From Mycobacterium noviomagense (GTDB lineage: Bacteria > Actinomycetota > Actinomycetes > Mycobacteriales > Mycobacteriaceae), in contig NZ_AP022583.1 of NCBI RefSeq assembly GCF_010731635.1, positions 3,968,001-4,032,000 of the forward strand: a stretch of 64,000 nucleotides of DNA, in the 5' to 3' direction. Shown piece by piece: positions 1-64,000 of this stretch. The first letter of the stretch is position 1; every line of letters begins with the position of its first letter. The notes under the pieces were generated by a model that worked only from the letters and a program-made list of their open reading frames with translations, had not been told where the DNA came from and did no database searches. Both the position numbers and the translations under genes were made by a program.

Positions 1-580
1 CCAGTTCGATGGGAAGGCGGTCCCGATCGCCCGCGACCGTCAGGTCGGCGACGGTTGCTGCGGGGCCGGTGAGCCTTGCCGTCAGGGACGTTCCAGCTGG
101 ACTTTTTTCCAAGGTGTGTTTGACGATGTCGCCGACCTGGTTGAACGCGGCGTAGGACTGCGGGGTGCCCAACTCGCCGGCAAGACCGACCGGCAACACC
201 CAAGCTTTGCGATCCGCGCTGGTCACGACTGAACGCAGGGCCGGCGTGCTGATGAAATCCTGTACCATCACCACGTTTCGCGTGTCCTGGCGCAGCGCGT
301 CCACCAGTTTGCGGTAAGTGGTTTCGTCGGCGGGGTTGAGTCCGTGGTCGTCGGTCAGGACCACCAACAGGAGATCCTCCGAGCCGGATTCGTGAAACGC
401 CTCGGTCATCTTTCGAGCGGTCACGCTCGAGGGCGCGTCGTTGGGCAAGATAGCGAGCGGGTGCTTCAGCGCCATTTCGCTCAGGGACGGGCATGTCAGT
501 GGCAGCGCGACCGCAATCGCGACCCATAGCCCTATGACTATCCAGGGCCAGCGCACCACAAAGTCGGCTAGCCGTCGCAT
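1..580 (-). CDS. mmpL10: MmpL10-like RND lipid transporter, N-terminal part (cut by window edge)
   Basis: The window holds the first 193 codons of an MmpL-family RND transporter; the rest lies beyond the left edge. It starts [13 protein letters not shown], followed by one hydrophobic helix (about residues 12-30), then a periplasmic porter region containing [20 protein letters not shown] and the conserved [14 protein letters not shown] stretch. These stretches closely match my memory of M. tuberculosis MmpL10, which moves acylated trehalose lipids across the plasma membrane. It is 42 nt downstream of papA3 on the same strand, so the two probably share a transcript. The ATG at 580 is preceded by a GAGGG only four bases away, so the exact start is not certain. 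Family assignment is firm; the number 10 rests on sequence memory and the papA3 context. Confidence 0.85.
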
Positions 581-622
581 GTCGCCCTCACCCCCGGTCG
601 GCGCAGTCCGAAGTGAGCCACG

Positions 623-2044
623 CTATGCGACGCGTCCCCAGTGTCCGGTGTCGGCGACCCGCACGCATACGGACCTCATCGCCTCCATGTAGCGGGTGAC
701 TGATTTCTCGGCGACCGGGTTGTCGGGATACATGATCGCCATGACGGTGCCCTCGCCGTACCGGAATACATAGATGGTCAGTTGATAGGAATACCGGCCG
801 TCAGAGTAGATTCCGATATTGTTCGCCAGACCCAGGTCGGCCGCTGCAAGGACGGCATTGAGTGGGGCAGCGTTGCCGTGAAAGAAGTTCGACACCGGAA
901 AGTTCGGTTGTGGCCAGCTCAACCACGGCGCCAGTTCCAACACGCGGTAATACGGCACCTTTGCCATGGCCAGTCCTGAGTCGAAAGAGGCCTGCGCTGC
1001 CCATGCCGCATCGCCGAAAGAGGCCGCGGCTATCGGCACGGTGATCGGGATCAAGCCGGTGAACCATCCCTGCGTCGTGAAGCTGTCCGCTCCGGTGCGC
1101 GAATCGCGGGGAGTCAGCCCGTAATACGTGGGAGCACCCGTAAACTCGTGTTCCACCAGGGCGATGCAGGCGAACAGGCCGCCGACGAACCGCGCGCCCA
1201 CCGCTGAGCAGGCCGATTCGAATCGCTCTGTCTGTTCGGCATCCATCAGGAGCTCGGAGACAATGTCGCTGTCACACGGCTCCAGTGGGTTACCCAACGG
1301 AAGCGGAAATTCAGGAAAGCCGCCGTTGTTGTTCTCCGCGAACTCGATCCACGCGCGTACCTCGGGCGAATCTAAAGTCAACGTTGAGGTGTACTGGCGT
1401 TCGCGGACACAGAAATTGTCATAGCTACCGGCCTCAGGAAGCGCGAGGGGCTTACCACCTGCACTCAACGCGGAATACATTCCGTTGGCTTCGAGCATCG
1501 TTGTGCCGATCAACGTCGCGTCCCCGTGGACATGGTCCATCGCGGCAAAGAACGTGAAGTGGTTCTCGCTCCGCACAACCCCGAAGGTGAAGCACCCCCA
1601 CTCCAGCGGATTCGGTATGGCCACGACATGAGCGCGAATCTCGTCGACCGTCATGTGGCCATGCTCGGTCGGCGCGAACTCGATATCCGCGGGATCGGCG
1701 ATGGTGTGCTTGATGAAACTTCCGTTGCCGGTGTGCTCGAACCAGCTGCGAAATGTGTCGTGCCGGCGCAGGTATGCGTTGAGGGCGTCGTTCATAGCGG
1801 AAACATCGCACTCGCCGGCTATTTCGCAGGTGGCGATGATTTGTCGCGAAAAGTCCAGGTTTGCGGCTGTGCGTTCGCAGTAGTTGCGAAGGTGTTGGCT
1901 CTGCATGTAGCTGACCGGGACCGAACTGACCGGCGCGTGCCGGACCCGTTCGCTGGACGCGGTTGTCGGGCGCCAGGAGATGACTGAGCCGGGAGTCAGC
2001 GTCCAATCGTCAATCGAGCCGATCGTAATCTTCCCGATGCGCAA
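623..2044 (-). CDS. papA3: PapA3-type trehalose acyltransferase
   Basis: A 473-residue polyketide-associated acyltransferase of the condensation-domain superfamily. The catalytic HxxxD motif is present as DHVHGDA, and a second family block reads YYGLTPRDSRTGADSFTTQG. Length and sequence match M. tuberculosis PapA3 (472 residues), which acylates trehalose. PapA proteins take acyl chains from a polyketide synthase carrier domain and place them on the glycolipid core, so its partner here is the divergent synthase. The frame is open upstream to 2206, but the family N terminus (LRIGKITIGSIDDW) begins at a TTG at 2044 that has a strong GAGGAGG eight bases upstream, so I take that start. It is followed by mmpL10 on the same strand. 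The specific product (trehalose polyphleate) is inferred from the locus. Confidence 0.88.
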   Translation of the reverse strand: MRIGKITIGSIDDWTLTPGSVISWRPTTASSERVRHAPVSSVPVSYMQSQHLRNYCERTAANLDFSRQIIATCEIAGECDVSAMNDALNAYLRRHDTFRSWFEHTGNGSFIKHTIADPADIEFAPTEHGHMTVDEIRAHVVAIPNPLEWGCFTFGVVRSENHFTFFAAMDHVHGDATLIGTTMLEANGMYSALSAGGKPLALPEAGSYDNFCVRERQYTSTLTLDSPEVRAWIEFAENNNGGFPEFPLPLGNPLEPCDSDIVSELLMDAEQTERFESACSAVGARFVGGLFACIALVEHEFTGAPTYYGLTPRDSRTGADSFTTQGWFTGLIPITVPIAAASFGDAAWAAQASFDSGLAMAKVPYYRVLELAPWLSWPQPNFPVSNFFHGNAAPLNAVLAAADLGLANNIGIYSDGRYSYQLTIYVFRYGEGTVMAIMYPDNPVAEKSVTRYMEAMRSVCVRVADTGHWGRVA

Positions 2045-2052
2045 AACTTCGT

Positions 2053-2059
2053 CCTCCTC
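2053..2059 (-). promoter_or_regulatory. Ribosome binding site that decides the papA3 start
   Basis: On the minus strand GAGGAGG lies eight bases before the TTG at 2044. It argues for the rare TTG start and against the two upstream in-frame methionines, whose translated leader has no PapA similarity. Confidence 0.7.
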
Positions 2060-2320
2060 GATTTGAACGCTCCCGCCCGGCCACGCTGGCAGCCAGAACA
2101 ACATAACCCTCCCTGCGGTCGCCGTCGCCGACATGGGGCGTGCCTTCGATACCTCACAGCAAGTTGACAAGGAGTCACCCGTCGTGAAATGCAAGCAGGA
2201 AGCCATCTTTGGCGATAGGGTGCCCGGTGGCGTCGCCGCGCTTGCAATACTGGCCGGCGGCGGTGACTCTGTTGCGCAACGGAGCCGCCCGCAGCGATCG
2301 AATCTTTCACAGTCCTAAGC
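2060..2320. promoter_or_regulatory. Divergent intergenic region papA3 / pks
   Basis: About 290 bp separate the two divergent starts and must hold promoters for both the synthase and the papA3-mmpL10 pair. A TTGACA occurs on the plus strand at 2164-2169, but I see no good -10 at the right distance. The stretch looks less GC-rich than the genes further right. No convincing operator palindrome was found. Confidence 0.4.
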
Positions 2321-2334
2321 AGGAGGGCAACGGC

Positions 2335-5300
2335 ATGGCATCCGTCGAAAGTCAGCAGCAGCGAGCATCGGGTTTCGCGATTGTTGGCTACGCTGCGCGC
2401 TTTCCGGGCGCCGCGAATACGGACGAGTTTTGGGATTTGCTGCGGCAAGGCCGCGACGCGATATCGGAGGTGCCCGAGGACCGGTGGGATGCCGATGAAT
2501 TCTTCGACCCGGATCCCGACACGCCTGGCAAGGTAGTGACCCGGCGGGCAGGTTTCGTCGACGACGCAACAGGATTCGACGCGCCGTTTTTCGGTATGTC
2601 AGTTCGCGAAGTCAGGTTGATGGACCCGCAGCATCGGCTGTTGCTGGAGACGGCCTGGCGGGCGGTCGAGCATTCGGGCACTGCGCCAACGGCTTTAGCA
2701 AACACCAACACCGGCGTGTTCGTCGGTTTGTCCACCCACGATTACCTGGGTATGGCATCAGACGAGCTGACTTACGACGAGATCGAGGCCTATATGGCAA
2801 TCGGGACGTCGAATGCCGCAGCAGCGGGTCGGATCAGCTATCGGTTGGGGCTGCAGGGCCCGGCCGTCGCCGTCGACACGGCGTGCAGCTCTTCGTTGGT
2901 GGCCGTTCACCAGGCGTGCCAAGCGCTGCGGTTGGGGGAGTGCGACCTCGCACTGGCCGGCGGCGTGAACGCGCTGCTCACCCCGGCGACCATGATCACT
3001 TTTTCCAATGCGCACATGCTCGCGCCCGACGGCCGGTGCAAGACGTTCGATGCGGCGGCGGACGGTTACGTGCGCGGCGAGGGGTGCGGTGTCATTGTCG
3101 TGAAGCGGCTTGAGGACGCGATCCGCGACGGCGATCGGATTCGCGCCGTGATTCGGGGCAGCGCGGTTAACCAGGACGGCGCATCGGGTGGTTTGACGGT
3201 GCCAAACGGCGTTGCCCAGCAAAGGGTTATCGCCGAGGCCCTGAAGCGCGCCAATATCGCGCCCGGCGACGTCGGATACCTGGAAGCACACGGGACCGGG
3301 ACATCGCTGGGCGATCCCATCGAGATCCAGGCCGCAGGTGCGGTGCTCGGCACGGGACGCGAGGCGAGCCAGCCGCTATTGATCGGCTCGGTAAAGACAA
3401 ATATCGGACATCTGGAAGCAGCCGCGGGAATCGCGGGCGTACTCAAGGTCGTCCTGTCGCTCGAGCACGGATTACTACCGCAGCACCTGCACTTTCGCGA
3501 TCCGTCGCCGCACATTCCCTGGGACCGGCTTGCGGTGCAGGTCGTACAGGAGGCCACTGCCTGGGAACGCAATGGCCGGCCGCGTATTGCGGGTGTCAGC
3601 TCTTTCGGATTCGCCGGAACCAACGCGCACGTCATCATCTCCGAAGCGCCCGATGAAGCAAGCCCGGCGGCAGTGGCCCCAAGTCCGGTCGGCAAGTCCG
3701 GCGGCCGACGGTTCAGCGTCCTTCCACTATCGGCCCGCACGCCCGACGCATTGGTACAGATCGCGGATCGATACCGCACCTGGTTGAGCGCACACCCCGG
3801 GGCCACCCTGGCCGACGTGTGCTTCACCGCCGGGGTAGCGCGAGCGCATTTCGAGCACCGGGCTGCAGTGGTGGTCAATTCCAAGGAATCTGCCAGCGAA
3901 TTGCTAGGTGCGCTCGCGGACGACCGTCCGGCCCCTGGCCTGGTGCGCGGAGTGTCCGACGACAGCCCGAAGACGGCGTGGTTGTTCACCGGTCAAGGCA
4001 GCCAGTACGTGGGTATGGGCCGGGAGTTGTTCGACGCCGAGCCGGTGTTCGCCGAGACGCTGACCCGTTGCGCGGCAGTGGTCGCTGACGTCCTCGAGAA
4101 ACCGTTGCTGGATGTCATTTTCGATGCGGATAGCGACGACACGCTGCGGCAGACTTCCTACGCCCAGCCTGCCTTGTTCGCGGTGGAGATGGGCTTGGCC
4201 CGCCTCTGGCAGTCGTGGGGCTTCGAACCCGACGTGGTGCTGGGCCACAGCGTGGGCCAGTATTCGGCGGCCTGCGTCGCAGGCGTGTTCAGCCTCGAGG
4301 ACGGCATGCTGCTGATGGCCGAGCGCGGCCGGCTTTTCGGCAGCTTGCCCCCCGGGGGTCGGATGGTCGCGGTCTTCACCGCCGCCGAGCGCGTCGAAAG
4401 CCTTACCGACGAATTCCCTAGTCTGTCGGTTGCCGCCTACAACGGTGCCAATACCGTCCTGTCTGGACCCGTACAGGATTTGGACCAGGCGGTGGCCGCG
4501 CTGAGCGCCGACGGTGTCCGGTGTGACTGGCTGGACACCAGCCACGCGTTTCACTCCGCGTTGCTGGATCCGATCCTCGACGAGTTCGAATCGTTTGCGA
4601 ACCAGTTCAATTTCAGCCCTCCTCAACGGATTTTGGTGTGCAACCGGACCGGCGCGGCGCTCGGCCGGAGCGTGAAACTCGACGGCTCCTATTGGCGCCG
4701 CCACGCGCGCCAACCGGTGCAATTTGCACAGAGTGTGCGCAGCCTCGCGAATCTGGCTTGCAAAGTGTTGCTGGAAGTCGGCCCGCAACCTGTGCTCGCC
4801 GCGGCAGCCCTGCGGGCGTGGCCGGATCCGGCTAACGCGCCGCGTGCCATCGCCTCACTGCGGCGAAACACCGCCGACCACCGCCAGATCACCGAAGCCC
4901 TTGCTGACGCGTACGTCCTGGGCCATGTGCCTGACTTCGGCGCTGTCAGCGGGCCGGCGCGAAAGCTCGACCTGCCGACCTATCCGTTCCAGCATCGGCA
5001 GTACTGGTTTACCGAGAAGCGGGTCCGGCCCACCGGCAAGACCAGCGCCGCGAGCACCGAAACCGTCCGTCTTCTCGAGGACGGCCGCGTCGAAGAGCTT
5101 GCGAAAATGCTCGACGGTGCAAGCGGCAACCAGCAGACCGTCGACGTGCTGACAAAGCTTGCCGCACAACACAACCAGCAGCGCCAAAACCGGTCCATCG
5201 CGGACGACCGCTACGAGATTCGCTGGGAGAAATCCATTGCCGTGGTGCCGGAAGCCGGCGACGCGTCTGCCTGGCTGATCGTCGGCGATGATGCTGATGC

Positions 5301-8300
5301 AGTTCAGCCATTGGTCGAAGTGCTGACCGCGCACGGGCACCGGCACCAGATTCTTTCGTTGCCGGTGAACGACGCGGACGAGGATCGCCTTGAGCTTGCG
5401 TTGGGCGCTGCGGCAGCAGACGAACCGGCGCTACGTATCCTGCATGTCGCTGCCCTCGGCTCCGACACCGCACCGTCGATGCAGTCGCTGTTGCGGATGC
5501 AACACCGAGTCGTGGGCGGAACCAGGCGACTCTTCCGCGCGGCGGTCGCCGCAGAACTGCGCATACCCATTTGGCTGATCACCCGTGGCGCACAACACGT
5601 CACAGACACCGACACCGTGTCGGCCGATCAGAGTTGCCTCTGGGGATTCGGTCGTGCCGCATCGCTGGAGCACCCGCAAGTATGGGGCGGACTGGCGGAC
5701 TTGGCGCACGCCAGCGCCGCCGAGTGGTCGCTGTTGATCCGCCAGATCGTCGCAGCGCCGTGCGACTCGGCCATGAGGGAAGACCAAGTCGCGCTGCGCG
5801 ATCAAGCGGTCTATGTTCCGCGGCTGGTTCGACGGGTTGGGCAGCCGATCGCAACACCGCCGTCATTGCATGATGACGCAACGTATTTGGTGACCGGGGG
5901 ACTGGGTTCGATCGGACTGGAAATCGCCGGATACCTGGCCGCGCACGGCGCCAGGCATCTGGTGCTGACCGGCCGGCGCCCACCCAGCGATGCCGCGCAA
6001 CAGCGCATCGATGCCATACGCCAGCGGCATGGCTCCGAAATCCAGGTTGTCGCAGCCGATGTCGCCGATGCAGACGATGTTGCGCGTCTGCTGGCCACTG
6101 TGCAGGCCGAACTACCGCCGGTGGCCGGCATCGTCCACGCCGCAGGCGAGATCGGCACCACCCCCCTTAGCACCCTAGACGACGCCGAAGTGGACCGCGT
6201 GTTCGCAGGAAAGGTCTGGGGCGCATGGCATTTGAGCCAAGCAGCTGCTGACCTGAAGCTGGACTTCTTCCTGAGCACGTCCTCGATCGCCTCAGTGTGG
6301 GGAAGCTTCGGTCAGACCGCCTATGGTGCGGCCAACGCCTTCCTCGACGGGCTGGCTTGGCGGCTGCGCGAGCAAGGCGTTCGAGGGATCAGTGTTAATT
6401 TCGGTCCTTGGTCGGCGGGTATGGCCGACGAGGAGGCTCGTGCGCGACTGGACCAGCGTGGGGTGTGGACATTGTCACCCGCCGATGCACTGGCAGGCAT
6501 GGCTGATGCCATGGCGGCTTCGTTCGCGCAGGGGGTGACACAGGGCTCCGCACAAGGCATTGTGGCCCGGATCAACTGGGCTCGCTTCCTGCCGCTCTAC
6601 CAGCAAGCGGGAAGAAAGTCATTCCTTGCAGAGCTGGAGCGTGAGGTGCCCGATTTGGCGCCAGCCCCAACCCGGGCCGGGAAGACTCCACTGGTCGAGC
6701 AGCTGACCAGCGCTCCCGCACAACAGCGCAAGAAACTTCTCGTCGATTACCTGCGCGATGCCGTGGCGGAGGTGACGCGAGTCGATGCCGCGCAGATACG
6801 CGAGGACGCCGGATTCTTTGACCTCGGCATGGATTCGCTAATGGCTGTGGAATTGCGGCGCCGCATCGAACAAGCAGTGGGCAAGGACGTGCCGGCCACG
6901 CTGGCGATGGACCACCCACGGCTGTCCGACGTGGCCCATTACCTGCTTTGTGATGTGCTCGAACTGAGCGAACAGGCGTCAGGGCCTCAGCCGGCTTCGA
7001 TAGCGGTGACGCGCACGGATGAGCCGATCGCGATCGTGGCGGTGGCGTGCCGTTTCCCCGGCGCGCCCAATCCCGAAGCGTTCTGGGAGCTGTTGTCCGG
7101 TGGCGGCGATGCAATCCGGGAAATCCCGGAAGACCGATTCGACATCGACGAGTTTTACGACCCGGACCCGGAGACCCCGGGCAAGATCTACAGCCGCTTT
7201 GGTGGATTCGTCGACGAAATCGACGCATTCGATCCAGAGTTCTTCGGTATTTCTCCGCGCGAAGCGGTCTGGATCGAGCCGCAGCAGCGGCTGATGCTGG
7301 AAACGGCCTGGGAAGGCCTTGAAAGGGCTGGGTATTCGCCAGGGGAGTTGCGCGGCAGCCGGACCGGGATCTTCGTGGGGGTGGCCGCCAACGAGTATGC
7401 GCATCTGCTGTCTGCCGAGTCGGTCGACAAGATCGAGCCCCATTTCATCACCGGCAATTCACTCAATGCCATCTCCGGTCGGGTTGCCTTCGCGCTCGGG
7501 CTGGAAGGACCGGCGGTGGCGGTCGACACCGCATGCAGCTCGTCATTGGTGGCCGTCCATCAGGCCTGCCAGGCACTGCATTCCGGTGACTGCGATTTAG
7601 CCCTGGCCGGCGGTGTGAACGTCTTGCTGAGCCCGGTGACCATCATCGCCGCCTCACGCGCCCGGATGCTTTCCCCCGTCGGGCGCTGCAAGACCTTCGA
7701 CGCCTCCGCCGACGGCTATGTTCGCAGTGAAGGCTGCGGGATTCTTGTGCTCAAGAGGCTGAGCGATGCCGAGCGCGACGGCGATCGGATTTGCGCAGTC
7801 ATCCCGGGCAGCGCGGTCAACCAAGACGGCGCTTCCAGCGGTTTGACGGTGCCCAATGGCGCTGCGCAGCAACGGCTTATCGGCGCAGCGCTGGCACGTG
7901 CCGGTCTGGCCGGCGAAGATGTCGACTACCTCGAGGCGCATGGGACCGGTACCCCGCTGGGTGATCCGATCGAGGTGCAGGCGGCCGGGGCCGTCTATGG
8001 CGCCGCGCGCGACGCGGACCGGCCGTTGCTGATGGGGTCGGTGAAGACCAACATCGGCCACCTCGAGTCGGCATCGGGGGCCGCCGGTCTGATCAAGGTC
8101 GTGTTGTCGCTGCAGCACGGAGTGCTGCCCCAAAGTCTGCACTTCGAGAAGCCGTCGCCGCATATCCCGTGGGACTCGCTGCCGGTGCGAGTCGTAGACA
8201 AGCCGACTCCGTGGCGGCCCAACGGAAAACCACGACGCGCCGGCATAAGTTCTTTCGGGTTCACCGGCACCAATGCGCACGTGCTGATCGAAGAGCCGCC

Positions 8301-11300
8301 GAACACCGTCAATCATTCGGCAGATGACGACGTCGCGGTGGCGCCGGAGTCGGACCGCCGCGATGAATCGGTCAACGTGTTGGCGTTGTCGGCGCGCTCA
8401 CCGGAGGCGCTGGTGGCGTTGGCGCGGCGCTATGGCTCCTGGTTGGCCACCCACCCTGACGTCGACATCGCCGACGTGTGCTTCACCGCCGGGGCCGGGC
8501 GTTCGCATTTCGAACACCGCGCCGCGCTGGTCGTGGATTCGGTCCACGGTGCCCGCGAGGGCCTGGCCGAGTTGGCCGAAAAGCGGCTGCGACCCGGTGT
8601 GCTACGTGGAGAGTGCACCGACCGGCCGACGACGGCGTGGTTGTTCACCGGGCAGGGCAGCCAACATCCGGGGATGGCCCGCGAGTTGTTCGACAGCGAG
8701 TCGGTTTTCGCAGAAACAGTGACACGCTGCGCCGAAGCGGTCAACGATATTCTTCCTCGCCCATTGTTGGAGGTGCTGTTCGCCAGCGACCGCAGTACCG
8801 GAGAAACACTGCGGCACACCTCGTTTGCGCAGCCGGCGCTTTTCGCCGTCGAGATGGGGCTGGCCCGGCTCTGGCAGTCGTGGGGCATCGAGCCCGACGT
8901 GGTGCTGGGGCACAGCGTGGGCCAATACGCGGCGGCGTGTGTTGCGGGAGTTTTCAGCCTCGAGGACGGGGCGCGGCTCATGGCCGAACGCGGCCGGCTG
9001 TTTGGCAGCCTGCCCGAAGGTGGGCGAATGGTGGCGGTCTTCGCTGACGCCAAGCACGTCGAGGAGACCGCCAACGAATTTCCGCGGGTGTCGGTCGCCG
9101 CCTACAACGGCCCCAACACGGTGCTGTCAGGTCCGGGTGCGGATCTGGAAGACATTGTCGCCAAATGCGGTAACGACGGAATCCGTTGTAGCTGGCTGGA
9201 GACCAGCCACGCCTTCCATTCGGAGTTGCTGGAGCCGGTGCTCGGCGAATTCGAATCGTATGCAGCGCGGTTGCAGTTCGCCGTGCCGACATTGCCGCTG
9301 GTCTGCAACCGCACCGGCAGCGTGCTTACCGCGGCGACCCCGCTCGACGCACAGTATTGGCGGCGCCATTCCCGACAGCCGGTGCAATTCGCCGAAAGCG
9401 TCCGCACCGTGGCGGCGCTGGGATGCTCGGTGTTGATGGAACTCGGTCCGCAACCGGTTCTGACCGGGGCTGCGGTGCAGGTCTGGCCGGAACACTTGGC
9501 TGCGCCGCGGGCGATCGTTTCCCTGCGCAAGGGCATCGGCGACCGGCGCCAGATCACCGAAGCGCTGGCGGCGGCGTACGTCAGCGGCCATCGGCCCAAG
9601 TTCGCTGAGCTGCACCGCAAGCCCCGCCACAGGCTGGAACTGCCCACGTATCCGTTCCAGCGTCGTCGCTTTTGGCCCAAGACATCTGGTATCGCCTTTG
9701 ACGGTGCCGCCATGTCCGGAATCCTGGGCAGCGCAAAGGATCTGGCTTCCGGAGACTCCGTCTACACCAGCCGGCTGTCGGTCAAATCGCAGCCGTGGCT
9801 GGTCGATCACGTCATCTACGGCACTGTTGTCGTGCCGGGGGCGACGTATGCGGCGATGGCCCTGGCCGCCGTCGGGCCGCCGGCGCGGGTCAAAGACGTC
9901 TATTTCTATGAGCCGATCATCTTGCCCGAGAAGGCTTCTCGCGAGGTGCAGCTGACGTTGCATCCGCTGGAGGACGGCGGTGGGTGGAGTTTCCAAGTGC
10001 ATAGCCGCCCGTACGGCGACGGCGATGCTGAATGGTCGTTGAATGCTGATGGCACCGTTGTCACCGGTGTCGATGACGAACCGGTACACGATTCGGCGGA
10101 CTCCATCGACGCGGCAATCGAGCGGTTCGACCGCGCTAATCCACAGCAGCTGTTCGAGACTTTCGCCGAGAGCGAGCTGGAATGGGGTCCTACCTGGTCC
10201 ACATCCCTCAAATCGCTGTGGATTGGCGTGGGCGAGGTGATCGGCGATGTCGCCGTCGGCGACGAACTCGCCGAGCATCTCGGCACCGAGCCCATGCATC
10301 CGGTGCTGCTCGATCTGTGCACAGGAGTCGTCTTCCCGGCGTTCCCGGCTCTTGTCGCGGCCGAACAGGGTGTGAACGATCTGTTGTTGCCGTTGCGGTA
10401 CGGGCAAGTGGCGCTGCGGGAGAAGATGCCGCGGCGGTTTTACTGTCGGGGAAGGTGGCATACCAGCGCCGTCGACAGCGAAACCCAAGTCTTCGACATC
10501 GATTTCGTCGATCGGGATGGCCGCTACCTGGGCGGGATTCGCGAGTTCACTGTCAAACGCGCGCCCCGGGAGGCGTTGCTGCGCGGGCTCGGCGGCGATG
10601 CCACCCGGCTGCTGTACACCTTCGGTTGGCACGAGGTGCCGCTTCAGCCGTCGAGTGACGGCGCAAGAAACGTGAACGGCACCTGGCTGGTTGCCGGATT
10701 CGACGAACTGGCCTCCCAGCTGCCCGGCTGCATCTCTTTTGACCGGACCACAGATTCGTCGCCGGTGGGGCAAGTGTTGGCACAGGCTCAAGAGCGCGGC
10801 GTGCCGTTCGCCGGTATCGTCTGGCGCAGTGCCGGGCCGAGTGCAGATGAGTCGAGCGCGCAATCGGCCGCGCGGCTGGAGAACGAGATCGCCCACCTGC
10901 TTAGTGCCGTGCACACGCTGCAGGCCGATGAGGCGATCAAACTTCCAGGTGGTCTGTGGATCGTCACCGAACGGGCGGTGGCGACCGAATCCGGTGAGCC
11001 GGTCGACCCGGTGCAGGCGGCGCTGTGGGGACTCGGGCGCACCATCATCAACGAGGAACCGGCCCTGCGCTGCAGGCTGGTCGATTGCGACGGATCAGAG
11101 CAGGCCGGGCGCTTGCTGGTCGACCTTCTCGGCGCACCGATCGAGGAACCGGAACTCGCGCTGCGACAAGGAAAGTTCTTGGCGTCCCGGCTGCTGCCAT
11201 CGGCACGCAGCGGTCATCTCGCGGTACCGCGTGGAACCGATTACGTCTTGGCGCCCACTGAACGCGGCGCAATCGACAACCTGCGTCTGATCGAGAAGGA

Positions 11301-13326
11301 AGCCTCGCCGCCGGACGACGGCTGTGTGCAGGTTCGGGTTGAAGCCGGTGGGTTGAACTTCCGGGAGGTGCTCAATGTGCTCGGCCTCTACCCAGGCGAT
11401 CCAGGCCCGCTCGGCGGCGACTTCGCCGGCGTCGTCACCCAGTTAGGTAAGGGCGTCACCGGACTCGAAGTCGGGCAACGCGTCTATGGCTTTATGCAGG
11501 GCGCGTTCGCCAGCCGTTTCAATGTGCCGGTCCAGTTGCTGGCGCCCCTGCCTGACGGGCTGAGCGCAGTTGCGGCGGCGACTATTCCTGCTGCGGCACT
11601 CACCGCCCGGCTCGCGTTCGACTGGGCGCAGCTGAGGCCTGGTGACCGTGTGCTCATTCATGCCGCGAGCGGTGGTGTCGGATTGGCCGCGATCCAGATG
11701 GCGCAACGAAAAGGCGCGATCGTCTTCGCCACCGCGAGTGCCTACAAACGCGCAACACTACGCAAGCTGGGTGTGGAATATGTGTACGACTCGCGCACTA
11801 CGGATTTCGCCGACCAGATCCTGGCGGATACCGGCGGCTCAGGTGTTGATGTGGTGCTCAACAGCCTGACCAATGAGGGGTTCATCGAAGCGACGGTACG
11901 GGCCACTGCCCGCAATGGCCGCTTCGTCGAGATCGCCAAGCGCGACATCTGGACGCGCGAACAGATGGCGGCGGCCCGTCCGGATATCGCCTACGAGATC
12001 GTCGCGTTGGACTGGGCCTGCGTGCAAGAGCCTGAGCGTATTCGCCGCTTGCTGGACGAGGTGTCGGACGGGTTGGCCAGCGGCGAGTGGCAGCCACTAC
12101 CCGCCGAGGTCTACCCGCTGAGTGAAGCGAAGACGGCTTTTCGCCGTATGCAACAAGCTCGGCATATCGGGAAGATCGTGCTGCAAATGCCGAATCCATT
12201 GCAGCCGCGGGGGGATCGGAGCTATCTGATCACCGGTGGGCTCGGCGCAATCGGCTTGCACGCGGCGGCCTACCTCGCGCAACTCGGTGCCGGCGACATC
12301 GTGTTGACGAGTCGGCGCGCGCCCGATGTGCAGGCGCAACGAGCGATCGACGACATCACCGAACGCTATCCGTGCCGCGTCCACACCTTCGCGGCCGACG
12401 TCGGCGACGAGACCGAGGTCGCAAAGATGCTGGAGCGCATCCGTAGGGAGCTGCCGCCGCTCGCAGGGGTGGTGCATTTGGCGGGCGTGCTCGACGATGC
12501 GCTGCTGTCAAACCAGAGCCTCGAGCGTTTCCGGACGACGTTGGCGCCCAAGGCGTTCGGTGCATGCCACTTGGACCGGTTGACGAAGAACGACGACCTC
12601 GATTTCTTCGTCGTGTCCTCCTCGGTGTCCAGCTTGCTCGGTTCACCCGGCCAGGCCAACTACTCGACTGCCAATGCGCTGCTCGACGGGCTAATGGCGA
12701 AACGAAAGGCGAAAGGGTTGCCGGCGACCGGCGTCAACTTCGGTCCTTGGGCCAAGGGGGGCATGGCCTCATCGGAGGCCGCCCGCGCCAATATCGCTGC
12801 GCAAGGCCTGGTTCCGCTGGAACCCACGGCCGCGCTCAACGCGCTGGCCGAGGTGGTCGCCAACGGAACTGGGCAGGCCACCGTCATCAAAGCCAACTGG
12901 CAGCGTGCGGCAAAGCTGCTGGGCGGTGCTCGTCCACCGATTCTCGACCTCGTATTGCCGAGCGCCGAGAAGGAGACGACCGGTGACAGTGAGTTGCTGC
13001 GGCAACTGCAGGAGATACCGGTGGCGCAGCGCGCCAGTTTCATCACCGAATTCCTGCAGCGCGAAGTGCAAGGTTTTCTGCGGCTGGCGCAACCGCCCGC
13101 CGCGACAAGTCGATTCCTGGACCTCGGCACGGATTCACTGATGGCGGTCGAACTGCGCAACCGGCTACACAGCCAGTTCGGTGGCGCGTTCACGATTAAC
13201 GCTACCGCGGTGTTCGACTACCCGACGATCGGCGGCCTCGGCGAATACCTCGCGAGCCAGCTGCCCGATTCGGAATCACAGTCGAGCGAGGCGGAATCCG
13301 TCGCAGCGCCCGAGCCAACCGAATGA
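2335..13326 (+). CDS. pks: Bimodular type I polyketide synthase, probable phleic-acid synthase of the trehalose polyphleate pathway
   Basis: A 3,663-residue synthase; ATG 2335 has AGGAGG eight bases upstream, although the frame stays open to 2209. Module 1 is KS (Cys184, His319, His359), AT (Ser639; HAFH 737-740), a short linker resembling a dimerisation element (about 900-950), KR (NADPH site 1187-1194, Tyr1330) and ACP (Ser1501). Module 2 is KS (Cys1734, His1869, His1909), AT (Ser2194; HAFH 2292-2295), DH (His2492, Asp2660), ER (NADPH site 3109-3116), KR (3300-3307, Tyr3443) and ACP (Ser3601). There is no loading domain and no thioesterase, so chain start needs an acyl-AMP ligase and release needs a PapA partner. 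HAFH in both ATs points to malonyl-CoA, hence an unbranched chain. Divergence from papA3-mmpL10 matches trehalose polyphleate loci. Domain reading is firm; the product is inferred. Confidence 0.9.
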   Translation: MASVESQQQRASGFAIVGYAARFPGAANTDEFWDLLRQGRDAISEVPEDRWDADEFFDPDPDTPGKVVTRRAGFVDDATGFDAPFFGMSVREVRLMDPQHRLLLETAWRAVEHSGTAPTALANTNTGVFVGLSTHDYLGMASDELTYDEIEAYMAIGTSNAAAAGRISYRLGLQGPAVAVDTACSSSLVAVHQACQALRLGECDLALAGGVNALLTPATMITFSNAHMLAPDGRCKTFDAAADGYVRGEGCGVIVVKRLEDAIRDGDRIRAVIRGSAVNQDGASGGLTVPNGVAQQRVIAEALKRANIAPGDVGYLEAHGTGTSLGDPIEIQAAGAVLGTGREASQPLLIGSVKTNIGHLEAAAGIAGVLKVVLSLEHGLLPQHLHFRDPSPHIPWDRLAVQVVQEATAWERNGRPRIAGVSSFGFAGTNAHVIISEAPDEASPAAVAPSPVGKSGGRRFSVLPLSARTPDALVQIADRYRTWLSAHPGATLADVCFTAGVARAHFEHRAAVVVNSKESASELLGALADDRPAPGLVRGVSDDSPKTAWLFTGQGSQYVGMGRELFDAEPVFAETLTRCAAVVADVLEKPLLDVIFDADSDDTLRQTSYAQPALFAVEMGLARLWQSWGFEPDVVLGHSVGQYSAACVAGVFSLEDGMLLMAERGRLFGSLPPGGRMVAVFTAAERVESLTDEFPSLSVAAYNGANTVLSGPVQDLDQAVAALSADGVRCDWLDTSHAFHSALLDPILDEFESFANQFNFSPPQRILVCNRTGAALGRSVKLDGSYWRRHARQPVQFAQSVRSLANLACKVLLEVGPQPVLAAAALRAWPDPANAPRAIASLRRNTADHRQITEALADAYVLGHVPDFGAVSGPARKLDLPTYPFQHRQYWFTEKRVRPTGKTSAASTETVRLLEDGRVEELAKMLDGASGNQQTVDVLTKLAAQHNQQRQNRSIADDRYEIRWEKSIAVVPEAGDASAWLIVGDDADAVQPLVEVLTAHGHRHQILSLPVNDADEDRLELALGAAAADEPALRILHVAALGSDTAPSMQSLLRMQHRVVGGTRRLFRAAVAAELRIPIWLITRGAQHVTDTDTVSADQSCLWGFGRAASLEHPQVWGGLADLAHASAAEWSLLIRQIVAAPCDSAMREDQVALRDQAVYVPRLVRRVGQPIATPPSLHDDATYLVTGGLGSIGLEIAGYLAAHGARHLVLTGRRPPSDAAQQRIDAIRQRHGSEIQVVAADVADADDVARLLATVQAELPPVAGIVHAAGEIGTTPLSTLDDAEVDRVFAGKVWGAWHLSQAAADLKLDFFLSTSSIASVWGSFGQTAYGAANAFLDGLAWRLREQGVRGISVNFGPWSAGMADEEARARLDQRGVWTLSPADALAGMADAMAASFAQGVTQGSAQGIVARINWARFLPLYQQAGRKSFLAELEREVPDLAPAPTRAGKTPLVEQLTSAPAQQRKKLLVDYLRDAVAEVTRVDAAQIREDAGFFDLGMDSLMAVELRRRIEQAVGKDVPATLAMDHPRLSDVAHYLLCDVLELSEQASGPQPASIAVTRTDEPIAIVAVACRFPGAPNPEAFWELLSGGGDAIREIPEDRFDIDEFYDPDPETPGKIYSRFGGFVDEIDAFDPEFFGISPREAVWIEPQQRLMLETAWEGLERAGYSPGELRGSRTGIFVGVAANEYAHLLSAESVDKIEPHFITGNSLNAISGRVAFALGLEGPAVAVDTACSSSLVAVHQACQALHSGDCDLALAGGVNVLLSPVTIIAASRARMLSPVGRCKTFDASADGYVRSEGCGILVLKRLSDAERDGDRICAVIPGSAVNQDGASSGLTVPNGAAQQRLIGAALARAGLAGEDVDYLEAHGTGTPLGDPIEVQAAGAVYGAARDADRPLLMGSVKTNIGHLESASGAAGLIKVVLSLQHGVLPQSLHFEKPSPHIPWDSLPVRVVDKPTPWRPNGKPRRAGISSFGFTGTNAHVLIEEPPNTVNHSADDDVAVAPESDRRDESVNVLALSARSPEALVALARRYGSWLATHPDVDIADVCFTAGAGRSHFEHRAALVVDSVHGAREGLAELAEKRLRPGVLRGECTDRPTTAWLFTGQGSQHPGMARELFDSESVFAETVTRCAEAVNDILPRPLLEVLFASDRSTGETLRHTSFAQPALFAVEMGLARLWQSWGIEPDVVLGHSVGQYAAACVAGVFSLEDGARLMAERGRLFGSLPEGGRMVAVFADAKHVEETANEFPRVSVAAYNGPNTVLSGPGADLEDIVAKCGNDGIRCSWLETSHAFHSELLEPVLGEFESYAARLQFAVPTLPLVCNRTGSVLTAATPLDAQYWRRHSRQPVQFAESVRTVAALGCSVLMELGPQPVLTGAAVQVWPEHLAAPRAIVSLRKGIGDRRQITEALAAAYVSGHRPKFAELHRKPRHRLELPTYPFQRRRFWPKTSGIAFDGAAMSGILGSAKDLASGDSVYTSRLSVKSQPWLVDHVIYGTVVVPGATYAAMALAAVGPPARVKDVYFYEPIILPEKASREVQLTLHPLEDGGGWSFQVHSRPYGDGDAEWSLNADGTVVTGVDDEPVHDSADSIDAAIERFDRANPQQLFETFAESELEWGPTWSTSLKSLWIGVGEVIGDVAVGDELAEHLGTEPMHPVLLDLCTGVVFPAFPALVAAEQGVNDLLLPLRYGQVALREKMPRRFYCRGRWHTSAVDSETQVFDIDFVDRDGRYLGGIREFTVKRAPREALLRGLGGDATRLLYTFGWHEVPLQPSSDGARNVNGTWLVAGFDELASQLPGCISFDRTTDSSPVGQVLAQAQERGVPFAGIVWRSAGPSADESSAQSAARLENEIAHLLSAVHTLQADEAIKLPGGLWIVTERAVATESGEPVDPVQAALWGLGRTIINEEPALRCRLVDCDGSEQAGRLLVDLLGAPIEEPELALRQGKFLASRLLPSARSGHLAVPRGTDYVLAPTERGAIDNLRLIEKEASPPDDGCVQVRVEAGGLNFREVLNVLGLYPGDPGPLGGDFAGVVTQLGKGVTGLEVGQRVYGFMQGAFASRFNVPVQLLAPLPDGLSAVAAATIPAAALTARLAFDWAQLRPGDRVLIHAASGGVGLAAIQMAQRKGAIVFATASAYKRATLRKLGVEYVYDSRTTDFADQILADTGGSGVDVVLNSLTNEGFIEATVRATARNGRFVEIAKRDIWTREQMAAARPDIAYEIVALDWACVQEPERIRRLLDEVSDGLASGEWQPLPAEVYPLSEAKTAFRRMQQARHIGKIVLQMPNPLQPRGDRSYLITGGLGAIGLHAAAYLAQLGAGDIVLTSRRAPDVQAQRAIDDITERYPCRVHTFAADVGDETEVAKMLERIRRELPPLAGVVHLAGVLDDALLSNQSLERFRTTLAPKAFGACHLDRLTKNDDLDFFVVSSSVSSLLGSPGQANYSTANALLDGLMAKRKAKGLPATGVNFGPWAKGGMASSEAARANIAAQGLVPLEPTAALNALAEVVANGTGQATVIKANWQRAAKLLGGARPPILDLVLPSAEKETTGDSELLRQLQEIPVAQRASFITEFLQREVQGFLRLAQPPAATSRFLDLGTDSLMAVELRNRLHSQFGGAFTINATAVFDYPTIGGLGEYLASQLPDSESQSSEAESVAAPEPTE

Positions 13327-13353
13327 GACCGCGCCGCGCATGAGGGGTGCCGC

Positions 13354-13368
13354 GCGCTGACGTAGCGC
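13354..13368 (+). terminator. Weak hairpin after pks
   Basis: GCGCT, a five-base loop and AGCGC form a short GC-rich stem 28 bases after the pks stop, without a T-tract. It may end pks transcription; support is weak. Confidence 0.3.
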
Positions 13369-13391
13369 AGACCTGCGGCGCATACTCCCCA

Positions 13392-13397
13392 TAGCAT
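13392..13397 (+). promoter_or_regulatory. Probable -10 box of dinX (leaderless type)
   Basis: TAGCAT fits the mycobacterial TANNNT -10 consensus and ends seven bases before the GTG start of dinX, so transcription should begin at or next to the start codon. Confidence 0.5.
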
Positions 13398-13404
13398 TTC
13401 TCGC

Positions 13405-14778
13405 GTGGACTCGCGCTGGGTGCTGCACCTCGACATGGATGCGTTCTTCGCGTCCGTCGAGCAGCTCACCCGGCCGACGCTGCGGGGCCGGCCGGTGCTG
13501 GTCGGTGGGCTCGGTGGCCGGGGCGTGGTGGCCGGCGCCAGCTACGAAGCCCGCGTGTTCGGTGCTCGCTCGGCGATGCCGATGCACCAGGCGCGCCGAC
13601 TGGTGGGCATCCATGCGGTGGTGCTGCCGCCACGCGGTGTGGTGTACGGCGTGGCCAGCCGTCGCGTCTTCGACATCGTGCGCGCCGCGGTGCCCGTCGT
13701 CGAACAACTTTCTTACGACGAGGGATTCGCAGAGCCGCCTGAACTCGCCGGCGCGTCGGCGCCCGACGTGGAACGGTACTGCGAGGACCTGCGTGGCCGG
13801 GTGCGCGACGAGACTGGCCTGATTGCCTCGGTCGGCGCCGGCTCGGGCAAGCAGATCGCCAAGATCGCTTCCGGGTTGGCCAAACCCGATGGTGTGCGGG
13901 TGATCCGGCGCGCCGACGAACAGGCACTGCTGGCCGGGTTGCCGGTGCGACGGCTGTGGGGCATCGGCCCAGTCGCCGAAGAGAAGCTGCACAGGCTCGG
14001 CATCGAAACCATCGGGGAGCTGGCCGCGCTCACCGACGCTGAGGTCGCCAACATCCTGGGCGCAACCATCGGGCCCGCCCTGCACCGATTGGCCCGCGGC
14101 ATCGACGACCGCCCAGTCGCAGAACGCGCCGAAGCCAAGCAGATCAGCGCCGAATCAACCTTCCCGGCCGACCTGACCAGCCTCGAGCAAGTGCGCGAAG
14201 AGGTCGGGCCGATCGCCGAGCATGCGCATCGGCGGCTATTGCGCGACGGTCGGGGAGCCCGCACGGTCACGGTGAAGCTGAAGAAGTCCGATATGAGTAT
14301 GCTGACCCGGTCGGCCACGCTGCCATACGGCACCACCGATGCCGCCGCGTTGGTGGCGGTGGCTCGGCGACTGCTGCTGGATCCGCGGGAGATCGGGCCG
14401 ATTCGGCTACTGGGCGTTGGGTTTTCGGGTTTGACGGAAGTGCGTCAGGAGTCGTTGTTTCCCGACCTGGAGCTGTTCGGCGAGATGACGGCACCCGATC
14501 ACCGAGTCGACACATCCGCGGAGGTGCCGCACGCAGCGGACTGGCGGATCGGCGACGACGTCAAGCATCGCGAGCTTGGGCACGGCTGGGTTCAGGGCGC
14601 CGGGCACGGCGTCGTCACGGCGCGTTTCGAGACCCGAGGCTCCGGGCCCGGCCCGGCGCGCACCTTCCCGGTCGATAGCGGCGCGCTCACCCGCGCCAAT
14701 CCGGTCGACAGCCTCGACTGGCCGCAGTATGTGGCTGCGTTGTCAGAGCAGACGGCCGACGACGTCGACGAGGGGTAG
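13405..14778 (+). CDS. dinX: Y-family DNA polymerase IV
   Basis: A 457-residue translesion polymerase. The first catalytic aspartate lies in [13 protein letters not shown] close to the N terminus and the second acidic pair in SYDEGF near residue 110. The helix-hairpin-helix thumb region reads [19 protein letters not shown], followed by the little-finger domain. It matches M. tuberculosis DinX (Rv1537), which copies damaged templates with low fidelity. The GTG start is supported by a TANNNT box seven bases upstream and by the family N terminus. The C-terminal 60 residues after the little finger carry no motif I recognise. Its 3' end overlaps the convergent ansA gene by 36 bp. In M. tuberculosis ileS lies immediately upstream; here the polyketide locus does. 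Confidence 0.93.
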
Positions 14779-15666
14779 TTCCGCGACTAACGCCGCCATC
14801 AGCAGTACCCGCGCCTGACTGGTCGGCAGTCCGGGCACCATCACCGCCCCGGCATCGACCAGGTCGCGGCCCGGACCGTATCCCGGCCTGACCCGCCCGC
14901 CCGCAACCCGGGTCGACACCGCGACCACGATGCCGTCCTGGCAATGGCGACGCACCCCGTCGATCACCGCCGCTCCGGCATTGCCGGAGCCAAGCGCTTG
15001 CAGCACAACCCCGCGGGCTCCCGCCGCCACGCACGCGTCGAGCGCCACCGCGTCGCTTCCCGGGTAGGCCGCCACGATGTCTACTCGCGGGGCCCTGGCG
15101 GCGCTCAGATCGCCGAGGTACGGGCGGGCTTTAGCGCCCGTCATGGTTACCGCCGCCTCGGTGACGGAGCCGAGCAGCTCGCCGGTGAAACCGTCACCGG
15201 CGGCCACCTTGTACAGCCCCAGCGGCTGCAACACCCGGCCCCCGAAACACACCAGCACGCCGAGGTCACGGGCTTGCGCGCTGGCTGCCAGCGCTAGGGC
15301 ATCCCGCAGGTTGGCCGGACCGTCGGCGTGCGGATCGTCGGCGCTGCGCAGCGCTCCGGTGAGCACCACCGGTGCGGGGCCGCCATACGTGAGATCGAGC
15401 CACAACGCGGTTTCCTCGAGCGTGTCGGTACCGTGCGTGACGACCACGCCGTCGGCGCCGCCCGCGGCCACGGCCTCGATCGCGTCGCGGATGCGATCCC
15501 AGTCGGCGGGCACCAGTTGCGAGCTGTCGAGCGCCATCAGGTCCACAACGTCGACGTCCAGTCCGGCCGTCAGCTCGGCGCCGCTGCGGGTCGGGCGCCG
15601 CACACCGTCGGCGTCGGCGCTGGTCGCGATCGTGCCGCCGGTGGTGATGACGGTGAGTCCGGTCAT
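14743..15666 (-). CDS. ansA: L-asparaginase
   Basis: A 307-residue type I/II bacterial asparaginase that hydrolyses L-asparagine to aspartate and ammonia. Both active-site threonine motifs are present: TTGGTIATS at residues 7-15 and [11 protein letters not shown] near residue 90. The frame is open to 15747, but the leader of that longer form is proline-rich and unlike the family; ATG 15666 is preceded by TATCAT six bases upstream, a leaderless-type promoter, and gives the expected N terminus. No signal peptide is seen, so a cytoplasmic enzyme is likely. It is divergent from lspA with only 17 bp between starts, and its end runs 36 bp into dinX on the other strand. Confidence 0.93.
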
Positions 15667-15672
15667 GCTGGG

Positions 15673-15678
15673 ATGATA
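15673..15678 (-). promoter_or_regulatory. Probable -10 box of ansA (leaderless type)
   Basis: On the minus strand TATCAT lies six bases before the ansA ATG. Because lspA starts at 15684 on the other strand, the promoter of ansA overlaps the start of lspA. Confidence 0.5.
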
Positions 15679-15683
15679 GGGAC

Positions 15684-16274
15684 GTGACTGAGGAACCAAT
15701 ACGATCGGCTGAGCCGGCGCCGGCGGCGGATGCCGATGCTGCCGCACCGCCGCGACGGCTGCGCCTGCTGCTTTCCGTGGCGGCGGTCGTGCTGGTGCTC
15801 GACCTCGTCACCAAGGTGCTGGCCGTCGAACTGCTGACGCCCGGCCAGCCGGTGTCGATCATCGGCGACACCGTCACCTGGACTTTGGTGCGCAACTCGG
15901 GGGCCGCGTTTTCGATGGCGACCGGATACACGTGGCTGTTGACGGTGATCGCGACGGGTGTCGTGATCGGCATTTTCTGGATGGGGCGTCGACTGGTGTC
16001 GCCGTGGTGGGCCATCGGCCTGGGCATGATCCTGGGCGGGGCAATGGGCAACCTGGTCGACCGGTTCTTCCGGTCACCGGGCCCGCTGCGCGGTCATGTC
16101 GTGGACTTTCTGTCGATCGGCTGGTGGCCGGTATTCAACGTCGCCGACCCGTCGGTGGTCGGCGGGGCGATCCTGCTGGTCGCCCTGTCGGTGTTCGGGT
16201 TCGACTTCGACACCGTCGGCCGGCGCAAGCGCGAGGACCTCGCCGCACCAGGCCATGAGGCCGACAAACCTTGA
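15684..16274 (+). CDS. lspA: Lipoprotein signal peptidase (signal peptidase II)
   Basis: A 196-residue membrane aspartic protease that removes signal peptides from diacylglyceryl-modified prolipoproteins. Four hydrophobic helices are visible. The two catalytic aspartates sit in the conserved blocks GNLVDRFF and [11 protein letters not shown], and the upstream family block [10 protein letters not shown] is intact. The N terminus carries about 25 extra residues rich in Ala, Pro and Glu before helix 1, usual for mycobacterial LspA. It starts with GTG at 15684 and its stop overlaps the start of the pseudouridine synthase gene by four bases, so the two are translationally coupled. The lipoprotein at 45.3 kb would be one of its substrates. 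Confidence 0.95.
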
Positions 16275-17200
16275 CGACCAATCGTTCGATGCCGGTCCCC
16301 GAGGGATTGGCGGGCATGCGCGTCGACGCCGGGCTGGCGCGCTTGCTGGGCCTGTCGCGGACTGCGGCCGCGGCGCTGGCTGAAGACGGCGGTGTGGAGC
16401 TAGACGGCATGCCGGCCGGCAAAGCCGACCGGCTGACCCCCGGCGCCCTCTTGCATGTGCGGCTGCCCGACGCGCCGACGCCGGTGGAAAACACACCGGT
16501 CCACATCGAGGGCATGACGATCCTGTATTCCGACGACGACATCGTCGCGGTCGACAAGCCGCCCGGGGTGGCGGCGCATGCCACGGTGGGCTGGACCGGG
16601 CCGAGCGTTCTCGGCGGGCTGGCGGCCGCCGGCTTCCGGATCACCACATCCGGAATCCATGAGCGGCAGGGCATAGTGCATCGCCTCGACGTCGGCACCT
16701 CGGGAGTGATGGTGGTGGCGCTGTCTGACCGCGCCTACACGGTGCTCAAGCGCGCGTTCAAGCAGCGCACCGTCGACAAGCGCTACCACGCGCTGGTGCA
16801 AGGGCACCCTGATCCGTCCAGCGGCACCATCGATGCGCCGATCGGCCGGCACCGCAGCCATGACTGGAAGTTCGCGGTCACCAAGCATGGCCGGCACAGC
16901 CTCACCCACTACGACACCATCGAAGCCTTTGTCGCGGCCAGCCTGCTCGATGTGCACCTGGAAACCGGGCGCACGCATCAGATCCGGGTGCACTTCGCCG
17001 CGCTGCACCACCCCTGCTGCGGCGACCTGACCTACGGCGCCGACCCCAAGCTGGCCAAAAAGCTTGGGCTGGAACGTCAATGGCTGCACGCGAGGTCGCT
17101 GTCGTTCGCACACCCGGCCGACGGGCGACCGATGGAGATCGTCAGCCCCTATCCGCCGGACCTGCAACATGCCCTGGACGTGTTGCGGGCCGAGGGCTGA
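16271..17200 (+). CDS. RluA/RluD-family pseudouridine synthase
   Basis: A 309-residue RNA-modifying enzyme, orthologue of Rv1540. An S4-type RNA-binding domain (residues 10-75) precedes the RluA catalytic domain. The catalytic aspartate is in [15 protein letters not shown], and the closing family block [16 protein letters not shown] is present. Members turn specific uridines of 23S rRNA into pseudouridine; the target here is not readable from sequence. The TTG at 16271 overlaps the lspA stop and gives the same N terminus ([10 protein letters not shown]) as the M. tuberculosis protein; an ATG at 16289 is an alternative. Its stop codon abuts the stop of the convergent methyltransferase gene with no base between them (TGATCA). 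Confidence 0.9.
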
Positions 17201-17959
17201 TCATTCGGGTTTGCAGGCTTCGACGAGTACCCGTGTTGCATGGGCGATGAAAGGCCCATCGGTCTGAATGCGGTCATGCAAGTCCCGCAGCCGTTCCCGG
17301 TAATCATCGACCGTGAAGCCTGGCACCGTCCAGATCACCTTGCGCAGGAAGTAGATAACGGCGCCGACGTCGAAGAATTCGGCGCGTAGCCGTTCCATGC
17401 GGATATCCACGACCTGCAGCCCGGCGGCCTGTGCCTGCTCCCTCTGGGCATCCGGGTGAAACTCGGCCCATTTCTGCGGCTGCGGCCCGCTGAAATACTC
17501 GACCAGCTCGGACATCGTTGCGGGACCGATCTGCTGGGAGAAGTAGGTGCCGCCGGGGCGCAGTACCCGAGCGATCTCGCTCCACCGCACAGAGATGGGA
17601 TGACGGCTGGTCACCAGATCGAACGCCTCATCGGCGAACGGCAGCCACGGCTCATCGCGAGTCGCCACGACCACCACGCCGCGCGGGTGCAGCAGCTTGG
17701 TGGCCAGCGCGGCGTTGGGCGGCCACGATTCCGTCGCGGCCATCGTGAGCGGGAACTTCGCAGCCTCGGCGAGGACCTCCCCGCCACCGGTATCGATGTC
17801 GCAAGCGGCGGACGCGTTCGCCAAGCGCTGACTCATCAGCCGTTGATAACCCCACGATGGGCGTTCCTCGGTTGCGCGGCCGTCCAGCCAGGAGAAATCC
17901 CAGCCATCGACGGGTGCCGCCGCGGCCTCAGCCACCAGATCGTCAAAGCTTCGGGACAT
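17201..17959 (-). CDS. SAM-dependent methyltransferase, class I (Methyltransf_11 type)
   Basis: A 252-residue protein with a Rossmann-type methyltransferase core. The SAM-binding motif I is DIDTGGGEVLAEA at about residue 54, an acidic loop follows near 75-80, and the post-motif region contains DEAFDLVTSRHPI and the helix-rich segment IARVLRPGGTYFSQQIG. The substrate cannot be told; similar enzymes act on small molecules. Both the start (ATG 17959) and the end are clear. The M. tuberculosis region has lprI, not this gene, between Rv1540 and glbN as far as I recall, so it is a local difference. It lies 110 bp downstream of glbN on the same strand, with a repeat element between them. Confidence 0.8.
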   Translation of the reverse strand: MSRSFDDLVAEAAAAPVDGWDFSWLDGRATEERPSWGYQRLMSQRLANASAACDIDTGGGEVLAEAAKFPLTMAATESWPPNAALATKLLHPRGVVVVATRDEPWLPFADEAFDLVTSRHPISVRWSEIARVLRPGGTYFSQQIGPATMSELVEYFSGPQPQKWAEFHPDAQREQAQAAGLQVVDIRMERLRAEFFDVGAVIYFLRKVIWTVPGFTVDDYRERLRDLHDRIQTDGPFIAHATRVLVEACKPE

Positions 17960-17980
17960 GCAGGCATTGTGGCCTCATCT

Positions 17981-18064
17981 GCACCGAAATCGACGTGAGA
18001 GCGCGTTTTTAACGCGGAAATCGCTGCGACGTACGGTTCGGCGTACTCACCACCGCGTGCGGTG
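17981..18064. repeat. Intergenic palindromic element between glbN and the methyltransferase gene
   Basis: The stretch contains CGCGTT-TTT-AACGCG (18002-18016), two copies of GAAATCG flanking it, and next to the glbN stop a second hairpin, CACCGC-GT-GCGGTG (18051-18064). The GAAATCG-hairpin-GAAATCG arrangement resembles short dispersed intergenic elements I remember from other mycobacteria. It may end glbN transcription. Confidence 0.5.
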
Positions 18065-18069
18065 CTTAC

Positions 18070-18477
18070 TCAGACGCGGGCGGCCTCGGCGTCCGATGCG
18101 ATCTCGCCTGCCAGCGGCGCCACCACCGCGAGTATTTCCGCCACCGTCTCGCCGGGAACCCCGGCCGCCAAGAGCGCAGCGCTCAAGTGACCGGCCACCA
18201 GGTTGAAGTGATGCATGGTGATCCCACGGCCCTGATGCACCTGCTTCATCGGCGCGCCGGTGTAGGGTTCCGGCCCGCCCAACGCGGCGGCGATGAACTC
18301 GGCCTGCTTGCCTTTCAGCCGGTTCATGTTCGTTCCGGCGAAGAAGCCAGTCAGTTGTTCGTCGGCCAGCACCCGTGCATAGAAGTCTTCGACCACGATC
18401 TCGATCGCCTCATGGCCGCCGATCCGGTCATAGATAGGTAGTGTCTCGTGCTTGCGGAATCGTGACAGCATTCCCAT
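18070..18477 (-). CDS. glbN: Truncated haemoglobin N (group I)
   Basis: A 135-residue two-over-two haemoglobin, matching M. tuberculosis GlbN along its length including the short positively charged N-terminal extension ([11 protein letters not shown]). The haem-pocket residues fall at the same numbers as in the known protein: Tyr33 (B10), Gln58 (E11) and proximal His81 (F8). GlbN oxidises nitric oxide to nitrate and protects respiration. In M. tuberculosis it is cotranscribed with lprI; that lipoprotein gene is absent here and a methyltransferase follows instead. No clear promoter box or ribosome site precedes the ATG at 18477. Confidence 0.95.
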
Positions 18478-18644
18478 GTCTTCAGGGGATCATTGGGGCG
18501 TTGCACACCAGTTAGGACGCCGTCACGGCGGGATTACTCGACGTAACAAGCCGATTGCCGGTGACTCACCGGGCCGGCGTCTGGGTAACCCCGATCACAG
18601 ACAGTGCACGTCTGTGCGGCCGACCATCGTCAGGAGCGACCAAC

Positions 18645-19661
18645 ATGAATCTCGGTGATCTCACCAGCCTCGTCGAAAAGCCGATCGCGGCGGTGTCGAA
18701 CATCGTCAACACCCCCAATTCGGCTGGCCGGTATCGACCGTTTTATCTGCGCAACCTGCTAGAAGCGGTCCAGGGCCGCACCCTCGAAGACGCCGTCGAC
18801 GGCAAAATCACTTTGATCACCGGCGGCTCCTCGGGTATCGGCGAGGCGACCGCGAAAAAAATCGCCGACGCCGGCGGCGAAGTGGTGCTGGTGGCGCGCA
18901 CCCGGGAGAACTTGGAGAAAGTCGCCGACGACATCCGCAGCAAGGGCGGCACCGCTCACGTGTATCCGTGCGATCTGGTCGACATGGACGCGATCGCTGA
19001 AATGGCCGACCAAGTGCTCGCCGACCTCGGCCGCGTCGACATCCTGATCAATAACGCGGGCAAGTCGATTCGGCGCTCGCTAGCGCTGTCCTACGACCGG
19101 ATTCACGACTACCAGCGGACAATGCAGCTGAATTACCTTGGGGCAGTCCAACTTATCCTCAAGTTCATTCCAGGTATGCGGGAACGGCACTTCGGACACA
19201 TCATCAACCTGTCGTCGGCGGGCGTACAGACCCGTGCGCCGCGATTCGGCGCCTACATCGCCAGCAAGGCCGCACTCGACACCCTGTGCGACTCGCTGCA
19301 GGCCGAAACAGTCAGCGACAACGTGCGTTTCACCACCGTCCACATGGCACTGGTGCGAACGCCGATGATCAAGCCCACCACCATGTATGAGCGATTCCCG
19401 ACGCTGACGCCGGAACAGGCGGCCGGTGTGCTGGCCGATGCGATAGTGCACCGGCCGCGCCGGGTCAGCTCACCGTTCGGCCAATTCGCCTCCGTGGCCG
19501 ACGCCGTCAACCCGATGGTGATGGACTTCGTGCGCAACCGCGCGTTCAACATGTTCGACGACTCATCGGCGGCACAAGGGAAAGAGTCCGCCGAGGACAC
19601 GTCGAAATTCGACAAACGAAGCGAAGCCTTCGTGCGGGCCACCCGCGGAATCCACTGGTGA
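18645..19661 (+). CDS. Short-chain dehydrogenase, Rv1543-type fatty acyl-CoA reductase candidate
   Basis: A 338-residue classical short-chain dehydrogenase with an N-terminal extension of about 45 residues before the Rossmann fold. The cofactor motif is TGGSSGIGEAT, the structural NNAGKS block follows, and the catalytic Ser, Tyr and Lys are in LSSAG and YIASK. Orthologues (Rv1543) are annotated as possible fatty acyl-CoA reductases, related to AcrA1; the substrate is not proven. The ATG at 18645 has AGGAG eight bases upstream; the frame is open to 18555 but that leader is unlike the family. The second dehydrogenase follows after seven bases, so they form an operon. Confidence 0.88.
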   Translation: MNLGDLTSLVEKPIAAVSNIVNTPNSAGRYRPFYLRNLLEAVQGRTLEDAVDGKITLITGGSSGIGEATAKKIADAGGEVVLVARTRENLEKVADDIRSKGGTAHVYPCDLVDMDAIAEMADQVLADLGRVDILINNAGKSIRRSLALSYDRIHDYQRTMQLNYLGAVQLILKFIPGMRERHFGHIINLSSAGVQTRAPRFGAYIASKAALDTLCDSLQAETVSDNVRFTTVHMALVRTPMIKPTTMYERFPTLTPEQAAGVLADAIVHRPRRVSSPFGQFASVADAVNPMVMDFVRNRAFNMFDDSSAAQGKESAEDTSKFDKRSEAFVRATRGIHW

Positions 19662-19668
19662 GACGATC

Positions 19669-20460
<792 letters not shown>

Positions 20461-20488
20461 CGGTTTGCACGGATGAGCCGGGGCGCAC

Positions 20489-20514
20489 AAGTGGTACGAT
20501 TTCTTGTACTACTT
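20489..20514 (+). promoter_or_regulatory. Operator-promoter of the yefM-yoeB pair
   Basis: AAGTGGTAC (20489-20497) and GTACTACTT (20506-20514) form an inverted repeat matching at eight of nine positions with an eight-base spacer. TACGAT at 20495-20500 fits the -10 consensus and lies inside it, and a GGAGG ribosome site follows at once. YefM antitoxins bind palindromes with a GTAC core, so this is the likely autorepression site. Confidence 0.6.
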
Positions 20515-20527
20515 CGGAGGTGGCGAC

Positions 20528-20773
20528 GTGGCGGTAACGGCATCCGAGGCTCGCAAGAATCTCTTCCCGCTTATCGAACAGGTCAACAACGACCGAACTC
20601 CGGTCGAGATCACCTCGCGCCGCGGTGATGCCGTGTTGATGTCCCGCGCCGATTACGAAGCGCTGGAAGAGACTGCGCACCTCTTGCGGGCACCCGCTAA
20701 CGCGCGTCGGTTGCTAGAGAGTCTGGCGCAGGCGCTGCATGGCGAGCGAGAAGAGCACCCGCTGTCGCGGTGA
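20528..20773 (+). CDS. yefM: YefM/RelB-type antitoxin (RelJ-like)
   Basis: An 81-residue Phd/YefM-family antitoxin. The N-terminal DNA-binding half reads AVTASEARKNLFPLIEQVN and is followed by the family core PVEITSRRGDAVLMSRADYEA; the acidic C terminus would wrap the toxin. It closely resembles M. tuberculosis RelJ (Rv3357). The frame is open from a TTG at 20504, but GGAGG at 20516-20520 is seven bases before GTG 20528, which gives the family start. It overlaps the toxin gene by four bases. The pair sits in a position that has no relJK counterpart in M. tuberculosis, so it was probably acquired locally. Confidence 0.9.
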   Translation: MAVTASEARKNLFPLIEQVNNDRTPVEITSRRGDAVLMSRADYEALEETAHLLRAPANARRLLESLAQALHGEREEHPLSR

Positions 20774-21027
20774 GGCTCGTTTTTACACCGCATGGGTGGG
20801 CTGACTATCAGTACTGGACGACAACCGATCGGGCGACGCTGAAGCGCGTCAACCGCCTGATCGACGACATAATGCGCGATCCGTTTACCGGAATTGGCAA
20901 GCCAGAGCCGCTGCGTCACGCGTTGGCTGGTGCCTGGTCGAGACGCATAAGCGAAGAACATCGATTGGTCTACTTGGTCGACGGTGACGACGTGGTCATC
21001 CTGCAGGGCCGATACCACTACAGCTGA
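20770..21027 (+). CDS. yoeB: YoeB-type ribosome-dependent mRNA endonuclease toxin (RelK-like)
   Basis: An 85-residue toxin of the RelE/YoeB fold that cleaves mRNA in the ribosomal A site. The residues known to matter in E. coli YoeB occur here at the same numbers: Glu46, Arg65, His83 and Tyr84, so the toxin looks active. It resembles M. tuberculosis RelK (Rv3358), sharing DPFTGIGKPEPL, SRRI and EHRLVY. GTG 20770 overlaps the antitoxin stop, a coupling that keeps toxin output below antitoxin output. The next gene, dnaE1, follows after 76 bp. Confidence 0.92.
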   Translation: MRLVFTPHGWADYQYWTTTDRATLKRVNRLIDDIMRDPFTGIGKPEPLRHALAGAWSRRISEEHRLVYLVDGDDVVILQGRYHYS

Positions 21028-21088
21028 ACGCCCATACGCCTTCGAGACACACACGGCGACACGCCGAACCCGTGTCGGTGGGCGGCCA

Positions 21089-21094
21089 TAGACT
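21089..21094 (+). promoter_or_regulatory. Possible -10 box of dnaE1
   Basis: TAGACT fits TANNNT and ends nine bases before the dnaE1 ATG, which would give a leader of at most a few bases. No ribosome site is present, in keeping with a near-leaderless message. Confidence 0.35.
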
Positions 21095-21103
21095 GGCGAC
21101 CTG

Positions 21104-24100
21104 ATGACTGGCTCCTTCGTGCACCTGCATAACCACACCGAGTACTCGATGCTGGACGGTGCTGCGAAGATCAGCCCGATGCTGGCCGAGGCGCAGCGCC
21201 TGGAGATGTCGGCCATCGGGATGACCGACCACGGAAACATGTTCGGCGCCAGCGAATTCTACAACGCCTGCACCGGCGCCGGGATCAAGCCGATCATCGG
21301 GGTCGAGGCCTACGTCGCCCCCGGCTCCCGGTTCGACTCCCGCCGTATTTTGTGGGGCGATCCGGCGCAGAAGAGCGACGACGTGTCGGGTAGCGGCTCC
21401 TACACCCACCTGACCATGGTCGCCGAGAATGCCACCGGGTTGCGCAACCTGTTCAAGCTGACCTCGCTGGCGTCCTTCGAGGGCCAATTGGGCAAGTGGT
21501 CGCGGATGGACGCCGAGCTGATCGCGGAGCACGCGAGCGGGATCATCGCGACCACCGGCTGCCCCTCCGGCGAAGTGCAGACCCGGCTTCGGCTCGGCCA
21601 GGATCGTGAGGCGCTCGAGTCGGCCGCCAGGTGGCGGGAGATCTTCGGCGCCGACAACTACTTCCTGGAGCTGATGGACCACGGCCTATCCATCGAGCGC
21701 CGGGTCCGCGACGGGCTGCTGGAGATCGGCCGCAAGCTCGGTATCGCGCCGCTGGCCACCAACGACTGCCACTACGTCACTCGCGACGCCGCCCACAACC
21801 ACGAGGCGCTGCTCTGCGTGCAGACGGGCAAGACCCTGTCGGACCCGACCCGGTTCAAGTTCGAAGGCGACGGCTACTACCTGAAGTCGGCCGCCGAGAT
21901 GCGCGCGATCTGGGACGCCGAAGTACCCGGCGCCTGTGACATCACGCTGCTGATCGCCGAACGGGTGGGCTCCTACGCCGAGGTGTGGACACCGCGCAAC
22001 CGGATGCCGGTGTTCCCGGTGCCCGACGGGCACGATCAAGCGTCGTGGTTGCGGCACGAGGTCGAGGCCGGGCTGGCCCGGCGGTTCCCAGACGGGATAC
22101 CGACGGGGTATGGCGAGCGTGCCGCCTACGAGATCGAGGTCATCTGTGCCAAGGGTTTTCCGTCGTACTTCTTGATCGTGGCGGACCTGGTCAACTATGC
22201 GCGGTCGGTGAACATCCGGGTCGGCCCTGGACGGGGATCGGCGGCCGGGTCGCTGGTCGCGTACGCGTTGGGCATCACCGACATCGACCCGATCCCGCAC
22301 GGGCTGCTGTTTGAGCGGTTCCTCAACCCCGAACGCACGTCGATGCCCGACATCGACATCGACTTCGACGACCGCCGCCGCGGCGAGATGGTGCGCTACG
22401 CCGCCGACAAGTGGGGCCAGGACCGGGTCGCGCAGGTCATCACCTTCGGCACCATCAAAACGAAAGCGGCGCTTAAGGATTCGGCGCGCATCCATTACGG
22501 CCAGCCCGGCTTTGCGATCGCGGACCGGATCACCAAGGCGCTGCCGCCGCCGATCATGGCCAAAGACATCCCGCTGTCCGGGATCACCGACCCCAACCAT
22601 GAGCGGTACAAGGAGGCCGCCGAGGTGCGCGGCCTGATCGACACCGATCCGGACGTGCGCACCATCTACGAGACCGCCCGCGGCCTGGAAGGGCTGATTC
22701 GCAACGCCGGCGTGCACGCCTGCGCGGTGATCATGAGCAGCGAACCGCTCACCGACGCGATCCCGCTGTGGAAGCGGCCGCAAGACGGCGCCATCATCAC
22801 CGGCTGGGACTACCCGGCGTGCGAGGAAATCGGTCTGCTGAAGATGGACTTCCTCGGACTGCGCAACCTGACGATTATCGGCGATGCGATCGAGAACATC
22901 AAGGCCAACAGGGGAATCGACGTCGACCTGGAGTCCGTGCCGCTCGACGACCCCGCCACCTACGAATTGCTGGGCCGCGGTGACACTCTCGGCGTGTTCC
23001 AGCTCGACGGCGGTCCCATGCGCGACCTCCTGCGGCGCATGCAGCCCACCGAATTCGAAGACGTCGTCGCGGTGATCGCGCTGTACCGACCCGGGCCGAT
23101 GGGCATGAACGCCCACAACGAGTACGCCGACCGCAAGAACGGCCGCCAGCCTATCAAGCCGATCCACCCCGAACTCGCCGAGCCGCTGCAGGCGATCCTG
23201 GCCGAGACCTACGGCTTGATCGTCTATCAAGAGCAGATCATGCGGATTGCGCAGAAGGTTGCCGGCTACTCGCTGGCCCGAGCCGACATTCTGCGAAAAG
23301 CCATGGGTAAGAAGAAACGAGAAGTCCTCGCCAAGGAGTACGAGGGCTTCTCGGCCGGAATGAAGTCCAACGGATTCTCCGACGGAGCCGTCAAGGCACT
23401 GTGGGACACCATCTTGCCGTTCGCCGACTACGCGTTCAACAAGTCGCACGCGGCCGGGTATGCGATGGTGTCCTACTGGACCGCGTATCTGAAGGCCAAC
23501 TACCCCGCCGAATACATGGCCGGGCTGCTCACCTCGGTCGGCGACGACAAGGACAAGGCCGCGGTGTATCTGGCCGACTGCCGCAAACTCGGGATCACCG
23601 TGCTACCGCCCGACGTCAACGAATCCGGGCTGAACTTCGCCTCGGTCGGCACCGACATCCGCTACGGGCTCGGCGCGGTTCGCAACGTTGGCGCGAATGT
23701 CGTTGCGTCGCTGCTCAAGACCCGCACCGAAAAAGGCAAGTTCACCGACTTCTCCGACTACCTGAACAAGATCGACATCGCGGCCTGCAACAAGAAGGTC
23801 ACCGAGTCGCTGATCAAAGCTGGCGCGTTCGACTCGCTGGGCCACCCCCGCAAGGGCCTGTTCCTGGTGCACACCGACGCCGTCGACTCGGTGCTCGGCA
23901 CCAAAAAGGCCGAGGCGATGGGCCAGTTCGACCTGTTCGGCGGCACAGACACCGCCACCGATGCGGTGTTCTCGGTCAAGATTCCCGACGAAGAGTGGGA
24001 CGACAAGCACAAGCTGGCGTTGGAGCGCGAAATGCTGGGGCTGTATGTCTCGGGGCACCCGCTCAACGGTGTGGCGCATCTGCTGGCCACCCAGGTTGAC

Positions 24101-24634
24101 ACCGCCATCCCGGCGATTCTCGACGGCGACATCCCCAACGACGCCCCAGTGAAGGTGGGCGGCATTCTCGCGTCGGTGAGCCGGCGAGTGAACAAGAACG
24201 GGATGCCTTGGGCCTCAGCACAATTGGAAGACCTCACCGGCGGCATCGAGGTGATGTTCTTCCCGCACACCTACTCTACCTACGGCGCCGAGATCGTCGA
24301 CGACGCCGTGGTGCTGGTCAACGCGCGGGTAAAGATTTCCGATGATCGTATCTGTTTGATCGCCAATGAACTTGTGGTCCCGGACTTTTCGAGTGTGCAG
24401 CCGGACCGGCCGCTGGCGGTCAGCTTGCCCACCCGCCAGTGCACCATTGACAAGGTGACTGCGCTCAAGCAGGTGCTGGTCCGCCACCCCGGCACCTCGC
24501 AGGTGCATCTACGCCTGGTCAGCGGAGAGCGGGTCACCACCTTGGAGCTGGATGCCTCGCTGCGGGTGACGCCGTCGCCGGCCTTGATGGGCGACCTCAA
24601 GGCGCTGCTGGGCCCAGGCTGTTTGGGCGGTTAG
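21104..24634 (+). CDS. dnaE1: Replicative DNA polymerase III alpha subunit
   Basis: A 1,176-residue C-family polymerase, nearly colinear with M. tuberculosis DnaE1 (Rv1547, 1,184 residues). The N-terminal PHP domain keeps the metal-binding histidines (HLHNH, 7-11); in mycobacteria this domain is the replicative 3'-5' proofreading exonuclease. The polymerase aspartates are Asp416 and Asp418 in PDIDIDFDD and Asp582 in KMDFLGLRN. The finger block ([21 protein letters not shown]), the helix-hairpin-helix region, an OB fold ([20 protein letters not shown]) and the C-terminal clamp/tau-binding region follow in order. No intein interrupts it. A palindrome right after the stop probably ends transcription from both sides. 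Confidence 0.98.
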
Positions 24635-24638
24635 GCCA

Positions 24639-24703
24639 GCGCCGAGTGGCCACTTAACGCACGAATTTCGGCAAAAGCCGTGTCACAACTGGCCACTCGG
24701 CGC
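24639..24703. terminator. Long-stem palindrome between dnaE1 and the amidohydrolase gene
   Basis: A perfect 14-bp inverted repeat, GCGCCGAGTGGCCA and its complement, encloses a 37-base loop that contains its own CGGC-AAAA-GCCG hairpin. The right arm also encodes the last residues of the convergent amidohydrolase. Its place between convergent genes suggests a two-way terminator; its build suggests a dispersed element. Confidence 0.6.
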
Positions 24704-25933
24704 ACGATGCTTGTAGATCACGCCTTCCTTCATGACGAAGTCGACTTGGCCGGTGACTTCGATATCGGTGAACGGATTACCCGGCATGGCAACCAGATCG
24801 GCGATCTTTCCTTCGGCGATCACCCCCAGGTCGTCGAAGGCAAGCAGTTCGGCCGCCGCGCTGGTGGCGGCCTGCAGGGCGCGCAGCGGGGTGATGCCGG
24901 TCGACACCATTGTCGGGAACTCGCGCCAATTTTCGTGGTGCGGGAACATGCCGGCGTCGGTTCCGAACGCGATGCGCACATTGCTCGCGGCGACCCGTTC
25001 GGCAGCATCCAACAACGCGCTCCGGTATTTGCGGGCTTTGCGCTTGGCGTACTCGGGCATGACCGCCCACATCGGGTCTTCCTCGCCCCGCTGTGCACCG
25101 GACAGGATCGCGTACTGCGTCGGCACCAGAAACACCCCGGCGTCTTCCATCATCCGCAGCGTCTGGGCCGAGGCCAGGTTGCCGTGTTCGATGCTGCGCA
25201 CCCCGGCGCGGACCGCGCGCTGAATGCCTTCGTCGCCGTAGCTGTGCGGAGTCACCGGCACACCCAGATCGGTGGCCGTCGCGACCAAGACGTCCATCTC
25301 CTCCTGGCTGTACGTCGCCTGGCCCGGATCGTCGGACGGCGAGGCGAAGCCCCCGGTGGCGGCGAACTTGATCCAGTCGGCGCCCGCGCGAATCTCCTGC
25401 CTGACCCTGGTCCGGATTTCGTCGCACCCGTCGGCCGCCGCCAATTCCATTGGCCGCGAAGGGAATTGATATTCCTCGGCGACCGTGCCGCTGAAGTCGC
25501 CGTGGCCGCCGCGCGCGGAAATCATGTGCGGAGCCACCACCATCCGCGGGCCCACCACGATGCCCGCCGCGACGGCGTCGCGCAGATCGATGGTCGGATA
25601 GTCGACGTCCACGCACGCCAAGTCGCGCACCGTGGTGAACCCGTTCATCAGCAACGTCCGCAGCACCGGCAGCGACCTCAACGCTTTGGCGACGCTGGAG
25701 GCCATGGCCACCGCAGGGCCGATCGGCGGCGCCAACGTCACGTGCACATGGCAGTCGATGAAGCCGGGCGTCAGCGTGTGCCCAGGCAGGTTGACCACCT
25801 GCGCGTCGGCCGGCGCCTCGAGCGCGTCGCCGATCCGTTGGATCCGGCCGTCGACCACCAGCACCTGCCGCGGCGCCGGCACCTCGGCGAGCCCGTCCCA
25901 GACATCAGCACCGGTGATCAGCGTGGCTGTCAT
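24683..25933 (-). CDS. Metal-dependent amidohydrolase (imidazolonepropionase/dipeptidase-like)
   Basis: A 416-residue amidohydrolase-superfamily enzyme with a TIM barrel and two flanking beta pieces. The metal ligands are visible in order: the HxH pair in PGFIDCHVHVTL, the likely carboxylated lysine in WIKFAATGG, histidines in VTPHSYGDEG and SIEHGN, and the aspartate in AFGTDAGMFPHH. This set fits the binuclear subgroup that includes prolidase-like and Xaa-Arg dipeptidases as well as imidazolonepropionase relatives; the substrate cannot be told. No signal peptide. ATG 25933 is chosen because the upstream open frame has no family similarity. M. tuberculosis has PPE21 near this place instead. 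It is divergent from fadD11 by 69 bp. Confidence 0.85.
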   Translation of the reverse strand: MTATLITGADVWDGLAEVPAPRQVLVVDGRIQRIGDALEAPADAQVVNLPGHTLTPGFIDCHVHVTLAPPIGPAVAMASSVAKALRSLPVLRTLLMNGFTTVRDLACVDVDYPTIDLRDAVAAGIVVGPRMVVAPHMISARGGHGDFSGTVAEEYQFPSRPMELAAADGCDEIRTRVRQEIRAGADWIKFAATGGFASPSDDPGQATYSQEEMDVLVATATDLGVPVTPHSYGDEGIQRAVRAGVRSIEHGNLASAQTLRMMEDAGVFLVPTQYAILSGAQRGEEDPMWAVMPEYAKRKARKYRSALLDAAERVAASNVRIAFGTDAGMFPHHENWREFPTMVSTGITPLRALQAATSAAAELLAFDDLGVIAEGKIADLVAMPGNPFTDIEVTGQVDFVMKEGVIYKHRAPSGQL

Positions 25934-26002
25934 GTCGGCGAACCTACTCTTACGCTGGCCGGGTCTGTGCTCTGATCGGGGTAGCGACAAAGGAGAACGC
26001 AG

Positions 26003-27829
26003 ATGACCACATCCGAGCGCCCAACCACCATGTGTGAGGCCTTTCAGCGCACCGCGGCGATCGATCCGGACGCGGTCGCACTGCGCACACCCGGCGACAC
26101 CCAGACGCTGACCTGGCGGGACTACGCGGCGCAGGTGCGTCGCGTCGCGGCCGGCCTGGCCGGGCTGCGGGTCAGGCGTGGCGACACAGTGTCGCTGATG
26201 ATGGCGAACCGCATCGACTTCTACCCCCTTGACGTGGGGGCGCAGCACGTCGGGGCGACGTCGTTCTCGGTGTACAACACGCTGCCCGCCGAACAACTCA
26301 CCTATCTGTTCGACAACGCCGGCACCAAGCTGGTGATGTGCGAGCAGCAATACGTCGACCGGATCCGCGCCAGCGGCGCGCAGCTCGAGCACATTGTCTG
26401 CATTGACGGGTCGCCGGAGGGCACCTTGTCCCTGGACGATCTGTACGCCGCCGGGGCCGTTGATTTCGACTTCGAATCCACTTGGCGCGCAGTGGAACCC
26501 GATGACATCATCACCCTGATCTACACCTCCGGCACGACGGGTAACCCCAAGGGTGTCGAGATGACGCACGCCAACCTGATGTTCGAGGCGTCGGCGATCG
26601 ACGCTGTGCTCGACGTGCACTTCGGCGACCGGATCACGTCGTTCCTGCCCTCGGCGCACATCGCCGACAGGATGATGGCGTTGTACAACCAGGAGGTGTT
26701 CGGCACCCAGGTCACCGTGGTGTCCGACGCCAAAGCGATTGCGGCGGCGCTGCCCGACGCGCGACCCACGATCTGGGGTGCGGTGCCGCGGGTATGGGAA
26801 AAGCTCAAAGCTGCAATAGAATTCGCTGCCCTGCATGAGCAAGACGAGGCCAGGCGGCAAGCGTTGCAGTGGGCTTTGTCGGTGGCGGCGAAGCGCGCCG
26901 CGGCGATGCTGGCTGGGGAGCCGATGTCCGACGAGCTTGCTGCCGAATGGGCCACGGCCGACGAGCTGGTGCTGTCGAAGCTCCGGGAGCGGCTCGGCTT
27001 CGGTGAGCTGCGCTGGGCGGTCTCGGGTGCCGCGCCGATCCCGAAGGAGACCCTCGGCTTCTTCGCCGGCATTGGCATCCCGATCTGCGAGGTGTGGGGG
27101 ATGTCAGAGCTGAGTTGCGTGGCCAGTGTCAGCCATCCGCGTGACGCCAAGCTCGGCACGGTGGGCAAGTTGTTGCCCGGGCTGGAGGGCAAGGTCGCCG
27201 AGGACGGCGAGTTTCTGGTGCGCGGCCCGCTGGTGATGAAGTGCTACCGCAAAGATCCGGCGAAGACGGCCGAGGCAATCGACGCCGACGGCTGGTTGCA
27301 CACCGGCGACATCCTCGACATGGACTCCGACGGCTACCTGCGGGTGGTCGACCGCAAGAAGGAGCTGCTCATCAACGCGGCCGGCAAGAACATGTCGCCG
27401 GCCAACATCGAGAAGGCCATCCTGGCCGCATGCCCGATGATCGGCGCGATGGTCACCATCGGCGACGGGCGGCCCTACAACACCGCGCTGCTGGTCTTCG
27501 ACGCCGACTCGGTCGGGCCCCTCGCAGCCCAGCACGGACTGTCGGACGCCTCGCCGGCGGCCCTGGCAGCCCACCCGGACGTGATCGCCCGGATTGCCGC
27601 CGGGGTGGCCGAAGGCAACGCCAAATTGTCACGGGTCGAGCAAATCAAACGGTTCCGCGTCTTGCCCACGCTCTGGGAGCCGGGCGGTGAGGAGATAACG
27701 CTGACGATGAAGCTCAAGCGCCGGCCGATCGCCGAGAAATACGCCGCCGAGATCGAGGAGCTCTACGCGGACCAGCCCGGGGCGGACGTCCACGAACCCG
27801 CCCCGGCAACGGCGGCGCAACCGGCGTGA
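26003..27829 (+). CDS. fadD11: Long-chain fatty-acid-CoA ligase
   Basis: A 608-residue AMP-forming acyl-CoA synthetase. The ATP-binding signature is YTSGTTGNPKG near residue 175, the adenylate-binding block VWGMSE near 365, the hinge GWLHTGDI near 430 and the catalytic lysine region near the C terminus (TMKLKRRPI). The absence of the insertion typical of FAAL enzymes suggests it makes acyl-CoA rather than acyl-AMP for transfer to synthases. ATG 26003 has AAGGAG seven bases upstream. In M. tuberculosis H37Rv the equivalent locus is split into Rv1549 and Rv1550; here it is one open frame. Its 3' end faces a small convergent membrane gene eight bases away. Confidence 0.92.
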   Translation: MTTSERPTTMCEAFQRTAAIDPDAVALRTPGDTQTLTWRDYAAQVRRVAAGLAGLRVRRGDTVSLMMANRIDFYPLDVGAQHVGATSFSVYNTLPAEQLTYLFDNAGTKLVMCEQQYVDRIRASGAQLEHIVCIDGSPEGTLSLDDLYAAGAVDFDFESTWRAVEPDDIITLIYTSGTTGNPKGVEMTHANLMFEASAIDAVLDVHFGDRITSFLPSAHIADRMMALYNQEVFGTQVTVVSDAKAIAAALPDARPTIWGAVPRVWEKLKAAIEFAALHEQDEARRQALQWALSVAAKRAAAMLAGEPMSDELAAEWATADELVLSKLRERLGFGELRWAVSGAAPIPKETLGFFAGIGIPICEVWGMSELSCVASVSHPRDAKLGTVGKLLPGLEGKVAEDGEFLVRGPLVMKCYRKDPAKTAEAIDADGWLHTGDILDMDSDGYLRVVDRKKELLINAAGKNMSPANIEKAILAACPMIGAMVTIGDGRPYNTALLVFDADSVGPLAAQHGLSDASPAALAAHPDVIARIAAGVAEGNAKLSRVEQIKRFRVLPTLWEPGGEEITLTMKLKRRPIAEKYAAEIEELYADQPGADVHEPAPATAAQPA

Positions 27830-27837
27830 ACTGACCG

Positions 27838-28062
27838 TTACTGCGGCCGCTGCTGCAGCGCCCTGAGCACCAGCCCGACACTCACGGCCACCCCGGTGCC
27901 GGCCAGCACCGACGGCGTCGCACTGGTGGTCACCAGCCCGACAAGCAGCAACGCGGCGAACCCGGCGATCAGCGCCACCAGCTTGTACCGGGGCCATGGC
28001 ACACCCGCCACCAGCACCTCCTCGGCGGAGACCAAGGATCGTAGCTGCTGCGGAGTCGTCAC
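27838..28062 (-). CDS. Small two-helix membrane protein, unknown function
   Basis: A 74-residue protein with two hydrophobic segments (about residues 27-45 and 48-66) joined by a tight turn, after a polar N terminus (TTPQQLRSLVSAEEVLV). I do not recognise the family. The reading frame has GC-rich third positions like its neighbours, begins with GTG and stops eight bases before the end of fadD11 on the other strand. It is 97 bp from the divergent Ddn-family gene, so it could share a promoter region with it. Confidence 0.6.
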   Translation of the reverse strand: MTTPQQLRSLVSAEEVLVAGVPWPRYKLVALIAGFAALLLVGLVTTSATPSVLAGTGVAVSVGLVLRALQQRPQ

Positions 28063-28147
28063 AAGTTAAGGCTAGCTCTTACTTTTGTTTTCGGGTAGCC
28101 GAAACACCCGATCCGGAGGGTGAAAGTCACCACCTTGAGCCGCCCTT

Positions 28148-28153
28148 TAAAGT
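28148..28153 (+). promoter_or_regulatory. Probable -10 box of the Ddn-family gene (leaderless type)
   Basis: TAAAGT fits TANNNT and ends six bases before the ATG at 28160. There is no ribosome binding site, so the message probably starts at the A of the ATG. Confidence 0.5.
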
Positions 28154-28159
28154 GTCGGT

Positions 28160-28597
28160 ATGCCGCTTTCAGGAGAATACGCACCTTCGCCGCTCGACTG
28201 GTCCCGTGAACAAGCAGAGAAGTACATGGCGTCCGGCGGAGCAGAGGGCACCGAACTGCAGGGCAAGCCCGTCATCCTGCTCACGACCGTCGGGGCCAAG
28301 ACCGGCAAACTCCGAAAAACTCCGCTGATGCGGGTCGAACATGACGGCGAGTACGCCATTGTCGCCTCACTGGGTGGCGCCCCCAAGCACCCGGTCTGGT
28401 ACTACAACGTCAAGAAGAACCCGCGGGTGGAGCTGCAGGACGGCCCGGTCACCGGTGAGTACAACGCCCGCGAGGTGTTCGGCGAGGAGAAAGCCGTCTG
28501 GTGGGAACGAGCCGTGCAGGTCTGGCCGGACTACGCCGAATATCAGAAGAAGACCGACCGACAGATTCCGGTGTTCGTGCTGACCCCCGTCCGCTGA
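28160..28597 (+). CDS. F420-dependent nitroreductase-family protein (Ddn family, Rv1558 type)
   Basis: A 145-residue split-beta-barrel protein of the deazaflavin-dependent family, almost identical in layout to Rv1558. The cofactor-binding stretch [19 protein letters not shown] and the following [17 protein letters not shown] are the family's conserved blocks. Relatives use reduced coenzyme F420 to reduce quinones or activate nitroimidazole drugs; Rv1558 itself has been reported as weakly active in such assays, but its native substrate is unknown. No signal peptide. It ends 27 bp before ilvA on the same strand. Confidence 0.92.
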
Positions 28598-28624
28598 ACT
28601 GCTATTGAATGGCACCATTGACCG

Positions 28625-29905
28625 GTGTCCGCCGAACTGAGCCAGGTCTCCAGCACACCGCCGCTGTCCGCGGCGGACATCGATGCTGCAGCCAAGCGCA
28701 TCGCGCAGGTGGTCACGCCCACCCCGCTGCAGTTGTGCGACCGGTTGTCGGAGGTCACCGGAGCCACGGTCTACCTCAAACGCGAAGACCTTCAGTCGGT
28801 GCGCTCATACAAGCTGCGTGGCGCCTACAACCTGCTTGTGCAGCTGTCGGGGGAGGAGATCGCCGCCGGTGTGGTGTGCTCCTCGGCGGGCAATCACGCC
28901 CAGGGGTTCGCCTACGCATGCCGTGCGCTCGGAATCCATGGCCGCGTGTACGTACCGGCCAAGACGCCTAAGCAGAAAAAGGACCGCATCCGCTATCACG
29001 GCGGGGAGTTCATCGATTTGATCGTCAGCGGGTCGACCTACGACATGGCGGCGGAGGCGGCACTCAATGACGTCGCACGCACGGGCGCCACACTGGTTCC
29101 GCCGTACGACGACGTACGCACCATCGCCGGCCAGGGCACCATCGCGGTAGAACTACTCGACCAGCTCGACAGCGAGCCCGACTTGGTCGTGGTTCCGGTG
29201 GGTGGCGGCGGATGCGTCGCGGGCATCACCACCTACCTGGCCGAGCGGACAGCGAACACTTCGGTACTCGGTGTCGAACCCGGAGGCGCCGCCGCGATGA
29301 TGGCCGCGCTGGCCGCCGGGGAGCCGGTCACGCTGGACCACGTGGACCAGTTCATCGACGGCGCGGCGGTGAACCGGGCCGGGACCCTGACCTACGCAGC
29401 GGTGGCCGCCGCCGGTGACATGGTGTCGATCACCGCGGTCGACGAAGGCGCGGTGTGCACCGCGATGCTCGGCCTCTACCAGCACGAGGGGATCATCGCG
29501 GAGCCGGCGGGCGCGCTGTCGGTTGCCGGACTGCTGGAAGCCGACATCGAGCCCGGATCCACGGTGGTGTGCCTGATCTCGGGCGGCAACAACGACGTGT
29601 CGCGCTACGGGGAAATCGTGGAGCGCTCGCTGATCCACCTCGGTCTCAAGCACTACTTCCTGGTCGACTTTCCGCAAGAACCGGGCGCGCTGCGCCGGTT
29701 CCTCGACCAGGTACTCGGACCCAACGACGACATCACGTTGTTCGAGTACATCAAACGCAACAACCGCGAAACCGGTGAGGCGCTGGTCGGCATCGAACTG
29801 GGATCGGCCGCCGACCTCGACGGGCTGCTGGCCCGGATGCGGGCCACCGAACTGCACATCGAAGCTCTCGAGCCGGGGTCACCGGCGTACCGGTATTTGT
29901 TGTAG
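28625..29905 (+). CDS. ilvA: Threonine dehydratase (threonine ammonia-lyase)
   Basis: A 426-residue PLP enzyme that turns L-threonine into 2-oxobutanoate and ammonia, the first step of isoleucine synthesis. The PLP lysine is Lys63 in RSYKLRGAYN, the phosphate-binding glycine loop is VPVGGGGCVAG, and the C-terminal 90 residues (after SGGNNDVSRYG) form an ACT-like regulatory domain that should bind isoleucine as a feedback signal. It is the short biosynthetic form with one regulatory domain, as in M. tuberculosis IlvA (Rv1559). It starts with GTG at 28625. In H37Rv the vapBC11 toxin pair follows; here there is none. Confidence 0.95.
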   Translation: MSAELSQVSSTPPLSAADIDAAAKRIAQVVTPTPLQLCDRLSEVTGATVYLKREDLQSVRSYKLRGAYNLLVQLSGEEIAAGVVCSSAGNHAQGFAYACRALGIHGRVYVPAKTPKQKKDRIRYHGGEFIDLIVSGSTYDMAAEAALNDVARTGATLVPPYDDVRTIAGQGTIAVELLDQLDSEPDLVVVPVGGGGCVAGITTYLAERTANTSVLGVEPGGAAAMMAALAAGEPVTLDHVDQFIDGAAVNRAGTLTYAAVAAAGDMVSITAVDEGAVCTAMLGLYQHEGIIAEPAGALSVAGLLEADIEPGSTVVCLISGGNNDVSRYGEIVERSLIHLGLKHYFLVDFPQEPGALRRFLDQVLGPNDDITLFEYIKRNNRETGEALVGIELGSAADLDGLLARMRATELHIEALEPGSPAYRYLL

Positions 29906-29931
29906 CGACATCTGGTTCCGCTGATTCCCCC

Positions 29932-29989
29932 CGAGCGTGCGCAGTTGCACGGCATATGCGGCGTGTCGGAGTACAGGCACGCCCGCTCG
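29932..29989. repeat. Imperfect palindrome between ilvA and the convergent unknown gene
   Basis: CGAGCGTGC (29932-29940) is answered by GCACGCCCGCTCG (29977-29989), with GTGC-GCAGTT-GCAC nested at 29937-29950. It lies between two convergent stops and could be a two-way terminator or a dispersed element. The remaining bases of this gap show nothing else. Confidence 0.4.
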
Positions 29990-30000
29990 CGGTAGAGGTC

Positions 30001-30429
30001 TCAGATATCGATCTGCAGGAGCGACTCGTCGTTGGCGCGGAAGATCGGCTCGAGGGGCACGTCGAACCGTTGGGCCGCTTCGGATAACGCCTTGGCCCAC
30101 GTGCGGTCCGCCGACGAGATCGGTCGCCGCCCAGGTCCGGTCAATAGCAGGGCCACGGTGGTGCCCGACGCCGTGTCGTCGAGCAGCGTGCGCAGACCCG
30201 ACATCAGTCTTCTCACGAGCCGGCCCTGCGGACGTGGACCGATCGGTACCTGGCTGAGCATTTTGAGCAGGCGACGATCCGGACCGATGAAGCCGAACCA
30301 CAGCAGCTTTTCACCAAAACCCAACGGCCCCATCAATGCACGCCAGCGTTCGCGCAGGTCAGCGGCTGAATGCACCGGGTCGGTGGCGGTCTCGATGGGC
30401 GGTAGCGGCAACAGTTCCCGATGGGACAT
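30001..30429 (-). CDS. Conserved actinobacterial protein of unknown function
   Basis: A 142-residue soluble protein without signal peptide or membrane segment. A central segment RWRALMGPLGFGEKLLWFGF is rich in aromatic residues, and the C-terminal half carries LLLTGPGRRPISSADRTWA and ends in FRANDESLLQIDI. I have seen this pattern in actinobacterial proteins of unknown role but cannot name the family. It lies 36 bp downstream of treZ on the same strand and may be the last gene of the trehalose operon. It converges on ilvA. Confidence 0.6.
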   Translation of the reverse strand: MSHRELLPLPPIETATDPVHSAADLRERWRALMGPLGFGEKLLWFGFIGPDRRLLKMLSQVPIGPRPQGRLVRRLMSGLRTLLDDTASGTTVALLLTGPGRRPISSADRTWAKALSEAAQRFDVPLEPIFRANDESLLQIDI

Positions 30430-30465
30430 GGCCGAATCATCAGCGGTTGCCGGTGGCGCCGCCAG

Positions 30466-32196
30466 TCAGTTATCCACAGCCCTGAGCACAGCGACCGACT
30501 GCCCCGGTAGCTCGGTGATGTCGTCACCGACTTTGGGCTCATCCCAGGCCAGCACCACCTCGCCGCGCACCGGCACCGTCACCGCCTCGGTACCCAGGTT
30601 GCATGCCACCACGAAACGCCCCCGACGCATGGTGATCCAGCGGTTCTCCTCGTCAAAGTCGATCTGCAGATGCTCCAGCCATGGGTCAGCGAGATCGGTT
30701 TCGTTGCGCCGCAAGGCGATCAACTCCCGATAGGTGCCGAGCAGCCGGGCGTGCTCGCCGACGCCAGGCTCGTCCCAGTCCAGCTTGGAACGCTCGAAGG
30801 TGTGTGGGTCCTGCGGGTCGGGAATCTCGTCGGCGTTCCAGCCGTGCTCGGCGAACTCCTTCTTGCGGCCCTCAGCGGTGGCCCGGGCAAGCTCGGGCTC
30901 CGGGTGGGAGCTGAAGAACTGGAACGGGTGCGACGAGCCCCATTCCTCGCCCATGAAAAGCATTGCAGTGTACGGAGATCCGAGCACCAGCGCAGCTTTG
31001 ATCGCGAGCTGGCCGAAGGTCAGGTTCTGTGACGGCCGGTCTCCGAGCGCACGATTGCCGACCTGGTCGTGGGTGCAGGTGTAGGCCAACAACCGGGTAG
31101 CCGGAATCTTCGATGTGTCCAGCGGTCGGCCATGGCGCCGGCCCCGAAAGGATGAGTAGCTGGCCGCGTGGAAGAAGCCGTTGCGCAACGTGTGGGCCAG
31201 CGTGGCCAGCGACCCGAAATCGGCGTAGTAGCCCTGGCGTTCGCCGGAGACCGCGGCGTGAATGGCGTGATGGATGTCGTCGTCCCACTGTGCAGTGAGC
31301 CCGTAGCCGCCATCTTCTCGAGGAGTAATCAGCCGCGGATCGTTGAGATCGCTTTCGGCGACCAGCGACAGCGGGCGGCCCAATCGGGCCGACAGTTGGT
31401 CTGTTTCGGTCGACAGCTCTTCGAGGATGTGGATGGCGGTGGTGTCGACCAGTGCGTGCACCGCGTCCAGTCGCAGGCCGTCGGCGTGAAAGTCGCGCAT
31501 CCAGCGCAGCGCACAGTCGATGATGTAGCGGCGCACCTCATCGGAGTCCGCGTCGGCGATGTTGATGCCTTCGCCCCAGGGATTGCTCGCGGACGACAGG
31601 TACGGGCCGAACTGCGGCAGGTAGTTGCCCGACGGGCCGAGATGGTTGAACACCGCATCGATCAATACGCCCAAACCGCGGGCATGGCAGGCATCGACGA
31701 AGCGCACCAGCCCGTCGGGACCACCGTAGGGTTCGTGCACGGAATACCACAGCACGCCGTCGTATCCCCAGCCATGCGTGCCGGAGTACGAGTTCACCGG
31801 CATCACTTCGACAAAATCGACACCGAGATCCGCCAAGTAGTCGAGCTTTCCGATCGCGGCGTCGAAAGTGCCCTCGGGCGTGAATGTTCCGATGTGCAGC
31901 TCGTAGATCACCGCACCTTCCACCGAGCGCCCGGCCCAGTCGCCGTCGCTCCACGCCGCCGCGGTCGGCTCCCACAGCGCAGAACGTGCATGCACGCCGT
32001 CGGGCTGGCGAGGGGACCGCGGGTCGGGCAGCACCGTGGGATCGTCGTCGAGCAGAAACCCGTAGCGCGCATTCGGTGCCGCCTCGACCGTGGCGCGCCA
32101 CCAGCCGTCGTCGCCGCGCGCCATCGGGTACACCGCTCCGTCGACATCGAGACGCACCCGCTCGGGATTGGGTGCCCAGACGGCGAATTCAGGCAT
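30466..32196 (-). CDS. treZ: Malto-oligosyltrehalose trehalohydrolase
   Basis: A 576-residue GH13 enzyme that releases free trehalose from malto-oligosyl-trehalose, the last step of the TreX-TreY-TreZ route from glycogen. An N-terminal carbohydrate-binding fold (AVWAPNPERVRLDVDG) precedes the barrel. The GH13 residues are in DGLRLDAVHAL (nucleophile Asp), LVAESDLND (acid-base Glu) and CTHDQVGNR (third Asp). The start ATG 32196 overlaps the end of treY by eight bases. Trehalose made here would feed the mycolyl and acyl trehalose lipids, including those of the locus at the left end. Confidence 0.95.
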   Translation of the reverse strand: MPEFAVWAPNPERVRLDVDGAVYPMARGDDGWWRATVEAAPNARYGFLLDDDPTVLPDPRSPRQPDGVHARSALWEPTAAAWSDGDWAGRSVEGAVIYELHIGTFTPEGTFDAAIGKLDYLADLGVDFVEVMPVNSYSGTHGWGYDGVLWYSVHEPYGGPDGLVRFVDACHARGLGVLIDAVFNHLGPSGNYLPQFGPYLSSASNPWGEGINIADADSDEVRRYIIDCALRWMRDFHADGLRLDAVHALVDTTAIHILEELSTETDQLSARLGRPLSLVAESDLNDPRLITPREDGGYGLTAQWDDDIHHAIHAAVSGERQGYYADFGSLATLAHTLRNGFFHAASYSSFRGRRHGRPLDTSKIPATRLLAYTCTHDQVGNRALGDRPSQNLTFGQLAIKAALVLGSPYTAMLFMGEEWGSSHPFQFFSSHPEPELARATAEGRKKEFAEHGWNADEIPDPQDPHTFERSKLDWDEPGVGEHARLLGTYRELIALRRNETDLADPWLEHLQIDFDEENRWITMRRGRFVVACNLGTEAVTVPVRGEVVLAWDEPKVGDDITELPGQSVAVLRAVDN

Positions 32197-34486
32197 CGGC
32201 GCGCTCTAACAGCACCACGGGCAGCTCGGCGAACAGCTCAGGGGCCGGTATCGCGCCGCTGAATGTCGCGCCGCTCAGCGTGTCGGTCCACAGCCCATCG
32301 GGTAGCGGCACGGCGGTATCACCCCAACCCGCTTCGTCGAGCTGAAAAGTCCAGCGGGTGACGGCCACCACGACATCTTCACCGCGGCGAAACGCCACGA
32401 CGTGGTCGGCGGCCGTGCCCGTGGCCAGTAGCGGATGGTAACCGCCGCGCAGGAACGTATCGGGACGTGCGCGACGTAGTCGCAGCGCCGCGGCGACCAC
32501 CCGAATTTTGCGGTGCTGCAAGGATTTTAACGCATCACGGCGCACCGCGTAGTCCACCGGCCGCCGGTTGTCCGGATCGACAAGGCTGTCGTCCCACAAT
32601 TCGGTGCCCTGATAGATGTCCGGTGTGCCGGGTACCGTCAGCGCGAGCAGCTTCTGCCCCAGCGCGTCGTTTTCGGCGTGCATGTTGAGTTGGCCGACCA
32701 GCTGGGTCAGCTCGCGCGCCACCGCCCCGTCCAGCACGGTGTCGAGCCAGGAATGCACCGCCTTCTCGAACTCGGCATTCGGGTCGTGCCACGACGTCTG
32801 TGATCCCGCTTCCCGGATCGCTTTCTCGGTGTAGCCGTGCAGCCGCTCGCGCAGCTCAGCCGTGACCCTCCCGTTGACCGGCCACACGCCGAAGATGTTC
32901 TGCCACAGAAACAGTCCAGTCGCGACATCAGGAGAGGGCGCAAGGCGCTCCCAGCGGGTGACGAACTCCCGCCACAGCGAGGGTACCTGGGAGAGCACGC
33001 CGATGCGGGCGCGGACGTCCTCGCCGCGCTTGGTGTCGTGGGTGGTGAGAGTGGTCATGGTGTGCGGCCAGTGGCGGGCCCGCGTGGCCGCGCTTTGGTG
33101 GAACTCTGCTGCGCCCACGCCGAACCGCTGCGGCTCGCCGCCGACCTCGTTCAGCGACACCAGCCGGGCATCGCGGTAGAACATGCAGTCCTCGACGGCC
33201 TTGGCCGTCACCGCGCCGCACAGTTGTTGCAGCCGGGCCGCCGCTTCGCCGCCTTGGGACACAGCTGCGGCGAGGATCTGCAGCGGCGGGCCCAAGTCCG
33301 CTGTCGCGGCCTCGGTTTCGGCCAGCGACCTGGGTAGTGTCGCGGAGAGCCCCGGATAGTCGCAGCGGTAGACGTCGATGTAGCCCAGCAGCGCGGCGAC
33401 CGCCTCGGGTAGTCGCGGATGATCGGCTCCGGTGGTCGCCACGATGCAGCGGCGCAGTCTGGCCAGCTCGCTCGCCAGGGTGTCGGTGGCGACGGTGGCC
33501 TTGACGTCGCGCAACCGCGCCGGGATCTGCTGATAGTCGCCACCGGCGGAGTCGAACAGTGCCGTCATCTCGGCGGCGCCGGTCGGATCGAGGAAAACCC
33601 CGCCGACTTCCCGCAGTACGTCGTAGCCAGTGGTGCCGGCCACCGGCAGGGTGGGCTCCAACGCCTCGTCGACGGCTAGGATCTTCTCGATCACAATCCA
33701 GGCGTCCGGCCCGACCAATTCACGCAACCACGCCAAATACTCGACGGGATCGGTCAACCCGTCGGGGTGATCGATGCGCACACCGTCGACGAGATTGTCG
33801 GCGAACCAGCGGGCGACCTCGGCATGCCACGCATCGAACACCGCCCGATCTTCCTGACGTAACCCGGCCAGCGACGTGATCGAGAAAAACCGCCGGTAAC
33901 CGCAGATGCCGTTTCGCCACCCGACCAGCCGGTAGTGCTGGCGTTCGTGGACTTCCGCTCCGGTGCCCTCACCGGTGCCGGGTGCGATGGGCAACGCCAG
34001 GTCACCGAGTCGCAACCGGTCGCCGTCGACTTGCAGGTCCGCGATGTCGTCGTCGGAACCCAACAGCGGCAAGATGACCCGGCCATCACCGAGATCCCAG
34101 TCGATATCGAAGAACCTCGCGTAGCGCGACGACCGGCCGTGCGTCAATACGTCCCACCACCACGGGTTCTGCTCGGGCTTGTCGATCCCGACGTGGTTGG
34201 GCACGATGTCGACCACCAGCCCCATCCCGCGCGCTCGCGCCGCGGCCGACAGCCGCGCCAAACCTTCGGCGCCACCGAGTTCGGCTGAGACCCTCGTCGG
34301 ATCGGTGACGTCGTAGCCGTGCGCCGAGCCGTGGACCGCGGTCATGACGGGGGAGAGGTAGACATGCGATATCCCGAGCTCGTCGAGATAGTCCAGCAGC
34401 TCCTCGGCGTCGGCAAAGGTGAAGCCGAACCCGCTGTCGGGCCCGCGCAGCTGTAACCGGTAGGTCGACAGTACCGGAAAACCCAT
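32189..34486 (-). CDS. treY: Malto-oligosyltrehalose synthase
   Basis: A 765-residue GH13 enzyme that converts the reducing-end alpha-1,4 bond of a malto-oligosaccharide into the alpha-1,1 bond of trehalose. The N terminus STYRLQLRGPDSGFGFTFAD and the block VDIVPNHVG are typical. The catalytic aspartate is in DGVRIDHPDGLTDP, the glutamate in DAWIVIEKIL and the last aspartate in LTTHDTKRGEDVRAR. Length equals M. tuberculosis TreY. It follows treX after three bases and overlaps treZ by eight, a compact operon. Confidence 0.96.
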   Translation of the reverse strand: MGFPVLSTYRLQLRGPDSGFGFTFADAEELLDYLDELGISHVYLSPVMTAVHGSAHGYDVTDPTRVSAELGGAEGLARLSAAARARGMGLVVDIVPNHVGIDKPEQNPWWWDVLTHGRSSRYARFFDIDWDLGDGRVILPLLGSDDDIADLQVDGDRLRLGDLALPIAPGTGEGTGAEVHERQHYRLVGWRNGICGYRRFFSITSLAGLRQEDRAVFDAWHAEVARWFADNLVDGVRIDHPDGLTDPVEYLAWLRELVGPDAWIVIEKILAVDEALEPTLPVAGTTGYDVLREVGGVFLDPTGAAEMTALFDSAGGDYQQIPARLRDVKATVATDTLASELARLRRCIVATTGADHPRLPEAVAALLGYIDVYRCDYPGLSATLPRSLAETEAATADLGPPLQILAAAVSQGGEAAARLQQLCGAVTAKAVEDCMFYRDARLVSLNEVGGEPQRFGVGAAEFHQSAATRARHWPHTMTTLTTHDTKRGEDVRARIGVLSQVPSLWREFVTRWERLAPSPDVATGLFLWQNIFGVWPVNGRVTAELRERLHGYTEKAIREAGSQTSWHDPNAEFEKAVHSWLDTVLDGAVARELTQLVGQLNMHAENDALGQKLLALTVPGTPDIYQGTELWDDSLVDPDNRRPVDYAVRRDALKSLQHRKIRVVAAALRLRRARPDTFLRGGYHPLLATGTAADHVVAFRRGEDVVVAVTRWTFQLDEAGWGDTAVPLPDGLWTDTLSGATFSGAIPAPELFAELPVVLLERADA

Positions 34487-34489
34487 GCT

Positions 34490-36682
34490 TTACAGGGTCT
34501 TTCGGAGTATCAGCAATGACCGTCCCGAAAGCGGGATCTTCTCGCCGGCTTGCATGACCCGCTCGGGTGTTCCAGTCGGTTCGGTGGTGTCCAGTTCGGC
34601 GGTCCATTCCTGGCCGTAGTCGCCGTCGGGAATGACGAAGTCCACCGCCTCTTCGTGGGCATTGAAACACAACAGGAACGAGTCGTCGACGACGCGCTCA
34701 CCACGGGCGTTCGGTTCGCGGATCGCGTTGCCGTTCAAGAACACCGCGACGCACTTGTCGAAACCGCGGTCCCAGTCCTCTTGTGTCATTTCGCGACCGG
34801 TCGGGGTCAACCAGGCGATGTCGCCGAGTTCGTCGCCGCGCCGCATGGGCCGGCCTTCGAAAAAGCGGCGGCGGCGAAACACCGGATGGTCCTTGCGCAG
34901 CTGAGTTGCCTTGCGAGTGAACGCCAGTAGGTCGGCGTTTTTCTCGGCCAGCGACCAGTCCATCCAGGACAATTCGGAGTCCTGGCAGTAGACGTTGTTG
35001 TTGCCCTGCTGGGTGCGGCCGAACTCGTCGCCGTGCGCGATCATCGGGGTGCCCTGGCTGACCATCAGCGTGGCCAGGATGTTGCGCATCTGGCGCGCAC
35101 GCAAGGCCAGCACGTCGGGGTCGTCGGTGGGGCCTTCGACGCCGCAGTTCCACGACCGGTTGTAGCTTTCGCCGTCCTGGTTGTTCTCGCCGTTGGCCTC
35201 GTTGTGTTTCTCGTTGTAGGACACCAAGTCATGCAGGGTGAAGCCGTCGTGGGCGACAACGAAGTTGATGCTGGCGCTGGGCCGACGGCCCGTCGCCTCA
35301 TAAAGGTCCGACGACCCGGTCAGCCGGGAGGCGAACTCGCCTAGGGTTGCGGGCTCGCCCCGCCAGTAATCGCGCACGGTGTCGCGGTATTTCCCGTTCC
35401 ACTCGGTCCACAAACCCGGAAAGTTGCCGACTTGGTAGCCGCCTTCGCCGACATCCCAGGGTTCGGCGATCAACTTGACTTGGCTGACCACCGGGTCTTG
35501 CTGCACCAGATCGAAAAACGCGCTCAGTCGGTCGACGTCGTAGAACTCGCGGGCCAGCGTCGAAGCAAGGTCGAAACGAAAGCCGTCGACGTGCATCTCG
35601 GTCACCCAATAGCGCAGCGAGTCCATGATGAGCTGCAATGTATGCGGGTGGCGGGCGTTCAGGCTGTTGCCAGTGCCGGTGAAGTCCTTGTAGAAGCGCG
35701 GGTCCTCGTCGTCGAGGCGGTAGTAGGCGGCGTTGTCGATGCCGCGGAAGTTGATGGTCGGCCCCATGTGGTTGCCTTCGGCGGTGTGGTTGTACACCAC
35801 GTCGAGGATGACCTCGATGCCTTCCTCGTGGAAGGTACGCACCATCGCCTTGAATTCGCCCACCGCACCGCCGGGCTCACGTGACGACGCGTATTGGTGC
35901 TGCGGAGCGAAGAAGCCAAATGTGTTGTAGCCCCAGTAGTTTCGCAGGCCCATCTCCAAAAGGCGGCTGTCGTGCATAAACTGGTGCACCGGCATCAGTT
36001 CGATCGCCGTGACGTTCAGCGACTTCAGGTGCTCGATGATCGCCGGGTGGGCCAGGCCGGCATACGTGCCACGCAGCTCTTCGGGGATGGCGGGATGCGT
36101 CTGAGTCAGACCCTTGACGTGCGCCTCGTAGATGACCGTTTCGTGATACGGAGTGCGCGGCGCCCTGTCGAATGCCCAGTCGAAGAACGGGTTGATGACC
36201 ACGCTGGTCATGGTGTGACCCAGCGAGTCGACCATCGGCGGGGTGCCGGTCTCACCGGGCTCGGCGCCTTCGCGGTTGACGAAATCCATGTCGTAGGAGA
36301 ACAGCGCCTGGCAGAAGTCGAAGTCGCCGTGAAAAGCCTTGCCGTAGGGGTCGAGCAGCAGCTTGCTGGGGTCGCACCGATGACCGGCGGCCGGTTCGAA
36401 CGGTCCGTGCACCCGAAACCCGTAGCGCTGGCCGGGTCCGACGCCGGGCAGATATGCATGCCAGACATATCCGTCGACCTCGTCGAGGTTGATGCGGGTT
36501 TCGGTGTCGTCGTTGTCGATCAGGCACAGCTCGACTTTGTCGGCGATCTCGGAGAACAGCGCGAAGTTGGTGCCGGCGCCGTCATAGGTGGCACCGAGCG
36601 GGTAGTTGTTGCCGGGCCATACGGTGGGCAGCGTCGGCGTGGTTTCGGTCATGTCCGTGTTCGGTTGTCTCGGTGGCATCAC
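34490..36682 (-). CDS. treX: Glycogen debranching enzyme (isoamylase type)
   Basis: A 730-residue GH13 debranching enzyme, first gene of treXYZ. It trims alpha-1,6 branches of glycogen to give linear chains for TreY. An N-terminal CBM48-type module (residues 15-150, with YPLGATYDGAGTNFALFS) precedes the barrel; catalytic residues are in HVDGFRFDLASTLARE (Asp), LIAEPWDVG (Glu) and VAHDGFTLHDLVSYN (Asp). The frame starts with GTG-ATG at 36682; an ATG at 36652 gives MTETTPTLPTVWPG and is an alternative because M. tuberculosis TreX is nine residues shorter. No ribosome site distinguishes them. The acyltransferase gene lies 38 bp upstream on the same strand. Confidence 0.95.
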   Translation of the reverse strand: MMPPRQPNTDMTETTPTLPTVWPGNNYPLGATYDGAGTNFALFSEIADKVELCLIDNDDTETRINLDEVDGYVWHAYLPGVGPGQRYGFRVHGPFEPAAGHRCDPSKLLLDPYGKAFHGDFDFCQALFSYDMDFVNREGAEPGETGTPPMVDSLGHTMTSVVINPFFDWAFDRAPRTPYHETVIYEAHVKGLTQTHPAIPEELRGTYAGLAHPAIIEHLKSLNVTAIELMPVHQFMHDSRLLEMGLRNYWGYNTFGFFAPQHQYASSREPGGAVGEFKAMVRTFHEEGIEVILDVVYNHTAEGNHMGPTINFRGIDNAAYYRLDDEDPRFYKDFTGTGNSLNARHPHTLQLIMDSLRYWVTEMHVDGFRFDLASTLAREFYDVDRLSAFFDLVQQDPVVSQVKLIAEPWDVGEGGYQVGNFPGLWTEWNGKYRDTVRDYWRGEPATLGEFASRLTGSSDLYEATGRRPSASINFVVAHDGFTLHDLVSYNEKHNEANGENNQDGESYNRSWNCGVEGPTDDPDVLALRARQMRNILATLMVSQGTPMIAHGDEFGRTQQGNNNVYCQDSELSWMDWSLAEKNADLLAFTRKATQLRKDHPVFRRRRFFEGRPMRRGDELGDIAWLTPTGREMTQEDWDRGFDKCVAVFLNGNAIREPNARGERVVDDSFLLCFNAHEEAVDFVIPDGDYGQEWTAELDTTEPTGTPERVMQAGEKIPLSGRSLLILRKTL

Positions 36683-36720
36683 TCGACTTTATCCGCGTCG
36701 CGCACGGGCTGCTCGAACTG

Positions 36721-38877
36721 TCACCACCAGCCGGTCGCCGCGGCGATCTGCCGTCCGAGTTCACCGGCCATCGTGCGCATGTAGGTGGCCGACAGGTGGT
36801 GAGCGTCGTGGTAGATCAAGACATTTCCCTCGACGGCGCGGCAGATGTCCGGCCGGCAGATCGCGTCGCTCATGTCCAGCGGTTTGAGCATCGGGAATTG
36901 CTCGACGAAGTCCAGCGTCGGGTTGCGATCCGCCAGCACGTCGGAACGTTTGATTCCGCATGATGTCGCGTTGCCGCCTTTGGCCAGGCAGTCCGCCGGT
37001 TCGAACGGCTGGCCGTCCTTGACCAGCCACGGCGTGTCGCGCATGGCCAGCACCGGAATGTTGTTGTCGGCGAACGTCTGCCAGATCCCGATATAGGTGG
37101 CCGGCATCACGTCGCCGGGTTTGATGTTCCACGGCCGGGTCGACGTCGTGAACACGTAATCGGGTCGGTCGGCGATGAGTTTGGCCATCGTCTTTTGCAC
37201 CCACTCGTGGCACTGCGGGTACGCGGCGTTGTTGCCCATGATCAGCGGGACTTCCTCGGTGGACAGTGGGCAGCCCATCTTGAGGTAGGTGACCACTTTG
37301 AAGTGGTGCATGCGGCCCAGCAGGTCCAGCGCGGTGATCCAGTGTTCGGCGTGCGAGCCGCCGGCCAGCGCGATGGTGCGGGTGGCCCCGGCGTCGCCGT
37401 ACAGGCAATTGATCAGCGCGGGGTTGGTCCAGTCGCTGATGCAGCCGTCTTTCGTCGACAGCGGCAGGTCGTTCTTGGCTTCCAGCACGGTGGGCCGCAT
37501 CCGCAGCTTGGGCACCCGCACCTGCTTGACCAGCGCTCGCGCCCCCGGATAGTCACGCGCGCTGAGCCCGCTGAGCTCTTTGCCGTCGGCGCGCTGCACA
37601 GTGACATGCTCGCGCCAGGTGAACGACGTCGCGGTCAAGGTCACGCCGAGCAGGGCCACCACCGAGCCCAGCGCCATCGTCGGTCGGCGCAGCCGCGTGC
37701 GCCACGGCACGGCCGGCGCCTTCGTGGTGGCCGCTGCCCGATACCGCAGCGGGTCCTCGACGTGGCGCATGGTCAGGTAGGCCAGCACGCCGGAGATCAG
37801 CAGCACCGCAGTGCCCTCCACGAAGTTGGCGCGCCGATGACCGGTATAGACGAGCCAGAAGATCAGCAGCGGCCAGTGCCACAGGTACAGCGAATACGCC
37901 ATGCCGCCGAGCGTCACCAGCGGGCCGGCGGCCATCAGTCGGTTGGGCAGCGGCATCTGCCCGTAGGTGCTGGGGTGCGCGTATCGGTTGGCTCCGGCGA
38001 GGATGAACAGCACGGTTGCAAGGACGGGCACGCATGCCCATGGGCCCGGGAATTCCTTGACCCCGTCGATCAGCGCGCCGCAGGACAGGATCGCTGCCAG
38101 CGCCACCGCGGCGATCAGGCTGCGCAGCCACATCGGCCAGCGGACATAGGGGACCAGCGCGCCGACGAGCGCGCCCAAAAGCAGCTCCCAGGCGCGCGCG
38201 AAACTGTCGTAGTAGGCGATCGCCTGGTTGGCGTGGTGCGCATTGATCGCGTAGACGAACGACGCCACCGTCAACGCGGTGAGCAATATCACGAACAGCG
38301 GCCGCAGCCGGGCACCAAGGGAACGCCGCAGCAAGTAGGCGCAGCCGAACACCAGCGCCAAAAACGCGATATAGAACTGCCCTTGCACGGACATCGACCA
38401 AATGTGCTGCAGCGGGCTGACCGCTTCACCGGCGCGCAGATAGTCGGACGCGGTGTTGGCCAGTTCCCAGTTCTGGTAGTAGCCCAAGCTGGCCAGGCTC
38501 TGGTCGGCAAAGGTTTCCCAGCGCGTCTGTGGCTGGATCAGGATGGTCAGCACTGCGCACGCGGCCAGCACCACCACCAAAGCCGGCAGCAGCCGTCGCA
38601 CCAGCCGGACCACCTCCGGCACCGGCGATAGTGATGACGTCGGATTGAGCGCGGCGCGCAGCACCTTGCCACCGAAGAAGAACCCCGACAGCGCCAAAAA
38701 CACATCGACGCCACCGGAGACGCGGCCGAACCAGACGTGGAACATCGCGACCAGGGCGATGGCGATGCCGCGCAGCCCGTCGAGGTCGTGGCGGTAGAAC
38801 CCTGACTTGCGATCACCCATCGCGACCGGGGCAGGCTCCGAAACGGTAGTCGGGCGGGTCGGGGCTAGGGTCACCAT
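36721..38877 (-). CDS. Membrane acyltransferase-3 with extracytoplasmic SGNH domain (Rv1565c type)
   Basis: A 718-residue OafA-like protein. The first about 400 residues form the acyltransferase-3 domain with ten or eleven membrane helices; the catalytic-type histidine region is FYRHDLDGLRGIAIALVA at helix 1, and SLYLWHWPLLIFW is the late family block. The C-terminal third is an SGNH-type hydrolase fold outside the membrane, with GGSHAEHW for the Ser block and YHDAHHLSATYM for the Asp/His block. Such proteins move acetyl or other short acyl groups onto sugars of the cell surface. The acceptor is unknown. It may be cotranscribed with treX. A TAGATT box 11 bases before the ATG could be its -10. 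Confidence 0.9.
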   Translation of the reverse strand: MVTLAPTRPTTVSEPAPVAMGDRKSGFYRHDLDGLRGIAIALVAMFHVWFGRVSGGVDVFLALSGFFFGGKVLRAALNPTSSLSPVPEVVRLVRRLLPALVVVLAACAVLTILIQPQTRWETFADQSLASLGYYQNWELANTASDYLRAGEAVSPLQHIWSMSVQGQFYIAFLALVFGCAYLLRRSLGARLRPLFVILLTALTVASFVYAINAHHANQAIAYYDSFARAWELLLGALVGALVPYVRWPMWLRSLIAAVALAAILSCGALIDGVKEFPGPWACVPVLATVLFILAGANRYAHPSTYGQMPLPNRLMAAGPLVTLGGMAYSLYLWHWPLLIFWLVYTGHRRANFVEGTAVLLISGVLAYLTMRHVEDPLRYRAAATTKAPAVPWRTRLRRPTMALGSVVALLGVTLTATSFTWREHVTVQRADGKELSGLSARDYPGARALVKQVRVPKLRMRPTVLEAKNDLPLSTKDGCISDWTNPALINCLYGDAGATRTIALAGGSHAEHWITALDLLGRMHHFKVVTYLKMGCPLSTEEVPLIMGNNAAYPQCHEWVQKTMAKLIADRPDYVFTTSTRPWNIKPGDVMPATYIGIWQTFADNNIPVLAMRDTPWLVKDGQPFEPADCLAKGGNATSCGIKRSDVLADRNPTLDFVEQFPMLKPLDMSDAICRPDICRAVEGNVLIYHDAHHLSATYMRTMAGELGRQIAAATGWW

Positions 38878-38909
38878 GATCGACAGACAATCTACCTAAC
38901 CCGGTCCAT

Positions 38910-38973
38910 GGCCGAGCAGACGCTGACGTACCCCAATGTTGGCCCTACCGGGTGAATTTGCGTCCGCTCGGCC
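38910..38973. terminator. Long-stem palindrome after ripD
   Basis: GGCCGAGCAGACG and CGTCCGCTCGGCC pair at 12 of 13 positions around a 38-base loop. Read on the minus strand it starts GCCGAGCGGACGCAAAT seven bases after the ripD stop. The motif GAGC(A/G)GACGCAAA is one I remember as scattered through mycobacterial intergenic regions. A terminator role for ripD is likely. Confidence 0.55.
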
Positions 38974-38979
38974 AGGCGA

Positions 38980-39483
38980 TCAGCCGTCGATGATCCGCGT
39001 CAGATAGGGCGTCATGTTGCTGGTACGCGCCGGGGAAACCGTCACCGCCGGCTCGGTGGCCTCGACCATCTGCCCGTTGCCCAAGTAGATCGCGACACTC
39101 TGGGTGCCGCCCGGGCCGTAGCAGATCAAGTCGCCGGGGCGTGCCTGCGCGGGCGGCACCTTGCGGCCGACGTTGCACTGCTCGCCAGAGGTCCGCGGCA
39201 TCTTGATGCCTGCACCGGCGAAGGCGTACTGGACCAGGCCGGAGGCGTCGAACCCGACGGTGTTGGCATGGATCCCGGTGCCGCGCGTGGGCCCTGCGAC
39301 GTTGCCTCCGCCATAGAGGTAGGGCACCCCGCGCTGGGAAAGTGCCCGCTGGATCACGTAGTTGATGGCCTGCTGCTGGCTGGCTGACACGACGTTCGTG
39401 TCAGCGGCCGCCAGACCCGGCGTGACCACGAACGGAGCGGCCAACACGGCCGCACCGATCGCGGCGGCGTAGCTGCGCTTCAT
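38980..39483 (-). CDS. ripD: Secreted NlpC/P60-fold peptidoglycan-binding protein RipD, catalytically dead
   Basis: A 167-residue exported protein with a signal peptide (MKRSYAAAIG to about residue 27, cut after AAA or similar). The NlpC/P60 domain keeps its fold blocks (GVPYLYGGG, ARPGDLICYG, VAIYLGNGQMVE), but the catalytic cysteine is Ala80 (GFDASGL) and the catalytic histidine is Ser129 (TQSVAIYLG). M. tuberculosis RipD (Rv1566c) has the same replacements and binds peptidoglycan without cutting it. Unlike that 230-residue protein, this one stops right after the domain and lacks the long Pro-Val-Gln-Ala repeat tail. A GAGGTGGAG ribosome site precedes the ATG. Confidence 0.92.
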   Translation of the reverse strand: MKRSYAAAIGAAVLAAPFVVTPGLAAADTNVVSASQQQAINYVIQRALSQRGVPYLYGGGNVAGPTRGTGIHANTVGFDASGLVQYAFAGAGIKMPRTSGEQCNVGRKVPPAQARPGDLICYGPGGTQSVAIYLGNGQMVEATEPAVTVSPARTSNMTPYLTRIIDG

Positions 39484-39716
39484 TCGACTCCACCTCTCTC
39501 TCGGCGTCAGCGCGTTCGAATGTCGCGCTGCCCGCCGTCACTGCAGTAACAACAGTCACTACAGACACTTTGACAACGAAAGCGCGAGGGTGCCATAGCT
39601 GGGTGGCTCCACACAGGATTTTTTGCCGGACCGTGACCGAAGAGTGACCGCTGGCAGACCATCGCCGAATTACTCGCGCGCGGTTGTGATTTCGGTCTCG
39701 TATCTTTTTGGCGAGG
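39484..39716. promoter_or_regulatory. Upstream region of ripD
   Basis: This 233-bp gap carries the ripD promoter on the minus strand. A direct repeat, GTCACTGCAG (39537-39546) and GTCACTACAG (39555-39564), is spaced 18 bp start to start and could be an activator site. The part next to the following gene contains a short T-run (39612-39618) but no clear hairpin or open frame with coding character. Confidence 0.35.
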
Positions 39717-40100
39717 TCAGCCCGAATAGTGTTCGCTGAATGCGGTCAGCACCGAGCCGGCGACCGAGCTGACGGCGACGATGCCGATCGCCAGCAGCGG
39801 CCAGAAGAACATGTACCAGCCCTTCACCAGCGACACGAACGGGCCGATGACCGCCGCGGCACACGCCGCGCCGAGACCGCCCCACACCACCGGGTAGATC
39901 CAGTAATTGATTCCGAAAGGCGCCGGCGGGCAACTATCCGCCGCACATATGTCGTCGGTGAACCCGTACAACCGCGCCGGCCACGTCGTCGTGGTGGCCA
40001 CGGCAACGGCCACCGCCCAAATCGCCACCGTGCAGATCACGTCCCACAGCTCAAGTCGCAGCCGTGGACGTTCCGAGTCACGATCGCGGGGCTGGGTCAC
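39717..40100 (-). CDS. Small membrane protein, Rv1567c type
   Basis: A protein of about 127 residues with three hydrophobic segments (roughly residues 22-38, 65-85 and 92-115) and a polar, charged N terminus. Between helices 1 and 2 lies a loop with two cysteines ([13 protein letters not shown]) that could form a disulfide outside the membrane. It corresponds in place and type to M. tuberculosis Rv1567c; function unknown. The frame is open to a TTG at 40109; GTG 40100 is preferred because GGGAAG lies 11 bases upstream rather than two. It is divergent from bioA. Confidence 0.65.
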
Positions 40101-40161
40101 GCTGGTCAATGCTTCCCGATGGGCTGTGGTTCTGCGACCGATGGCCCCGGACTCGCTGGAT

Positions 40162-40167
40162 TACGCT
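40162..40167 (+). promoter_or_regulatory. Probable -10 box of bioA
   Basis: TACGCT fits TANNNT and ends eight bases before the bioA ATG; no ribosome site is present. This supports the start at 40176 over upstream in-frame codons. Confidence 0.45.
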
Positions 40168-40175
40168 CGGTCTTC

Positions 40176-41480
40176 ATGGCTGCGTCTGCTTCGAGGTTGA
40201 CCCCCGAGCAGATCAGCGCGATCGACGCCGCCCACCTCTGGCATCCCTACAGCACGATCGGCGCCGAGACCGTGCCGCCGGTGGTGGCGGTCGGCGCGCA
40301 CGGCGCTTGGCTGACGCTGATCCGCGACGGCAAGCCGATCAGGGTGCTCGACGCGATGAGCTCGTGGTGGACCGCGATCCACGGCCACGGGCATCCGGTT
40401 CTCGACGCCGCGCTGACCGCGCAGCTGGACACGATGAACCACGTCATGTTCGGCGGCCTGACCCATGAGCCGGCGGCCCGGCTCGCACAGCTGCTCGTCG
40501 ACATCACCCCGCCCGGGCTGGAGACGGTCTTCTTCTGCGACTCCGGCTCGGTGTCGGTGGAGGTCGCGGTGAAGATGGCGCTGCAGTATTGGCGCAGCCG
40601 CGGCCGGTACGGCAAGAAGCGGCTGATGACCTGGCGCGGGGGCTACCACGGCGACACCTTCACCCCGATGAGCATCTGTGACCCCGACGGCGGGATGCAT
40701 TCGCTGTGGACCGACGTGCTGGCTTCCCAGGTGTTCGCTCCGCAGGTGCCCCGCCACTACGACGCGCACTACAGCGCGGTGTTCGAGACCCAGCTCGCCG
40801 AGCATGCCGACGAACTGGCAGCCGTGGTGGTCGAACCGGTCGTGCAGGGCGCGGGTGGTATGCGCTTCCACGACACCCGCTACCTGGTCGACCTGCGAGA
40901 CATGTGCCGGCGGCATGGCGTCTTGCTGATCTTCGACGAGATCGCCACCGGTTTCGGGCGCACCGGAGCGCTGTTCGCGGCCGACCACGCCCAGGTCAGC
41001 CCCGACATCATGTGTGTGGGCAAGGCGCTCACCGGCGGCTATCTGAGCCTGGCCGCCACGCTGTGCACCACCGAGATCGCCCACACGATCAGCTCCGGTG
41101 CGGCCGGCGCCCTGATGCACGGACCCACCTTCATGGCCAACCCGTTGGCCTGCGCGGTCTCGGTCGCCAGCGTCGAGCTGCTGTTGCAGCAGGACTGGCG
41201 TTCTGCGGTCGCCGCGATCAGCGCCGGGCTGTCCGCGGGCCTGGAGCCCGCGCGGGCCCTGACCGGCGTGAGCGACGTGCGGGTGTGCGGCGCGATCGGC
41301 GTCATCGAATGCGCCCGGCCGGTCGATCTGGCCGTCGCCACTCCGGCCGCCCTGGACCACGGCGTATGGCTACGGCCGTTTCGCAACCTGGTCTATGCGA
41401 TGCCGCCGTTCATCTGCGGGGCCGACGAGATCGCCCAGATCACCTCGGCGATGGTCCAGGTCGCCCGCCTCGTTGGCTAG
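40176..41480 (+). CDS. bioA: Adenosylmethionine-8-amino-7-oxononanoate aminotransferase
   Basis: A 434-residue class III PLP aminotransferase that makes 7,8-diaminopelargonic acid in biotin synthesis using SAM as amino donor. The PLP lysine is Lys283 (CVGKALTGG), the same number as in the M. tuberculosis enzyme, and the PLP-phosphate block [10 protein letters not shown] and the substrate block [14 protein letters not shown] are intact. The frame continues upstream to 39708, but ATG 40176 gives the family N terminus ([13 protein letters not shown]). It is followed after 122 bp by bioF; a dispersed repeat fills part of that gap. Confidence 0.96.
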
Positions 41481-41482
41481 CA

Positions 41483-41529
41483 GTGGCGACCCGCTGTGCC
41501 CGGCTTTCAGCCGCCCTCGCGATCGCCAC
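41483..41529 (+). repeat. Dispersed repeat, copy 1 (bioA-bioF gap)
   Basis: A 47-base unit beginning GTGGCGACCCGCTG immediately after the bioA stop. A second copy, inverted and about 90 percent identical by eye, lies at 59059-59103 inside the 3' end of hisC. Both contain GCCCGGCTTT followed by GCCGC and a terminal CCAC. Confidence 0.65.
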
Positions 41530-41602
41530 GGGGTTTGATGGCGAGGCTCGCTCCTCGCGCCGTTCCGGCGCTCGTCGTCGCCCCATTAGGCTGAACGCCG
41601 AT

Positions 41603-42757
41603 ATGACTCAGGCTGAGACCGACACGTCACCGCTGGCCTGGCTCGATGCGGTGGAAGAGCAGCGCCGAGAAGCCGGGCTGCGGCGCTCGCTGCGGCCACG
41701 CCCGGCGGTGGCTACCGAGCTGGACCTGGCCTCTAACGACTACCTCGGTTTGTCCCAGCATCCCGACGTCATCGACGGCGGGGTGCAGGCGCTGCGCACC
41801 TGGGGCGCCGGTTCCACCGGTTCACGGCTGGTCACCGGCGACACCGAGCTGCACCAGGAACTCGAGGCGACGCTGGCCGAATTCGTCGGCGCCGCAACGG
41901 GTTTGGTGTTCTCATCGGGATACACCGCCAATCTCGGCGCGGTGGTGGGGTTGTCGGGTCCGGACTCGCTGCTGGTGTCGGATGCCTATTCGCACGCCTC
42001 GCTGGTCGATGCCTGCCGACTGTCGCGGGCCCGGGTGGTGGTGACGCCACACCGCGACGTCGACGCCGCGGAGGCGGCGTTGGCCTCGCGGGACGAGGAG
42101 CGCGCGGTCGTCGTCACCGACTCGGTGTTTTCCGCCGACGGCGCGCTGGCGCCGCTGCAGCAGTTGCACGAGGTGTGTCGGCGACACCGCGCCCTGCTCA
42201 TCGTCGACGAAGCCCACGGTCTGGGTGTGCGCGGTGCCGGCGGGCGAGGCCTGCTGCACGAGTGCGGGTTGGCCGGGATGTCCGACGTCGTGATGACGAC
42301 GACGCTGTCCAAGGCGCTCGGCAGCCAAGGTGGGGTGGTGCTGGGATCGGCCGCGGTGCGGGATCACCTGATCGACGCCGCCCGGTCGTTCATCTTCGAC
42401 ACCGGCCTGGCGCCCGCCGCAGTGGGCGCGGCACTGGCGGCGCTGCGTGTGCTGGCGGCTGAACCGTGGCGGCCGGAGGCGGTGCTGCGGCATGCCCGCT
42501 TCTTGGCCGAGATCTGCGACGTGCCGCAGGTGCCGGAGTCGGCGGTCGTGTCGGTGATCCTCGGCGACCCGGAGGTGGCGGTGGCGGCGGCGACCGCCTG
42601 CCTGGACGCCGGGGTGCGGGTGGGCTGCTTCCGGCCGCCGACCGTGCCGGCCGGGACGTCGCGGCTGCGGCTCACCGCGCGGGCGTCGTTGGATCGCGAC
42701 GAGCTCGCACTGGCCGAGAAGGTGCTGACCGGCGTGCTGTCCGTGGCACGGCGGTGA
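41603..42757 (+). CDS. bioF: 8-amino-7-oxononanoate synthase
   Basis: A 384-residue PLP enzyme of the alpha-oxoamine synthase family that joins pimeloyl thioester and alanine. The PLP lysine is Lys237 in [12 protein letters not shown] and the aspartate that binds the pyridine ring is in [12 protein letters not shown]. The long open frame begins at 40706 inside bioA, but ATG 41603 starts the protein family. A TAGGCT box ten bases upstream may give bioF its own promoter separate from bioA. The stop overlaps bioD by four bases. Confidence 0.95.
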
Positions 42758-43434
42758 CGATCCTGGTCGTAACCGGCACCGACACCGGAGTTGGCAAGAC
42801 GGTCGCGTGTGCGGCGCTGGCCTGCCACGCGCGGCAAGCCGGCGTCGACGTGGCGGTGTGCAAACCGGTGCAGACCGGAACCGATACCGGCGACGACGAC
42901 CTCGCCGACGTGGCCCGGTTGTCCGGGGTCACCGAGCTGGCCGGACTAGCCCGCTATCCGCAGCCGTTGGCCCCCGTGGCCGCCGCCCATAACGCCGGCA
43001 TGAGCCTGCCGACTGGTGACGAGATCGTCGCGCTGGTCCGCGGCATCGATCGCCCGGCACGGTTGACCCTGGTCGAAGGCGCCGGCGGGCTGCTGGTCGA
43101 GCTGGCGCGACACGGCATCACCTTGCGCGACCTCGCCGTCGAGCTGGCCGCTGCGGTGCTGGTCGTCGCCCGCGCCGAGCTGGGCACCCTCAACCACACT
43201 GCGCTGACTCTGGAAGCCCTTGCTGCACAAGGCCTTTCGTGTGACGGACTGGTGATTGGCAGCTGGCCGGCTCGCCCCGAGGCTGTGCACACCTTCAATC
43301 GGTGCGCGCTGGCGAAGCTGGCAGTAGTGCGGGCCGTGCTGCCTGCCGGGGCCGGGGCGATGGGCGCCGCGGATTTCGCCGCGATGAGCGCGCGAGCATT
43401 CGACCCGGACTGGGTGAGCGCGCTGGTCGGCTGA
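42754..43434 (+). CDS. bioD: Dethiobiotin synthetase
   Basis: A 226-residue P-loop ATPase that closes the ureido ring of dethiobiotin with CO2. The Walker A loop is GTDTGVGKT at residues 8-16, the substrate lysine is in [10 protein letters not shown], and the family block [11 protein letters not shown] is present. GTG 42754 overlaps the bioF stop (GTGA), and its own stop overlaps the next gene by one base (TGATG), so bioF, bioD and the phosphoesterase gene are translationally coupled. Confidence 0.95.
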
Positions 43435-43943
43435 TGGTTCACTCGATCGAGCTGGTCTTCGACGACGGCACCGAGGCGGCGATCCGCCGCATCTGGAACG
43501 ACCTTGCCGCCGCGGGCATCCCCAGCCAGGCGCCGGCCAGCCGCCCGCACGCGACCATGGCAGTGGCCGAGCGCATCGAGCCCGAGGTCGACGCACTGCT
43601 GGCGCCGGTAGTTCACCAGCTGCCGCGAGACTGCACCATCGGTGCGCCAGTGGTGTTCGGGCGGGCCAAGGTGGTGCTCGCCCGGCTGGTCGTGCCCACG
43701 ACGCAGCTGCTGTCGGTGCACGCGGAGGTGCACCGGCTGTGCCTGCCGCATATGGCGCCCAGCCCCATGGCCAACAGCACGCCCGGCAACTGGACCGCCC
43801 ATATCACGATGGCCCGCCGGGTGGGTGGCGCCCAGCTGGGACGGGCGTTGCGCATCGTCGGCCGGCCATCCGAAATCGCTGGCAGCATTACCGGTTTGCG
43901 CCGCTGGGACGGAAACAAGAAGGCCGAGTATCTAATCGGCTGA
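43434..43943 (+). CDS. 2H phosphoesterase superfamily protein (2'-5' RNA ligase-like, Rv1571 type)
   Basis: A 169-residue protein with the two HxT motifs that define 2H phosphoesterases: His39-Ala-Thr41 (RPHATMAVAE) and His123-Ile-Thr125 (WTAHITMARR), about 85 residues apart as usual. Members hydrolyse or form 2'-5' or cyclic phosphodiester bonds in RNA or nucleotides. It is the orthologue of Rv1571, annotated only as conserved hypothetical. Its ATG overlaps the bioD stop by one base, which ties its expression to biotin synthesis; no direct role in that pathway is known. It converges on the membrane operon seven bases away. Confidence 0.8.
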   Translation: MVHSIELVFDDGTEAAIRRIWNDLAAAGIPSQAPASRPHATMAVAERIEPEVDALLAPVVHQLPRDCTIGAPVVFGRAKVVLARLVVPTTQLLSVHAEVHRLCLPHMAPSPMANSTPGNWTAHITMARRVGGAQLGRALRIVGRPSEIAGSITGLRRWDGNKKAEYLIG

Positions 43944-43949
43944 CGCCGA

Positions 43950-45317
43950 CTATCCGCCGAACAGCAGATACAAACCGGTGAACGTGTAGCTGACCATGAC
44001 CAGCATCATCGTGAGCTGGCCGGTGAGTTGGTGACCCGCCGGCAGCAGCCGAAGGGCTCGGTCGTGGGCCGCGATGACCGCGACGATGTGACCGACGACC
44101 ACGCATGTCACCTTGATGCCCGCCAATACCGACGGGTGCATGGACAGCACATAGGCGACGTGCAGATGCGCCAGCCCCAGCACGTTCCAGCCCCGGCCGA
44201 ACGGGTCGGCGAGCGCGAAGACGGCCCGCTGGCCCCGCTCGACCAAATACGACAGATAGTGGGCGAAGATGTAGCCCACCACGATAGGGATCAGCGAGTG
44301 CGCCATCTGGCCAGGCAGCGCTCGGCGCTGCTCGCGGTCGACGCCGCCGGTGGCACGCGCGGCAAGCGAAAAGGTCAGCGCCACAACGGAAATGAACACC
44401 AACAACCCGATGCTGCGCAACACCGACGACGACACCGTCGGTGGCACCGCATGGGCGGCGCGCTCCAGTCCGTCGGCGAAGTTGCGCCACGTCGGTGAGG
44501 CCGAGTAGCTGTCGAATGCGGTCGACCCCAGCAGCACAGCCAGCATCGCGACGACCCCGGGCCGAACCGGCAGCGACGGCAGGTGGTCGAACGGGTTGCC
44601 GATGACGATCTGCCCGGAGACCGCGTTACGGCGAAACGGCGACAGCCGTGACACCGCCATGCTGTACACCCCGAACGGGTCGACCCGGGCCAGCCACCGC
44701 TGCCCGCACAGCCACGCCCCGGCCAGCAGCACCACCGTGTACACCAGCAGCCACGCCTTGACCGCGGGCAGTGATGCCGAGTTAGGGCTGGCCAGCTCCA
44801 TCCACACGAACGCAAACAGCCCCACGGCAGCCGGGCGATATCCCCAGCTTTCCGGATACGACAGTCGCGGCCGACGCAAGCGCTGCGGCGTGATGCACTG
44901 CAGCAGCAGATACACCGTGCGGACGGGGGAGAGCACCCGCCACACGGGTCCGAACAGCAGCGACAGCGCTACCAGGCCCACCCACAGCAGCACGTAGAAC
45001 GCCCCGAGCATGGCATTGTTCGGGGTTTGCGGACCGAGCACCCCGGCCAGCACCACCCACACCGCGAACACCAGCGCCACCGCGGCCGCCACCGCGCGGG
45101 TGACGCGGGCGTCGACCAGGGCGGTGATCACCTCCGGCAGCGGGCGGCCCGGCTTATCCGGGTCGAATCGCGGCTTTCGCCACGCGAACGCCACCAAAGC
45201 GAACGTGAACGTCAGCGCCCACGCCGCACCCACCACCGCGTAGGCGTAGGGCACCGGCAGATCGCTCGACCCGCCCAGACCATGCGCCAGTAGGTCAGTG
45301 GCGCCGGCCGCCCTCAC
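43950..45317 (-). CDS. Polytopic membrane protein of the type annotated as fenitrothion hydrolase; function unknown
   Basis: A 455-residue protein with about ten hydrophobic helices and no soluble domain. It resembles actinobacterial proteins that databases label fenitrothion hydrolase, a name transferred from a distant organophosphate enzyme; I treat the function as unknown. Histidines are concentrated in the C-terminal helices and loops: GQMAHSLIPIV, FAHYLSYLVERGQ, GLAHLHVAYVL, SMHPSVL, VVGHIVAVIAAHDRA. Such intramembrane histidines suggest haem or copper binding. The GTG start at 45317 overlaps the stop of the cupredoxin-like lipoprotein by four bases, so the two are made together. It is the last gene of the leftward operon. 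Confidence 0.7.
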   Translation of the reverse strand: MRAAGATDLLAHGLGGSSDLPVPYAYAVVGAAWALTFTFALVAFAWRKPRFDPDKPGRPLPEVITALVDARVTRAVAAAVALVFAVWVVLAGVLGPQTPNNAMLGAFYVLLWVGLVALSLLFGPVWRVLSPVRTVYLLLQCITPQRLRRPRLSYPESWGYRPAAVGLFAFVWMELASPNSASLPAVKAWLLVYTVVLLAGAWLCGQRWLARVDPFGVYSMAVSRLSPFRRNAVSGQIVIGNPFDHLPSLPVRPGVVAMLAVLLGSTAFDSYSASPTWRNFADGLERAAHAVPPTVSSSVLRSIGLLVFISVVALTFSLAARATGGVDREQRRALPGQMAHSLIPIVVGYIFAHYLSYLVERGQRAVFALADPFGRGWNVLGLAHLHVAYVLSMHPSVLAGIKVTCVVVGHIVAVIAAHDRALRLLPAGHQLTGQLTMMLVMVSYTFTGLYLLFGG

Positions 45318-45688
45318 GGGCGCACTTGGATTGTCGCGATCGTGCGGTCCAGGTGGTGTAGCTCGACTTCCACGTTGCCGGGGACGTCGACCTTGAATTC
45401 GAACTTCTGGTTGGGCGCTGCCGCGATCTGGAACTTGTGATCGGGCGACGAATGCACGTGCAGCTCGTCGGAGGCGTCACTGGTGACGTCGAAGGTGATC
45501 GGCGCGCCGACCTTGGCCTCGAACGTGGCATTGGTCGGCGTCACTTGACCCTTGCTGATGGTGACGTTGACCACGAGGGCACTCGGCGGCCCACCCTTGT
45601 TGGACGAACCGGCGCACCCGACCAGGCCCCAGATCAGCGTCGCGGCTGCGGCCGTAATGAGCGCCCCGCGAATCGCTTTCGCCAGCAT
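45314..45688 (-). CDS. Cupredoxin-like lipoprotein
   Basis: A 124-residue exported lipoprotein. The signal peptide (residues 1-24) ends in the lipobox LVGC with Cys25, followed by a Gly-Ser-Asn linker. The rest is a single beta-rich domain of cupredoxin type. Possible copper ligands are His77, His79 and His84 (ELHVHSSPDH) and His111-His112 near the C terminus (VELHHLDRTI); no cysteine ligand is present, so it would not be a classic blue copper site. The ATG at 45688 overlaps the stop of the upstream membrane gene by one base. It probably sits on the outer face of the plasma membrane beside its two polytopic partners. Confidence 0.75.
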   Translation of the reverse strand: MLAKAIRGALITAAAATLIWGLVGCAGSSNKGGPPSALVVNVTISKGQVTPTNATFEAKVGAPITFDVTSDASDELHVHSSPDHKFQIAAAPNQKFEFKVDVPGNVEVELHHLDRTIATIQVRP

Positions 45689-47544
45689 CACGCTGCCCGT
45701 GGAGGGGAGCGATCCGCCGCTTTCATCTCCTCCGGCTGCTTCGGAGCGACGTCGTGGCCGTTGATCCGGCCGGCGCCCCACGTCAGCGCCGAGATGACCA
45801 TGAGCGTGAAGATCAGTACCACGATCCCGCCCGCGGTGAACAGCCAGGCCGGCACGTTCGGGTCGCGTTCACGCTGCAGGATCGTGACCTCGAGCACGAA
45901 CGGACGGGAGCTGGTGGCCAGCGCGGGGATCTCGGGCGCCGGAATGGCGTCGTCAGCGGGCGCCCAGATCGGCACCGCCGTCATCGTCCTGCCGTCTTGC
46001 ACGCGCAGCAACGTCTTCCACGTTCCCCATACCGGAACCGGCTGGGTGGACTGGTAGTGCCCGGGTCCGACCGGCCTGAGCCAGTCGATCACCAGACCGC
46101 GGTGATCGCTCATCCGCCCCTGCCACGACAGGATCGTCAGCCAGTCCGGGTGCTTGCTGACCAGGTCGGGCGGATTGATCTGCACGTCGGCCGACACCAT
46201 GCGCCGCCCGGGCGGGCTCGGCAGGTCGGTCAGCTTGACCGTGGCAGTGTCGTGTTTCGGCACCCGGATATGCAGTCCGTTTGCCACCCCGGCGCCGATC
46301 ACCAGCACCGTGAGCGCCACGATGCCGATGCCGATCGCCCGGCTTGGCAGCCGTTGGCTGGTCAGCACCATGCCCAGCATCGCGCCGCACAGCCCGGTCA
46401 TCACCGCCGCGGGCACGGCCATCGCCAAGGCTTCGGGCCACAGGCTTACCGGCCATGGGTAGTGGTACACGGCGCCGATCCAAAGCGACTCCAGCCACAG
46501 CCCGATCGTGCCCACCGCCAAGCCGGAAACGGCGCCGAACAGCAGCGGGCGCCGCAACACCGGTGTAAGACCGAGCAACTCGACCACCACCGCTGGACCG
46601 AGATACAGCGGAAACCAGTTGATCGGAGCTCCCAGGATCGGCCCGACCAGCAGGGCGACGGCGCCGCGCAGGGCTATCGCGAACAGGGCCGCGATAATCG
46701 CCGCTCCGCGGCCCATCGTGATGCGCGCTGCGACGGACGCGACCGCCGCCGCCGCCGCGATCAGCATCGGCTGGAACACGAGCCGGAACTGCGGGACGCC
46801 GAAGTCGAACTCGATCTGCCAGACGGACATCCCGATGAACAGACCGCCGAACGACAGGTAACGCAGGAATTTGATGAACGGGCGCTCGGGTCTTGCGTAC
46901 GCGCCCTCGGCGGGCGTGTCCGGCAGCTCTCTCCCGCCTTCGTACTCCAGCATCAGTGCCGCGTAGAGGGAGAACCCTGCACCGCCGATCATCATCAAAT
47001 GGGTTGGGCCCCAGAGTGTGACATCCTGGCCGAAGATGCGATGCCAGATGTCGTCGAGCGGGAAGCCGATCAGCGCGTAGAGCCCGCAACCGGCCATCAG
47101 CACACCCCCGACCGGGGCATACCAGTCGCGGGTGATGCGAACAGCCGCCGGCCCAGGCCTGTCGAACGGCATCACCACCGCGATCATGCCGGCGAGGAAG
47201 ATGCCGAACAGCCCGATGACGATGAAGTAGTGGGCCGGGTTGGCCAGCGGGCCGGGATCGCGGCCATTGCCGATGTGCCAGCTGACGTCCCAGATGAAGC
47301 CGAACAGAGCGCAGATGATCGAGGTGGTGAACACCAGAACAGGCAGTGCTACCCACGCAGGGCGGTCGAATCTGTTCCCCATCCGCTCGCCGGCCCGGGC
47401 CAACCAGTTGATCCGGTGCGTGCGGTGCGCATATCCGATCCACAGCATCAATGCGGCTATCACCGCCGCAGCGATACTCAGCCCTATCACCTGATTGAGC
47501 CCGGCGCCACGCGCCGGTGCTTCCGCAATAACCGCTGAGCCCAC
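45688..47544 (-). CDS. Large polytopic membrane protein with two repeated Asp/His motifs and an extracytoplasmic beta domain; unknown
   Basis: A protein of 618 residues (620 if the ATG at 47550 is used). GTG 47544 is preferred because GGGAGG lies eight bases upstream of it and only two before the ATG. About eleven membrane helices fill residues 15-405. Two similar metal-like motifs follow each other: WDVSWHIGNGRD with a later NPAH (Asp86, His90, Asp96, His105) and DDIWHRIFGQD with a later GPTH (Asp165, His168, Asp174, His182). Residues about 410-560 form a beta-rich domain outside the membrane, with RPVGPGHYQSTQPVPVWGTW resembling FixH/YtkA-type copper-related domains, followed by one final helix. 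I cannot assign a known family. It heads the coupled three-gene unit. Confidence 0.7.
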   Translation of the reverse strand: MGSAVIAEAPARGAGLNQVIGLSIAAAVIAALMLWIGYAHRTHRINWLARAGERMGNRFDRPAWVALPVLVFTTSIICALFGFIWDVSWHIGNGRDPGPLANPAHYFIVIGLFGIFLAGMIAVVMPFDRPGPAAVRITRDWYAPVGGVLMAGCGLYALIGFPLDDIWHRIFGQDVTLWGPTHLMMIGGAGFSLYAALMLEYEGGRELPDTPAEGAYARPERPFIKFLRYLSFGGLFIGMSVWQIEFDFGVPQFRLVFQPMLIAAAAAVASVAARITMGRGAAIIAALFAIALRGAVALLVGPILGAPINWFPLYLGPAVVVELLGLTPVLRRPLLFGAVSGLAVGTIGLWLESLWIGAVYHYPWPVSLWPEALAMAVPAAVMTGLCGAMLGMVLTSQRLPSRAIGIGIVALTVLVIGAGVANGLHIRVPKHDTATVKLTDLPSPPGRRMVSADVQINPPDLVSKHPDWLTILSWQGRMSDHRGLVIDWLRPVGPGHYQSTQPVPVWGTWKTLLRVQDGRTMTAVPIWAPADDAIPAPEIPALATSSRPFVLEVTILQRERDPNVPAWLFTAGGIVVLIFTLMVISALTWGAGRINGHDVAPKQPEEMKAADRSPPRAA

Positions 47545-47666
47545 CGTCATCGCCTCCCAACCGCGCTGGGCCGCCCGAGAGCCTGACCGCCGAGCGGCGA
47601 CTTACTCCACGGTAGGTTACCGATCCGCCGTGACCTCAAACACAAAAATCGTCGAACCAGGCATCG

Positions 47667-47843
47667 TCACGTCGACTTGTCGCCGACCTCGGTCTTGTCG
47701 GCCTGATCTGCGCTGCGCCTGTCGCGGATCGCGACGTACAACACCACACCCACCACGATCACTGCCGGCAAAAACGCGGGCCCTGCCAGCAGGATCCAGT
47801 GATGAGCGAGATATTCCACCCGCAACTGGCTCATGGCGTCCAT
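47667..47843 (-). CDS. Small single-helix membrane protein (58 residues), unknown
   Basis: This frame was read directly from the minus strand. It begins MDAMSQLRVEYLAHHWILLA, has one hydrophobic helix (about residues 16-38) and a charged tail (RDRRSADQADKTEVGDKST). Nearly all codons end in G or C, which supports coding. His14-His15-Trp16 stand at the helix entry. A second ATG at 47834 is an alternative start. It lies 116 bp upstream of the large membrane gene on the same strand, so it may be a small subunit of the same complex, like the single-helix subunits of respiratory oxidases. No database match can be claimed. Confidence 0.55.
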   Translation of the reverse strand: MDAMSQLRVEYLAHHWILLAGPAFLPAVIVVGVVLYVAIRDRRSADQADKTEVGDKST

Positions 47844-47931
47844 TGATCGATTGATACAGGTGAACGTACCCCGCCCGCGACCATGTCATGCATCACGCGT
47901 CGCGCGTTTGTGTGGCGGCGCGCCCGTACCC

Positions 47932-47950
47932 TAACGTGAACACGGTTTAC
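47932..47950 (+). promoter_or_regulatory. Probable bioB promoter with BioQ-type operator
   Basis: TAACGT (47932-47937) fits the -10 consensus. Overlapping its last base is TGAAC-ACG-GTTTAC (47937-47950), a near-palindrome of the form TGAAC-N3-GTT(T)AC. The TetR-family repressor BioQ of M. smegmatis is known to bind such a box at biotin genes. No bioQ gene is in the window. Confidence 0.5.
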
Positions 47951-48004
47951 GCCGGCCACGGCGAGCCTGGCGAAGTTTTGTGTGCGAACACGAGGGAGTA
48001 CCGG

Positions 48005-49024
48005 GTGACTCAGGCGGCGACTCGGCCCACCACCGACATTCTGGCGGTCGCTCGCGAGCAGGTGTTGCAGCGCGGCGAGGGACTCAGCCGTGACCAGGTG
48101 CTGCAGGTATTGCAGCTGCCCGACGACCGGCTCGAGGAACTGCTTGCCCTGGCCCATGAGGTCCGAATGGCCTGGTGTGGGCCCGACGTCGAAGTGGAAG
48201 GCATCATCAGCCTGAAAACCGGTGGCTGCCCGGAAGATTGCCACTTCTGCTCACAGTCGGGGCTTTTCGCCTCGCCGGTTCGCAGTGCCTGGCTCGACGT
48301 TCCGAGCTTGGTAGAAGCGGCCAAGCAGACGGCGAAGACGGGAGCCACAGAATTCTGCATCGTGGCCGCGGTGCGCGGACCCGACGACCGGCTGATGGCA
48401 CAGGTCGCCGCCGGGATGGAAGCGATCCGCAACGAAGTCGACATCCACATCGCGTGCTCGTTGGGAATGCTCAGCGCCGAGCAGGTCGAGCAGCTGGCGG
48501 CGATGGGGGTGCATCGCTACAACCACAACCTTGAAACCGCCCGCTCGTTCTTCCCCAACGTCGTGACCACCCACACCTGGGAAGAGCGGTGGGACACCTT
48601 GTCGATGGTGCGCGAGGCCGGGATGGAGGTGTGCTGCGGCGGCATCCTGGGCATGGGGGAGACGCTGGAGCAGCGCGCCGAATTCGCCGCCGAACTCGGC
48701 GAACTCGGTCCGGACGAGGTGCCGCTGAACTTCCTCAACCCGCGGCCGGGCACACCGTTCGGCGACTTGGAGGTGCTGCCGGCCAGTGAGGCTCTCAAGG
48801 CGGTGGCCGCGTTCCGGCTGGCGCTGCCTCGCACGATGCTGCGGTTCGCCGGCGGCCGCGAGATCACGCTCGGCGACCTGGGTGCCAAGCGGGGCATGCT
48901 GGGCGGCATCAACGCCGTAATCGTCGGCAACTACCTGACCACGCTGGGCCGTCCGGCCGAAGCCGACCTGCAACTGCTCGACGATCTGCAGATGCCGATC
49001 AAGGCGCTCAACGCAAGCCTGTAG
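48005..49024 (+). CDS. bioB: Biotin synthase
   Basis: A 339-residue radical SAM enzyme that inserts sulfur into dethiobiotin. The radical SAM cluster motif is [12 protein letters not shown] near residue 72-79, and the residues that hold the second, sulfur-donating cluster are in the blocks [22 protein letters not shown] and [15 protein letters not shown] 48005 has GAGGGAG six bases upstream; the frame runs open to 47888 but that leader has no family similarity. It heads an operon with bsaP and a membrane gene. Confidence 0.97.
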
Positions 49025-49037
49025 ATACTAGAGGTCA

Positions 49038-49268
49038 ATGGTTCGCGATCTGCCCGCTCCGGTCGGCGCGGGCGTCTACAACGTCTACACCGGGGATCCG
49101 GCGGGCACCTCGGTGTCGCCGACGGCAGCGCAGCTGGGACTCGAGCCGCCTCGATTCTGCGCGGAATGCGGCCGTCGCATGGTGGTGCAAGTCCGGCCCG
49201 ACGGTTGGTGGGCGAAGTGCTCCCGCCACGGTCTGGTGGACTCCGCCGACCTGGACGCACAGCGATGA
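49038..49268 (+). CDS. bsaP: Biotin synthase auxiliary protein
   Basis: A 76-residue protein, orthologue of Rv1590. It has a metal-type pattern Cys41-x2-Cys44 (FCAECGRRM) and Cys61-x2-His64 (AKCSRHG). Mycobacterial proteins of this family have recently been described as partners needed for biotin synthase turnover, and the gene here is 13 bases after bioB, which fits. My recollection is that it carries an iron-sulfur cluster; the sequence shows the three cysteines needed but does not prove it. Its stop overlaps the next ATG by four bases. Confidence 0.85.
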
Positions 49269-49924
49269 GCGAGCCGCAGCCTTCCGACGCTCCTCGTACG
49301 TCGCGGCGGCGAGCGATCGCCGTAGTGGTGTCGAGCCTTGTGGCGAGCGGCGTGGTGGTTGGTGGGCTGTGGGCGTGGATCGCGCCGAGCATTCACGGCG
49401 TCGTGGCACTGACCCACGAGGGCGATCGGGTGCTCGATTACCTCGGCAACGAAGCCGACCACTTCTTTGTTGCCGCGTTTCTGATGCTGGGCCTGTTGAC
49501 ATTGGTCGCGGTGGTGGCTGCGGTGCTGGTGTGGCAGTGGCGGGCACACCGCGGACCGGCAATGGTGGCCGGGCTGTCGATCGGCATGGTCGGCGCCGCC
49601 GCGGTCGCGACAGCGCTGGCTGGGCTGCTGGTGCACGCCCGCTACGGCGTCGTGGACATCGAGCGGGCCCCGGTGACGCCCCAGCACCGCGTGCACTACT
49701 TCACCGAGGCGCCGCCGGTGTTCTTCGGTCATGGGCCGCTGCAGATCGCCTGCACGCTGCTGTTGCCGGCTGCCACGGCAGCACTCGTGTATGCCCTGCT
49801 CGTCGCATCGGCAACCCGTGACGACCTCGGGGGCTATCCGGCCGTGGAGTCACCGGAAGCGCCGGCGACGGTCGCGATGTCGCCGGGTGCCACGGGGCAC
49901 GATGGCTCGGCTTCTTGCTCGTAA
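49265..49924 (+). CDS. Conserved mycobacterial membrane protein, DUF2567 (Rv1591 type)
   Basis: A 219-residue protein with four hydrophobic helices (about residues 18-40, 68-92, 100-125 and 155-180). Between helices 1 and 2 is an extracytoplasmic loop ([20 protein letters not shown]). The C terminus is polar. It matches Rv1591, a protein of unknown function with a DUF2567 domain. ATG 49265 overlaps the bsaP stop, so it is translationally coupled to the biotin genes, but a transport or other role in that pathway is only a guess. It converges on the lipase gene with 36 bp between. Confidence 0.85.
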
Positions 49925-49960
49925 GCTGCGCTTACTCGCCGTCGCCTTCGCGCGTCATAG

Positions 49961-51298
49961 CTACAGCGGGCGTCGGCGCACTGGCCTGCCGGTGATGACC
50001 TTCGCCGCGATCTTGCCCAGCCTGGCCATGCCGATGTAGGTGGCCGGGTTGAGGATGGTCGGCCACGTTGTGCGGATCACGTGGTCGGTCAGCGGCCGCC
50101 GAGCGAACCGGTCCTGCAACCAGCGCAGCGTCATCGGCGCCGACATCGGATGCAGCAGGAGGTGTTCGTTGAAGGCATCGCGGTGGTAGGTGACATCGGC
50201 GCCGCCACCGGAATAGGCATCGGCCAGGGCGTCGATGTCGTCGACGGCAATGAGGTAGTCATGCACCGCCTGAACGATCAGCACCGGAGGCGTCGGCACC
50301 GTTTTGCCCAACTTGATGTTGTCGAACACGTATTGGACTTCCGGCATCTCGAGGATCTCCTCGAGCGGACGGTCGAGGTATTTGCCGACGTTCTTGCCGG
50401 CCATCCGGATGACCGCGCCGACCGTCGTCATGTCCTCGAGTTCGCACAGCAAGGTGCGTCCCTCTTCGCTGGTGTGCTCCTTGATCACCCGGTCAAGGTC
50501 GGGGTAGACGTGGGCCAGCGCCGCAATCACCAGTGCGGGCAAACCGGCCAGGAAGCCGCCGTTGAGCCGCCGGAACGTATGGCCAAGATCGCCGACGGGC
50601 GATCCCAGCACCGCACCGACGATGTCGAGCTCGGGCGCGTAGTCGGCGCACAGCTCGGCAGCCCACGCGGTGGCCAGCCCGCCACCCGAGTAGCCCCACA
50701 ACGCCACCGGCGCCGACGTCGACAACCCCAGGCGCTCCGAGCCGAGGGCGGCGCGCACCCCGTCCAGAATGCTGTAGCCCGGCTCGTAAGGGGCGCCCCA
50801 CATCCCGTGGCGGCCTTCGTGGTCCGGCACCGACACCGCCCACCCCTCGGCCAGGGCGGCGTTGATCAGCAAGAACTCCAGCGGCGCCAACGCGCCGATC
50901 GCCTTGGCGTAGCGCCGCAGCGCGTAGGACGGGAAACAGCGGGACGCCACCGCGTCGATCGCGCACTGATACGACAGCAGCGGGCAGGGCTGCCCCGGTG
51001 CGACCTCCCGGGGAACGATCACCGTGGTGACGGTGGCCTCCGGCTTACCGTTCATGTCGGTCGTGCGGTACAGCAGCTGCGTGGCAACGGTCCGTTGCGG
51101 TACCAGGCCCAAAAACGCCAGCTCGACCTCGCGGGAGCGCAACACGGTGCCTGGCAGTGCGTGCTCATAGCCGGGTGGCGGCTCGTAGAACGGGTCGTCC
51201 GACGGCAGCAGCGGGCGCTGCTTGCGGCGCAGCTCTTCGTGCGGGGGGCGGGCGATCCATTCGGCGCCGGTGGCGCTTGCGAGGGTGGCTGGGTCCAT
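49961..51298 (-). CDS. Secretory-lipase-family hydrolase (Rv1592c type)
   Basis: A 445-residue alpha/beta hydrolase of the LIP (secretory lipase) family. The nucleophile serine is in the GxSxG elbow [14 protein letters not shown] near residue 185; the acid and base follow in [13 protein letters not shown] and FNEHLLLHP. Its M. tuberculosis orthologue Rv1592c is annotated as a lipase or esterase. No classical signal peptide is visible at the start. ATG 51298 ([19 protein letters not shown]) matches the family, although the frame is open to 51358. Two TTAAGA repeats lie just upstream. Confidence 0.88.
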
Positions 51299-51312
51299 CC
51301 CGGCATTGTTAC

Positions 51313-51329
51313 TTAAGAGGGTATTAAGA
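51313..51329. promoter_or_regulatory. AT-rich direct repeat upstream of the lipase gene
   Basis: TTAAGA occurs at 51313-51318 and 51324-51329, eleven bases (one helix turn) apart, inside an otherwise GC-rich 74-bp gap. It is placed where an activator or repressor of the lipase gene could bind; no known regulator consensus is recognised. Confidence 0.3.
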
Positions 51330-51372
51330 ATCCAGTCGGCCCGCCCACCGACGATCACGGTTGGGTCACATC

Positions 51373-52077
51373 TCAGCTGGGCGGGCGCAGCGCCGCGAAC
51401 TCGTCGGTGACCCTCAGCTGCGAATCGGTGAACCGGTACAACGCGGGTGGACGGCCCCCACTGCGGCCCGACTGAGCGATGGTGCCGGTCTGCGTGATGA
51501 CGCCACGGCGGGCCAGCACCCGCTGCAGGTTCGTCGCGTCAACCTGGTAGCCCAGCGCGGCGCCGTAGATGTCTCGCAGCGTAGACAGCGCGAATTCCTT
51601 TGGGGCCAAGGCAAATCCGATGTTGGTGTAGGACATCTTGGCGACCAGTCGGGTCCGGGCGTGGGCCACCATCGGGCCGTGGTCGAACGCCATCGGCGGC
51701 AGTGCAGTCACCGGATGCCAGCGGGTGTCGGGCGGCAGCTCCGGCGTGGCGGGGGAGGGCACCAGTCCCAGAAACGTCGATGCGATCACTCGATCACCGG
51801 GCACCCGGCGAGGATCGGAGAACACCGCCAGCTGCTCAAGGTGTGCAATCTCACGCAGATCCACCTTCTCGGCCAATTGCCGACGAACCGAGGTCGTCAA
51901 GTCCTCGTCGTGGCGTAGCCGCCCGCCGGGCAGTGCCCACGCCCCCAGCTGCGGCTCACGTGCGCGCTGCCACAACAGCACATTGAGCTGCGGTTTCTCG
52001 CTGCCACAGGGTCTTTCGGCACCCCGAACCTGGAACACGACGGCGAGAACCTCGTGGCCAGTGCTACCATGAAGCAC
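51373..52077 (-). CDS. nrtR: NrtR-type NAD regulator (Nudix domain plus winged helix)
   Basis: A 234-residue regulator, orthologue of Rv1593c. Residues 1-150 form a Nudix fold with a decayed Nudix box: the usual REUxEExGU helix reads RQLAEKVDL, losing two catalytic acids, so it should sense ADP-ribose-like ligands rather than hydrolyse them. The C-terminal winged helix (residues 155-230, [16 protein letters not shown]) binds DNA. NrtR represses the NAD synthesis genes nadABC in M. smegmatis. GTG 52077 follows a TACAAT box by seven bases, and a perfect palindrome overlaps that promoter, so autoregulation is expected. It is divergent from nadA. Confidence 0.9.
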
Positions 52078-52100
52078 GTTTTCGATTGTAAGTCGAAAAC
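52078..52100. promoter_or_regulatory. NrtR operator between nrtR and nadA
   Basis: GTTTTCGA (52078-52085) and TCGAAAAC (52093-52100) form a perfect eight-base inverted repeat with a seven-base spacer. It covers the nrtR -10 box (TACAAT on the minus strand, 52090-52085) and lies 25 bases before the nadA ATG, so one site could control both directions. Confidence 0.75.
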
Positions 52101-52125
52101 CTCCTCAGGGCGAAAGGAAACGGCC

Positions 52126-53175
52126 ATGACGGTCCTGAATCGCACGGACACGCTGGCGGATGACTTGGCTGCCCGCATCATCGACTCACCGGCCGGCTAC
52201 ACCGGTATCGACGGCGACGAACAGTGGGCCGCGGAGGTCCGCCGGCTGGCGCAGCTACGCAACGCCACCATATTGGCGCACAACTACCAGCTGCCGGCCA
52301 TCCAGGACGTCGCCAACCACGTGGGTGACTCGCTGGCACTGTCGCGGATAGCGGCCGACGCTTCTGAAGACACCATCGTGTTCTGCGGTGTGCACTTCAT
52401 GGCCGAGACCGCCAAAATCCTGAGCCCGCAGAAGACCGTGCTGATTCCCGATCAGCGGGCCGGCTGTTCGCTGGCCGACTCGATCACCGCGGAGGACCTG
52501 CAGGCCTGGAAGGACGAGCACCCGGGTGCGGTCGTGGTGTCCTACGTCAACACCAGCGCCGCGGTGAAGGCGCTCACCGACATCTGCTGCACGTCGTCGA
52601 ATGCCGTCGACGTGGTCAACTCCATCGACCCGGACCGCGAGGTGTTGTTCTGCCCCGACCAATTCCTCGGGGCGCACGCGCGCCGCATGACCGGCCGGGA
52701 GAACCTGCACGTGTGGGCCGGCGAATGCCACGTGCACGCCGGGATCAACGGCGACGAGCTGGCCGGCCAGGCCCGCAGCCACCCCGACGCCGAACTGTAT
52801 GTACACCCCGAATGCGGTTGCGCGACTTCGGCTTTGTATCTCGCCGGTGAAGGCGCCTTCCCGCAGGAGCGGGTGAAGATCCTGTCCACCGGCGGAATGC
52901 TCGACGCCGCCCGCGCCACCCACGCCCGTCAGGTGCTGGTTGCCACCGAGGTCGGCATGCTGTATCAGCTGCGGCGGGCCGCGCCCGGTGTCGACTTCCA
53001 GGCGGTCAACGACCGCGCGTCGTGCAAGTACATGAAGATGATCACCCCCGCAGCGCTGTTGCGTTGCCTGCTCGACGGCGTCGACGAGGTCGACGTCGAC
53101 CCCGAGACGTCGCAGCGGGCGCGGCGCAGCGTGCAGCGGATGATCGAGATCGGCCAGCCCGGCGGCGGCGAATGA
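52126..53175 (+). CDS. nadA: Quinolinate synthase
   Basis: A 349-residue iron-sulfur enzyme that condenses iminoaspartate with dihydroxyacetone phosphate to quinolinate. The three cysteines expected to hold the 4Fe-4S cluster lie in AGCSLAD, the region [11 protein letters not shown] or nearby, and [11 protein letters not shown]; the substrate block [14 protein letters not shown] is intact. ATG 52126 has AAAGGAAA about six bases upstream; the frame is open to 52054 but that would include the operator. Its stop overlaps nadB by four bases. Confidence 0.95.
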
Positions 53176-54749
53176 GCACGGCTCCGGCCTGGCAGCAGTC
53201 GGCCGACGTCGTCGTCATCGGCACCGGCGTGGGTGGACTGGCTGCCGCGCTGGCTGCCCATCGCGCCGGCCGCCGTGTGATGGTGCTCAGCAAGGCGCAC
53301 CAGAAGAGCGGAATGACAGCCACCCACTACGCCCAGGGCGGAATTGCGGTGGTACTGCCCGACAGCGCCGACTCGGTAGACGCTCACGTCGCCGACACGC
53401 TCGCCGCGGGCGGGGGCCTTTGTGACCCGGAGGCGGTGCGTTCCATCGTCGCCGACGGCTATCGCGCCGTGGCCGAATTGGCAAGGTATGGAGCACAATT
53501 CGACGCATCTTTGTCCGGCGGCTGGGCAGTGACCAGAGAAGGCGGGCACTCGCGGCGCCGGGTGGTGCACGCCGGCGGTGACGCCACCGGGGCCGAGGTT
53601 CAACGCGTGCTCGACAATGCCGCTGCCGCTTTGGATATCCGCACCGACCACACCGCCGTACGGGTGCTGCACGACGACACCGCGGTGACCGGGGTATCGG
53701 TGCTCAACGCCGACGGACTCGGCGTCGTGCATGCGCCGTCGGTGATCTTGGCCACCGGCGGGCTCGGGCACCTCTACAGCGCGACCACGAATCCCGACGG
53801 CTCCACCGGCGACGGCATTGCGCTTGCGCTATGGGCCGGTGTCCCGGTCAGCGATATCGAGTTCATCCAGTTCCACCCGACCATGCTGTTCGACGGGCAT
53901 ACCGGAGGGCGGCGTCCGCTGGTCACCGAGGCGATCCGCGGTGAGGGCGCCACATTGGTTGACGCCCACGGTGATTCGGTGATTGCCGGCGTGCATCCGA
54001 TGGGTGATCTGGCGCCCCGCGACGTGGTGGCGGCCGCCATCGACGCGCGACTGAAAGCAACCGGTGATCCGTGTGTCTATCTGGACGCCCGAGGGATCGC
54101 AGGCTTCGAGTCCCGCTTCCCGACGGTCACCGCAGCCTGTCAGGCCCTGGGCATCGACCCTGTGCGCGAACCGATTCCGGTGGTTCCGGGCGCGCACTAC
54201 AGCTGCGGCGGCGTCGTCACCGATGTCGACGGAAGCACGGAGTTGCCCGGGCTGTTCGCGGCCGGCGAGGTGGCCAGAACCGGGATGCATGGCGCCAACA
54301 GGTTGGCGTCCAACAGCCTGCTGGAGGGCCTGGTTGTCGGCGGGCGCGCCGGGCGAGCGGCGGCCACGCACGCGGCGGCCGTCGGACATCCACACGCGAC
54401 ATTGCCTGAGGCAGTTGTTGGTTGGGCGCTGGAACGCGGCGAGCTGCAGCGTGCGATGACCAGCGATGCGTCGGTGGTCCGCGATGCCGTCGGGCTGCGC
54501 CGGTTGGTCGACACGCTGTCCGCGGCGGCCCTTCGCCGAACGGCGGACCGCGCCGACGTCGAAGACGTGGGGTTGACTCTGACCGCCCGCGCCGTCGCCG
54601 CCGCCGCACTGGCCCGCGACGAGAGCCGGGGCTGCCACAATCGCGCGGACCACCCGCACGCCGTTCCCGAACAGGCCCGCAGCAGTGTGGTTCGGCTGGC
54701 CGACGACCAAACCACGGTTCACGTCGAGGCGCTCGCGGCGGTGTGCTGA
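53172..54749 (+). CDS. nadB: L-aspartate oxidase
   Basis: A 525-residue FAD enzyme that oxidises aspartate to iminoaspartate, the substrate of NadA. The FAD-binding loop is [18 protein letters not shown] near the N terminus; the flavin and substrate blocks [28 protein letters not shown] and [20 protein letters not shown] follow. The ATG at 53172 overlaps the nadA stop and the stop overlaps nadC by one base, so nadABC are coupled. The C-terminal helical domain is slightly shorter than in E. coli NadB. Confidence 0.95.
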
Positions 54750-55603
54750 TGCCACTCTCGGACTGTGAGCTGGCCGAGGCTCGGGTCACGATCACCCGCG
54801 CCCTCGACGAAGATCTGCGCCACGGCCCCGACGTCACGACGATGGCGACAGTGCCAGCCGAGGCGGTCACGACCGCGTCACTGGCGACCCGCGAAACCGG
54901 CGTGATCGCCGGCGTTGACGTCGCGCTGCTGGTGCTCGACGAAGTGCTTGGCGGCCGGTACCGGGTGCTCGACCGCGTCGACGACGGCGCCCGGCTGCCG
55001 CCGGGCGCGCCGTTGTTGGTGCTCGAGGCGCCGACTCGCGGCCTGTTGACCGCGGAGCGCACCATGCTGAACCTGCTCTGCCACCTGTCGGGCATCGCCA
55101 CCACGACGGCCGCGTGGGTCGACGCGGTGCAGGGCACCAAGGCGCAGGTCCGCGATACCCGCAAGACGCTGCCCGGCCTGCGGGCGCTGCAGAAGTACGC
55201 GGTGCGCGTCGGCGGGGGCGTCAACCATCGGATGGGCCTGGGTGATGCCGCGCTGATCAAGGACAACCACGTCGCGGCGGCGGGATCGGTGGTCGCCGCG
55301 CTGCGGGCGGTGCGCACGGCTACACCGGATCTGCCCTGCGAAGTGGAAGTGGATTCGCTGGAACAACTCGACGAGGTGCTGGCCGAAGAGCCCGAATTGG
55401 TGCTGCTTGACAATCTCCCGGTGTGGCAGACACAAATCGCTGTGCAGCGCCGCGACTCCCGCGCTCCGGCAACCAAACTCGAATCATCGGGCGGACTGAC
55501 CCTTGACAACGCTGCGTCCTACGCCGGCACCGGGGTGGATTACCTCGCCGTCGGTGCGCTCACCCACTCGTCCCGGGTGCTGGACATCGGCCTCGATCTT
55601 TAA
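54749..55603 (+). CDS. nadC: Nicotinate-nucleotide pyrophosphorylase (quinolinate phosphoribosyltransferase)
   Basis: A 284-residue type II phosphoribosyltransferase that makes nicotinic acid mononucleotide from quinolinate and PRPP, closing the de novo route begun by NadB and NadA. The basic active-site blocks RDTRKTLPGLRALQKYAV and GGGVNHRMGLGDAALIKDNH are intact, as is the C-terminal ESSGGLTLDNAASYAGTGV. Length equals the M. tuberculosis enzyme (285). It is the last nad gene; a palindrome lies 15 bases after the stop. Confidence 0.96.
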   Translation: MPLSDCELAEARVTITRALDEDLRHGPDVTTMATVPAEAVTTASLATRETGVIAGVDVALLVLDEVLGGRYRVLDRVDDGARLPPGAPLLVLEAPTRGLLTAERTMLNLLCHLSGIATTTAAWVDAVQGTKAQVRDTRKTLPGLRALQKYAVRVGGGVNHRMGLGDAALIKDNHVAAAGSVVAALRAVRTATPDLPCEVEVDSLEQLDEVLAEEPELVLLDNLPVWQTQIAVQRRDSRAPATKLESSGGLTLDNAASYAGTGVDYLAVGALTHSSRVLDIGLDL

Positions 55604-55617
55604 GCGGGCGAGCCGAC

Positions 55618-55681
55618 GCCGCGACACTTAAACGTTTGCGCGGACACGCCGGGACGAGTCGCAACCGCTTAAGTCTCGGCG
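55618..55681. terminator. Imperfect palindrome between nadC and the AraC-type gene
   Basis: CGCCGCGACACTTAA (55618-55632) is answered by TTAAGTCTCGGCG (55669-55681), with two gaps, around a 36-base loop. The right arm encodes the C terminus of the convergent AraC-type gene. Size, loop length and the CACTTAA-CG motif recall the palindrome after dnaE1. Confidence 0.45.
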
Positions 55682-56136
55682 AGAGTGCACAGCTCGCGAC
55701 GCAGTGCAGCCGGTGTATGGCCGACGTGCTGCCGCACCACCCGGGTGAAGTGGGCCTGGTCCGCGAAGCCGAGCGAGGCGGCGATGTCGGCCAGCGTCGC
55801 GGTATCGCGCTGCGCCTGGTCGAGCGCACGGCTCACTCTCACCCGGTTGCGGTACCTGGTCAGCGACACACCCAGCTGCTGCGGGAATGCCCGGCTCAAC
55901 CGGTAAGGCGACGTATCAAGCAGCTCGGCGAGCGGGAATAGCCCACGCGCCGCCGGGTGGTTGTCGTGAATCGCTGCCCGGGCCCGCTCCACGAGTCGCT
56001 GATCACTGGGCGCCGGCCGGTCGGAGGCCGGTATGCGGCGCTGGGCAACGCGGCGCAGCGCGGCGCCAACCAGACCCAGCAAGTGCTCGGCCAGCAAGTA
56101 GCCGACGTCAGCTCGTTCAGCTCCCATCAAGCGCAC
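55669..56136 (-). CDS. AraC-family regulator reduced to its DNA-binding domain
   Basis: A 155-residue protein whose last 100 residues are a complete AraC double helix-turn-helix: SPYRLSRAFPQQLGVSLTRY for the first and DIAASLGFADQAHFTRVVRQ for the second. Only about 45 residues precede it, ending the usual linker (LVERARAAIHDN); the normal N-terminal sensor domain of about 120 residues or more is missing. The preceding gene on the strand stops 25 bases upstream, leaving no room. It is probably a deletion remnant, but the frame is intact and starts with GTG, so a stand-alone regulator is possible. M. tuberculosis has Rv1597 here instead. Confidence 0.65.
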   Translation of the reverse strand: MRLMGAERADVGYLLAEHLLGLVGAALRRVAQRRIPASDRPAPSDQRLVERARAAIHDNHPAARGLFPLAELLDTSPYRLSRAFPQQLGVSLTRYRNRVRVSRALDQAQRDTATLADIAASLGFADQAHFTRVVRQHVGHTPAALRRELCTLAET

Positions 56137-56161
56137 CCTGGAAACCGACTAGACAGGGCCC

Positions 56162-56572
56162 TCAGGCGATGTCGGCGACGAAGACGCCAAGTCGGCGCGC
56201 CTGCAGCCGCGCCAGCCACGGCAGCTCCTGGCCACCGGTGCCGGCAGGCAAGATCCGCGGATTGGTGATGTGCACGCTCTTCCGCAAGAACTGCACGTCG
56301 GCCTCGCCGGCGGCCAGCACGTTTCTCACCCAGTCGGTCTTGCCGTGGCCGAGCGCAATCGCCAGTACGTTTCCCTTGCGGTAGGCGGTCACGATCGTCT
56401 CGTAGGGTTTGCCGGACTTGCGGCCGCGGTGTTTGATCAGCGCTGCACCGGGCAGATAGCGCGCAAACGGTTTGATCGCCGGGTTCATGTACTTGACCTG
56501 CCACCGCTCAAACCATGGCGGAAACATCATCGGGACGCCCGGCGCACTGTTGGGACGATCCTGTACGGACAT
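56162..56572 (-). CDS. Deazaflavin (F420)-family protein, Rv1598c type
   Basis: A 136-residue member of the Ddn/DUF385 split-barrel family, same length as Rv1598c. The cofactor-binding stretch is [18 protein letters not shown], followed by [21 protein letters not shown] and the C-terminal [10 protein letters not shown]. The N-terminal segment with [16 protein letters not shown] may touch the membrane. The native reaction is unknown; family members use F420H2 to reduce quinones, or bind related cofactors. A TANNNT box six bases before the ATG indicates a leaderless message. It is divergent from hisD. Confidence 0.85.
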
Positions 56573-56578
56573 GCGGTC

Positions 56579-56584
56579 ACTGTA
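56579..56584 (-). promoter_or_regulatory. Probable -10 box of the Rv1598c-type gene (leaderless type)
   Basis: On the minus strand TACAGT ends six bases before the ATG at 56572, with no ribosome binding site between. Confidence 0.5.
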
Positions 56585-56635
56585 CCGGTCCGATATCCAT
56601 TTGAACTGCCTGGGACAATGGTCAGCGTGAACGTT

Positions 56636-59115
<2,480 letters not shown>

Positions 59116-59122
59116 GAGCGTC

Positions 59123-59737
59123 ATGACTACCAATCGCCGTGCGCGCGTGGAACGCACCACCAAAGAGTGCGACATCGTCGTCGAACTGGACCTCGACGGC
59201 ACCGGACAGGTTGATGTCGACACCGGTATCCCGTTCTACGACCACATGCTGACCGCGCTAGGCAGCCACGCCAGCTTCGATCTGAGCGTGCGCGCCAAAG
59301 GGGATGTCGATATCGAGGCACATCACACCATCGAGGACACCGCGATCGTGCTCGGCCAGGCGCTCGGGCAGGCGCTCGGGGACAAGATCGGCATCCGCCG
59401 GTTCGGTGACGCCTTCATCCCGATGGACGAGGCGCTGGCCCACGCTGCAGTCGACGTCTCCGGCCGGCCGTACTGCGTGCACACCGGCGAGCCGGATCAT
59501 CTGCGGCACTTCACGATTGCTGGGAACACGGTGCCGTATCACACGGTCGTCAACCGGCACGTGTTCGAGACGCTGGCGATGAACGCCCGCATCGCGCTGC
59601 ATGTGCGGGTGTTGTCCGGACGCGACCCGCACCACATCACCGAGGCGCAGTACAAGGCCATCGCTCGTGCATTGCGTCAGGCCGTCGAACCCGATCCGCG
59701 GGTATCCGGCGTGCCGTCGACCAAAGGCGCCTTGTGA
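59123..59737 (+). CDS. hisB: Imidazoleglycerol-phosphate dehydratase
   Basis: A 204-residue manganese enzyme, the monofunctional form without a phosphatase domain. Both metal-binding histidine pairs are present: [11 protein letters not shown] and [12 protein letters not shown]; the block [15 protein letters not shown] is also typical. ATG 59123 has AGGAG four bases upstream; the frame continues upstream into hisC. It is separated from hisC by seven bases and overlaps hisH by four (GTGA). The phosphatase step must come from another protein, possibly the impA product or an unlinked HisN. Confidence 0.95.
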
Positions 59738-60354
59738 CAGCGAAATCCGTCGTGGTCCTTGACTACGGCTCGGGTAACCTGCGGTCGGCGCAGCGCGCGC
59801 TACAGCGGGTCGGCGCTTCAGTCGAGGTGACAGCCGACCTGGATGCTGCCGCGTCCGCCGCCGGTCTGGTAGTGCCCGGCGTCGGCGCGTTCGCGGCCTG
59901 CATGGACGGGCTTCGGAAGGTCAACGGCGACAAGGCGATCAGGGAGCGGCTTGTCGCCGGGCGCCCGGTGCTGGGAATCTGTGTCGGTATGCAGATTTTG
60001 TTCGCGCGCGGTATCGAGTTCGGTGTCGAATCGCAGGGCTGCGGGCAGTGGCCGGGTGCGGTGACCCGGCTCGACGCCCCGGTGATCCCGCACATGGGCT
60101 GGAACGTCGTAGCCGCCGCGCCGGGCAGCGCGCTGTTCAAAGGGCTGGACGCTGATGCGCGGTTCTATTTCGTGCACTCCTACGCCGCACAGCGCTGGGA
60201 GGGCGCAGCCGACGCGTTGCTGACCTGGGCCACCTATCACATACCGTTCCTGGCCGCCGTCGAGGACGGTCCGTTGGCCGCCACCCAGTTCCACCCCGAA
60301 AAGAGCGGTGACGCCGGCGCGGTTCTGCTGAGCAACTGGGTCGAGGGGCTGTAG
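59734..60354 (+). CDS. hisH: Imidazole glycerol phosphate synthase, glutaminase subunit
   Basis: A 206-residue class I glutamine amidotransferase that feeds ammonia to HisF. The nucleophile is Cys83 in [11 protein letters not shown], and the His-Glu pair is in [12 protein letters not shown] near the C terminus; [12 protein letters not shown] is the oxyanion-side block. GTG 59734 overlaps the hisB stop. HisF, its partner, is encoded three genes downstream in the same operon. Confidence 0.95.
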
Positions 60355-60356
60355 AG

Positions 60357-61091
60357 ATGTCGTTGATTCTCTTGCCCGCCGTCGACGTGGTGGACGGGCG
60401 GGCAGTGCGGTTGGTGCAGGGCCGCGCCGGCAGCGAAACTGAGTACGGCTCGGCGGTCGACGCGGCGCTGGGCTGGCAGCGCGACGGCGCCGAGTGGATC
60501 CATCTGGTCGACCTGGACGCGGCTTTCGGCCGCGGGTCCAACCGCGAACTGCTGGCCGAGGTCGTGGGCAAACTCGACGTGCACGTCGAACTGTCCGGCG
60601 GCATCCGCGACGACGACTCGCTGGCCGCAGCACTGGCGACCGGGTGCGCTCGGGTCAACCTGGGCACGGCTGCGCTGGAAAATCCGGGCTGGTGCGCTGA
60701 GGTGATCGCCGAGCACGGCGAGCGGGTGGCCGTCGGCCTGGATGTGCAGATCGTCGAGGGCCGGCATCGGCTGCGCGGCCGCGGCTGGGAGACCGACGGT
60801 GGCGATCTGTGGGAAGTATTGGAACGCCTTGTCGCCGAGGGCTGTTCACGCTTCGTTGTCACCGATGTCAGCAAGGACGGCACGCTCACAGGTCCCAATC
60901 TCGATCTGCTTCGAGCCGTCGCCGAACGCACCTTCGCCCCGGTGATCGCATCCGGTGGGGTGTCCAGCTTGGACGACTTACGCGCCATCGCCACCCTGAC
61001 GAGCAGCGGTGTCGAGGGCGCCATCGTCGGAAAGGCCCTCTACGCCGGCCGATTCAGTTTGCCGCAAGCGCTGGCGGCGGTGCGGGAATGA
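60357..61091 (+). CDS. hisA: Phosphoribosyl isomerase (ProFAR isomerase, probably dual with TrpF)
   Basis: A 244-residue beta-alpha barrel. The catalytic aspartates are in [15 protein letters not shown] (strand 1) and [16 protein letters not shown] (strand 5). Mycobacteria lack a separate trpF, and the M. tuberculosis enzyme (PriA) serves both histidine and tryptophan synthesis; the same is expected here by orthology but not shown by sequence alone. ATG 60357 is two bases after the hisH stop, and the end overlaps impA by four bases. Confidence 0.95.
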
Positions 61092-61894
61092 TCAAGGACT
61101 TAGACGCGCTCGTGGCCGAAGCGTCCGCGATCCTGGAGGCCGCCACCGAGCAGTTCGTCGCCGGCCACCGCGCCGACTCGGCGGTCAGCAAACGGGGCAA
61201 CGACTTCGCCACCAAAGTCGACCTGGCCATCGAGCGCCAGGTCGTCGACGCGCTGGTCAAGGCCACCGGAATCGAGGTGCACGGTGAGGAGTTCGGCGGC
61301 GCGGACGTCGACTCGCGCTGGGTGTGGGTGCTCGACCCTGTCGACGGGACGTTCAACTATGCCGCGGGCTCACCGATGTCGGCGATCCTGTTGGGACTTT
61401 TGCACAATGGTGATCCCGTCGCCGGCCTCACCTGGGTGCCGTTCACGAGTCAGCGCTACACCGCCGTGGTCGGCGGGCCGCTGGTCAAAAACGGTGTGCC
61501 GCAGCCACCGCTGGCCACCACAAAGCTGGCGGACTCGATCATCGGCATAGGAACTTTCAACGCCGACTCGCGGGGACGGTTCCCGGGACGCTATCGGCTC
61601 GCCGTGCTGGAAAACTTGAGCCGGGTGTCGTCGCGGCTGCGTATGCACGGCGCCACCGGGATCGACCTCGCCTACGTTGCGGACGGAATTCTCGGCGGCG
61701 CAATCAGTTTCGGCGACCATGTGTGGGACCATGCGGCCGGGGTGGCGCTGGTGCGTGCAGCCGGGGGCATCGTCACCAACCTGGCCGGCGACCCGTGGAC
61801 CCCCGAGGCGCGGTCGGCTCTGGCGGCTGCGCCAGGCGTCCACGCCGAAATGCTGGAGATACTGCGCCGCACCGGCGGGCCGGAAGCCTACTGA
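61088..61894 (+). CDS. impA: Inositol-monophosphatase-family phosphatase
   Basis: A 268-residue magnesium phosphatase of the IMPase superfamily, orthologue of Rv1604. The metal-binding motifs are EVHGEEFGG, the signature [14 protein letters not shown] and [15 protein letters not shown]. It could act on inositol phosphate for phosphatidylinositol mannosides, or supply the histidinol-phosphate phosphatase step that HisB lacks here; placement inside the his operon argues for checking the latter, though M. tuberculosis has a separate HisN. The ATG overlaps the hisA stop, and hisF follows one base after its stop. Confidence 0.9.
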
Positions 61895-61895
61895 G

Positions 61896-62681
61896 ATGTC
61901 TGCGGGTAACGGCCTTGCGGTGCGGGTGATCCCCTGCCTGGACGTCGACGACGGGCGGGTGGTCAAAGGAGTCAACTTCGAAAATCTCCGGGACGCAGGT
62001 GATCCCGTCGAACTCGCCGCGGTATACGACGCCGAGGGCGCCGACGAGCTGACCTTCCTGGACGTCACCGCGTCCTCGGCTGGACGGGCCACCATGCTCG
62101 AGGTGGTGCGCCGCACCGCCGAGCAGGTGTTCATTCCGCTCACCGTCGGCGGCGGCGTGCGCACGGTGGCCGACGTCGACGCGCTGCTGCGCGCCGGGGC
62201 CGACAAGGTGTCGATCAACACCGCCGCGATCGCGCGGCCCGACCTGCTGGCCGAGATGGCCCGGCAATTCGGGTCGCAGTGCATCGTGTTGTCCGTCGAC
62301 GCGCGCACCGTGCCGGTCGGGTCGCCCCCGACACCGTCGGGCTGGGAAGTCACCACGCACGGAGGGCGGCGTGGAACGGGCATTGACGTCGTCGAATGGG
62401 CAGCCCGCGGCGCCGAGCTAGGGGTGGGGGAGATTCTGCTGAATTCCATGGACGCCGATGGCACCCGAGCCGGTTTCGACCTGGCCATGCTGCGGGCGGT
62501 GCGCGCCGCAGTCACGGTGCCGGTGATCGCCAGTGGCGGTGCCGGCGCGCTGGAGCATTTCGCGCCCGCCGTGCACGCGGGTGCCGATGCGGTGTTGGCG
62601 GCCAGCGTGTTTCACTTCCGGCAGCTGACCATCGGTGAGGTGAAAGCCGCGATGGCCGCCGAAGGGATCACGGTGCGATGA
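61896..62681 (+). CDS. hisF: Imidazole glycerol phosphate synthase, cyclase subunit
   Basis: A 261-residue beta-alpha barrel that uses ammonia from HisH to close the imidazole ring, releasing AICAR. Catalytic aspartates are in [15 protein letters not shown] (strand 1) and [15 protein letters not shown] (strand 5); the phosphate-binding VGGGVRT and [11 protein letters not shown] blocks are intact. ATG 61896 is one base after the impA stop, and the frame's upstream part lies inside impA. It overlaps hisI by four bases. Confidence 0.96.
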
Positions 62682-63025
62682 CACTCGATCCCGATATCGC
62701 TGCGCGTCTGAAGCGCAACGCCGACGGCCTGTTCACCGCCGTGGTGCAGGAGCGCGGCAGCGGCGACGTGCTGATGGTCGCCTGGATGGACGACGCAGCA
62801 CTGGCCCGCACCCTGGAAACCCGTGAGGCGACGTACTTTTCGCGCTCGCGCGGCGAGCAGTGGGTGAAGGGCGAAACGTCCGGGCACACCCAGCACGTGC
62901 ATTCCGTGCGGCTCGACTGCGACGGCGACGCAGTGCTGCTGGTCGTTGACCAAGTCGGCGGCGCCTGCCACACCGGAAATCACAGCTGCTTTGAGACCGA
63001 CGTCCTGTTCGAGTCAGAGGACTAG
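62678..63025 (+). CDS. hisI: Phosphoribosyl-AMP cyclohydrolase
   Basis: A 115-residue zinc enzyme that opens the adenine ring of phosphoribosyl-AMP. The family blocks [34 protein letters not shown], the magnesium-binding [15 protein letters not shown] and the zinc-binding [11 protein letters not shown] are all present. It is the short form without a fused HisE domain; hisE and hisG are not in the window. It closes the histidine operon. Confidence 0.96.
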
Positions 63026-63060
63026 GCGTTCTGGTTGGCCACTACGGCCCCATCCACCCT

Positions 63061-63087
63061 GAAATTGCTTGCTAACTCTCTAGCAAC
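63061..63087 (+). promoter_or_regulatory. Palindrome and possible GlnR-type box upstream of the nitrate transporter
   Basis: TTGCTA (63069-63074) and TAGCAA (63081-63086) form a perfect inverted repeat. The same stretch reads GAAAT-N6-CTAAC-N6-GCAAC, which resembles the GlnR pattern of five-base half-sites six apart with one mismatch per site. It could instead be a weak terminator for the his operon. The rest of the 151-bp gap shows only a GGGGAGG ribosome site before the next ATG. Confidence 0.3.
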
Positions 63088-63176
63088 TCACTGCGAGTTC
63101 ACAGCCAACGGTGCCAGCCCCATGGCAGATTTCCCGGTTACCGTAGTCGCGCGAGATTGTCACTTGGGGAGGCGGT

Positions 63177-64000
63177 ATGGGGCGTGCGCGCCGAATCTCG
63201 GACTGGAACCCCGAGGATGTTGTCGCTTGGGAGACCGGCAACAAGAAAATCGCGCGGCGCAACCTGCTCTGCATGGTGGCGGCCGACCACGTTGCCTTCT
63301 CGATCTGGGCCCTCTGGTCGGTGATGGTGCTGTTCATGCCCGAATCGGTGTACGGCTTCTCCGCGGCGGACAAATTGCTGCTCGGCGCCACCGCCACTCT
63401 GACGGGGGCATGTCTGCGCATCCCCTATACGTTGGGTATTGCGAAATTCGGTGGACGTAACTGGACGACGTTTGCGGCGCTGGTGCTGCTGATCCCCACC
63501 GTCGGAACTATCGCGCTGCTGGCCATCCCCGGCCTGCCGTTGTGGACTTATGTGCTGTGCGCGGCACTGACGGGATGCGGCGGCGCCAACTACGCCGCGT
63601 CACTGGCCAACGTCAACGCCTTCTACCCGCAGCGGCTCAAGGGCTGGGCGCTGGGGCTGAGCGCCGGCCTGGGCAACCTCGGGTTGGCGGTCGTCCAGAT
63701 AGTGGGGCTGATGGCACTCGCGGTCGTCGGCAACCGGCAGCCGTACTGGGTGTGCGCGGTCTATCTGGTGCTGCTGGCGGTCGTCGCGATCGCGGCGGCA
63801 TTGTTCATGGATAACCTGGAGCATGGCATCGAGGTGGCCACCCTGCGGTCGGTAATGTTCGAGCCCGACACTTGGGTGCTCGCTCTGCTCTACGTCGGCA
63901 CCTTCGGCACTTTCATCGGATTCTCGTTCGCGTTCGGCCAGGTGCTGCAAATCAACTTCATCGCTAGCGGGCAAAGTGCCGCTGAGGCGTCCTTGCATGC
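63177..64000 (+). CDS. NarK-family nitrate/nitrite transporter, N-terminal part (cut by window edge)
   Basis: The window holds the first 274 codons of a nitrate-nitrite-porter-type major facilitator. After a polar N terminus (MGRARRISDWNPEDVVAWE) come about seven or eight helices. The substrate-binding arginine of helix 2 is in CLRIPYTLGIAKFGGRNWT and the nitrate signature reads GGANYAASLANVNAFYP then KGWALGLSAGLGNLG. ATG 63177 has GGGGAGG four bases upstream. It resembles the mycobacterial NarK3/NarU group; import versus export cannot be told. M. tuberculosis has chaA at this place instead, so the right end departs from that gene order. Confidence 0.88.
   Translation, partial: MGRARRISDWNPEDVVAWETGNKKIARRNLLCMVAADHVAFSIWALWSVMVLFMPESVYGFSAADKLLLGATATLTGACLRIPYTLGIAKFGGRNWTTFAALVLLIPTVGTIALLAIPGLPLWTYVLCAALTGCGGANYAASLANVNAFYPQRLKGWALGLSAGLGNLGLAVVQIVGLMALAVVGNRQPYWVCAVYLVLLAVVAIAAALFMDNLEHGIEVATLRSVMFEPDTWVLALLYVGTFGTFIGFSFAFGQVLQINFIASGQSAAEASLH

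Follow-up and report, generated by a model that had tools for sequence, protein, structure and literature searches.

A conserved mycobacterial membrane gene set carries a duplicated hairpin resembling the CuC copper site of PmoC

The described systems closest to the locus reported here are the PmoC/AmoC/HmoC proteins (PF04896), with copper sites that in PmoC we take to lie on the outer side of the membrane; the CopC/CopD pair; and FixH/CcoH, which helps build cbb3 oxidase. CuMMOs oxidize methane and ammonia at an active site that is still disputed, according to PMC12576850. The same paper gives the CuC ligands of PmoC as Asp156, His160, and His173 and the CuD ligands as Asn227, His231, and His245. 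Many pmo and amo operons also encode the cupredoxin copper protein PmoD/AmoD, as described in PMC6189053.

The window analyzed here is a stretch of 64,000 nucleotides from the Mycobacterium noviomagense genome (4,779,798 bases, one contig), in which four genes, D, C, B, and A, are all encoded on the minus strand. A preliminary description of this DNA had reported four same-strand genes with overlaps of 1 and 4 nt, two large polytopic proteins, and a 58-residue one-helix protein upstream, and each of these features was confirmed at the sequence level. Gene D (47667..47843, minus strand), encoding 58 amino acids with one predicted helix, lies upstream of C with a 116-nt spacer and no overlap. 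Gene C (45688..47550, minus strand) encodes 620 amino acids with about 13 predicted helices, the N-terminus outside and one periplasmic domain; its stop overlaps the start of B by 1 nt (TGATG). Gene B (45314..45688, minus strand) encodes a cupredoxin-like lipoprotein of 124 amino acids, and its stop overlaps by 4 nt (GTGA) the start of A (43950..45317, minus strand), which encodes a polytopic protein of 455 amino acids with about 10 predicted helices and the N-terminus outside. The closest homologues of C are in Mycobacterium, at 95% (from a MAG) and 88% (M. xenopi) identity; 6,635 homologues of C had E values of 0.001 or below.

The neighbors are those named in the preliminary description, with bioB (47888..49024, plus strand) on one side of the set and an Rv1571-like gene (43302..43943, plus strand; ORF as listed, the true start probably being later) and bioD on the other. 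We assigned these flanking gene names from sequence and order. In H37Rv, phiRv1 occupies the same bioB gap. phiRv1 corresponds to rv1573-rv1587 in PMC4779234. The order bioD, Rv1571-like gene, bioB is kept in six C-free genomes and in one with C elsewhere (L223-L229), and the bioB gap is about 0.5 to 1.7 kb in five of those seven. A gene that we take from its sequence to be PE_PGRS-like fills the gap in two C-free genomes (L223:12185-14964 and L224:11902-14703).

What is new here is that C contains a duplicated Asp/His hairpin, the first copy matching in sequence the CuC site of PmoC/AmoC. Given this PmoC-like copper-site motif, present twice in C, the set may be a copper-dependent membrane machine. 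We imagine a periplasm-facing copper membrane complex in which C would form the core, either as the catalyst or as the carrier of the metal, with A, B, and D as its partners or suppliers of copper, and we give this reading a probability of roughly 0.4. Copper may be the metal, the complex may be a physical one, and catalysis and the direction of copper flow may be as drawn below.

The two hairpins lie within the first five helices of C, and charges predict that they face the side on which the N-terminus and the periplasmic domain of C are also found. Copy 1 (47230..47289, minus strand) includes D88, W91, H92, R97, D98, P105, and H107, and copy 2 (46999..47055, minus strand) includes D166, W169, H170, D176, P182, and H184, giving the ligand-like sets D88/H92/H107 and D166/H170/H184. 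The likeness in spacing between C and the CuC ligands of PmoC was noted before any AmoC sequence had been examined; AmoC genes were found in 3 of 119 actinobacterial genomes. One of the AmoC proteins (L216) reads D-G-S-W-H-Q-T-A-V-R-D-T-A-L-T-P-S-H, compared to D-V-S-W-H-I-G-N-G-R-D-..-P-A-H in C, so that D, W, H, R, D, P, and H are common to the first hairpin of C and of PmoC/AmoC. The CuC spacing is D-x3-H-x12-H, whereas the C protein analyzed here has x14 as its last interval and distant C proteins have x13 or x14. Copy 2 is D-x3-H-x13-H, compared to N-x3-H-x13-H for CuD. Both C and the PF04896 proteins have two hairpins of the type D/N-x3-H followed by P-x-H, in identical order, at an inter-site distance of 71 residues in PmoC, 74 in 25 of 26 AmoC alignment members, and 78 in C. 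The differences are also clear: C has 620 residues, compared to 236 to 289 for PmoC-type PDB chains; it has several more helices, a loop longer by 1 to 2 residues, Asp at the second site where PmoC has Asn, and a periplasmic domain that PmoC lacks; and no AmoA/AmoB relatives were found with it.

The pattern D-x2-W-H-x5-D-x4-6-P-x-H (D..WH....xD.{4,6}P.H) occurred in 133 of 140 C frames and all 6 AmoC frames but in none of 20,666 other frames; in 76 of the 140 C frames, both copies fit it. A looser double pattern, [DN]...H.{10,12}P.H, was present in 127 of the 140 C frames, in 6 of 6 AmoC frames (and 25 of the 26 AmoC alignment members), and in 2 of the 20,666 others, both of which come from a single place that was counted twice and is not in frame with C. 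The six AmoC frames represent three genes, each seen twice; the background frames come from overlapping loci, so one gene may count two or three times, and L016, L046, and L222 are one place. Because the patterns were written after both families had been seen and the frames are partly redundant, these counts speak for specificity and are not a p-value. The duplication itself is present in most members. Its shuffle z score is 5.3 to 6.9 in close relatives (protein homologues, L002, and L031) and 7.1 to 12.3 in the distant L014-L025; in a middle group, L003-L012, it ranges from 0.2 to 4.0 (0.2 in L008, 1.1 in L012, 2.1 in L004 and L010), and we count this weakness against C as the core of a copper complex.

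The values from profile searches were weak throughout. With an HMM of the AmoC CuC hairpin, C frames took ranks 1 to 6 among non-AmoC frames (three of them one place), with a best E value of only 0.32, and made up 70 of the top 100; an HMM of whole AmoC ranked C first (E, 0.17). The CuD-site HMM did not single C out, its best C frame ranking fifth and 27 of the top 100 being C. The reverse search was weaker, HMMs derived from C ranking AmoC 6th (copy 1; E, 6.7), 37th (copy 2), and 15th (both copies). Profile-profile alignment of C with AmoC falls on the hairpin and is not significant (P of 0.006 for distant C and 0.02 to 0.04 otherwise; HH probability of 1 to 6%). PF04896 is absent among the six families listed, at E values up to 1, for 30 C homologues, and no PmoC chain is among the 50 matches listed for each structure search, in which Foldseek candidates were compared. 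A scan of viral contigs for AmoC, made to widen the AmoC alignment, gave no matches. Given these weak values, we do not file C as a CuMMO subunit and say only that it possibly works like one.

None of the four proteins has a match above the cutoff in Pfam or NCBIfam, A and C having no match there at all, and only chance-level PDB sequence relatives were listed for A, B, and C. The alignment of C combined 23 C loci with 7 proteins, leaving out the window itself (L001), L006 (internal stop), L023 (near L024), and the partial L026-L030. In the predicted model of C (AF2 pLDDT, 84.4; pTM, 0.86), structure search matched residues 428 to 560 (45871..46269, minus strand), a periplasmic beta domain, to the fold of FixH/YtkA/CrdA. 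This domain resembles the periplasmic domains of FixH/CcoH, YtkA, and CrdA; it also aligns with the C-terminal part of CopD-type proteins. At the level of Pfam, FixH appeared below the cutoff in 3 of 30 C members (best E, 0.059), and YtkA was absent from the listed matches. For the membrane regions of A and C, fold searches gave no clear match, which is no proof that these folds are new. Comparison gave no support for a relationship between A and C.

We imagine that C works as follows. Each hairpin would present an Asp, a His, and a second His after the loop at the outer membrane face, in an arrangement like that of PmoC at its CuC/CuD pair, and the site would most likely be catalytic, acting through oxygen or redox chemistry on a substrate that is small or soluble in lipid. 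A, B, and D would supply or hold copper: B, lipid anchored, would hand copper to A or stabilize it; A would be a polytopic partner in which the conserved His, Glu, and Asp residues are within the membrane or close to it; and D would be a one-helix accessory subunit. C is perhaps, then, an oxygen-using enzyme, for which a monooxygenase-like activity is possible. A bolder version, that C founds a new and very distant CuMMO-like branch that retains the two PmoC copper hairpins, has a FixH/YtkA-like fusion, and acts with the new partners A, B, and D in most mycobacteria as a copper/oxygen enzyme on a host-cell lipid or small substrate, strikes us as somewhat unlikely.

In the Mycobacteriaceae, the genes travel as a unit. 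Our sample of named loci comprises the best 80 of at least 570 loci around C, and 76 of these best 80 have C, B, and A grouped. The exceptions within the sample are a lone C in L148, L152, and L154 and D plus C only in L112, a contig of just 3.8 kb; the strains of L148 and L152 are also represented with the full set (L131 and L132). D was detected in 67 of the best 80. Two genomic settings and two gene orders are found in this sample. The set adjoins bioB in 45 of the best 80 loci, comprising 42 with the order D-C-B-A, 2 in which D was not found (L107 and L143), and L112. The order C-D-B-A is seen in 24 of the 80, and 8 further loci of the 80, including L104 (a 4.8-kb contig), have C-B-A with neither D nor bioB found. 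Among L148-L181, 12 of 34 titles are Mycolicibacterium, and the fetched stretch contains a gene we take from its sequence to be nicotinamidase-like in 19 of 34 and one we likewise take to be glycogen-debranching-like in 24 of 34. Two settings and two orders among these best 80 of at least 570 loci suggest that the genes were moved or rearranged all together, with D shifting its place. The arrangement of C, B, and A exceeds chance.

Across the genus, a match to C is found in 104 of 148 genomes. In 101 of these the match looks like C itself, with one or two in-frame stops in 13 of the 101 best matches; the other three have a distant relative only (G284 and G293) or fragments only (G329). The fragments in G329, a 3.2-Mb genome (contig C72), contain stops, and the gene looks broken there. 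Distant relatives of C in G256, G257, G284, G293, G322, and G365 are frames of 377 to 580 amino acids, 29 to 32% identical to C over parts of the membrane region. The genome bearing the set has a second C gene (G000:C1:3743683-3745500; L031 and L032), 78% identical over residues 6 to 610, with neither A nor B as a neighbor. Downstream of this gene, the same strand encodes a protein with HAMP and guanylate-cyclase domains. A D-search match in L032 lies inside C in another reading frame and was excluded from the D counts.

Over the phylum, the picture is looser. In a survey of 246 actinobacterial genomes, C was found in 32, A in 43, and both in 12, more than expected by chance (p, 0.003). After removal of the seven genomes in which C and A are linked, both were present in 5 of 239 (p, 0.32), and we count this against C as the core of a copper complex. 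Six of those seven are Mycobacteriaceae; the seventh (G214; L033) shares only the class and has the whole set, and thus the link is not confined to the family. Outside the family, the set mostly splits, B staying with A and C having no detectable A or B, L033 being the exception. Profile search detected no A or B in 14 of 21 C loci (20 fetched loci plus the window), and of 20 A loci, drawn from 19 genomes including one of this genus, 12 have B next to A; across Actinomycetota, B-A is the unit that is retained more widely. The suggestion that the proteins are subunits of one complex, for which a gene-neighborhood search had been recommended, is thus favored by the linkage in Mycobacteriaceae (76 of the best 80 of at least 570 loci), and the association is not obligatory elsewhere, as the split loci and the p value of 0.32 indicate. 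C was present in only 1 of 72,556 plasmid records and so is not a usual plasmid gene. A role in anti-phage defense was rejected, none of the four proteins having been matched.

The B-A pair is the basis for the alternative that survives best. In it, B and A would together play the part of CopC-CopD, as a periplasmic copper chaperone and a membrane transporter or metallation factor, and C would store copper or pass it to another membrane enzyme, much as FixH/CcoH helps with cbb3 oxidase; we consider such trafficking nearly as likely as an enzyme. In its favor, B-A is the pair retained most frequently (12 of the 20 A loci), and A has invariant H12, E174, D269, H353, H410, and H418, its conserved His, Glu, and Asp residues being placed within membrane helices or close to them. 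(The alignment of A comprised 25 frames of at least 380 amino acids and 4 proteins; L089 fell below this length, and only those matches to A with fetched surroundings were included.) Like CopC-CopD, B-A combines a small periplasmic copper-type protein with a His-containing polytopic protein, CopC genes are found next to A (L100) and next to the B-A pair (L101), and the periplasmic domain of C has its resemblance to FixH/CcoH and CrdA and its alignment with CopD-type proteins. However, A does not align with CopD (P of 0.35 when 30 aligned CopD-type frames were compared with hhalign), and B is cupredoxin-like rather than a CopC. C also occurs without A or B in the 14 loci mentioned above, no client was recognized among the few neighbors scanned, and the carboxylate-histidine hairpins of C are closer to an enzyme site than to known transport sites. 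A second A-B pair lies in L101:5531-9335 (G074), between a cytochrome oxidase subunit III gene and the CopC gene.

B had been described as a lipoprotein with a cupredoxin-type domain. The lipobox (LVGC, with its cysteine) is there, and the domain match is weak: Pfam Cupredoxin_1 scores B at an E value of 0.031 and 14.7 bits, compared to a cutoff of 27, and is also below threshold in 7 of 9 B relatives scanned, the best at 4.9e-6 and 26.9 bits compared to 27. An HxH (H77-V78-H79; 45452..45460, minus strand) and a Glu are invariant in 18 of 18 aligned sequences, in which, the lipobox of most aside, no Cys or Met of a blue-copper His-Cys-His-Met site is conserved. In having a cupredoxin-like protein, the set is like the operons with PmoD/AmoD; B differs in being a lipoprotein without the Cx7MxHxnC-type ligands given for PmoD/AmoD in PMC6189053. 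Comparison of B with AmoB (two sequences) matched the signal peptide only (P, 0.028), and A gave P values of 0.75 against AmoA and 0.67 against AmoB (two sequences each). That A and B showed no relation to AmoA/AmoB in these comparisons is counted against C as a copper core.

The neighbors of C elsewhere bear on the metal. In L046 (G140), a gene on the strand of C, with its end some 150 nt upstream of C, encodes a plastocyanin-type protein (Pfam Cupredoxin_1, 7.8e-8; Copper-bind, 3.3e-5; by eye, C-x4-H-x4-M and a lipobox), and in L048, of the same genus, a weaker relative (29% over 100 columns; E, 4e-4) adjoins the start of C on the opposite strand. MerR-type regulators are divergent beside C in L041 and L049 (two genomes, one genus). 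A MerR regulator is also near C in L037, and on the far side of the regulator L041 and L049 have a nitroreductase-family gene. The copper proposed in the preliminary description thus gains independent hints, from the PmoC-like motif, the FixH/YtkA/CrdA-like domain, and the CopC and plastocyanin-type neighbors.

Asp/His sets bind many metals, and the hairpins could instead hold zinc, iron, or manganese, C and PmoC having converged on an Asp/His site of a common kind. According to PMC12576850, the CuC site can be occupied by zinc, and the profile statistics do not establish homology between C and PmoC. We nevertheless consider another metal improbable, since Trp, Arg, and Pro, which are not ligands, are also common to the two families in a pattern found in 0 of 20,666 other frames, and since the cupredoxin and CopC neighbors point to copper.

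That A is a fenitrothion (organophosphate) hydrolase with the rest accessory is hardly credible: the name is on at least 2 of the 120 A homologues listed (P0137 and P0177), but no hydrolase family scored usefully, no clear fold match was found, two others of the 120 listed (P0130 and P0143) are called cation transporter-like permease, and of the three PMC papers that contain the phrase, none has it in its title or abstract or jointly with Mycobacterium. The automatic names of A therefore disagree. Three Pfam families at chance level in the 29 aligned members, none of them a hydrolase, and no NCBIfam family for A of the window leave no hydrolase signature in A; the label, which the preliminary description called probably misleading, gains no support and stays an unexplained database name.

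No strong match of the set to a characterized complex was found, and a search of PMC titles and the beginnings of abstracts found no paper tying the set or C to a function. The set is conserved and apparently unstudied, and the motif makes its function testable. With C as the core of a copper complex, the PmoC copper pair would have a relative or mimic that is widespread outside recognized CuMMO operons, without PmoA/PmoB, and that would offer a second test system for the CuC/CuD pair; this would also hint at what an unnamed membrane protein, matched in 104 of 148 genomes of the genus, does in the cell. If C, A, and B traffic copper instead, they would be a new copper-handling family in mycobacteria.

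The place of D varies between species. Its N-terminus (LAHHW) is predicted from charges to be outside and its basic C-terminus inside; only chance-level Pfam and NCBIfam matches were obtained, and relatives of D, detected in 67 of the best 80 of at least 570 loci, in most cases share a motif of the type (H/D)H..(L/W)LA.PAF.PA. Small one-helix proteins with an AH-G/H start follow A in L082, L084, L087, L092, L097, and L098 (6 of 19 A loci scanned). By eye, and over a short stretch, D and these proteins resemble small VAH/LAH-x-G one-helix proteins encoded soon after hmoB (L219:4246-4464 and L220:3047-3450) in hydrocarbon/ammonia-monooxygenase-type operons of Actinomycetota.
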